This document shows positions 1-29,986 of a DNA stretch of 29,986 nucleotides, piece after piece. Source of the stretch: a virus; IMG/VR virus record IMGVR_UViG_3300048927_000365, positions 1 to 29,986 of that record; one strand, given 5' to 3'. A program made the translations under genes and the position numbers. The notes beneath the pieces were generated by a model, which made no database searches, had not been told where the DNA came from, and saw only the letters and a program-made list of their open reading frames with translations. Positions within the stretch are counted from its first letter, which is position 1. Every line of letters begins with the position of its first letter.

Positions 1-111
1 TCCCCTGCCGGGCTCAGGTTCCGGCCACCGCCGCCGATATCCAGCCAAGGGGCCTGGCGCACTGCGTCGCTACCCGCCCCGCCTTGGCGACACTGACGGA
101 CATCGATACCC

Positions 112-363
112 ATGACCTGCACAGGCGTTTTCGAACTGATTGAAGTCAACGTCCCCACCGAAGCGCGCGACGCGCGCGCATCGTGGCTCAGCTCGGTGGC
201 TGCCGCCTGCGTTGCGTGCAAGCGCCACTTCACCGCCAGCGGCGACAACGGTTTGCAGCTCATCCCCGGCGGGGTGGCCATTACCTGCCCGGGCTGCAAG
301 ACGCGGCAGGCGATCAGCCGGGCGCGGTTTGATGGACTGCTGCGGCAGGAGCGGCAGGGCTAG
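112..363 (+). CDS. Small zinc-ribbon protein, host side of the att site
   Basis: An 83-residue protein with four cysteines arranged as two knuckles: C33-x2-C36 and C59-P-G-C62, followed by a TRQAIS motif. This spacing is that of a zinc ribbon and recalls the architecture of the Mu Com regulator, but I do not claim homology. It is clearly a paralogue of the gene at 3579-3833. Both begin M-T-x-T-G, share the CPGC-x-TRQAIS-x-ARFD block and have nearly equal lengths. The gene ends about 95 bases before the tRNA 3' fragment, so it lies outside this prophage, in the host chromosome or in a neighbouring element. The ribosome-binding site is weak (GACGGA well upstream). Function unknown; nucleic-acid binding is a reasonable inference. 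Confidence 0.6.
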   Translation: MTCTGVFELIEVNVPTEARDARASWLSSVAAACVACKRHFTASGDNGLQLIPGGVAITCPGCKTRQAISRARFDGLLRQERQG

Positions 364-457
364 CAGCGAATCGGGGGCCCTGAACGCGGCGACAGACACC
401 CCGACCTGGCCCGTGTGGGCTGGCAGCCGAGCGGCGGGATTGACGCTGCAGGAATGA

Positions 458-507
458 TGGTGACCCCGGCCCGATTCGAACGGGCGACCTTCCCCTTAGG
501 AGGGGGG
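458..507 (-). other. attR-like site: 3' half of a tRNA-Arg(CCT)-like gene
   Basis: Read on the minus strand, this stretch gives an anticodon loop CTCCTAA (anticodon CCT, 498-500), the 3' anticodon strand, and a perfect T-arm (GCCCG-TTCGAAT-CGGGC). The 3' acceptor strand and an encoded CCA end (458-460) follow. The 5' half is missing: beyond about 507 there is no D-arm and no acceptor strand complementary to GGGGTC. That is what tRNA-site integration leaves at the distal prophage end, with the intact tRNA at the other end. The fragment's orientation puts the phage on the right (higher coordinates). Confidence 0.7.
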
Positions 508-711
508 CGACCTAGCCTTATGGGACAGTGAATTCTCCCTTACCTGTGCCTAAGCTGTGCCAAAACTCATGTCCGGCCCCCACGTTCCGCGCGATTTGGC
601 GTCAATTGCTCCTACTTGGACCGCTCCATGATCCGCGCGCCACTCCAGGCAGTAGATACTCGCGCATTCGGACGGATCTCGCCGGCCGTACCAGATACCG
701 AGCCGGCACCG
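508..711. other. Non-coding phage terminus with paired CTGTGCC repeats
   Basis: About 200 bases between the att core and the first phage gene, with no convincing ORF. It holds two direct CTGTGCC repeats at 544-550 and 555-561. They are 11 bases apart, so on the same face of the helix. Their place beside the att core would suit integrase arm-type sites, but that is inference. Confidence 0.35.
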
Positions 712-1089
712 CTAACCCTCCAAAATGATCGTTATACATTGCTTCCTAAACACCGTGTCGATCCCCTTGCGCTCCTCTGGGAGACGATACCAAAAGGTAA
801 GCGCATTTCCTTTTAGCTCAATCACGCGCGCAGGAAACGCGGAGAGAAAGGGGTTACCACCGCATGTGATGATGCAGCTGTATGGATCAATTGTCGCGGG
901 GTACGGCGAGCTCTTTCTCGATTTCTTGTATGCGAGTCGTTCGGAAATAGAATAAGAGCGATCCACGTAGAGCTGCTCAACATACGCGGCAACGTCTGCC
1001 GGTGTCCGGCGTGAAGGCAGAATTGAGACTAGAGTTCTCTCCACGCGCGTTCCGTCTTCCAGAATTATCCAACCGGGACCGTGATCCAT
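712..1089 (-). CDS. Hypothetical protein of the prophage-end accessory zone
   Basis: A 125-residue protein I do not recognise. It is soluble-looking, with mixed charge and no signal peptide or membrane segment. It opens with a hydrophobic strand and turn (MDHGPGWIILEDGTRVERT) and has two cysteines in the middle. The ATG at 1089 has only a weak GGAA-type ribosome-binding site. Base composition is visibly more AT-rich than in the structural genes, as is common for recently acquired cargo. It is the last gene before the att site and is co-oriented with the membrane protein gene upstream, about 200 bases away. Coding status is supported by balanced amino-acid use and by poor protein-like character in the overlapping frames. 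Function unknown. Confidence 0.5.
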   Translation of the reverse strand: MDHGPGWIILEDGTRVERTLVSILPSRRTPADVAAYVEQLYVDRSYSISERLAYKKSRKSSPYPATIDPYSCIITCGGNPFLSAFPARVIELKGNALTFWYRLPEERKGIDTVFRKQCITIILEG

Positions 1090-1286
1090 ATTGATTCCAA
1101 CCCTTGTTGTTGAACGACATCACACCCGGATTTGCAGTCCTAGCGAATACCTATGTCCTACAAGGGCCGCAGCGTTGTTTCTGTTCCGCAAAACAAATCT
1201 AACAAGCCGCGTTCGTTCCTTGTGCCACAAGCCCTCCGCTGCGATTGCGAAGAAGGAAACACCGTTATGAACAGACCTACAGGCGC
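1090..1286. other. Intergenic stretch between two accessory genes
   Basis: About 200 bases with no protein-like ORF that I can support. I saw no strong hairpin or T-tract that would separate the two flanking minus-strand genes. Confidence 0.4.
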
Positions 1287-1826
1287 TTATCTGACAAGCA
1301 GCCTCGTCCAGAACCATATCGTTAGACCGGCGGCCCCGAGGGCGCATATGCCGCTTCCCATGAGGAGCCACGTCACCACCTTGCCGAGATTCGGCTTGCG
1401 CCCGCGGCTCAGGCACTCCCAACCCCACGCGAGGACTCGAAGGGGCCAGGGCCGTGCGCGGCGAAGTGCTGTCTGAAATGCCTCGACGCCAACGACCGGC
1501 ACGCGGATCTCGTCGAACTGCTTCATGACCCCTACCGACGCCTCCATTGCTCCGGCCATCGTGCAGATGAGGCTGCCGAAGAACTTGGAGGCGAGGACCA
1601 AGATCAGGATACAACCGAATAGCGGTAGCCCTTCCTTGATTCCGGCAGCACTGATCGCCCACTGCAGCTTTTCCAAGTTGGCTGCTGCCAGAGCAAGTGC
1701 GGCCGCAGACCCCGCAACAAACCACGTGACGAAAACGTCGAGCGATCGGTAACCCTTATCCGCGCCCGCAGCCAGTATGCTGGCCACAAAAGCGTTCGCA
1801 AGTCCCTCATCTGGATCAGTGTTCAT
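1287..1826 (-). CDS. Three-TM membrane protein, possible lysogenic-conversion factor
   Basis: A 179-residue integral membrane protein starting MNTDPDEGL. I prefer the ATG at 1826 (GGAG upstream) over the in-frame ATG at 1859, which has no ribosome-binding site. Hydrophobic segments lie at about residues 30-49 (VFVTWFVAGSAAALALA), 68-87 (LPLFGCILILVLASKFFGSL) and 150-173 (WLLMGSGICALGAAGLTIWF). A basic, amphipathic cytoplasmic-looking loop separates the second and third. I recognise no family. Its place beyond the tail fibre, at the prophage end, is typical for genes expressed from the lysogen, such as superinfection-exclusion membrane proteins; this is inference from context only. Upstream on the minus strand is an exact TTGACA (1884 down to 1879), but the matching -10 is poor. 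Confidence 0.6.
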   Translation of the reverse strand: MNTDPDEGLANAFVASILAAGADKGYRSLDVFVTWFVAGSAAALALAAANLEKLQWAISAAGIKEGLPLFGCILILVLASKFFGSLICTMAGAMEASVGVMKQFDEIRVPVVGVEAFQTALRRARPWPLRVLAWGWECLSRGRKPNLGKVVTWLLMGSGICALGAAGLTIWFWTRLLVR

Positions 1827-2044
1827 CCGGCCCACTCCGAATAGGTGTTGAAGGACCATGGGTGGAGACCGCTACCATGTCAAGGTCGCGGAAGATCAAC
1901 AGTAACAACGACTAAGCCGATCACCCGCGATCAGTTGCGATCTCGTGGAATCAGCCACTTAGCTGCGTCCTGGGGTCAGTTTGGAGTCAGTCGGTTTGGC
2001 CTCTACGGAACGGCGAGCCTCAATCCGAAAACCCATCCCTCGAC
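1827..2044. other. Intergenic region with a possible promoter for the membrane gene
   Basis: A 218-base gap. On the minus strand it carries a perfect -35-like TTGACA at 1884-1879, but the sequence 16-18 bases further on matches TATAAT poorly. It also holds short direct repeats: GCGATC twice near 1927-1941, and a GTCAGT..TTTGG pair near 1975-1999. No protein-like ORF is seen. Confidence 0.3.
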
Positions 2045-2659
2045 CTATAGCGGCCCGAGATCAAGCAGCTGGAAGCTGCCCCGCTGCAGTAGTGCGCTGA
2101 ACAGCCGGCCGCCAGCGACAGGCTTGGCAGAAGCTTGATTAAGATGGGCCGCCTGGAGCCGGCCGGCCTCCAGCACGGCCTCCGGCTCAAAGCTGTCCGG
2201 CCGGCCCCTAAGCGGCCCGCCAGGCGACGCCAACCCACCCTCCAGCGGCTGGACAACAACCGGTCGCCCAATGACGCTCTTCGCGTAGGCCGTCGCCATC
2301 ATGCGGCCGTTCTTGGGCGACCAACCACCTAGCACCAGCTCCGTGTGCATAACCTCGCGCGGGATGCCGGCCCGGTCGGCCGCGACAATGTATTCCGGCC
2401 ACAGCTTCTCGATGACCAGCCCCATCTCCGCCATCAGCTGCTCCATGGTGAAGTCCGCCCGGAAGCTGGCCTGAAGACTCAGCTCGTAGATTCGGAGAAA
2501 GAACTGGGCGGACCCCCGACAGGCCAGCACAAGGTTGTGCTGGGGGATCAGCAACAACTTGGCGCCGGAAGACGGCTTCCCCGTTATGGCGTCCTCGGCC
2601 AACGTGTCTACCGCTACCAGGAGTTTTTGAGGGGTCAACAGGACGTTGAGGATACTCAT
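2045..2659 (-). CDS. Possible Ntn-hydrolase/proteasome-like fold phage protein
   Basis: A 204-residue protein. Its N-terminal 100 residues read like a proteasome-beta/Ntn-hydrolase-type sheet: short hydrophobic strands LLVAVDTLA, AKLLLIPQHNLVLACRG and a following helix FFLRIYELSLQ. The G-AKLL-P-H-x-V-ACRG pattern recalls hypothetical Ntn-like proteins found in bacterial genomes and phages. No N-terminal Thr/Ser/Cys nucleophile follows the start, so catalysis is doubtful. The C-terminal third is Ala/Gly/Pro-rich and looks disordered. It stands alone on the minus strand downstream of the late operon, with opposite-strand genes beyond. The ATG at 2659 lacks a clear ribosome-binding site. The fold assignment is inference from pattern. 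Confidence 0.55.
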   Translation of the reverse strand: MSILNVLLTPQKLLVAVDTLAEDAITGKPSSGAKLLLIPQHNLVLACRGSAQFFLRIYELSLQASFRADFTMEQLMAEMGLVIEKLWPEYIVAADRAGIPREVMHTELVLGGWSPKNGRMMATAYAKSVIGRPVVVQPLEGGLASPGGPLRGRPDSFEPEAVLEAGRLQAAHLNQASAKPVAGGRLFSALLQRGSFQLLDLGPL

Positions 2660-2793
2660 CGGGGCATCCGTATGGGCAAGCTGAACTATCGCGGGCGTTC
2701 ACTGCCCTGTCCAGAGGGGGCGAATGCGGCACCCAGACTCGGACTGTACGAGCTGAGCTGGTAGCCTCTTCGGAAACTCACGAGGGGCGAGCC

Positions 2794-3081
2794 ATGGGCC
2801 ACCACACTGACGCTACCGACGAGCGTCTCGAACAACTCGATAGCAAAATTGATGCGCTCATGGGCCATGTTAAGGCTCTTGAGTACGGCCTTCGGCTGAT
2901 GATCGCTACCCATCCGCGACCGGATGTAGTTCTTCACGCCCTTGATCGGATCATCGACCAAGCCGGCCAGCCCCCGATTCTCAGCGGTGCCGAACTGGGT
3001 CCGCTTTACACCGCAGCCTTGCAGCAGGGTTTGGAAATCATTCGGGAGCAGATCGTGGAGTCTGCAGCCCCATACCCTTGA
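2794..3081 (+). CDS. Small helical, coiled-coil-like hypothetical protein
   Basis: A 95-residue protein on the plus strand. The ATG follows a GAGGGGCGAGCC ribosome-binding region. Residues 8-35 (DERLEQLDSKIDALMGHVKALEYGLRL) form an acidic/hydrophobic heptad pattern typical of a short coiled coil. A second helical stretch follows (DVVLHALDRIIDQAG), then a C-terminal helix rich in Gln/Glu. No membrane segment and no cysteines. I chose this over the overlapping minus-strand frame (2686-2961) because of the ribosome-binding site and the regular heptads. Function unknown. It faces the minus-strand gene at 3098, with which it converges. Confidence 0.6.
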   Translation: MGHHTDATDERLEQLDSKIDALMGHVKALEYGLRLMIATHPRPDVVLHALDRIIDQAGQPPILSGAELGPLYTAALQQGLEIIREQIVESAAPYP

Positions 3082-3097
3082 GCCCCAAAGGGGGGCG

Positions 3098-3400
3098 CTA
3101 CTTCCTGCTTTGGAATTTCAGTGCCTCACGGAGCCGGCGCCGCTGCTGTACCTCAAGGCGAAGCCGGTCTTGGTGCCGGATTGCCCACAGTTCCGAACCG
3201 ATGACCCCCTGCTCGTGGCTGGTGCATGTCCGTCCCTTCGGCCTGTCGGCGGGGATGTGTCTATCCACCCACACCCACCACACGAGGTCGTCTACGCGCT
3301 GGCTGAGGCGAAGTACCTCCACCCCATCACACAGCAGCGCGTCCGGCAGCCCGTCGGGGCGGCTGGCCACTGATCGCCATCGGAAGTCGGGGGGGAGCAT
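3098..3400 (-). CDS. Hypothetical phage protein with a Trp-rich centre
   Basis: A 100-residue protein with a distinctive middle: V-L-R-L-S-Q-R-V-D-x3-WWVWVDRH, then CTSHEQG and a Leu/Arg-rich helical tail (WAIRHQDRLRLEVQQRRRLREAL). I recall similar small proteins in Xanthomonadaceae prophages, but none with a function I can name. The ATG at 3400 has no good ribosome-binding site, so the start is uncertain. It converges on the coiled-coil gene at 2794-3081 with a 16-base gap. Confidence 0.55.
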   Translation of the reverse strand: MLPPDFRWRSVASRPDGLPDALLCDGVEVLRLSQRVDDLVWWVWVDRHIPADRPKGRTCTSHEQGVIGSELWAIRHQDRLRLEVQQRRRLREALKFQSRK

Positions 3401-3578
3401 GCGCGAAGGATACGGCTGGGCATCTCAGATTCCGCGACTGGCCGTAACGACCCTGCTGCGTGTAGGTTTGATGCCGCCCATCCGGCGCTGACTGAAACCT
3501 CGACTAGACACGGACTTTACGCCGGCCTTACGTCCGGTCACGATAGAGTGTCACTATCGCCAGCCCGCCCACACCGCT
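3401..3578. other. Intergenic region with an operator-like dyad
   Basis: A 178-base region between divergently transcribed genes. Near its right end, 3541-3559 carries an interrupted dyad with arms CGATAG and CTATCG around GTGTCAC, itself palindromic. It lies 20 bases upstream of the zinc-ribbon start. It could be an operator for the plus-strand gene; no convincing sigma70 pair was found. Confidence 0.35.
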
Positions 3579-3833
3579 ATGACGAGCACCGGCCTCTTCT
3601 ATCTTCAGGACGTCTCAGGGTCGAGCAATGATAGTCAGTTCAGCTGCATCACCTCTGTGCAGGCAACATGTCTGAATTGCCGCCGAGCCTTGGATGCATC
3701 AGCGCCGCCAAAACTTGAAGTGATCAAAGGCGGCGCCATCCTCTACTGCCCGGGGTGCGGAACGAGGCAGGCTATTAGCAATGCACGGTTCGATGTCTTT
3801 GCGAAAGGTGTTCTTGCCCAGGTAGCCAAGTAG
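3579..3833 (+). CDS. Small zinc-ribbon protein, prophage copy
   Basis: An 84-residue protein with C31-x2-C34 and C57-P-G-C60 followed by GTRQAISNARFD. These four cysteines are spaced as in a zinc ribbon. It is a paralogue of the gene at 112-363 outside the att site: same start pattern (M-T-x-T-G), same cysteine spacing and same C-terminal block, but quite diverged in between. The start has no strong Shine-Dalgarno sequence. An operator-like dyad lies just upstream, and an inverted repeat (GCGAGCAG at 3833-3840, CTGCTCGC at 3885-3892) follows the stop. Downstream on the same strand is a truncated SRAP gene. Probably a small nucleic-acid-binding regulator; this is inference. Confidence 0.6.
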   Translation: MTSTGLFYLQDVSGSSNDSQFSCITSVQATCLNCRRALDASAPPKLEVIKGGAILYCPGCGTRQAISNARFDVFAKGVLAQVAK

Positions 3834-3880
3834 CGAGCAGCCACCCGATTTCGATCGGTCGGGCTCTGGGCAACTTCTAG

Positions 3881-4138
3881 GCCCCTGCTCGCCCGGAGAA
3901 CCTGGGCACCATCACCGTGATCAACGGGGACAGCAGCGGCGTATCGGCGGATATCCACGGCCGCATGCCGGCGTGGCTCCACCCCGGCCAAGTCGAGGGC
4001 TGGATGGCGCCTTCCCCCGATGATGCGATGGTGATGTTGTTGGCCAGCGAGCCGCCAGCGATGGAGGTCTACCGTGTCAGTCGCCCGGTCAACACGCCCC
4101 TAAACAACCCTGCTGATCTGCTCGAAGTCGTCGCCTAG
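3881..4138 (+). pseudogene. C-terminal fragment of a SRAP (YedK/HMCES-type) protein
   Basis: The open frame encodes only the last third of a SOS-response-associated peptidase (SRAP, formerly DUF159). It shows the conserved I-H-G-R-M-P motif near the start, the W-M-x5-D-A-M linker and the ending MEVYRVSRPVNTPLNNPADL. Full SRAP proteins are over 200 residues and start with a catalytic Cys2 that cross-links to abasic DNA sites; that part is absent here. An in-frame TAG (3878-3880) closes the frame, and similarity seems to begin near 3905. A GTG at 3917 could start a 73-residue peptide, but it would lack the active-site Cys and Asn. Its TAG overlaps the stop of the last tail gene (4135) within a CCTAGG, suggesting a recombination junction. 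Confidence 0.65.
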
Positions 4139-4602
4139 GTTTCGGGTAACTGCGTCCCAGACACTACATCTAGAGGCAGACTGACTGACTCCGGCCACGG
4201 ATACGCTTCAGGCTGGGGCAGTAGTGGCAGCACATCCTCGAAAGTCTCCACGCCCGCCGGCAAGCTCATTACCATCCGTTCCAGAGCGAGATTCACATCG
4301 TCCCGCCACGCCACCATCGCACGGGCCTCGGCGCGATACCGCGGCACGCCGCTGTTGTAGTAGCTGCAGCACGTTTCAATGCTGTCGTAGCGGCGGCGGA
4401 CCACCTCCTGCGTCATCCACGCCCACGCAGCGTCTCGGATGGCCTTGAAGTGGGCAGGGGTATACAGCTCGTAGAGCGGAGGAATTGGCGCTGGGGTGTT
4501 CGTCAACAACCACACCTCCGGCCAATCCCGATGGCCGCGCGGTATAAATGCCCCGGTGTCCAAGCACTGCACCATGTCGGGATCTTGCGTCAGTTGGTAC
4601 AT
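4135..4602 (-). CDS. Tail-fibre-assembly-like protein, last gene of the late operon
   Basis: A 155-residue protein starting MYQLTQDPDMVQ. I chose the ATG at 4602 because it follows the tail-fibre stop by two bases and has GGAGAT upstream; the longer frame to 4638 overlaps the fibre gene. The N-terminus contains the short IPRGHRDWPEVWLL segment. The middle is helical (FKAIRDAAWAWMTQEVVRRRYDS) and resembles the C-terminal helical module of small proteins encoded after phage tail fibres (fibre assembly or DUF4376-like). Assignment rests on position and pattern. The gene is translationally coupled to the fibre gene. No strong terminator follows. Confidence 0.5.
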   Translation of the reverse strand: MYQLTQDPDMVQCLDTGAFIPRGHRDWPEVWLLTNTPAPIPPLYELYTPAHFKAIRDAAWAWMTQEVVRRRYDSIETCCSYYNSGVPRYRAEARAMVAWRDDVNLALERMVMSLPAGVETFEDVLPLLPQPEAYPWPESVSLPLDVVSGTQLPET

Positions 4603-4604
4603 GC

Positions 4605-5903
4605 TTAAATCTCCGCGTCTGCTGTGTAGTGGAACCACCCGCCAAAGTTCCCAGCGGTATTACCCCAATTAACCTCACATCCCGCGTCACCAATAAATCG
4701 AACGGTGGCGGCCGTGTTTTCCTCGGTCGACTGGGTAGCCTGCCCAACTACGCCGGTGGTGCTGTAAATGGTGATTGCAGGCGCGGCTCGCATGCGTACA
4801 GGGAAACGCAGACCATGCGCATTGAATACTGACTGCCCACCGTACTGGACGGCAGCGGCGATGCGCCCCACCCCGGAGTTAGTTCCGGGAGCCGCGTCGA
4901 TGCTGTAGCTCTTGCAGTAGTAGCGTTGGCACAGTGACAGTTCCAACGCCAAGGGCCGGAAGTCAAAGTCGGTGGCTACGCCGCCTTCTTCCACTTGTGC
5001 CTGCGCAACCTCAAACAAGCCTATCTGTCCACTCAAGGCCCCGCCGTACAGCGGCGCCGGTGCGCAGTAATCCAGCACCACCAACAAGCCATCATTTCCC
5101 GATGTGCCACGAGCTTTCCCCAGCACGCTGGGCAAGGTCACTGTGAAGCTATAGCGCCGGAAGCTGGTGGTCAGCGTGACAACGTTTGGACATTCGGTCG
5201 AGGTGTCGGGAGACGGTGAACCGCCCGACCCGAACAGCTGCAACGCCCGCATAGCAAGGCGCTTCCCCGCTACGTTACTACGCGCCCAAACCGAAAAGGT
5301 GATGGTCTTTCCCGCAAGGGTGCCCACGCCCTCGATCTTCTGCGCAACGTAGGCAGAGGATTGGTTACTGGGGATTGATGCAATGTTGTACCCCAGGAAC
5401 CGAGACGATCCCGGGATCTCCCCAAGCGGAGTACCGCCAACACCCCAGTTGCCGTTTACGTTTACGAATCCGCAAACCCAGCGATCCGCGGTATAGAAGG
5501 CCTCGACGGCGGCGGAGGTGCGCGAGCCGGTTACGCCACGCTGGCAGAAGTCAAAGTTCCCGTTGATCAGGCGGTTCTTGCGGGGGATGCGCGCAGTCCT
5601 CTCCGCAAGTGCCTCGTCAGCCGCTTGCCGTGCAGACTGCTCGGCATCAATTCTTGCGCCGAGCGCTGCGTCCACATCACCTCGAGTTTGGGCCTCTCCT
5701 ACCAAAACATCCTGAATTGCCGCCTGCTCTTGCTCCAGCGCTTTGATCGCGTCCGAGACGCCGCCGCTCCCGCCCTCCAGCTCAAGCAGGCGCTGCTCCG
5801 TCTCTGCGGCGTTCCCGTTGACGATGATGAAAGCAGTGCGTCCGGGGAGGCCGCGCTTGCCGTCGGGCTGAATGGTGTCCTGATCAATCTGCTTGAGTGC
5901 CAT
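4605..5903 (-). CDS. Tail fibre / receptor-binding protein
   Basis: A 432-residue fibre. Residues 1-45 are a conserved particle-binding segment (MALKQIDQDTIQPDGKRGLPG). Residues about 45-105 are an alanine/glutamate-rich coiled coil (QSARQAADEALAERTAR), like the coiled coils of the J-like protein. From about 108 on, a block opening NRLINGNFDFCQRG with ADRW shortly after marks a jelly-roll domain typical of phage receptor-binding proteins that bind cell-surface glycans. The C-terminus is a beta-rich tip with the Q-R-Y-Y motif (SLCQRYYCKSYS) common in such tips. It is expected to act at the tail tip in host recognition. It follows the J-like gene by 12 bases. No intramolecular chaperone or hydrolase motif is evident. 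Confidence 0.75.
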   Translation of the reverse strand: MALKQIDQDTIQPDGKRGLPGRTAFIIVNGNAAETEQRLLELEGGSGGVSDAIKALEQEQAAIQDVLVGEAQTRGDVDAALGARIDAEQSARQAADEALAERTARIPRKNRLINGNFDFCQRGVTGSRTSAAVEAFYTADRWVCGFVNVNGNWGVGGTPLGEIPGSSRFLGYNIASIPSNQSSAYVAQKIEGVGTLAGKTITFSVWARSNVAGKRLAMRALQLFGSGGSPSPDTSTECPNVVTLTTSFRRYSFTVTLPSVLGKARGTSGNDGLLVVLDYCAPAPLYGGALSGQIGLFEVAQAQVEEGGVATDFDFRPLALELSLCQRYYCKSYSIDAAPGTNSGVGRIAAAVQYGGQSVFNAHGLRFPVRMRAAPAITIYSTTGVVGQATQSTEENTAATVRFIGDAGCEVNWGNTAGNFGGWFHYTADAEI

Positions 5904-5915
5904 GTTCTCTCCGGC

Positions 5916-8744
5916 CTAGGTTTCGACGGACACGATCGACAAGCTCTGCTCAACGGTCTGGCCATTGAAGCTGCCTGATTGGTGCGTCACTTCTTGTTCG
6001 CTGGCGCCGATGATCTCGGCGCGGTACTGCCGCTGGCGACTTCCGTCGGCGCCATCGTTGAGCGTTACCGCCCCGCCCCACCGCGAAGTGGCGGTGTCGG
6101 GTCCGTCGATCTCGTTGTTGATGCTCACCCCGCCCCGAGCCACCAACTGTGTCCAGAACGTCTCTGCATCATTCTCGACTTTGCGGTAGATGTTGATCGT
6201 GCAGGTGTTCTCGCCTCCCCCGGCAACGAAGCCCTGCGACCCGCTGGCCGTCTTCGTGCGCCGCACAGTACGACTGAAGCTGAGCACCACGTTCTTGTTG
6301 CGGCCGTTCGTGGAGAAGGGCCCGCACACCAACTGGGTGCCGGTCATTACGGTGGTGGTGGTCTGTACCGCGTTGCGCAGCACGCCAGCCGCCAGGGCGC
6401 CGCCCCAATAGGCATTGCCGCCATTGTCCATCCACATCACCGCATTGGCCTTGGTTGCCGCAACTGCGCCGACGTTAGGGCCGAAGTAGTCCATCAGCCC
6501 CTCGCTGCCGTTGCCGAAGTCGGTGCCGATGATTCGTTGTGCGGAGCCGTTCCAAACACGGAGATAGCCGTCCCGCCACTCCATGCCCCGGTCGGCGCCG
6601 GGAGCAATTACTTGGAAGGTGGTGCTGAGGAAACGCGTATTGATCACTTGCCCGTTGTTGTCGATCTCCATGCCGCCGATCAGCGGACCGTTCCCGCCGT
6701 CAGCGATGAGGTGCAGGAAGGCCCTGGCAAGAACTTGCGTGAGGCCGTCAGCGTTCTGCTGCACCTGTGCCTGCATGCCCTGCACCACCTGGGCGCTGGC
6801 CTTTCCGTCGACCTCAGCTTTCACCGATCCCAGCTGTTCCGACACAGCCGAGATGCCGTCGGCGTTTTCCTCCACACTCGACCGCAGCTGGTTGACTGCA
6901 TCGGCGGATGCCTTCCCCTCCAACTCCGCGTGCACGCCCACTAGTTGCTGCGCCTGCGCCGATACATCGTCTGCGATCGCCTCGATCTGCTCGGTCACCC
7001 CAGCCTTGAACCGGCCGAAGTCCGCCGTAACGGCATCCGTCCTATTGGCTTGCGCATGGTCTCCATCGGCGATCACGGTGTAGACCGTGACGGTGCCGGC
7101 GTTCCAGTCGCTTTCGCCCGCGTTCCAGTCCTCGTCGCCAGCATGTTCGCCGTCGAAATTGGCATTGAGCGAGGTCACCCGCTCGCCCATGGACGCCAGC
7201 CCCTGCTCATTGAGTTCGACCTTTGCACTGACGCTGTCGAGTGCCTCGACCGAGGCAACTTTGCCAGCCCCGTCCGGCAGCCTTGCGTTGATCAGCCGGG
7301 TGGCCGCGGCATTGGCGGTGTCCCCGTCGACCCGTGCCTGCTGTTCCTCCAGCACGCTGGCCTCGGTGGCCAGCGACCCGTCGCCACCTGGCAGCCGCAC
7401 CTGGACGAGCTGTAATGCAGAAGCTGTCGCCTTGTCAGCAGTGACGCGCGCATCACGCTCGCTGGCGATCAGACCAGTGGCAACGCCGGCGACATCGCTA
7501 CCGTCGTAGTCGCCGCGTAGCTGGACCGCCAGTGTCTCGCGTTGGGACGCCTCCGCGCTATCAGCGGCGACACGGGCGGCAGCCTCTTCCTGTACCAGCG
7601 CTACGCCGGCGCCAGGCGTCGGCCGGCCTAGCGCCACCCAGTCGATCAGGAAGTAGTCGGAGACGGTCTGTGCTTCGCCGGGTTGGACGCGGATAGCTTC
7701 AAGCTCGCCCGCCCACGGGATGTCGCCGGCGGTGACTGTGGCGGTCCCGTTGCTGTCCCACGTCGGCTCCGGCAGCCTCAGAGTCTTGGCCGCATTCCAG
7801 CTGAGGTCGCCAGACAGGATCCACTGCAGTACACCTGCCCACGCCGGGACTCCGACCTTGCGGACCCGCAGCTTCAGGTAGCCGTAGGCCGCGCCATCAA
7901 CCGCCAACGCATTGGGCGACTGCACGTAGGGGAAGCTCGCTGCGTTCGCAGGCCGCAGCCACCCCGCAGCGAACCCGGGGTCTCCATTGCCCGTCCAGCC
8001 TTCCACATCCTCGTCGAAGTACCAGATGAGCTTGCTGTCGAACTGCGTGCCGCTGCCGGCGGCAACCTCCGACAGCGCGCGGGAGAGCGATTCGTGGTCA
8101 CTCTGCTGGATCTCGGACAGCTCAGTAATGGCGGCCGTACGCTCCAGCCGCTCGTTGAGCATTTCATCTGCTCGCGCCTGCGCCTCCGCCGCCACCGCCT
8201 CCAACGCCTGCTGGACGCCGGCAGCGCGCGCATGGGCCTCGAAAGCAAGCTCCTGCCCTACCTGCGCCAAGCCGTCCGCCCTGGCGGCCGCCTCGGCGGC
8301 ATCCGCCTCGAAGCGATCAGCGATCTCCTTGTCGAGCTTCTGCTGCTGCTCGATCAACTGCGCCGCCGTCGGCAGTGGCGTGCCCTCCACGATCGTGCCC
8401 AGACCAGGCTTGCCACGCACGGTTGCGGTGATGCGGAAATACCAGGTCTGGCCACTGCCGTCGCTGTAGAGGTAGCGGGTCTCGGACGTGCGGTGGATCT
8501 CGGTCCAGGGACCACCCTGGCTGGGCCCGCGCTCGATGACGTAGATGACCCCGGCCTGGTTGACCGCGTCCCACTCGATCAGCACACCGTCGGCTACCGG
8601 CTCCGGCGTCACACCATCCACCGGCGGCGTGTCCGGAGACACGTAGATGGTAGGGAACCAGGACGCCCGCCGCGGTGGTGCCGGCGTCACCGCCGGAAGC
8701 GCGCCCGCCCCGATCTCGATCAGGGTAATTTTCCTTGCCTGCAT
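5916..8744 (-). CDS. J-like tail-tip fibre with FN3 and jelly-roll domains
   Basis: A 942-residue protein downstream of the tape measure. Residues about 40-125 form a fibronectin type III-like domain (PVADGVLIEWDAV...YVIERG...WYFRITATV). Residues about 240-375 resemble a jelly-roll carbohydrate-binding domain (WYFDEDVEGWTGNGDPG through DYFLIDWVALGR). Alanine-rich coiled coils carry internal repeats: two RLP-G-G units, a DWNAGE/DWNAGT pair, and two roughly 35-residue units containing GKASA and QNADG/ENADG. The segment after about 690 (HLIADGGNGPLIGGMEIDN) and the beta-rich C-terminus resemble the C-terminal region of lambda gpJ-type host-specificity proteins. It lacks the N-terminal hub domains of full-length gpJ; those roles are probably in the genes upstream of the tape measure. 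Confidence 0.7.
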   Translation of the reverse strand: MQARKITLIEIGAGALPAVTPAPPRRASWFPTIYVSPDTPPVDGVTPEPVADGVLIEWDAVNQAGVIYVIERGPSQGGPWTEIHRTSETRYLYSDGSGQTWYFRITATVRGKPGLGTIVEGTPLPTAAQLIEQQQKLDKEIADRFEADAAEAAARADGLAQVGQELAFEAHARAAGVQQALEAVAAEAQARADEMLNERLERTAAITELSEIQQSDHESLSRALSEVAAGSGTQFDSKLIWYFDEDVEGWTGNGDPGFAAGWLRPANAASFPYVQSPNALAVDGAAYGYLKLRVRKVGVPAWAGVLQWILSGDLSWNAAKTLRLPEPTWDSNGTATVTAGDIPWAGELEAIRVQPGEAQTVSDYFLIDWVALGRPTPGAGVALVQEEAAARVAADSAEASQRETLAVQLRGDYDGSDVAGVATGLIASERDARVTADKATASALQLVQVRLPGGDGSLATEASVLEEQQARVDGDTANAAATRLINARLPDGAGKVASVEALDSVSAKVELNEQGLASMGERVTSLNANFDGEHAGDEDWNAGESDWNAGTVTVYTVIADGDHAQANRTDAVTADFGRFKAGVTEQIEAIADDVSAQAQQLVGVHAELEGKASADAVNQLRSSVEENADGISAVSEQLGSVKAEVDGKASAQVVQGMQAQVQQNADGLTQVLARAFLHLIADGGNGPLIGGMEIDNNGQVINTRFLSTTFQVIAPGADRGMEWRDGYLRVWNGSAQRIIGTDFGNGSEGLMDYFGPNVGAVAATKANAVMWMDNGGNAYWGGALAAGVLRNAVQTTTTVMTGTQLVCGPFSTNGRNKNVVLSFSRTVRRTKTASGSQGFVAGGGENTCTINIYRKVENDAETFWTQLVARGGVSINNEIDGPDTATSRWGGAVTLNDGADGSRQRQYRAEIIGASEQEVTHQSGSFNGQTVEQSLSIVSVET

Positions 8745-8748
8745 GGGG

Positions 8749-11700
8749 TTACCTGTTGAGGGATTCGCGAATGGCTGAGGTGCTGCTGGTGCGTACCCCT
8801 TGGGTGGTCACTGTCAGGAGGTCCCGCAGCACCTGGTTCTGCTCAGCGAGCAGCGCGTTGCCCTGTTGGAGGGCTGCATTGGTTTCGGCTTGGCCTTTCC
8901 CGTCGACCACCAAGTCGAACACCGCCCGGCTGAAGTTATCCGGGAGCGCCTCGATTGCATCGGCAAGTGCGCCCATGCTGGTGCCATCCTCCAGATCGAG
9001 GTTGCCCACCTTCATGCTGTCGATAAGGCCAGTGACCTGACCGTACACGCTGTTGTAGTCCTTACCGCTGGCGTAGAGGTTCCGACCAAAGCCCAGCGCT
9101 GCCTGTGCGGCCGCCTGCGCCGCGCTGCTGTCGCCGGCACCCACTGCCCGCTCCAGCTCCTGCATTGTCTTCCGCAGCTTCTCCTGGTCGGTCAGCGGGG
9201 ACAGGTCGCTGGTGTCCAGACCGTACTTCATCGCTTTCTTGTCCGCCTCAATCTGAGCCTGAAGCTTGCCCATGTTGGTGGCGCGTAGCGCTTCGATCTT
9301 GGCCAAGTCCTCCGCTCGAGCGCCGGACAAGCCGAGGGCCTTGGCGTAGTCGTTGGCAGCCTTGACCTGCTGCCGGTAGGTGCGCTCGATGGACAGGGCC
9401 TGGGACTGGTAGCCAGTCAGGTTGCCGGTGAGCAGCTGCGTGGTCACGTCCGCCATCAGGCTGGCGTAGTTGCCCAGAAGACCGCTCACCTTCTCGATCT
9501 GGGTAGCCAGGTCCGTGCCGGCAACGCTGGCCAGCTCCTGGAAGTAGTCCACCGCCTTGTTGACCTTCTCGATCTCCATGGAGTTCAGCGCGCGGCCCAG
9601 CTCGTCGGCGTTGCCCACCGCCAGCGCGATCGATGCACTCAGGGCGCCGAACACGTCCGAGGCCTCGAAGTACTCATCCAGCTGGCTACCGAAGCCAGCG
9701 GCCTTCACCGCCTCGGTGAACAGCTTGTCCGTCATGTCGCCGAGGTAGGCCTGGAGCTGCTCCTTGGCCTCCGCAGAATCAGCGGAGAGCTGCAGTTTGC
9801 CCAAGGTCACCTTGACGCCGGCCAGTTGGCTGGACAGGTCCACGCCCAGTTGCTTGGCCAGCCCCGTGGTGGCCCCACGCACCTGGCGCGCGGCCATGTC
9901 GAAGGTGCGATCGATGCCCGGGTCGAGTGCGCCGTACTGGGTCCACTTCTTGTCGCTGCGGAACATGCCGCCCTTGGCCTTGATATCGGCGTAGCTCTGG
10001 CCGTCGAACCCGCCAAAGCCGTAGATACCGGTCAGGCCCTGCCCGGTGATCTTGGGCGCGCTGCGCCCGAACAGCTTGGCGTGGATGCTGGACCCGGACA
10101 GGATCGAGGCGGTCTTGTCGTTGAAGCCCAGCCCACGGAAGCTCTTGTCGGCCAGGCCTACAGCACCCGCCGTGGCGATCTTGCCTGCCCAGCTTTCGCC
10201 GTTGGCGATGTCCCAGCCCTGATCGAACAGCTCTGCGTTCTTCATCATGCCGGCGATGATCCAGCCGATGATCGGCACCGCCGCTGCCGCTGACGAGCCG
10301 GCCGCGCCGGCGCCGGCCGCAGCCGAGCCGCCGGCCGCCGTGGCGCCGCTTCCGGTGAACGCGGCCAGGTTGTTGCCGAAGCCCATCAGCGTTCCGGCGC
10401 TCGCCCCGCTGCTGGCGGCGCCAGCGCCCGCGCTGAAGAGGCCCTGCCCCTTCGACAGAAGGCCTGCGATATTGCCGATGTTCTGGCCGCCGCCGGCGGA
10501 CCCGTTGCCGCCGAACAGCCCCATCAGGCTGTGCATGCTGAAACCGCCGCCCTGGCTGCCCCAACTGCTGATGCCCTCCATGATCTTCGTCTGGATCGGG
10601 ATCACCAGCTTCTGTTGCAGCAGCTCCCGGGCAAGATCGCGCAGGCCCTGCTTGGCCGCGTCCTTCAAGTCGTCCCATAGGTTGTCGAAGTCCCGCAGGC
10701 CGCTGGCCACGAAGTCGGCCATGGCATCGGCCGCACCGTCAACGCCCTGCATGACCACGTTGGCCCAGGCTTCCACGTTGGCCGCAGCTTCTTCCACCTG
10801 AAGGGACATCGCCGCCGCGGCATCGCCCGCAGCAAGCATCGCGCGTTCGTATTCCTCGTAACTCGCGGCGCCCTTGGCGACGGCCAAAGCTTCCTTGCTA
10901 CCGGCAGCTTCGACCGCCTTCTGCAGCTCTTGGCGCATATCGCGCTCGTTCTGCAGCTGCCGGCGGTACAGCTCCCGAGCGCGGCCAACCTTTCCTAGCA
11001 TGGCCAGCTCGCCATCCATGGTGGCGATCAGCGCCTCCGGCCCGGCCATGGCCTTATCGATCTCGGCTGCCACCTTCGCGTACTCGATGGCGCTTTGCGC
11101 CATCAACACGTTGGCGTCCGCCTGCGCGATGTTCCCTTTGCCCACAGCCGTGTTGTACTCGGCCATGTTCTGCAGGTGCTTCGCCATCGCCTCGCTGAGC
11201 GGCCCGGACATCGCAGCGGCCGCAAGCTCGGCCTGCTGGCGATACCGCTCCAGCGAGTCAGCTGTGGCCTTCTGCTCCTTGGCGGCCGCCTTGCCGCCGG
11301 CCTTCGATGCCTGGGCGGCCTTCTGCGCCACCTCGGTCTGGCGGATCAGGCTCAAGCCTTGCGCGATCTGCTTGTTGTACTCGGCGCGCTGCTCCACACT
11401 CAGCTTGTCCGGGCCGCCCGCAGCGTTGATCTTCTGGCCAACGTCCACCATGAACGCCGCCTCGGCGCCCTGCTTGAGGCGGACCAGGTTCACCAGCTGC
11501 CCGTCGATGCTGGACTGCAGCGACTTCAGGTGCTGGTTGATGCCATCGGACGCGGCCTTGGACGCCACCGCTTGGCGCTTCAACGCCTCTGTGGTGGCAT
11601 CGGTCTGCTTTTCCGCCTCACCGCTGACGCCAGTGAGGGCCTGCATTACCCCCCGCTGACGCTCAAACTCCAAGCTGCTCGACGCGGCGGCAGCGGTCTG

Positions 11701-13197
11701 CTGGACCAGCGACTTGGAGATTGCGGCAGCCGCTGGAGACCCGTCAGCCATGGTCCGCCATGCGGACTCCAGCCCCTGCGAGAAGTCGTCTGCCGAGACC
11801 CTTCCGGCGCGCAGCTCCGCCTTTAGGCGTTCGGTCTCTTTGATGAACGCATCAGCCTTCGAGGCATTGGAGAACGCCGAGGCCGCGGACGTCATTTGAC
11901 CAATAGCGGCGGCCACCTCTTCGTATGATTGGCTGATGCGAGCATCCAGCTTGAGCAGCTCGCCAGCCTGCTCCTGCTTGTTCAGCTCACGGTACTTCTC
12001 GATGGTGCTATCGAGAGTGCCATTGAAGTCGATGAGCGCACTGTCTGCATCTTTCGTGCTATCCCGAACCATCCACCAACCGGCCGCTGCAGTTGCAATC
12101 GCGGCTGCAATACCGACCGGGCCGCCGAGAGCGGCATACGCCGAAGAGAGGCCCTGTGCCGCTACGCGGGCAGCTGTCTGTGCGGCGGTGAGCCGTACAG
12201 TGGCCGGCACCATTCCCATCATGCCCACGGCGGCCCGGCTCGCCACCACTGCGTTGGTGGCCCACAGGCCGTTCAGGGCCGTGATCCCCCTCGCGAGCTT
12301 GCCCCCAGCGTAGAAGACGCCCAAGCCGACGCCCAGCGGCACCGCCGCGGCGGCCACCACGTCCAGGTTCTGCGCGAAAGAATTGATTGCCGCTGTGGCA
12401 GCGGCGATGCCGCCACTCTGGGCCTGGCTCCCCAGCAGATCGTTGAACGATTCCTTCAGACCAATCAGCGCTCCGCCCAGCGTCTCCCGCGCGGCCTTGC
12501 CAGCGCCGGCGTAGGATTCCTCCATCACGCCCATTACCATCGCCTGGGCTTCGGCCAATCGACCGGTCTCCACCAACGAAGCCAACATGTCCTTCTGCTG
12601 CTCAGTGAACCGGAACCCCTGTTTGGTCAGCGCCGAGATACCCTCGGTCGGATACTCCAGCGCCTTGCCGATGGTTTCGGCGGACTGGGTGATGTTCTCG
12701 CCCAGGCGCACGGACTGATCAATCGCCAGCTGCAGCGCGCGCGGAAAGTTCTCGCCGACGATGCTGGTGTAGGAGAGCAGGCGCGTCTGCGCGTTGACGA
12801 TATCGCCGGACGACTGGATGGTCGCTTTCGCCATCTTGTCGGCCATGTCGGTCAGCTGCTTGCTGTTGAAGCCCGCCGCTTGGCCGGTCGACTTCAGAGC
12901 GGCATTCAACTGGGCGAGCTCGTTCTGCGCGTCGACGGTCTCGGCAATGAACATGCCCAGCAGCGCACCGCCGCCCAAGGCGCCAAAGCCCTTGGCCAAG
13001 GTCGCCAGGCTCAGGTCGATGCTGGTTACCGATACCTTTGCGTCACGCGCTGCCTGGGCGAAGCTGTCGGACATCTCCCGCTGCATCTGACGCATCGAAC
13101 GTGCCGCGCGATCAGACACACGAGCGGCCTTCCCCAGGTCTTGTTCAAAGCTCCCAGTCTTAGCCAAAAGATCGACGGTCAGGGTGTAGAGGGCCAT
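8749..13197 (-). CDS. Tail length tape measure protein
   Basis: The longest gene in the window, 1482 residues, starting MALYTLTVDLLAKTGSFEQDL, the usual opening of lambda-type tape measures. It is alanine/glutamine-rich and mostly helical. Hydrophobic segments lie near residues 65-88 (GFGALGGGALLGMFIAE), 280-300 and 340-375, and there is a small-residue-rich stretch containing AAAAVPIIGWIIAGMMK. Tape measure proteins span the tail tube lumen, set tail length at about 1.5 angstrom per residue, and enter the cell during DNA injection; that rule would predict a tail of roughly 220 nm. The RBS (GGATGA) sits directly after a terminator-like hairpin. A large opposite-strand ORF over this gene is a GC artefact. 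Confidence 0.9.
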   Translation of the reverse strand: MALYTLTVDLLAKTGSFEQDLGKAARVSDRAARSMRQMQREMSDSFAQAARDAKVSVTSIDLSLATLAKGFGALGGGALLGMFIAETVDAQNELAQLNAALKSTGQAAGFNSKQLTDMADKMAKATIQSSGDIVNAQTRLLSYTSIVGENFPRALQLAIDQSVRLGENITQSAETIGKALEYPTEGISALTKQGFRFTEQQKDMLASLVETGRLAEAQAMVMGVMEESYAGAGKAARETLGGALIGLKESFNDLLGSQAQSGGIAAATAAINSFAQNLDVVAAAAVPLGVGLGVFYAGGKLARGITALNGLWATNAVVASRAAVGMMGMVPATVRLTAAQTAARVAAQGLSSAYAALGGPVGIAAAIATAAAGWWMVRDSTKDADSALIDFNGTLDSTIEKYRELNKQEQAGELLKLDARISQSYEEVAAAIGQMTSAASAFSNASKADAFIKETERLKAELRAGRVSADDFSQGLESAWRTMADGSPAAAAISKSLVQQTAAAASSSLEFERQRGVMQALTGVSGEAEKQTDATTEALKRQAVASKAASDGINQHLKSLQSSIDGQLVNLVRLKQGAEAAFMVDVGQKINAAGGPDKLSVEQRAEYNKQIAQGLSLIRQTEVAQKAAQASKAGGKAAAKEQKATADSLERYRQQAELAAAAMSGPLSEAMAKHLQNMAEYNTAVGKGNIAQADANVLMAQSAIEYAKVAAEIDKAMAGPEALIATMDGELAMLGKVGRARELYRRQLQNERDMRQELQKAVEAAGSKEALAVAKGAASYEEYERAMLAAGDAAAAMSLQVEEAAANVEAWANVVMQGVDGAADAMADFVASGLRDFDNLWDDLKDAAKQGLRDLARELLQQKLVIPIQTKIMEGISSWGSQGGGFSMHSLMGLFGGNGSAGGGQNIGNIAGLLSKGQGLFSAGAGAASSGASAGTLMGFGNNLAAFTGSGATAAGGSAAAGAGAAGSSAAAAVPIIGWIIAGMMKNAELFDQGWDIANGESWAGKIATAGAVGLADKSFRGLGFNDKTASILSGSSIHAKLFGRSAPKITGQGLTGIYGFGGFDGQSYADIKAKGGMFRSDKKWTQYGALDPGIDRTFDMAARQVRGATTGLAKQLGVDLSSQLAGVKVTLGKLQLSADSAEAKEQLQAYLGDMTDKLFTEAVKAAGFGSQLDEYFEASDVFGALSASIALAVGNADELGRALNSMEIEKVNKAVDYFQELASVAGTDLATQIEKVSGLLGNYASLMADVTTQLLTGNLTGYQSQALSIERTYRQQVKAANDYAKALGLSGARAEDLAKIEALRATNMGKLQAQIEADKKAMKYGLDTSDLSPLTDQEKLRKTMQELERAVGAGDSSAAQAAAQAALGFGRNLYASGKDYNSVYGQVTGLIDSMKVGNLDLEDGTSMGALADAIEALPDNFSRAVFDLVVDGKGQAETNAALQQGNALLAEQNQVLRDLLTVTTQGVRTSSTSAIRESLNR

Positions 13198-13206
13198 AGT
13201 TCATCC

Positions 13207-13234
13207 AAAAAAAAGGCCCGCACATGGCGGGCCT
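13207..13234 (-). terminator. Intrinsic-terminator-like hairpin just upstream of the tape measure gene
   Basis: On the minus strand, arms GGCCCGC and GCGGGCC (7 bp plus one A-T pair, 5-base loop) are followed by eight T residues (13214 down to 13207). The T-tract abuts the tape-measure ribosome-binding site. It is a textbook Rho-independent terminator inside the late operon. Confidence 0.75.
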
Positions 13235-13262
13235 GTTGATGCAGGGTGTTGAAGCTGCGCGG

Positions 13263-13592
13263 CTACTTGATGTCGAGCTTCCGACCAATGGCCTCAAGCC
13301 AACGCAGCGACGTCCCCAGCCGGTAGACGCCCCACGACAGAGCTAACGCCCACACGGAGCCGGCCAGTACCGCCAAGACCGCAATCGGATGCCAGTCATA
13401 AGTAATTCCCCAACGCGTTACAGTCGGGATTCTCCCAAAGGCGAAGACCCCCACGCCGCCGGCGACGATTGCCAGGAAAAACATCAACCGCCCGACATCT
13501 TCCAGTGCGTCGCCCGCGCGGGGCGGCAGATCCCCTGGCGGCGAAGGCGGCTCATCGTCCGGCGCAGCCACTCTGCTGGTGTGTTCAATCAT
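13263..13592 (-). CDS. Small two-TM membrane protein between baseplate genes and tape measure
   Basis: A 109-residue protein. Residues 1-30 are polar and proline-rich (DDEPPSPPGDLPPRAG). Two transmembrane segments follow at about 35-52 (RLMFFLAIVAGGVGVFAF) and 69-91 (PIAVLAVLAGSVWALALSWGVY), and the tail is basic (RWLEAIGRKLDIK). I prefer the ATG at 13592, preceded by AGGA, to the GTG at 13628, which has no ribosome-binding site. A membrane protein is not a usual part of a tail module. Its position upstream of the tape measure, closed off by a terminator hairpin, makes a moron or a DNA-injection/superinfection-related role possible. Function unknown. Confidence 0.65.
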   Translation of the reverse strand: MIEHTSRVAAPDDEPPSPPGDLPPRAGDALEDVGRLMFFLAIVAGGVGVFAFGRIPTVTRWGITYDWHPIAVLAVLAGSVWALALSWGVYRLGTSLRWLEAIGRKLDIK

Positions 13593-13652
13593 CCTTGCAT
13601 CCTGTTGTGAAGGGTTAGGGATTGTCACCCGAGCCGTCGGTGAGTGAAACCA

Positions 13653-14411
13653 CTACGGTGGGACCTCTTCGAACTCCAGGTAGCCACTGAAGTACTGACG
13701 GCTGATGTTTTCCGCCGTCGGCAGTTGAGTGGCATAGCCGTAGATCGCCGAGCGTGCCGCCAGCACCGGATCGAAGGCCTTGGTCTGCATATCCCGGTAC
13801 TGCGGCACCACACAGCTCCGCCGGCGACCGGCCATGGCGTGGGAGATGGCCTCCCAGTCCAGGCCGGCCAACCCGCCATTGCGCACCACCTCCGTCGGGC
13901 GGCCGGTCAGCGTGGCGGTCAGCCGCCGATAGAGCGGCCCGAGGACGGTGTTCACCTGGCCGCCCTTGGTCCGCGTATGCACGCTGCTATCAACGTGGGC
14001 GACGGCCCAGCCGTCCTTGATACCCATGTCCACAGCGCTGAAGATCGCCACCTCGCCCACCTCGACGTTGGTCACCACCGTATCGATCGTGACCGCCACG
14101 GCGCTGACCAGCGCGCTGCCGACCGGGAACAACCAGGCGCAGACGCTCCCGTCGGGCAGCCGAATGGTTCGTGCACTGGCGCCAGCAGCCGTAATCTCCA
14201 CCCCAGGCGGGACGTTCAGCCCCAGCACCGCGATAATGCCGGGCACAATCGCCACGTCCAGTGTGACGTTGATCGACAGCACGCCCGTTCGGGCGATCCG
14301 CGCCCGGCGGGCCGGCTTGCCGTCGAACAGCGCGGCACCGCCGTCGGCGGTAAGCCAGGTGCCACCCGCCAGCGCCACCGATTGCGGCGGCGCTCCATAC
14401 CCGATGAGCAT
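13653..14411 (-). CDS. Baseplate / distal-tail-type structural protein
   Basis: A 252-residue beta-rich protein opening MLIGYGAPPQSVALAGGTWL with a DGKPARRARIAR turn. Alternating hydrophobic strands follow (LSINVTLDVAIVPGIIAVLGL). It has no signal peptide or membrane helices. It starts three bases after the stop of the 655-residue protein and is surely co-translated with it. I recall similar proteins in siphovirus tail modules of GC-rich gammaproteobacteria and betaproteobacteria, without an assigned role. The DGKPAR segment fits a distal-tail or tail-tip ring component. Function is inferred from position. Confidence 0.6.
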   Translation of the reverse strand: MLIGYGAPPQSVALAGGTWLTADGGAALFDGKPARRARIARTGVLSINVTLDVAIVPGIIAVLGLNVPPGVEITAAGASARTIRLPDGSVCAWLFPVGSALVSAVAVTIDTVVTNVEVGEVAIFSAVDMGIKDGWAVAHVDSSVHTRTKGGQVNTVLGPLYRRLTATLTGRPTEVVRNGGLAGLDWEAISHAMAGRRRSCVVPQYRDMQTKAFDPVLAARSAIYGYATQLPTAENISRQYFSGYLEFEEVPP

Positions 14412-14414
14412 GTT

Positions 14415-16382
14415 CTACCCCCACACCGTCATCACCACGTCCCCCGTGGCAGGGTTGCGCTCAACACGGCGCACCAGTACCGGGACACCGTCGTGGAGCC
14501 CGTACCGGTTGTAGGTCAACCGACCGACCTGCCCTGCCTTCGGCGCCAGGTCTTGGTCACCCTTGATGCTGATCCGGTAGAAGAAGCGCTGCACCCGGTA
14601 AATCCGCACGACGCGGTCAATCTCCGCCTGCGCGTCGGCTTCGTTCCAGAACAGAGAGATCACCGGGTCAGCTGCATCGGCCTTGCGGTAGTGCGGGTGG
14701 AGCACAGTCCCACCGAACACCTGGGCACGGAACAGGCCAACCAGCTCATCGCGGCGCGACTGCGGTACGTCGACCACGTCGGTGACCAAGTCAGATGCAG
14801 CCAGTGCCTGGGCGTTCGGCCGGTACGCCATCCGCCGCGTCAGGTTGGGGGCATCATCGGTGACAGCCAACAGATCCTCCGCCATGTCGTCCTGGCTCAC
14901 GTTGAACGCCATCGGACCGATATAGTCCTCGGGCGCCACCAAACGAACGAACCGAAGCACGCCGGTGTCATCTTGGTAGCAACCGGCGCCGTAGCTGGGC
15001 AGGATCGCGTTCATCGCGGCGCGTCCCGTGATCGCGTTGCCCGCGTAGTAGCCGATGCCGGCATATCCGCAGGCGGCGTCGATGGCCGCGCAGTCCTCTG
15101 CCGCCCAGGCCGCCTTGCCAAGCCGCCCCATGATGTCGGCCATCGCGTGCTGCAGGGTGGCCGGCTGCTGGCCAGGCCCGACGCTCGACACGTCCGCCAC
15201 CACCGGCATCACCGGCGGCGACCTCATGATGAGCTGCTGGCCATCGGGCGAGACCGTGAAGGTGCCCTCTTCCATCAGGTCGCCGCGGTCCATCACCGCG
15301 GCAGCCCATACGGGCGCGTCGGCCACGAACATTGCGGTCGCATCCGAGTTCGCCCCCACGGCAGGAACGCTGGCCACCGCCCCGATCACCGCCGGCTGCG
15401 GCTTCCATGCCAGTGATGGGATGTTGGGCAGGAACACCCCGCGGTTGATCATGCCGTCCAGGTCGTCGTGGGCATCCCGGAAGTGGAAAGTTTTGCTGCC
15501 GTCGTCGTTGATCTCGACCCGATCGACGGTGAAGCGGTAGACGTCCTGGGTGTCGGCCAGCATGCCGGCCGCAGAACCCGCTCGAATCCGCACTGGCAAG
15601 CCGCTGCCCCCGCTGAGCGCCAGATCATCCAAAAGGCCTTCGGCGTCCAAGACAACGCACTCGGCGGCGCTGGTCTGGCTGACCGAATCGCCACCCCACG
15701 GCCAGAAGTTGATCTCGCTGATGAGGTTGAGGCCCTCGGCCAGCAACCCCTCATACCTCGCATTGGCCGGGGTGTCGCCCGGGGAGGTCAACCAGTCGGC
15801 GTCAGAGATCCTCGCGGGGCTCTGCTCCACCGTGTCCAGCTTCCAGCCGGCCCCGGCGGCGGCGCTGCGCGCTGCCCACTGCCCGGCATTGACCGCCAGG
15901 CAAAGGCCGCCAGCTGATGCCGCCGCGAGGCTCGCGGCGAAGTGCAGCGGGCCTGACAGCGTAAGGTCACGCTGGTGTACCTGGTCCCCGTTGAGGAACA
16001 GCTTGAGCCGTCCTGGCGTGCCGAACTGGACATGCAGCCCCACGATGTCGCCGTGGCTGGCCACAGGCAGGCCGGCGGCCACAGCGCCGCCATTGTGGAG
16101 CACACGTCCAGCGGCCAAATCCCAACCGATGCTGCCGCCGTTGGCCCCCGGGTACGTGGTCAGGGGTGCGGACGCCATGACCAAGCCCACGATGGCGGCC
16201 ATGTCGTCATCACCCCACACGGCAAACTCGACGCCGGCGGTGCCCGCGGCTAGGGAAATGTCTGACCGCGCCATCCGGTCGCGGTCGGCCGCCTCTGTAG
16301 TGGTCAACGTCAGGCCGCCGTCCCGGGCGGCCAGCAGGGGGCCGATGGGAAGAGCGGCAAAGCGCCCGAAGGTGTCAGCCAT
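14415..16382 (-). CDS. Tail-tip hub-like protein with an N-terminal SPRY-like domain
   Basis: A 655-residue protein. Residues about 35-180 read like a SPRY/concanavalin-type lectin fold: VEFAVWGDDD, GSIGWDLAAGRVLHNG, then GDIVGLHVQF and GRLKLFLNGDQ. This is the order of strands in SPRY domains. The remainder contains a hub-like region with DVYRFTVDRVEINDDGSKTFHFRD and a C-terminal part, about 540-655, with R-x-Y-R-V-Q-R-F-F-Y-R and LTYNRYGLHDG. That recalls phage hub proteins that bind the tail tube end. It follows the tail chaperone gene by six bases and precedes the tape measure, which is unusual because hub genes normally follow it. Confident as a structural tail protein; domain names are pattern-based. 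Confidence 0.65.
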   Translation of the reverse strand: MADTFGRFAALPIGPLLAARDGGLTLTTTEAADRDRMARSDISLAAGTAGVEFAVWGDDDMAAIVGLVMASAPLTTYPGANGGSIGWDLAAGRVLHNGGAVAAGLPVASHGDIVGLHVQFGTPGRLKLFLNGDQVHQRDLTLSGPLHFAASLAAASAGGLCLAVNAGQWAARSAAAGAGWKLDTVEQSPARISDADWLTSPGDTPANARYEGLLAEGLNLISEINFWPWGGDSVSQTSAAECVVLDAEGLLDDLALSGGSGLPVRIRAGSAAGMLADTQDVYRFTVDRVEINDDGSKTFHFRDAHDDLDGMINRGVFLPNIPSLAWKPQPAVIGAVASVPAVGANSDATAMFVADAPVWAAAVMDRGDLMEEGTFTVSPDGQQLIMRSPPVMPVVADVSSVGPGQQPATLQHAMADIMGRLGKAAWAAEDCAAIDAACGYAGIGYYAGNAITGRAAMNAILPSYGAGCYQDDTGVLRFVRLVAPEDYIGPMAFNVSQDDMAEDLLAVTDDAPNLTRRMAYRPNAQALAASDLVTDVVDVPQSRRDELVGLFRAQVFGGTVLHPHYRKADAADPVISLFWNEADAQAEIDRVVRIYRVQRFFYRISIKGDQDLAPKAGQVGRLTYNRYGLHDGVPVLVRRVERNPATGDVVMTVWG

Positions 16383-16388
16383 GGATCC

Positions 16389-17056
16389 TCACAGTGAATC
16401 GAACCAGTCCAGTGCCTCGTCCTCATCCGAACGCGGGATAAGGGTCTCCAGGAAGTGCTGCATATCCCGCCTTGTACCGGCTTGGCTGTGCGCCGCGGTC
16501 ACATAGGCCGTGAACGCAGCGGGCCGAATGTGCAGGCTGACCGGGTCAATCGGGTTCCGCTTGTGGAACTCCCACCAGCCCAAGTACTCGCGCCGCGACA
16601 TGGTTGCGCGCAGCTCGGCCACCGTGCGGCGCAGGTGGCCGGCGAGGACGTGCCAGAACCAATCCTCGCCGCGCTGCCTTAGTCGTTTCCCGCCTCGGCC
16701 TGGGCCTCCGCCGCTTCGTCGCCGAAGCCCGAGTGTTTCATCGCGATCTGCTGCAGCTTCGCCGCGATCAGCGGCTTGAGTTGCGCGGCCTGGGTGGTGT
16801 TCATGACGGCCTTGCCGTCCTCGTCGCAAATGGTCGCCGCGATCAGCTTGGAGCGGTCCGCCTCCTGCCACAGCTTGCGGAACTCGGCGTCGGGCAGCTC
16901 GCGCACGTAGAACTGGGCCTTCTTGCCATCGGGCAGCTCGACGGTGTCGGCGCGCACGTCGCGAGAAGCGAACATGCCCAGGCCCTCGAAGGACTGCAGC
17001 AGCGTCAGCGGCGCGGCGGACGCCGCGTTAGTGGTCGATTCGTTGGTCTTGCTCAT
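16389..17056 (-). CDS. Tail assembly chaperone GT fusion (programmed -1 frameshift product)
   Basis: Produced by ribosomes reading the chaperone frame from 17056 and slipping -1 at the heptamer GGGAAAC (minus strand, 16691 down to 16685). Zero-frame decoding is G-GGA-AAC; after the slip the frame continues RLRQRGEDWFWHVL and ends at 16389. The fusion is 222 residues: 124 from the G-like part and 98 from the T-like part. The T-like part contains the MSRREYLGWWEFHKRNP motif typical of T-like tail proteins. In lambda the same arrangement (GGGAAAG) makes gpG and gpGT in a fixed ratio to fold the tape measure. The tape-measure gene lies downstream, after two baseplate genes. Confidence 0.8.
16679..17056 (-). 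CDS. Tail assembly chaperone, unshifted G-like product
   Basis: A 125-residue protein of the phage tail assembly chaperone type. It has an acidic and Ala-rich C-terminus (DEAAEAQAEAGND), a DVRADTVELPDGKKAQFYVRE segment and a helical body (FRKLWQEADRSKLIAAT). It lies directly downstream of the major tail protein, the usual place for gpG. The ATG at 17056 follows an AAGGAAAC ribosome-binding site, itself directly downstream of a strongly structured leader. Most ribosomes should end at 16679; a minority shift to give GT. Role: binds the tape measure before tail tube assembly. Confidence 0.85.
   Translation of the reverse strand: MSKTNESTTNAASAAPLTLLQSFEGLGMFASRDVRADTVELPDGKKAQFYVRELPDAEFRKLWQEADRSKLIAATICDEDGKAVMNTTQAAQLKPLIAAKLQQIAMKHSGFGDEAAEAQAEAGND
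16685..16691 (-). promoter_or_regulatory. Programmed -1 frameshift slippery site GGGAAAC
   Basis: The zero-frame codons are GCG-GGA-AAC-GAC-TAA, so the heptamer is X-XXY-YYZ exactly in phase. It lies four codons before the zero-frame stop, and the -1 frame is open for 98 more codons. Confidence 0.85.
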
Positions 17057-17076
17057 TGGCCGTTTCCTTGAATGGC

Positions 17077-17156
17077 GGCAGGGCGCGCGGGCCGCGCACG
17101 GCTAACACGCGGATGATCCGCGCGCCCTGCCAAAGAGATGGCCCGCCGAAGCGGGC
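17077..17156 (-). promoter_or_regulatory. Structured leader upstream of the tail chaperone gene
   Basis: Two stems fill the gap between the major tail protein stop and the chaperone start. One is a perfect 13-bp inverted repeat (17077-17089 with 17119-17131). The other is a 6-bp GC stem with a TTCG loop on the minus strand (17141-17156). There is no T-tract, so the structure is likely to act on mRNA stability or translation rather than as a terminator. Confidence 0.55.
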
Positions 17157-17185
17157 TGAGAGAGAGAAAGCGCCGTTGGGCCCGG

Positions 17186-17656
17186 TCAGGGTGCCGGGCG
17201 GTGGGTGGTGACGGCGCCGGAGCCGCGGATGGTGATCGTGGCCTTCCAGATATCGTTGTCGGCGACTTGGACCGCGAAGTTCTGGACGAAGCCCTTGAAC
17301 TGCTTGGAGACCACGTCGTCGGGCGGCGTGATCACACCGTTCACCGCACCCGGCTTCTCCACGCCGGCGGTCTCGCTGGCCGGCGCGGTCACGAGGAAGT
17401 CCACCACCGCACCGGTGGTGTGCAGCTCTTCGATCTTTTCGTGGTCGACCGCGTCGTAGTTGATCTCGATGGTGGTGCTGCCCGTGGCCTTGCGGCCAGC
17501 GACGAACTGGTCCCAGTCGTCGTCGAAGTCGGAAATGTCGATTTCCGACGCCTGGCCGTCGGGGAAGCCGACCGAGCGCAGGCGGGTCACCTTGATGACT
17601 TCGTCCGCGGCGATCGCGATGAACAACTGGGTATGCTTGGACTTCAATACGCCCAT
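17186..17656 (-). CDS. Major tail tube protein
   Basis: A 156-residue protein starting MGVLKSKHTQLFIAI. The upstream frame is open but not protein-like, and the ATG at 17656 has a GAGAGG ribosome-binding site. The fold appears to be the beta-sandwich of siphovirus tube proteins: strands around KVTRLRSVGFPDG, TTIEINYDAVDHEKIEEL and VVDFLVTAPAS, plus a C-terminal strand pair KATITIRGSGA. The size is typical for tube proteins. It lies between the tail terminator and the tail chaperone. A terminator-like hairpin sits upstream and a strong stem downstream, as expected for a transcript whose product is needed in large amounts. Confidence 0.8.
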   Translation of the reverse strand: MGVLKSKHTQLFIAIAADEVIKVTRLRSVGFPDGQASEIDISDFDDDWDQFVAGRKATGSTTIEINYDAVDHEKIEELHTTGAVVDFLVTAPASETAGVEKPGAVNGVITPPDDVVSKQFKGFVQNFAVQVADNDIWKATITIRGSGAVTTHRPAP

Positions 17657-17694
17657 GGGGTTTGCCTCTCGGATGGAGCCCGGTCGCCGGGCAC

Positions 17695-17715
17695 AAAAAA
17701 ACCGGCTCGCGCCGG
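17695..17715 (-). terminator. Intrinsic-terminator-like hairpin upstream of the major tail protein
   Basis: On the minus strand a CCGGC/GCCGG stem with a 4-base loop (17702-17715) is followed by seven T residues (17701 down to 17695). It lies between the tail-terminator gene stop at 17740 and the major tail protein start at 17656. Confidence 0.6.
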
Positions 17716-17739
17716 CGGTTGGGTTGCTGTGGTGGGCGG

Positions 17740-18102
17740 CTACCGGATGGCCAGTAGCCGCACGTCGAAGGAAATGCCAAAGGCGCCGGTGTCGTCGTCG
17801 TCGGGTGGTGGGTTGAAGGACTCGATGCTGCCCTGACGCTCGACCTCGTCGCGGATGGCCATCGCCGCCGCGTTGGCCTCGGTTGCGCTCCCGCCCCATA
17901 CGGCGATACGGACGCGCCAGCCATCGGCCGGCGGCGGGTCGGAAAGCTGCGCCAGAGGTGCCCCGCCCACGACGTCCCAGGTGGCGTAGGGAAGCCCTGC
18001 GCCGTCCGGCGCCACCTTGGGCCAGAGACGCAGGGGGTCGCCCAGCAGCGCGCGCACAGGCCCGCTGGCTTGGAGGATCGACTGGATCAAAGGCACCATC
18101 AT
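17740..18102 (-). CDS. Tail completion / tail terminator protein (DUF3168-like)
   Basis: A 120-residue protein, MMVPLIQSILQASGPVRALLG, with the L-P-Y-A-T-W motif (GAGLPYATWDVVGG). It also has a strand with VRIAVWGGSATEANAAA typical of DUF3168-type tail terminators, which cap the tail tube before it joins the head. Several starts are possible: GTG at 18108, ATG at 18102 and ATG at 18099. The ATG at 18102 overlaps the upstream stop as ATGA, the usual coupling in this operon. The C-terminus is short (FGISFDVRLLAIR). Confidence 0.75.
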   Translation of the reverse strand: MMVPLIQSILQASGPVRALLGDPLRLWPKVAPDGAGLPYATWDVVGGAPLAQLSDPPPADGWRVRIAVWGGSATEANAAAMAIRDEVERQGSIESFNPPPDDDDTGAFGISFDVRLLAIR

Positions 18103-18602
18103 TTCCACCCCCTCGCCTTCATGAGCTTGTCCATGGCTGCCAGGGTCTCGTCGATGATCACCTGGGCGGCCTGTGGCCCTTTGGCCTCAGCAGCTGGCGT
18201 CAGGAACGGCTTGGCTGCCATCTTCTTCGTCCCGAACTCCAGATGACGCCAGTAGTAAGCCCAGCCGCTCTGTTCATAGAGCTTGCCAACGCGGCGCATT
18301 CGCCGGTTCCGCCTCGTGTTGGCGTACTTGACCCGCTTGCCGGTGCGCACGCCGACCGTGTAGTACTCACCGTCCGTGCCCACGCCCGCCTTGCGACGGC
18401 TCTTGCCGTTCGCCCGGCGCACGACGATCTGAGTGGCCAGGAAACCGGAGGCTCGAGGCACGCGCTGCCGCGCCTCGTCGCGGATCAGGTTGCCACCCTT
18501 TCGCATACCAGCCTGCAGAGGCTTGCCCCTGACTTCCTTGGGCAGCTCTCGCAGCGAAGCAAGCAGGCCGGCCAAGCCGCGAACTTCAATGGAGTTAGCC
18601 AT
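18099..18602 (-). CDS. HK97 gp10-like neck/tail component
   Basis: A 167-residue basic protein. The start MANSIEVRGLAGLLASLRELPKEVRGKPL and the A-x-R-K-G-G-N-L-I-R-D-E-A-R motif are typical of the HK97 gp10-like family of head-tail joining proteins. The middle is very Arg/Lys-rich (RRANGKSRRKAGVG), and the end WRHLEFGTKKMAAKPFLTPA is a hallmark of the family. It overlaps the upstream head-closure gene by 8 bases and the downstream terminator gene by 4. Confidence 0.85.
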   Translation of the reverse strand: MANSIEVRGLAGLLASLRELPKEVRGKPLQAGMRKGGNLIRDEARQRVPRASGFLATQIVVRRANGKSRRKAGVGTDGEYYTVGVRTGKRVKYANTRRNRRMRRVGKLYEQSGWAYYWRHLEFGTKKMAAKPFLTPAAEAKGPQAAQVIIDETLAAMDKLMKARGWK

Positions 18603-18927
18603 CGGACACCCCGGCGTCCACCATCAGGTTGATGTGACTCCGGGCAGTGGGGTCCGGCAGCACCGCCCGGATGGCATACACCTGACCGTCGAAGATCGCC
18701 CGCATCGTGTGCAGAACGCCCGGCAGATATGGAATCTCCATCCGGGCCGTCACCTGACCATGCTCCGCACTGGCTGCGGTGAACTCCCGTCCCGAAAGCG
18801 GCACAACTTCGGCTGGCACGTCCTTGTGCCAATCCACCCAGATTCTGGTTTCTCCGCCCAGCGGATCGCGCGACACGTCGAATACCTGCAGGGTGATGCG
18901 GTGCCGGTACTTCCCTGCCCGCCTCAC
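18595..18927 (-). CDS. Head closure protein (SPP1 gp16-like family)
   Basis: A 110-residue protein, MRRAGKYRHRITLQVF, with the conserved opening of phage head closure proteins (A-G-x-L-x-H-R-I-x-L-Q) and the GxE...W...A-x-V-x-P-L-S-G-R-E motif. These proteins form a ring beneath the connector and close the packaged head. It overlaps the connector gene upstream and the gp10-like gene downstream by a few bases. Confidence 0.85.
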   Translation of the reverse strand: MRRAGKYRHRITLQVFDVSRDPLGGETRIWVDWHKDVPAEVVPLSGREFTAASAEHGQVTARMEIPYLPGVLHTMRAIFDGQVYAIRAVLPDPTARSHINLMVDAGVSDG

Positions 18928-19346
18928 GGGGACACCCGCCGGTAGGGGAACATCAGGCGATCGACTGTGGGGTTCTCCACGTGGATGGTGCCGGTAATGC
19001 CGGCCTCACGGTTCGCGTAAAGATCGCCCACCAGCAGCAGGATCGCGGCACGCAGCGGTGCCGGCACTGGGCCTGGAACTGTGTCGAACAGCACCGGGCG
19101 ATCACCCGGGGCACTCGTCACGGCGCCCGGCTCGATCGGTAACGGCGCGCATCGCTCGCTGACGGGGGTCCATTCGTAACTGGCCACCACCAGCGCGTAG
19201 GCCGTGGCTCGTTCCACCACCTCGCGGGCTGCCACGATCATGGAACCGATCAGCAAATCGTCGGCCCCATGTATCACTGCTAGGTGCGCCTTCGCTTCCT
19301 CCAGGGTCACCGGTTCTTCAGTGGCTGGGATTCGCGTACGCAGCAT
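18924..19346 (-). CDS. Head-tail connector protein (gp6-like)
   Basis: A 140-residue protein with the family opening EPVTLEEAKAHLAV, in which a PVTLEEAKxHLRV pattern is expected. The helix LLIGSMIVAAREVVERATAYAL and the C-terminal block PAPLRAAILLLVGDLYANRE are also characteristic of the HK97 gp6/DNA-packaging connector family. It binds beneath the portal as a dodecameric adaptor. It lies directly after the Pro/Ala-rich gene and is coupled to the head closure gene. Confidence 0.85.
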   Translation of the reverse strand: MLRTRIPATEEPVTLEEAKAHLAVIHGADDLLIGSMIVAAREVVERATAYALVVASYEWTPVSERCAPLPIEPGAVTSAPGDRPVLFDTVPGPVPAPLRAAILLLVGDLYANREAGITGTIHVENPTVDRLMFPYRRVSP

Positions 19347-19349
19347 CGG

Positions 19350-19757
19350 TCAGCTCCCTTTCGCAGATGCGACCGCATTGGGGTGTGTGTCGATGAAGCC
19401 GCCCGCCTCGATCGCGGCAGCGTGCACCGCATTGAATTCGCGCACGTCTCCGCAACGGCCGAACGGCCCATCGCTCAACACGAGGGCTTCCACCATCGCC
19501 GTCGGTTCCGGCGGCTGGGGCGCTGGCGGTGCCGGATCATCTTCACCACCCGACTGCGAGAGCGGATCGCCGCCACCGTCGACAGCGAGGGTTTCGCTAT
19601 TGCCTGGCTGCGACTCGACCAGCCCGTCGCTGGCGCCAACGGAAGCCGTCCCCCCGACGGGGTCGGCTGCAGCGGGCGGATCAACGGACGGTACACCCTG
19701 CGGCAATGCCGCTGCTGGCTCGCCCGCCGGCGCTGCCTGTGGTTTCTGCTTTGCCAT
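19350..19757 (-). CDS. Pro/Ala/Gly-rich head-region protein of unknown function
   Basis: A 135-residue protein. Residues 1-85 are low complexity and probably disordered, rich in Ala, Pro, Gly and Asp (PAGEPAAALPQGVPSVDPPA). Residues about 90-132 form a short folded module (EALVLSDGPFGRCGDVREF, then GGFIDTHPNAVASA) that recurs in small phage proteins encoded beside capsid genes. The ATG at 19757 has a strong AAGGAG site. It lies between capsid and connector, where lambdoid phages encode head-completion or decoration factors; that role is inference. Confidence 0.65.
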   Translation of the reverse strand: MAKQKPQAAPAGEPAAALPQGVPSVDPPAAADPVGGTASVGASDGLVESQPGNSETLAVDGGGDPLSQSGGEDDPAPPAPQPPEPTAMVEALVLSDGPFGRCGDVREFNAVHAAAIEAGGFIDTHPNAVASAKGS

Positions 19758-19775
19758 GGTCTGCTCCTTGTAGAC

Positions 19776-19801
19776 GGCGGGCGACCCGAAGATCGCCCGC
19801 C
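19776..19801 (-). other. Stable stem-loop downstream of the capsid gene
   Basis: A perfect 9-bp inverted repeat (GGCGGGCGA at 19776-19784 with TCGCCCGCC at 19793-19801, 8-base loop). It lies between the capsid stop (19820) and the next start (19757). There is no T-tract; it probably protects or punctuates the capsid mRNA. Confidence 0.5.
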
Positions 19802-19819
19802 CATTCGCTCAGCGTGGCC

Positions 19820-21058
19820 TTAAGCCGCGGCGCCGTGCTGGAAGGTCTTGACCGCGCCACCCACGTCGATCAGGTTGCCGCCGGTACGCATCCAGGCAAG
19901 GAAGCCCACCTGCCCCTTCTTGATGTAGGCCGAATCGTTGAAGCGGAAGAGCGTGACCGCCATCACGTCGCGGATCTTGTAGTAGCTGAAGTCACCGAAG
20001 ACGATCGACCTGGCGCCAGCGGCCGGGCTGGCCATGTGCTGGTTGATCTCGATATCGCGGTTGAGCAGGCGATCCGGCGCGCCGCCCGGATTGCCCTGCT
20101 CGTAGCCCGGCACGAAGATCGGGCGGCCGGTGTCATCTTTGACCTTGCGCACGAGCTTCAGCATGTCGTCGTGGAACATCCACTTGCCGTTTGCGCGGTA
20201 GGCAGTATCGACGCTGTGCTCAAGGTCGATCAGATCGTCGTAGAGGATGCGCGGAATGGCCGAGACCGCACCGATCTTGCCGTTGCTCGCAGCCGTGATC
20301 AGGCCCATGGGCTGGCCGACACCGGTCCCGGTGGTGTAGTGACGGTTGGTCACACGGCCCAAGCGCGTCTGCAGCCGACGGGTGATGAAGCCCTCGATGT
20401 CGGACGTGGAGTCCTGCAGCAGCTCCCACGGCACCGTGACGACCTTGGAGCTGTACTTGTGGACGCCCAGACCCTTGGTGCCGAACTTGACGTCATCGTC
20501 GGTAGCCGACTGGTTCTCCGCAACGACCTCACCTTCTTCCGAGGTGCCGTCGCTGGTCGGGTACTGCATCGGCTCGCCGCCGGCGGTGCTGAAGACGTCC
20601 GCGACGCGGCGCATGCCCCCGAAGTCCTTGAGGGCTTCGAGGATCTGCGCGGCGAGGGTGGTCGGGACGGTATAGCCGCCCTGTTCCGGGTTCACATTCG
20701 GGTTGCCGCTCATCGCGGCATTGACCTGGGTCCAGTCTTCAGCGCTCAGGGCCTTGTCGCCGCCGCGAGCCCACTTGTCGAAGAGCTTGCGGTCCTGCGG
20801 ACGCTCGTTGTCGCCGGGCGCCTGGTGACCACGCACGCCGGCATCGCGCATGTGGTTGTCCGCCGTCAGGTCCATGACCTTCTGGTGGCGCTCGATCGCA
20901 GCGTCGATGCGCTCGATATCGGCGATGTTGGCGTCGTACTTGGCCTGGTTCTCGGGCGTCCAGGTGTTGCCATCGCCGGTGCTGGTGTCCAGCAGGTTGC
21001 GAGTTTCCTTTGCCAGCGCGGTGCGGCGCTCCCGCTCGGCCTGAATGTTGAAGGGCAT
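19820..21058 (-). CDS. Major capsid protein (HK97 fold)
   Basis: A 412-residue capsid precursor. The first roughly 110 residues are a charged helical delta/scaffold-like domain (AERERRTALAKETRNLL...IERIDAAIERHQK), normally removed by the ClpP-like protease. The core begins near NPEQGGYTVPTTLAAQI and contains the HK97 family motifs: the LL..STSDIEGFITRRL spine helix, TGTGVGQPMGLIT, NGKWMFHDDMLK and the P-domain VFGDFSYYKIRD. The ending FLAWMRTGGNLIDVGGAVKTFQ is typical. It has an AAAGGAAAC ribosome-binding site and follows the protease gene, with a terminator-like hairpin in between. Confidence 0.95.
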   Translation of the reverse strand: MPFNIQAERERRTALAKETRNLLDTSTGDGNTWTPENQAKYDANIADIERIDAAIERHQKVMDLTADNHMRDAGVRGHQAPGDNERPQDRKLFDKWARGGDKALSAEDWTQVNAAMSGNPNVNPEQGGYTVPTTLAAQILEALKDFGGMRRVADVFSTAGGEPMQYPTSDGTSEEGEVVAENQSATDDDVKFGTKGLGVHKYSSKVVTVPWELLQDSTSDIEGFITRRLQTRLGRVTNRHYTTGTGVGQPMGLITAASNGKIGAVSAIPRILYDDLIDLEHSVDTAYRANGKWMFHDDMLKLVRKVKDDTGRPIFVPGYEQGNPGGAPDRLLNRDIEINQHMASPAAGARSIVFGDFSYYKIRDVMAVTLFRFNDSAYIKKGQVGFLAWMRTGGNLIDVGGAVKTFQHGAAA

Positions 21059-21078
21059 GGGTCAGTTTCCTTTGGGCG

Positions 21079-21100
21079 AAAAAAAACCGCCTTGCGGCGG
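21079..21100 (-). terminator. Intrinsic-terminator-like hairpin upstream of the capsid gene
   Basis: On the minus strand a CCGCC/GGCGG stem with a 4-base loop (21087-21100) is followed by eight T residues (21086 down to 21079). The T-tract ends about 20 bases before the capsid start codon, next to its ribosome-binding site. Confidence 0.65.
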
Positions 21101-21125
21101 CTGGTGAACTGCGGGCGGGAGTCGC

Positions 21126-21866
21126 TTACGCAGGTGCGCGCTCGAGCAGCGCGAGGCGCCGATCAAGCCCGTTTCGGTGGGCGGCAATGGCGGCGTCGTC
21201 ATCGCTCACAGTGTTCTTGGGCTTGGCCAGGGCAGCCGGGGCATTGTTGTAGGCGGAGAGATCCCAGCTGTTGGCGGCTCCCTTCTTGCCCACGACCTCG
21301 ACAACCTTGTCTGCGAAGCCATGCGCGACGGCCTCGTCAGCGGTGAACCAGGTCTCTTCGTCCATCCACTGGACCACCTGCTCGGCGGTCTGGCCCGAAC
21401 GACGCGTGTAGTCACCCGCCAGTCCGGTGTCGATCTTGCCCAGCAGCTCGCCTGTCTTCGCCATCTCGGCCTTGTTGCCGATGGCGATGGTCCATGCGTT
21501 GTGGATCATGAAGCCGGCGCCCTGAGTGATCTCCACCTCGTCGCAAGCCATGCAGACGCCCGTCGCAGCGGATGCGGCGAGCCCATCGACATGGGCCACG
21601 ACCTTCGCCCTGTGCTGGGAGATGGCAGTCATCATCGACCGGGCCGCGAAAACGTCGCCACCTGGGGAGTCGATGCGCAGGTGGATGGTGTCGACGTCGA
21701 GCGCGGCCAGCTCCTGGACGAAGCGCGTTTCGTCAATATCACCCCACCAGCCGCCGATCACGCCGTGGAGGTAGATGGTGGCCACGCCGTCGCCTGCCTC
21801 GGCGCGAAGCGGCTTGGACGCGGTTGCATTGTTACGCGCGAGCTGCAGTAGCTTCGGGGTCGGCAT
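21126..21866 (-). CDS. ClpP-like head maturation protease
   Basis: A 246-residue serine protease of the ClpP/crotonase type used by HK97-like phages to remove the capsid delta domain and the protease itself. Visible motifs are the strand RIDSPGGDVFAA (oxyanion region, about 65-75), the nucleophile Ser99 in GLAASAATG, and the catalytic His122 in FMIHNA. The downstream helix MDEETWFTADEAVAHGFAD is characteristic of phage members. The C-terminal 50 residues are polar, a likely capsid-targeting tail. The start overlaps the end of the portal gene by 35 bases. Confidence 0.9.
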   Translation of the reverse strand: MPTPKLLQLARNNATASKPLRAEAGDGVATIYLHGVIGGWWGDIDETRFVQELAALDVDTIHLRIDSPGGDVFAARSMMTAISQHRAKVVAHVDGLAASAATGVCMACDEVEITQGAGFMIHNAWTIAIGNKAEMAKTGELLGKIDTGLAGDYTRRSGQTAEQVVQWMDEETWFTADEAVAHGFADKVVEVVGKKGAANSWDLSAYNNAPAALAKPKNTVSDDDAAIAAHRNGLDRRLALLERAPA

Positions 21867-23172
21867 CGTCGTCTTTCCTATCGGAGTCGTTCTTGTTGCC
21901 GGCCGGCTTGGCCGGCTCGGTTGGCAGGTACAGCGTGTCGCCGCCGGGGATCGGCGGGAGGTTCTTCAGGCGGCGCACCTCGTTGACGTACATCCAGCCT
22001 TGAGCGCCAGGTCCACCGAGCGCCTTGCTGAAGTATTCGGCTTGCGCCTTCGAGTCACCGGCCATGAAGCCGTCGACGTTGTGTTCAACGTAGTAACGCT
22101 CGGTCCTGAACAGCTTTCGGTTCAGCTCGTCCTTGATCCGTTTGAGGTGTGCACCCAACGTGTATTTGACGAAGCCGATGCCCATGGACTCGATGCCGGT
22201 GCCGAAGCTGCTGGCTTTGGTGGTCTCCCCGATCATGTGCGGCGGCACGCCGAACGCCCGGGCAATATCGATCACCTGCCATTGCCTTGATTCCAGCAGC
22301 TGTTGGTCGACTGCCGACATGGTCAGCTCCTTGACGTCCAAGCCCTCGGTGAGGATCAGAGGGATACGTCGGTTGCCTTGCACACCGCCGTATTTCTTCA
22401 CCCATGCATCGCGGAAGCCCTCCTGCATCTCGGGCGTCATCTTGTTGGTGGCCGTGATGGCTACCTCGGGCTTCCCGCCCTCACTGAAGAACTTGCCGGC
22501 GTGCTCGTCACCTTGGATGGCAATACCGATGCCGTTTTTCGCACCCCACTGAATCACCGACATGGAGCAGACGCCGTTGAAGCCGAAGCCCGGGATGTGT
22601 ACCACGTCATCCTGGTCAACCGTGAAGTGCCCGATGGTGTCGTGGAATGTGTACTGAAGCCGTCTCGGCTCCCGGGGGCTGCTCCGCTCCTGCTCCAGAA
22701 TGGTGACCCGGTCCCGAGGCCAGGGAATGACCCCCGTCATCGCGCCGCCCCGGTTGCGCACGATGTAGGCGATCCCATCGCCACGTAGCAGCATCTGGGT
22801 AATCAGGAACTCCCACGCGGTGGCGGCAGCCCATGCCGGCCCGAACTGCTCGTTCAGAATCCACCAGTAGTCATGCTTTGCGCGCTGCCGTCCCTCGTCA
22901 AGTCGCTCGAAGACCGGCAGCGGCAACTGAGCAATGGATCCGGCAATCAGGCTGACGCAGCTATAAACGGCCGACACTCGCATTGCCGTCTTGTCGGTGA
23001 CCACGGCACCGGAGGCTGTCGCCGGGTTGCCGAAGACTTCGAACATCCTCATGTCGGACGACGAGACGGTTTCACCATCCGCCAGCGCGTTCGCGGCCGG
23101 CGCCATGGCCCGGAACGCGCGATCAACGCCGATGGCGACCGCCAAACGATCACGTGCAATTTTTGCGCTCAT
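21832..23172 (-). CDS. Portal protein (HK97 family)
   Basis: A 446-residue portal with the family's key blocks: AMRVSAVYSCVSLIAGSIAQLP near the N-terminus, WEFLITQMLLRGDGIAYIVR, and the stem/crown region around SESRQWQVIDIARAFGVPPHM-like sequence (DVKELTMSAVDQQLLESRQ). The C-terminus is EVRRLKNLPPIPGGDTLYLP. It forms the dodecameric DNA gate of the capsid and docks the terminase. The start codon overlaps the terminase stop by one base (TGATG). The last residues are charged and disordered. Confidence 0.93.
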   Translation of the reverse strand: MSAKIARDRLAVAIGVDRAFRAMAPAANALADGETVSSSDMRMFEVFGNPATASGAVVTDKTAMRVSAVYSCVSLIAGSIAQLPLPVFERLDEGRQRAKHDYWWILNEQFGPAWAAATAWEFLITQMLLRGDGIAYIVRNRGGAMTGVIPWPRDRVTILEQERSSPREPRRLQYTFHDTIGHFTVDQDDVVHIPGFGFNGVCSMSVIQWGAKNGIGIAIQGDEHAGKFFSEGGKPEVAITATNKMTPEMQEGFRDAWVKKYGGVQGNRRIPLILTEGLDVKELTMSAVDQQLLESRQWQVIDIARAFGVPPHMIGETTKASSFGTGIESMGIGFVKYTLGAHLKRIKDELNRKLFRTERYYVEHNVDGFMAGDSKAQAEYFSKALGGPGAQGWMYVNEVRRLKNLPPIPGGDTLYLPTEPAKPAGNKNDSDRKDDDADPEATAARA

Positions 23173-24842
23173 CAGTCCATCACCACGAAGCCCTGTTGGA
23201 TTTGCCCGGTCTCTTGCGCCTGCATCGCGCGAGCCATGGCCATGATCAGCGCGACTGCGCCGTCGATCTTGTTGTCGTTGGATTCCTTACGGGGATAGAT
23301 GTGTTCCTTCGCGTCCATCCTGGCCACCACGTTGCCGATCATCCAGGTCATGGCCGCGTTTCCGTCGTGCCAGAGTTGGTGCGACAGGATCAGCGCCTCC
23401 ACTTCCTTCATCGGTTCGGACAGGTTGCGGACCGATTGGGCCATTTCCACCACCGGCAGGCCTTCCTGGCCCAAGCGCGTCATCACGTACGTGGCCTGCG
23501 TCGGGTCAAACGCAATGTCTTGAATGTCGATCCCGCGTGCAGCCAGCTCCTTCAGCTCTTCTTCGATAAAGGCGTAGTCGGTCATGTTCCCCGGCGTGGC
23601 CACCATCAAGCCGTCCAGCACGTAGAGCTGATAACGCTCGTTCTCGTCCACAGCCGACTGCGGCACATAAAAGCGCGGTACTACGTAGTAGGAACCGTCC
23701 TTTTCGAACAACATCACCACCGCGGCCACGTCCAGCTTGGACGCCAGGTCGACGCCAACCCAGCATCGGCAGCCTTCGAAATCATCGAGATCAAAGGCGC
23801 GCTTTTGCTTCTGCCACGCCAGCATGTTCATCCAGGCGAGCTTCGCGCCCACCCAGTCGTTCAGGTGCTTGGTACGGAACGCGCTCTGCTTGCTGGCCGA
23901 GCGCTTCGCTTGCGCCAACTGCGCCAGCAGGAATTCTTCGAACACCGACACCCCGTAGTTGGGGTTGGCCTTGCGCAGGCTTGCCGGGTCATCCCACCGG
24001 TCGTCCTCGTCGATCCCGAAGATCATGCCGAAGATGGTTTCGTCCTGAACCTCGCCCTCAAGGATCCGGATGACGTCCCGGCGCTTCTCGAAGCACGGCC
24101 CGCCCAGGTTGGTGCCGGCGGTGGTGATGATCCCCAACAGCGGCTGCTCGCGAGCGCCCATACCCGTCTGCATGGCGTCGACCATGTGGTCGTCGTCATG
24201 TTCGTGGTATTCGTCCACCAGCGCCGCGTGCGGGCTGGAGCCGTCGCCCGGTTTGCCGATCATCGGCTCGAACTTCGACATGTCTTCCATGACGAACATC
24301 GAGCCGGGGTTCTTCGCGTTGCCGGACTGCTCTATGCCGAAGCGCGCCCGTAGCGCGGGCATCTTCTGGACCATCTGCCAAGCCGGCCGGTAGACCTCGA
24401 ATGCCTGTTTCTCGCTGGTGGCGCCTGAGTAGATTTCAGCGCCAGCCTCGCCATCAGCTGCAAATAGGTAAAGGCCGCGTGCCGCCAGGCGCAGCGACTT
24501 CCCATTCTTACGAGGGATCTCTTCGTAGGACTCGCGGAAGCGGCGCATGCCGGTGGTCTTGCGGACCCAGCCGAACAGGTTGCATTCGATGAAGTGTTGC
24601 CAGGGCTCGTATACCAGCAGCTGCTTCTTGGCCGCCCATTTCCCCTTGGTGTGGGGCATCAGCTGCTGAAACTTGACCGCCCGGTCCGCCTTGGCCGCGT
24701 CGTACTTGTAGGGCCAATCCGGGCCGGTTCGTTTCAGGTCGGCCAGGAAGCGCTGGCACGCAAGCACGATGTATCGGCCGGCCGGAACCTTCCCGGCCAC
24801 CACGCTGCGTGCGTAGGCCTTGGCAGATTCGCTCGGGGTCAT
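23172..24842 (-). CDS. Terminase large subunit
   Basis: A 556-residue packaging motor. The ATPase domain shows a Walker A-type IPRKNGKS at 109-116, Walker B HAALVDEYHEH with Asp210-Glu211, and a TTAGTN coupling motif near 240. The nuclease domain starts about residue 358 with WVGVDLASKLD (Asp365, Asp371), continues with IAFDPTQA, and closes with KIDGAVALIMA, whose Asp completes the metal site. This is the HK97-like large-terminase type that works with a P27-like small subunit and often an HNH partner. It begins three bases after the small-subunit stop. Confidence 0.95.
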   Translation of the reverse strand: MTPSESAKAYARSVVAGKVPAGRYIVLACQRFLADLKRTGPDWPYKYDAAKADRAVKFQQLMPHTKGKWAAKKQLLVYEPWQHFIECNLFGWVRKTTGMRRFRESYEEIPRKNGKSLRLAARGLYLFAADGEAGAEIYSGATSEKQAFEVYRPAWQMVQKMPALRARFGIEQSGNAKNPGSMFVMEDMSKFEPMIGKPGDGSSPHAALVDEYHEHDDDHMVDAMQTGMGAREQPLLGIITTAGTNLGGPCFEKRRDVIRILEGEVQDETIFGMIFGIDEDDRWDDPASLRKANPNYGVSVFEEFLLAQLAQAKRSASKQSAFRTKHLNDWVGAKLAWMNMLAWQKQKRAFDLDDFEGCRCWVGVDLASKLDVAAVVMLFEKDGSYYVVPRFYVPQSAVDENERYQLYVLDGLMVATPGNMTDYAFIEEELKELAARGIDIQDIAFDPTQATYVMTRLGQEGLPVVEMAQSVRNLSEPMKEVEALILSHQLWHDGNAAMTWMIGNVVARMDAKEHIYPRKESNDNKIDGAVALIMAMARAMQAQETGQIQQGFVVMD

Positions 24843-24845
24843 GCA

Positions 24846-25226
24846 TCAGAACTCGTCGAATGGGTTGCTCTCCTGGGGCTTCTCGGTCCCGAGCTTCTGG
24901 CGATCTGCCGGCGTGAGGCCGAGCCGCGCCAAGCAGCCGATCAGGTGCGAGTACTTGGCCGCCTTGAAGTCGGCGCGGTTCGCGCGGAACTCGGCCAGCA
25001 GCGATGCGGCCACCTCCATGACGAACCGGTCGGCGCTGGTCAGCACGCCGGGCAGGGAACATTTGTCCAGCTCCTTCCAGACGGTGACCACTTCGTCGGG
25101 CAGGTGCGCCGGCGGCTTGCCCAGCCCCTTGCCAGTGGTCGGCGCCTCCTTCCGATAGCGCTGGGGGTTCTTCTTCACCGCCCCCTTGAGCTTGGCCAGC
25201 TCAGCGGGCTGCTTGTGCCTCGCCAT
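24846..25226 (-). CDS. Terminase small subunit (P27 family)
   Basis: A 126-residue protein, MARHKQPAELAKLKGAVKKNPQ, with the P27-family opening (K-P-x-x-L-K-x-L-x-G, N-P-x-R). The PPAHLPDEVVTVWKEL helix and the hydrophobic core ADRFVMEVAASLLAEFR are also of the family. The C-terminus NPFDEF is the usual hydrophobic/acidic tail of these proteins. It recognises the packaging site. It has a GAGGT ribosome-binding site and sits between the large subunit and the HNH gene. Confidence 0.88.
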   Translation of the reverse strand: MARHKQPAELAKLKGAVKKNPQRYRKEAPTTGKGLGKPPAHLPDEVVTVWKELDKCSLPGVLTSADRFVMEVAASLLAEFRANRADFKAAKYSHLIGCLARLGLTPADRQKLGTEKPQESNPFDEF

Positions 25227-25331
25227 TCAGGCCAACCTCGAAATTCGAATTCTGTGGACGTGCAAGGGAAGGTGGGCGCGCGTATCGGGCGGCGGGCGGG
25301 CTCAACTTTTGCCCTCCCCCTCCCCTTTCGT
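25227..25331. other. Non-coding gap between HNH and TerS genes, candidate cos region
   Basis: The 105-base gap is the only sizeable non-coding stretch in the packaging module. It holds a TCGAAATTCGA palindrome, an all-GC-rich run of GGGCGG units near 25275-25300 and a pyrimidine tract CCCTCCCCCTCCCC. HNH-terminase phages usually keep cos near this position; the exact nick site cannot be read from sequence alone. Confidence 0.35.
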
Positions 25332-25709
25332 TCAGTTTTCTGTGGATAAGTCATCAGGATCGTGGAACCGCGCGCGCCCGTTGGGGTTCCACGTCGGATG
25401 TCCAAACCCACCGTTCTCCCGCACGGTTTTGGTGCTGTGGCAGCTGCGGCACAGGGCCTGCAGGTTGCTCGTGCAGTTGTTGGCGGCATCACCATCCACA
25501 TGGTCAACGTCGGTCGCGGCGGTGACACGGTTCTTCAACGCGCAATGTCGGCAAAGCGGCTCACTCGCCAGGTGCGCTGCACGAATCTTGCGCCAGGCGG
25601 TTGAGTTGGTCGGTAGGGCGCGGCGCGTCTGCCGACGCCTCACCTGCCTCGCCTCTTCCTTGTAGGGCTTCCAGCCGGACGGCCGGTGCTGCGCTGGCCT
25701 CGTCGGCAT
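25332..25709 (-). CDS. HNH endonuclease, terminase partner
   Basis: A 125-residue HNH nuclease. The basic N-terminus is followed by C53-x2-C56, the catalytic pair in DVDHV (His70), Asn82 in SNLQALC, then C87-x2-C90-His91. This is the full zinc-stabilised beta-beta-alpha metal fold. HNH proteins next to P27-type small terminases and HK97-like large terminases are known to be needed for cos cleavage and morphogenesis in several phages. The start overlaps the previous gene's stop (TGATG). Confidence 0.9.
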   Translation of the reverse strand: MPTRPAQHRPSGWKPYKEEARQVRRRQTRRALPTNSTAWRKIRAAHLASEPLCRHCALKNRVTAATDVDHVDGDAANNCTSNLQALCRSCHSTKTVRENGGFGHPTWNPNGRARFHDPDDLSTEN

Positions 25710-25918
25710 CAGTAGGGGTTCCCGTCCAAGTCGGTGCGCGTGGCAGCTTCGTCGCCTTCCGCTACCGGTGTACCGATTTCCTCACCGAGCAGCAGCACGA
25801 TCGACTGGGTTAGCAGCCCGATGTGCTGCGTCAGTTGTGCGAGCTGCTCGCCCTGAGACGCGATGGTCGCGTGCTGTTGCTCAGCCAGGCAAACCAACCG
25901 CTCAATCCGTTCGTCCAT
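25709..25918 (-). CDS. Small coiled-coil hypothetical protein
   Basis: A 69-residue protein, MDERIERLVCLAEQQHATIASQGEQLAQLTQHIGLL, with a clear heptad pattern over the first 45 residues and an acidic tail. I chose the ATG at 25918 (GGAGAG upstream) over the longer frame to 25960. It overlaps the start region of its upstream neighbour and is coupled to the HNH gene by TGATG. Function unknown; a helix-bundle accessory to packaging or lysis is possible. Confidence 0.6.
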   Translation of the reverse strand: MDERIERLVCLAEQQHATIASQGEQLAQLTQHIGLLTQSIVLLLGEEIGTPVAEGDEAATRTDLDGNPY

Positions 25919-26099
25919 CGTGACTCTCCACTGGGTTAGCGGGTCGCGGGTGAGTGACAAGACCGCGGCGGATCCACGATTCCACTCGCTGCCAGTTCGG
26001 CTCCATGCCAGTCACCACCACGCTCAGCCTCAAGGCAGCCAGATAGAAGCGGAACCACCAGCGCCAGCGCGGAGCTACGGTCAATGTCACGCGTGCCAT
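25902..26099 (-). CDS. Small conserved phage protein
   Basis: A 65-residue protein, MARVTLTVAPRWRWWFRFYLAALRLSVVVTGMEPNW. The basic/aromatic N-terminal amphipathic helix followed by TGMEPNWQRVESWIRRGL is a pattern I recognise from short proteins in gammaproteobacterial prophages. The amphipathic helix could be a membrane-associating segment, and the TGMEP turn is the most conserved part. The start is coupled to the nuclease gene upstream (TGATG), and the end overlaps the next small gene by 17 bases. No assigned function. Confidence 0.6.
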   Translation of the reverse strand: MARVTLTVAPRWRWWFRFYLAALRLSVVVTGMEPNWQRVESWIRRGLVTHPRPANPVESHDGRTD

Positions 26100-26452
26100 C
26101 AGAATTCCTCAACGGCCCAGCCGCCTCCATCCTTCTTGGGCTTCACCCTCACGGCCAGGAAGCGGAACGGGTACTGCGCCGCGGCGATCTTGATCTTCGC
26201 CCTGGCGTCGTCCTGCCAGAACCCCTTGACCTCGTGGCACTCCATGACGCCATCTGCAGCCAATACGGCGAAGTCAGGCGTGTAGAACGTGTTGTCCGCC
26301 AACCTCAGCTTGAGGCCCTCGAACCGATGCCATTGGATCTGGCCAGTGGCCTGGAGCGCGATCAACCGCTCGCTGTAGGCAGCCTCGGTCCGATTCATCT
26401 GGCCAACCTTCAACCTGCCGAGCGCCTGTAGCCGACGGGTAGCCGCTGCCAT
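26099..26452 (-). CDS. DUF1064-type PD-(D/E)XK nuclease-like protein
   Basis: A 117-residue protein, with the NRTEAAYSERL opening, EGLKLRLADNTFYTPDF, and ECHEVKGFWQDDARAKIKIAA. Pro59-Asp60 and Glu74-x-Lys76 form the PD...ExK active site of the restriction-endonuclease-like fold, as in DUF1064 phage proteins. These are thought to be small nucleases involved in phage DNA processing; substrate unknown. It is coupled on both sides by TGATG junctions to Rz (upstream) and to the 65-residue gene (downstream). Confidence 0.85.
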   Translation of the reverse strand: MAAATRRLQALGRLKVGQMNRTEAAYSERLIALQATGQIQWHRFEGLKLRLADNTFYTPDFAVLAADGVMECHEVKGFWQDDARAKIKIAAAQYPFRFLAVRVKPKKDGGGWAVEEF

Positions 26453-26940
26453 CAGTGCGCTACCTCCGCCCTGTCGGCGGCGATGACTGCTTGGCAGGCG
26501 CGGAGCTGGTCGTCGGCGTCACGGCCGATTCCAATAGCAGGGCCCGCAATCGTGATTCCGAGGTCGGCGGGCGCATCACGTTCGCCGGCGCCGGCGGCAG
26601 CTTCGGACAGGCGATCGGTGTGGCAGGTGGCGAGGTCGTGGCGCAGCCGGACAGTGCCAGCGCGCAGCTCAGCCACAACAGCGTCAGGGACGGCCTGGGC
26701 CGCGGTGCGGTCTTCTTCATGCTTCATTCCGATGGCGGCCAGTTTGTCGGCCTGGGTGTGTTCGGTGGCGCGGGTCTGGTTAACCTGCCGCACTTGCGCG
26801 GCGCTGACGGCGGCCTGCTGCAGGGCTTCCGCGCCTTGAGCCCGATCGCCCCGCCAACACCAGCCGGCCACGAATCCACCGATGAGCAGCAGAGCGGACC
26901 ACATCAGCGCAGCCGCCACCAATGCCAGTGGCCGGCTCAC
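26452..26940 (-). CDS. Inner-membrane spanin Rz
   Basis: A 162-residue i-spanin. Residues about 5-28 are an N-terminal membrane anchor (ALVAAALMWSALLLIGGFVAGW). A periplasmic helical, Gln/Ala-rich domain follows (EALQQAAVSAAQVRQVNQTRATEHTQ). The C-terminus ends with a Cys-containing region and acidic tail (LRACQAVIAADRAEVAH). It starts at a GTG that overlaps the endolysin stop (GTGA). It contains the o-spanin gene in another frame. Together they fuse the inner and outer membranes in the last step of lysis. Confidence 0.85.
   Translation of the reverse strand: MSRPLALVAAALMWSALLLIGGFVAGWCWRGDRAQGAEALQQAAVSAAQVRQVNQTRATEHTQADKLAAIGMKHEEDRTAAQAVPDAVVAELRAGTVRLRHDLATCHTDRLSEAAAGAGERDAPADLGITIAGPAIGIGRDADDQLRACQAVIAADRAEVAH
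26460..26720 (-). CDS. Outer-membrane lipoprotein spanin Rz1, embedded in Rz
   Basis: An 86-residue lipoprotein encoded entirely inside the Rz gene in a shifted frame. It has a lysine-bearing start (MKKTAPRPRP) and a hydrophobic signal SLTLLWLSCALALSGC with a lipobox, lipidated Cys at position 26. The mature region is Pro/Thr-rich (TTSPPATPIACPKLPPAPAN), as is usual for Rz1. The ribosome-binding site is GGAA. Embedded Rz1 is the lambda-type arrangement. Confidence 0.85.
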   Translation of the reverse strand: MKKTAPRPRPSLTLLWLSCALALSGCATTSPPATPIACPKLPPAPANVMRPPTSESRLRALLLESAVTPTTSSAPAKQSSPPTGRR

Positions 26941-27389
26941 CGGCGCCCCTCACACATTGCTCGCTCGGCAGCCCGCCGACGGACCAGCCCCGGCAACTGG
27001 CGACCGCCGGCGTATGTCCAGCGGTCGAACTCCTGGCAGAAGGGCTTGCCCTCATTGAGCAGCCGTACCAGGCTAGACCCGCACGCCGCCCGCGTGCCCA
27101 CGTTGTAGGACCAGCTCAGCACCGCGGCGGCCTGGTGGCGCTCAACCGGCCGGGTGATGCATTTGTCCATTTCCAACGCATGGGCATGGAGACTGGCCCC
27201 CATTACCGCCAGGCATTCGTCGCGCGTGAACTGCTGCTTGAAGCCCACCACCTCGCGGTCGGTCTCCCCAGCACAGGCGGTCTGGATACCTACCGGATCG
27301 CGGTAGGGTTTCTGCTCAACGCCTTCGAACATGACGACGAGCGGCGCGGCAATCAGTACTACGGCGAGAGCAGCGAGCCGGCCTTTCAT
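26937..27389 (-). CDS. SAR-type endolysin (GH24 lysozyme)
   Basis: A 150-residue lysozyme. It has the T4-lysozyme catalytic spacing exactly: Glu22-x8-Asp31-x5-Thr37 (E in MFEGVEQ, D in YRDPVG, T in GIQTACAG). Residues 5-20 are a weakly hydrophobic, Ala/Val-rich segment (LAALAVVLIAAPLVVM) directly abutting the catalytic domain, the hallmark of a signal-arrest-release (SAR) endolysin as in phage 21 and P1. Several cysteines follow. The ATG at 27389 overlaps the holin stop (ATGA), preferred over the longer frame. SAR endolysins are exported by Sec and activated on membrane depolarisation. Confidence 0.85.
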   Translation of the reverse strand: MKGRLAALAVVLIAAPLVVMFEGVEQKPYRDPVGIQTACAGETDREVVGFKQQFTRDECLAVMGASLHAHALEMDKCITRPVERHQAAAVLSWSYNVGTRAACGSSLVRLLNEGKPFCQEFDRWTYAGGRQLPGLVRRRAAERAMCEGRR

Positions 27390-27613
27390 GCCTTCACCCG
27401 CTGCCGCCACTCGCGGACCCACCGCCAAGCCAGATAGCTGATCTGACCGACCAGGTAGATGACGGTGAGTACTACCACCAGCCGATCCAAACTCGCACCG
27501 GCCGCAACTGCGCCAGCGACCGTGACCGGCGGTGCCGCCTTGGCCGCAGCACTCGCTGCGGTGCTGATGATTTCGTCCCGCATGGTTGCCCCGTGGATTG
27601 TCCGGTTCGGCAT
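27386..27613 (-). CDS. Holin, possibly a pinholin with dual start
   Basis: A 75-residue protein starting MPNRTIHGATMRDEI with a strong GGGAGGGG ribosome-binding site. A second in-frame ATG (27583) could give a 65-residue form. The first hydrophobic region is small-residue-rich (STAASAAAKAAPPVTVAGAVAAGAS). The second is a true membrane helix (LVVVLTVIYLVGQISYLAW), followed by a basic tail (RWVREWRQRVKA). The pairing with a SAR endolysin and the small-residue first segment suggest a pinholin of the phage 21 S type. The family name is not certain. It sits at the head of the lysis cassette, downstream of a terminator-like hairpin. Confidence 0.75.
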   Translation of the reverse strand: MPNRTIHGATMRDEIISTAASAAAKAAPPVTVAGAVAAGASLDRLVVVLTVIYLVGQISYLAWRWVREWRQRVKA

Positions 27614-27694
27614 AAGCCCCTCCCGGTGTTGGTTGATAGGCGCCCGCCCCGCTGCCGGCTCGGCACGAGTGTTAATCCGGTCTGGAAGGCGGGC

Positions 27695-27727
27695 AAAGAA
27701 AAAGCCCCGGCTATGGCCGGGGCTTGG
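27695..27727 (-). terminator. Intrinsic terminator upstream of the holin (copy A of repeated hairpin)
   Basis: On the minus strand a 10-bp GC stem (27702-27711 with 27716-27725, 4-base loop) is followed by a T-rich tract (27703 down to 27695). It closes the moron gene at 27748. It also sits where lambdoid phages have tR', between the late promoter region and the holin. A 25-bp part of it (27703-27727) is repeated exactly at 28306-28330. Confidence 0.8.
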
Positions 27728-27747
27728 GTCGTTGCGAAGGACGCGGT

Positions 27748-28251
27748 TTAGGAGCTACGACTCAGAGTTCCCAGGTGGAACCCATTTACGGAACTCAACT
27801 TTCCCCTCCACAGTGAACCATTGTCGGGGAAGGGATCGCCGCCATGCCCGAACACCTTTGCATCCCTGATGTGGATGTAATTCGGCGGCAACCTGTCCGG
27901 ATCATTGAGTTGTTCACCGCGGTAGGCAACACCGTAAGAGTTGATCGATTCACGTACGGATTCGGTCGTCGCTGCGTCCTTGAATCCAAAAGAGGTCGCA
28001 AATGCCTGAGAGAATAATTCAAAGTACGTGTCGCCGCTGATGACCTTTCCAGAGACTTGCGTACCCCCAACGCTGAGCGTGATGCCCAACTCAATCTTGG
28101 GGTCAGAGGTATTCACGATGTTGACGAGGGCTCGCAAGAAGGCGTCGCACCCGATACCATCTTTTTCAAGAAGCGCTTCAATCAGATGCTGTGCGATGTC
28201 AGTTACCGCTTCGGAACTCTCACTCTCATTACCAATCTCGGACATTTCCAT
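27748..28251 (-). CDS. GvpU-like moron protein between Q and the lysis cassette
   Basis: A 167-residue protein with an acidic N-terminus (MEMSEIGNESESSEAVTD). The middle block ELGITLSVGGTQVSGKVISG and the C-terminal block YIHIRDAKVFGHGGDPFP...WRGKLSSVNGFHLG match the pattern I know from the GvpU family (gas vesicle accessory protein, Bacillus type), here certainly without any gas vesicle cluster. It is more AT-rich than its neighbours. It lies between the Q-like gene and the holin and is bracketed by two identical 25-bp hairpin copies. This is the usual layout of a moron. Function unknown; possibly a chaperone-like or membrane-linked accessory. Alternative start M3 at 28245. Confidence 0.6.
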   Translation of the reverse strand: MEMSEIGNESESSEAVTDIAQHLIEALLEKDGIGCDAFLRALVNIVNTSDPKIELGITLSVGGTQVSGKVISGDTYFELFSQAFATSFGFKDAATTESVRESINSYGVAYRGEQLNDPDRLPPNYIHIRDAKVFGHGGDPFPDNGSLWRGKLSSVNGFHLGTLSRSS

Positions 28252-28305
28252 TATCCCAGCATTTTGAGAGCACCAAAGTTATCGCTTGACGGAGCTATTC
28301 GCAAC

Positions 28306-28330
28306 AGCCCCGGCTATGGCCGGGGCTTGG
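28306..28330. repeat. Copy B of the 25-bp hairpin repeat
   Basis: Identical over 25 bases to 27703-27727, in direct orientation 603 bases away, and able to form the same stem. Unlike copy A, it has no T-tract on either side, so it is unlikely to terminate well. Confidence 0.85.
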
Positions 28331-28381
28331 TCTGGATAGTGCCTAGATTGCACTCGTTATTGATGACCTAGGAAGTCATCA
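28331..28381 (-). promoter_or_regulatory. Region just downstream of Q: candidate late promoter / Q site
   Basis: Directly after the Q-like stop lies a dyad GATGAC-7-GTCATC (28362-28380). Late promoters of lambdoid phages lie just downstream of Q, so this is the expected place. I could not find a convincing -35/-10 pair, so only the region is given. Confidence 0.3.
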
Positions 28382-29089
28382 CTACGCCGCGCGCGACAGC
28401 GCCCTCCCGAACTCAGTTGCAGCGGCCTCTTCCAGGGCCCGCATGCCTCCCAGCATCCACGTATAGACCGGCTGCCAGAACCGACTGTAAGCCGAGCAGT
28501 CGGCCCCGATCGCGGAGGCCCGCTTGCGGCCACTCATTGGTTCGAAACCGCTCCCACCGCACTCTTCGCACTTCATGACCCCAAGCCCATCCGCTGCCGG
28601 CTGCGTACGGCCGCCGTCGCATTTCTTGCAGCTGCAAGCTGTCGCCATTTCATTGAACACCGCGCCAGCCAGGACCCCCAGTTGTTCCATCGTATTGTTG
28701 GGCCAAGCCCCAGCGCGCGCGGCCTCCAGTGCAATCTCGGTGCGGCGGAGCTCCTTGCGCTGGCCCTCGGTTACCGATCCCCCGCCCCACCCCATGCTCG
28801 CCTTGGCGATGCCAAACTCGGTCCTGGCGGTGCTAAGCGCGAACTGCTGGCGATTGAACTCGGGCGCGACCAGCCCGATGACACCTTGCCGCAACTGGTC
28901 ACGGCGGCGCGCAGCACTCTCCGGCCACCACAAGGCCTGCAGAAGCTCTCGGCCCAGCCCCTGCTGGACGAAGGCGAGCGCCGCCGCGATGTCCTGGGTG
29001 GTGAGGTCGGGTGTTCCGCCCCGGCCCGTGTCGAATTTGACGGTTGTCGGCCCCATCCGGCTGCCGAGCAGCTCACGTACGTTCCCCAT
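28382..29089 (-). CDS. Q-like late antiterminator with two DnaJ-type zinc motifs
   Basis: A 235-residue protein. Residues 154-181 contain CKKCDGG and CEECGGSG, i.e. two CxxCxG zinc-binding repeats of DnaJ type. Such a zinc element occurs in phage 82-type Q antiterminators, which are of similar length. The C-terminus is helical (YSRFWQPVYTWMLGGMRALEE). The start at 29089 (MGNVRELL) has a strong AAGGGGTAGGGG site; an in-frame extension to 29275 exists but belongs to a separate, frameshifted ORF. It lies directly upstream of the lysis cassette, the position of Q. Q proteins bind near the late promoter and make RNA polymerase ignore terminators, which fits the hairpins spread through this late operon. 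Confidence 0.6.
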   Translation of the reverse strand: MGNVRELLGSRMGPTTVKFDTGRGGTPDLTTQDIAAALAFVQQGLGRELLQALWWPESAARRRDQLRQGVIGLVAPEFNRQQFALSTARTEFGIAKASMGWGGGSVTEGQRKELRRTEIALEAARAGAWPNNTMEQLGVLAGAVFNEMATACSCKKCDGGRTQPAADGLGVMKCEECGGSGFEPMSGRKRASAIGADCSAYSRFWQPVYTWMLGGMRALEEAAATEFGRALSRAA

Positions 29090-29093
29090 ACCC

Positions 29094-29275
29094 CTACCCC
29101 TTGTGCCTTCGTCGATTGATTTCTCGGCGCAGCGCGCGTGCCCGGCGCAGTGCCTGTTCTGCCTCGCGGCGGCTGGCTGGGGCTGTCCACGCCCTCGTCC
29201 ATCGCATCGCGGCATCTCTTGCTGAATGCTGCCAAGCAGCTCCAGCGTCTTGTCGTCGTAGCGGGATAGGTCCAT
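29094..29275 (-). pseudogene. Small helical phage ORF interrupted by a frameshift
   Basis: The sequence MDLSRYDDKTLELLGSIQQ (frame of 29275) reads well but then runs into poor sequence. In the -1 frame, from about 29220, a much better protein continues: ARDAAMRWTRAWTAPASRR, then EAEQALRRARALRREINRR. It ends with TAG at 29094-29096, four bases before the Q start. The two halves together give a plausible roughly 62-residue helical, basic protein of the kind seen near Q genes. No start codon suits the second half alone. A one-base indel, a sequencing error or recoding could explain it. The first half stays in frame with Q. Confidence 0.5.
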
Positions 29276-29319
29276 CTGTCCAGCTTCTTCCAGGCCCGTC
29301 GCATAGACCGCGACCTCTC

Positions 29320-29790
29320 CTACGCCGTCAGGTCCCAGCTCGCCGGCAACCGCTGTATATGGCCTTTGCGCAACAGGAACTGCTCCACCGTCTCCGCCGC
29401 CGGCACAGCCTTTGGCGGCTGCCGCACAGGTTTGGGAATCATCGAAGCACGGACCCCCACCGTGGCGGCGCGCCCCTGCCGCTTCTTCTCCGACTTCCGC
29501 CGGTTCCTCCGGCGCTTGCGATCTGCCCTTTGCGCATCGGTCAGCCGGGGGCGATGCATAGCCTGGCCAGTCCGGCGAAACACGGCCCCACTGCCGTGTC
29601 CGTCCTTAGCCAAGTAGCCGGCGGCCACCAGGTAGCGGACCACGTCCATGATTCTGTCGCGAGCCGCTGCTTTGCCCTCGCCATCGGCGGCCAGGGCGCG
29701 ATACAGCATCTGGTAGCTGCACCCTTCCGGTCCGGCCTGCTCGAACACCGCGCGAACTTGAGCAGCAAAGGTCTTGGTCTTGTCGGTCAC
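29320..29790 (-). CDS. Putative winged-helix protein upstream of Q
   Basis: A 156-residue basic protein. Residues about 5-75 look like a winged helix: FAAQVRAVFEQAGPEGCSYQMLYRALAADG, helix AARDRIMDVVRYLVAAGYL and wing AKDGHGSGAVFRRT. The remainder is Lys/Arg-rich (RADRKRRRNRRKSEKKRQGR) and ends near EQFLLRKGHIQRLPASWDL. I chose the GTG at 29790, which has an AGGGAAG site and overlaps the upstream stop (GTGA), over the longer frame to 29961, whose first 57 residues are the wrong frame of the neighbouring gene. It is probably a nucleic-acid-binding accessory of the replication/late-switch region. Function unknown. Confidence 0.65.
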   Translation of the reverse strand: MTDKTKTFAAQVRAVFEQAGPEGCSYQMLYRALAADGEGKAAARDRIMDVVRYLVAAGYLAKDGHGSGAVFRRTGQAMHRPRLTDAQRADRKRRRNRRKSEKKRQGRAATVGVRASMIPKPVRQPPKAVPAAETVEQFLLRKGHIQRLPASWDLTA

Positions 29791-29986
29791 GCCGCTTCCC
29801 TGAGTTCGTTGATGTAGGTCTGTTGAGCAATCAGCTCGTCGTCGGTGCCATACGTCTCGTGGAAGGTCCGCGAGCCATCCATCAGGCTCGGGCCCCATTT
29901 CTCGCGCATCTGCGCGAAGGTGTTGTTCCCGAAGGGGTGCCGGCGGTGGTGCCACACGCACAGGCAGAAGCCGAACCAGTGGCCAC
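29787..29986 (-). CDS. C-terminal part of an HNH / Ref-like nuclease (runs off the window)
   Basis: The minus-strand frame is open from the window edge to TGA at 29787-29789, giving about 66 residues. It shows CVWHHRRHPFGNN with paired histidines, then SLMDGSRTFHETYG and DELIAQQTYINELREAA. The His-rich centre followed by F-H-x2-Y-G and a helix fits the end of HNH/Ref-type (P1 Ref, DUF968-like) nucleases often found in the nin-like region before Q. The N-terminal two-thirds are outside the window, so the assignment is tentative. It is coupled to the next gene by GTGA. Confidence 0.45.
   Translation of the reverse strand, partial: GHWFGFCLCVWHHRRHPFGNNTFAQMREKWGPSLMDGSRTFHETYGTDDELIAQQTYINELREAA

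Follow-up and report, generated by a model that had tools for sequence, protein, structure and literature searches.

The locus described here raises the question of why a phage carries a GvpU-like gene between its antiterminator and its lysis genes, and how that gene came to lie between two identical hairpins. The window, by which we mean the whole stretch of DNA analysed, is the IMG/VR contig IMGVR_UViG_3300048927_000365 (29,986 bp), and its minus strand carries the Q, lysis, terminase, portal, capsid and tape-measure genes. The reading we favour, which we consider rather probable, is that gvpU forms a moron cassette in a recurrent cargo slot situated at a terminator between Q and the lysis genes. 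Relatives and homologue loci compared with the window are designated by L-numbers (L003, L007, L052, and so on).

Gene order and hairpins of the window

Read along the minus strand, on which all features of this region lie, the order is Q, hairpin A, gvpU, hairpin B with its T-run, holin, lysozyme, Rz and endonuclease. The upstream border of the slot is a Q-type antiterminator ORF (28382..29275; phrog_127, E 3.7e-21), which shares 62-88% identity with the Q proteins of relatives. Its downstream border is a holin (27386..27613; phrog_920, E 3.5e-19), followed by an endolysin of the phage lysozyme type (26937..27428; PF00959, E 7.4e-32) and an Rz-like spanin (26452..26940; phrog_2466, E 1.5e-25). 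The cargo gene (27748..28251) encodes a protein of 167 aa, and its GC content of 52.0%, against 66.7% in Q, 67.4% in the lysis genes and 64.2% in the whole record, agrees with the greater AT-richness noticed in a preliminary description made from the sequence alone.

The window’s Q matches 19 contigs at 70-90% identity and its lysozyme matches 64 contigs. A Q profile recovers 80 viral contigs together with seven bacterial loci, and since the latter all belong to Stenotrophomonas, the host is probably Stenotrophomonas or a close relative. The GenBank phage collection, searched with both the DNA and the Q protein, yielded no relatives. With respect to five relatives, one base is missing after CAGCAAGAGAT at approximately 29200-29275 of the window (minus strand), through either a natural change or an assembly error, with the result that a short frame upstream (MDLSRYDD...) and the Q frame become one. 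Because the first 21 codons sit in another frame in the relatives, the true start of Q is probably internal, and the first 21 residues of the called ORF are probably not part of Q.

A 57-nt leader (28328..28384) containing a covarying hairpin, GATGACTTCCTAGGTCATC, separates stem A from the stop codon of Q. It is followed by hairpin A (28306..28327), a terminator-type stem without a T-run that continues as GTTGCG. Hairpin B and its T-run (27699..27725; stem 27702..27725) constitute an intact terminator-like site before the lysis genes, the only one on the minus strand that the terminator scan detected in the region, and correspond, in position and in the flank TTTTTCTTTGCCCG, to the terminator at the empty sites of relatives. 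Folded singly, both stems are strong, at -20.5 kcal/mol (z -4.2) and -25.2 kcal/mol (z -5.7).

The 25 bases AGCCCCGGCTATGGCCGGGGCTTGG (plus strand) occur at 27703-27727 and at 28306-28330, in the same orientation and 603 bp apart. No other exact direct repeat of the whole window is as long, and when the 3.6-kb region was shuffled 200 times by mononucleotide, chance repeats did not exceed 16 bases. Minus-strand sequence continues as the T-run TTTTTC after the holin-side copy and as TGTTGC after the Q-side copy. The preliminary description had reported identical 25-bp hairpins flanking the gene in direct orientation, with a T-tract on the holin-side copy only, and these observations were confirmed together with their coordinates.

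Empty sites and passengers in related phages

We collected 83 distinct leader-plus-stem elements, 82 of them with enough downstream sequence; all element counts refer to distinct sequences and not to independent events, and IMG/VR contigs may be fragments. The sequence passes straight from Q to the lysis genes, without cargo, in 56 of the 82 distinct elements, and a run of five T follows the stem in 53 of these 56. A Q-holin interval of 161-169 bp with a single hairpin was found in 33 distinct sequences, the exceptions being L088, with an extra small leader hairpin, and L116, with a variant stem; in most relatives, the empty-site hairpin reads AAGCCCCGGCC(N)AGCCGGGGCTTTTTCTTTGCCCG. Empty relatives thus bear one hairpin, as the preliminary description had predicted. 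The distance of 57 nt from the stem to Q is unchanged even where the downstream lysis module differs in kind. Moreover, when the 603 bp from one hairpin of the window to the other are removed, 168 bp remain, and the alignment of this interval with natural empty sites extends over 167 bp at 84-87%. We are highly confident that the slot and its empty site are real.

The leader motif lies within the 57 nt before the stem in 83 of 83 distinct elements, the motif itself having been the selection criterion. Across 53 distinct leaders, its hairpin displays compensatory changes (C-G/T-A, A-T/G-C and T-A/G-C), with 362 of 371 pair cells standard, and leader and terminator folded together give a z of -4.5. 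This pattern of covariation suggests that the leader hairpin is possibly a Q-utilisation element or another RNA element. A search of the region against Rfam returned sub-threshold matches only, which we took as chance.

Occupied sites hold cargo of approximately 0.3-1.4 kb, and the passengers turn over from phage to phage. PD-T7-4 is present in two lysis-module backgrounds, L029/L037 and L091 (PADLOC, E 9e-80 and 2e-83), a TIR protein in L010 (TIR_2, E 1e-24) and an O-acetyltransferase in L132 (Acyl_transf_3, E 1e-29), while L046 and L090 have phrog_9267 proteins in common. The short ORFs of L003 and L138 were assigned no family name. The 174-aa passenger of L007 (7036-7557 of that locus), which Pfam, PHROGs and PADLOC profiles all failed to match, contains an RNAYCHRK stretch (RxxxxH motif) that appears HEPN-like by eye only. 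In L142, L146, L148, L151, L168 and L171, the same slot contains a family of proteins of about 179 aa (MNQSPEARYTEQ...), encoded against the direction of Q and without a family match where scanned.

Cargo at this position has a known counterpart in Stx phages, in which toxin genes lie between Q and the lysis genes. These toxin genes are co-transcribed with the late genes (review PMC8065619). The locus described here resembles them in placing cargo after the antiterminator and ahead of the lysis cassette, but it differs in host genus, in cargo and in its split terminator, and no toxin was identified. Through the anti-phage genes present in relatives (PD-T7-4 in L029/L037 and L091, TIR in L010), it also shows a feature of prophage defence hotspots, PD-T7-4 being a defence gene obtained by functional selection in E. 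coli (PMC9519451). Like the anti-phage hotspots of P2 and P4 (PMC9122126; PMC9519451), it is a small locus between two conserved phage genes where defence genes, TIR proteins among them, show a high turnover; however, it belongs to another phage family, lies between Q and the lysis genes, holds smaller cargo and is anchored at a terminator, and recognised anti-phage genes are a minority of the passengers identified. If our reading is correct, the 57-nt leader and its hairpin could serve as an anchor by which passenger genes are collected from the phages of Stenotrophomonas, where two passengers are known or likely defence genes and the rest represent unnamed candidates.

The GvpU family, its predicted fold and its possible role

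The window protein matches the NCBIfam GvpU profile NF041667 with an E-value of 2.4e-21 and 76.2 bits, above the cut-off of 70, over profile positions 1-116 of 117, which supports well the assignment for which the preliminary description had proposed a profile search. In PHROGs, it falls into two families without an assigned function, and Pfam returned nothing useful. Membership of this equivalog profile, above its cut-off, is what it has in common with GvpU of Priestia (Bacillus) megaterium; the setting is different, with a gas-vesicle cluster in that organism and, here, no gas vesicle genes and a host family of Xanthomonadaceae. ORF, Pfam and PHROGs scans of the window revealed no gvp gene near gvpU.

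NF041667 matches occur in 33 of 297 Xanthomonadaceae genomes, 19 of them above the cut-off, and several of these loci share a common chromosomal neighbourhood that does not adjoin Q. GvpA (PF00741) was found in none of the 33 GvpU-positive genomes, whereas the same search, as a positive control, matched 5 of 349 Pseudomonadota. In the phylum-wide sample, GvpU was detected in 0 of 349 genomes, so the family is patchy rather than common. As judged from these sequence comparisons, the window protein is a member of the GvpU family and not a gas vesicle protein, and it is unrelated to gas vesicles in this phage. A 2024 review describes GvpU as exclusive to Bacillota (PMC10903477), a statement that its presence in Xanthomonadaceae contradicts at the profile level. 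Phase separation of GvpU and clustering of gas vesicles have been reported (PMC10903477, PMC11445434); the clustering could not be confirmed in another study (PMC11223475).

Among viruses, a three-member profile identified GvpU homologues in ten IMG/VR phages of different kinds, while the single window sequence, used as an IMG/VR query, identified no relative. Two P. aeruginosa phages in the GenBank phage collection carry a distant GvpU. A homologue with 45.6% identity occupies the same slot in L052, and in another phage, L179, a gene of the superinfection-exclusion (Sie) type, as judged from its match to phrog_8545 (E 3.8e-31), immediately precedes the homologue. A gene is often found just upstream of gvpU, and we considered a two-gene module; this was rejected, as only two of the upstream neighbours, both terminase small subunits, are related to each other.

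Structure prediction points to an Sm-like fold, which we consider likely for GvpU on the basis of the models. The AlphaFold2 models of the window protein (pLDDT 78) and of the L183 homologue (pLDDT 87) have the same topology, although they are not independent because both rest on the same ten-sequence alignment. The predicted core consists of an N-terminal helix and a bent five-stranded sheet. Foldseek ranks Sm/LSm proteins first for both models, with an E-value of about 0.09 for the window protein and of 2.3e-4, at a probability of 1.00, for L183. In VIA-align, the top 50 matches are essentially Sm/LSm chains only, with Z up to 7.8 for the window protein and 9.2 for L183 (66 residues); the 66-72 aligned residues cover nearly the whole Sm domain. 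Sequence profiles, by contrast, do not support homology between GvpU and Sm proteins: hhalign against three archaeal Sm sequences gave a probability of 0.5% with small profiles, and a PDB sequence search with GvpU returned no Sm chain. Foldseek against viral models gave no E-value below 0.001.

GvpU also differs from Sm/LSm proteins in that some 50 residues, helical in the models, are inserted between strands 2 and 3. As this insertion falls at the place of the RNA-binding loop L3, classical RNA binding is not to be assumed. By eye on the secondary structure, loop L5 of GvpU reads LSSVNG/LSSIDG, with an invariant WRG five residues earlier, and the RG of the Sm2 motif does not appear to align. 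We considered this WRG as the Sm2 RG motif, but the strand order argues against it, and RNA binding is not claimed. In the open literature, the five best-ranked matches for a link between GvpU and Sm, LSm or Hfq included no paper on GvpU, and a prior description elsewhere is possible. The profile results separate the family from gas vesicles, and the predicted fold offers a directly testable property.

What GvpU does for this phage can be approached through the company it keeps. The preliminary description had suggested a role either in the lysogen or in lysis timing. PD-T7-4, TIR and O-acetyltransferase in the same slot point to the lysogen, and nothing we found supports the second suggestion. 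An action in the lytic cycle, through lysis timing or late compartment assembly, would make the place before the holin functional, and two unrelated phages do have a gvpU homologue immediately in front of lysis genes, namely an endolysin gene in L175 and those of a holin and an amidase in L183, a Bacillus-type phage of low GC (35%). However, gvpU is absent from most phages with the same Q-holin arrangement, the slot holds unrelated proteins, other homologues adjoin terminase or tape-measure genes, and GvpU itself has no lysis-related family match, all of which makes a lytic role unlikely.

A benefit to the lysogen, through phage exclusion or another conversion trait, is the likeliest role to judge from this company, although we put its odds at no better than even, and the protein may perhaps act by self-assembly. 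A specific function in anti-phage defence, one of several possibilities drawn from the same company, is doubtful. PADLOC finds no defence match for gvpU itself, and the homologues that adjoin terminase or tail genes also count against such readings. Still more speculatively, GvpU might be a widespread, gas-vesicle-independent and self-assembling family of bacteria and phages with an Sm fold, carried by phages in the split-terminator slot as an anti-phage or stress factor of the lysogen, with the clustering of vesicles as a later use.

The split terminator and a proposed route of cargo entry

Nine distinct elements (the window, L052, L007, L091, L296, L046, L003, L138 and L010) show a split terminator. 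In all nine, the T-run after stem A measures just 1-4, and the lysis genes are preceded by a second hairpin that bears a T-run; in holin-type phages, this hairpin ends 75-90 nt before the holin. With L091 and L296 counted together, these represent at least eight cassettes at the same point. The window and several relatives keep the stem next to Q and have the T-tract towards the lysis genes, in line with the insertion at a terminator that the preliminary description had proposed, and we consider this anatomy well supported. A different class carries its cargo behind an intact terminator (a methyltransferase in L002/L115, the O-acetyltransferase in L132), and in L142-type loci and L029/L037 no second terminator passed the terminator scan.

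The second hairpin is unlike the first in L003, L007, L010, L046, L052 and L138, as exemplified by GGCCCGCCAATGGCGGGCT in L007 and GGCCCCTGACAATGTCAGGGGCC in L046, and near-identical pairs occur only in the window and L091/L296. Since the second hairpin mostly differs, cassettes would usually bring their own terminator. Of the interpretation of the hairpin pair as an insertion scar, the split terminator therefore stands, whereas the 25-bp duplicate does not hold as a general scar. Terminator-to-terminator recombination can fairly be inferred, from the sequences compared, as the route of insertion for this class. Both the window and L052 read GTTGC after stem A, so one old insertion may underlie their gvpU genes; as the two carriers may share it, repeated entry of gvpU into the slot cannot be deduced from them.

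In Q-type antitermination, a terminator after Q is overridden for lysis. The ancestral, empty state would accordingly comprise the structured 57-nt leader, one intrinsic terminator that closes the Q transcript, and the lysis genes. Cargo would enter between the terminator stem and its T-tract, leaving the resident stem behind Q without a T-run, and the second hairpin, joined to the T-tract, would maintain a working terminator approximately 75-90 nt before the holin. Because the only terminator now lies beyond the passenger, the latter could be read with Q while lysis remains insulated. Expression of the passenger would be either joint with Q or driven by its own promoter, and the lysis genes, behind the terminator, would be released late by Q; a scan of the region found no sigma-70-like promoter. 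If correct, this provides a picture of how a moron can enter without disturbing the control of lysis, since a terminator is kept before the lysis genes.

Alternatively, the hairpins could be an ordinary terminator pair produced by local duplication, with a gene simply inherited and no special slot. The hairpins of the window do share the loop CATAG, and because an exact search of IMG/VR with the 23-base CATAG hairpin matched no other contig, A and B would be recent mutual copies, through local duplication, or homogenised. In a Stenotrophomonas genome (L224), moreover, 195 bp comprising leader, stem and T-tract are duplicated in tandem without cargo, giving two terminators in series; the geometry differs from that of the window in having T-tracts on both copies. 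Against duplication as a sufficient account stand the differing cargo at the same point in many relatives, their non-identical second hairpins and the alignment of the empty site through the join, which together render it improbable. That the cassette is a small mobile element targeting terminators is very improbable, for although an 8-bp inverted repeat (28298-28305 / 27731-27738) lies just inside both hairpins (in minus-strand reading, GTTGCGAA adjoins the end of stem A and TTCGCAAC stands 6 bp ahead of hairpin B), it was seen in the window only and not at other occupied sites whose ends were read, no cassette contains a transposase or integrase, and the cassette ends vary from phage to phage.

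Under the favoured reading of a moron cassette in a terminator slot, the locus can be compared with phage morons, which are accessory loci carried by temperate phages (PMC7067206, citing Juhala 2000 and Cumby 2012). As in these, a single gene of foreign composition lies between phage genes and ends at a terminator, and it is absent from close relatives, in which the empty site is intact. The differences are that one resident terminator is split here as a docking point for unrelated passengers and that no own promoter was detected. A second AT-rich dip of the record (600-1100, 51-54% GC) lies at the far end of the late genes and contains a minus-strand ORF (712-1089, 125 aa) without a Pfam match, which represents a further moron candidate.
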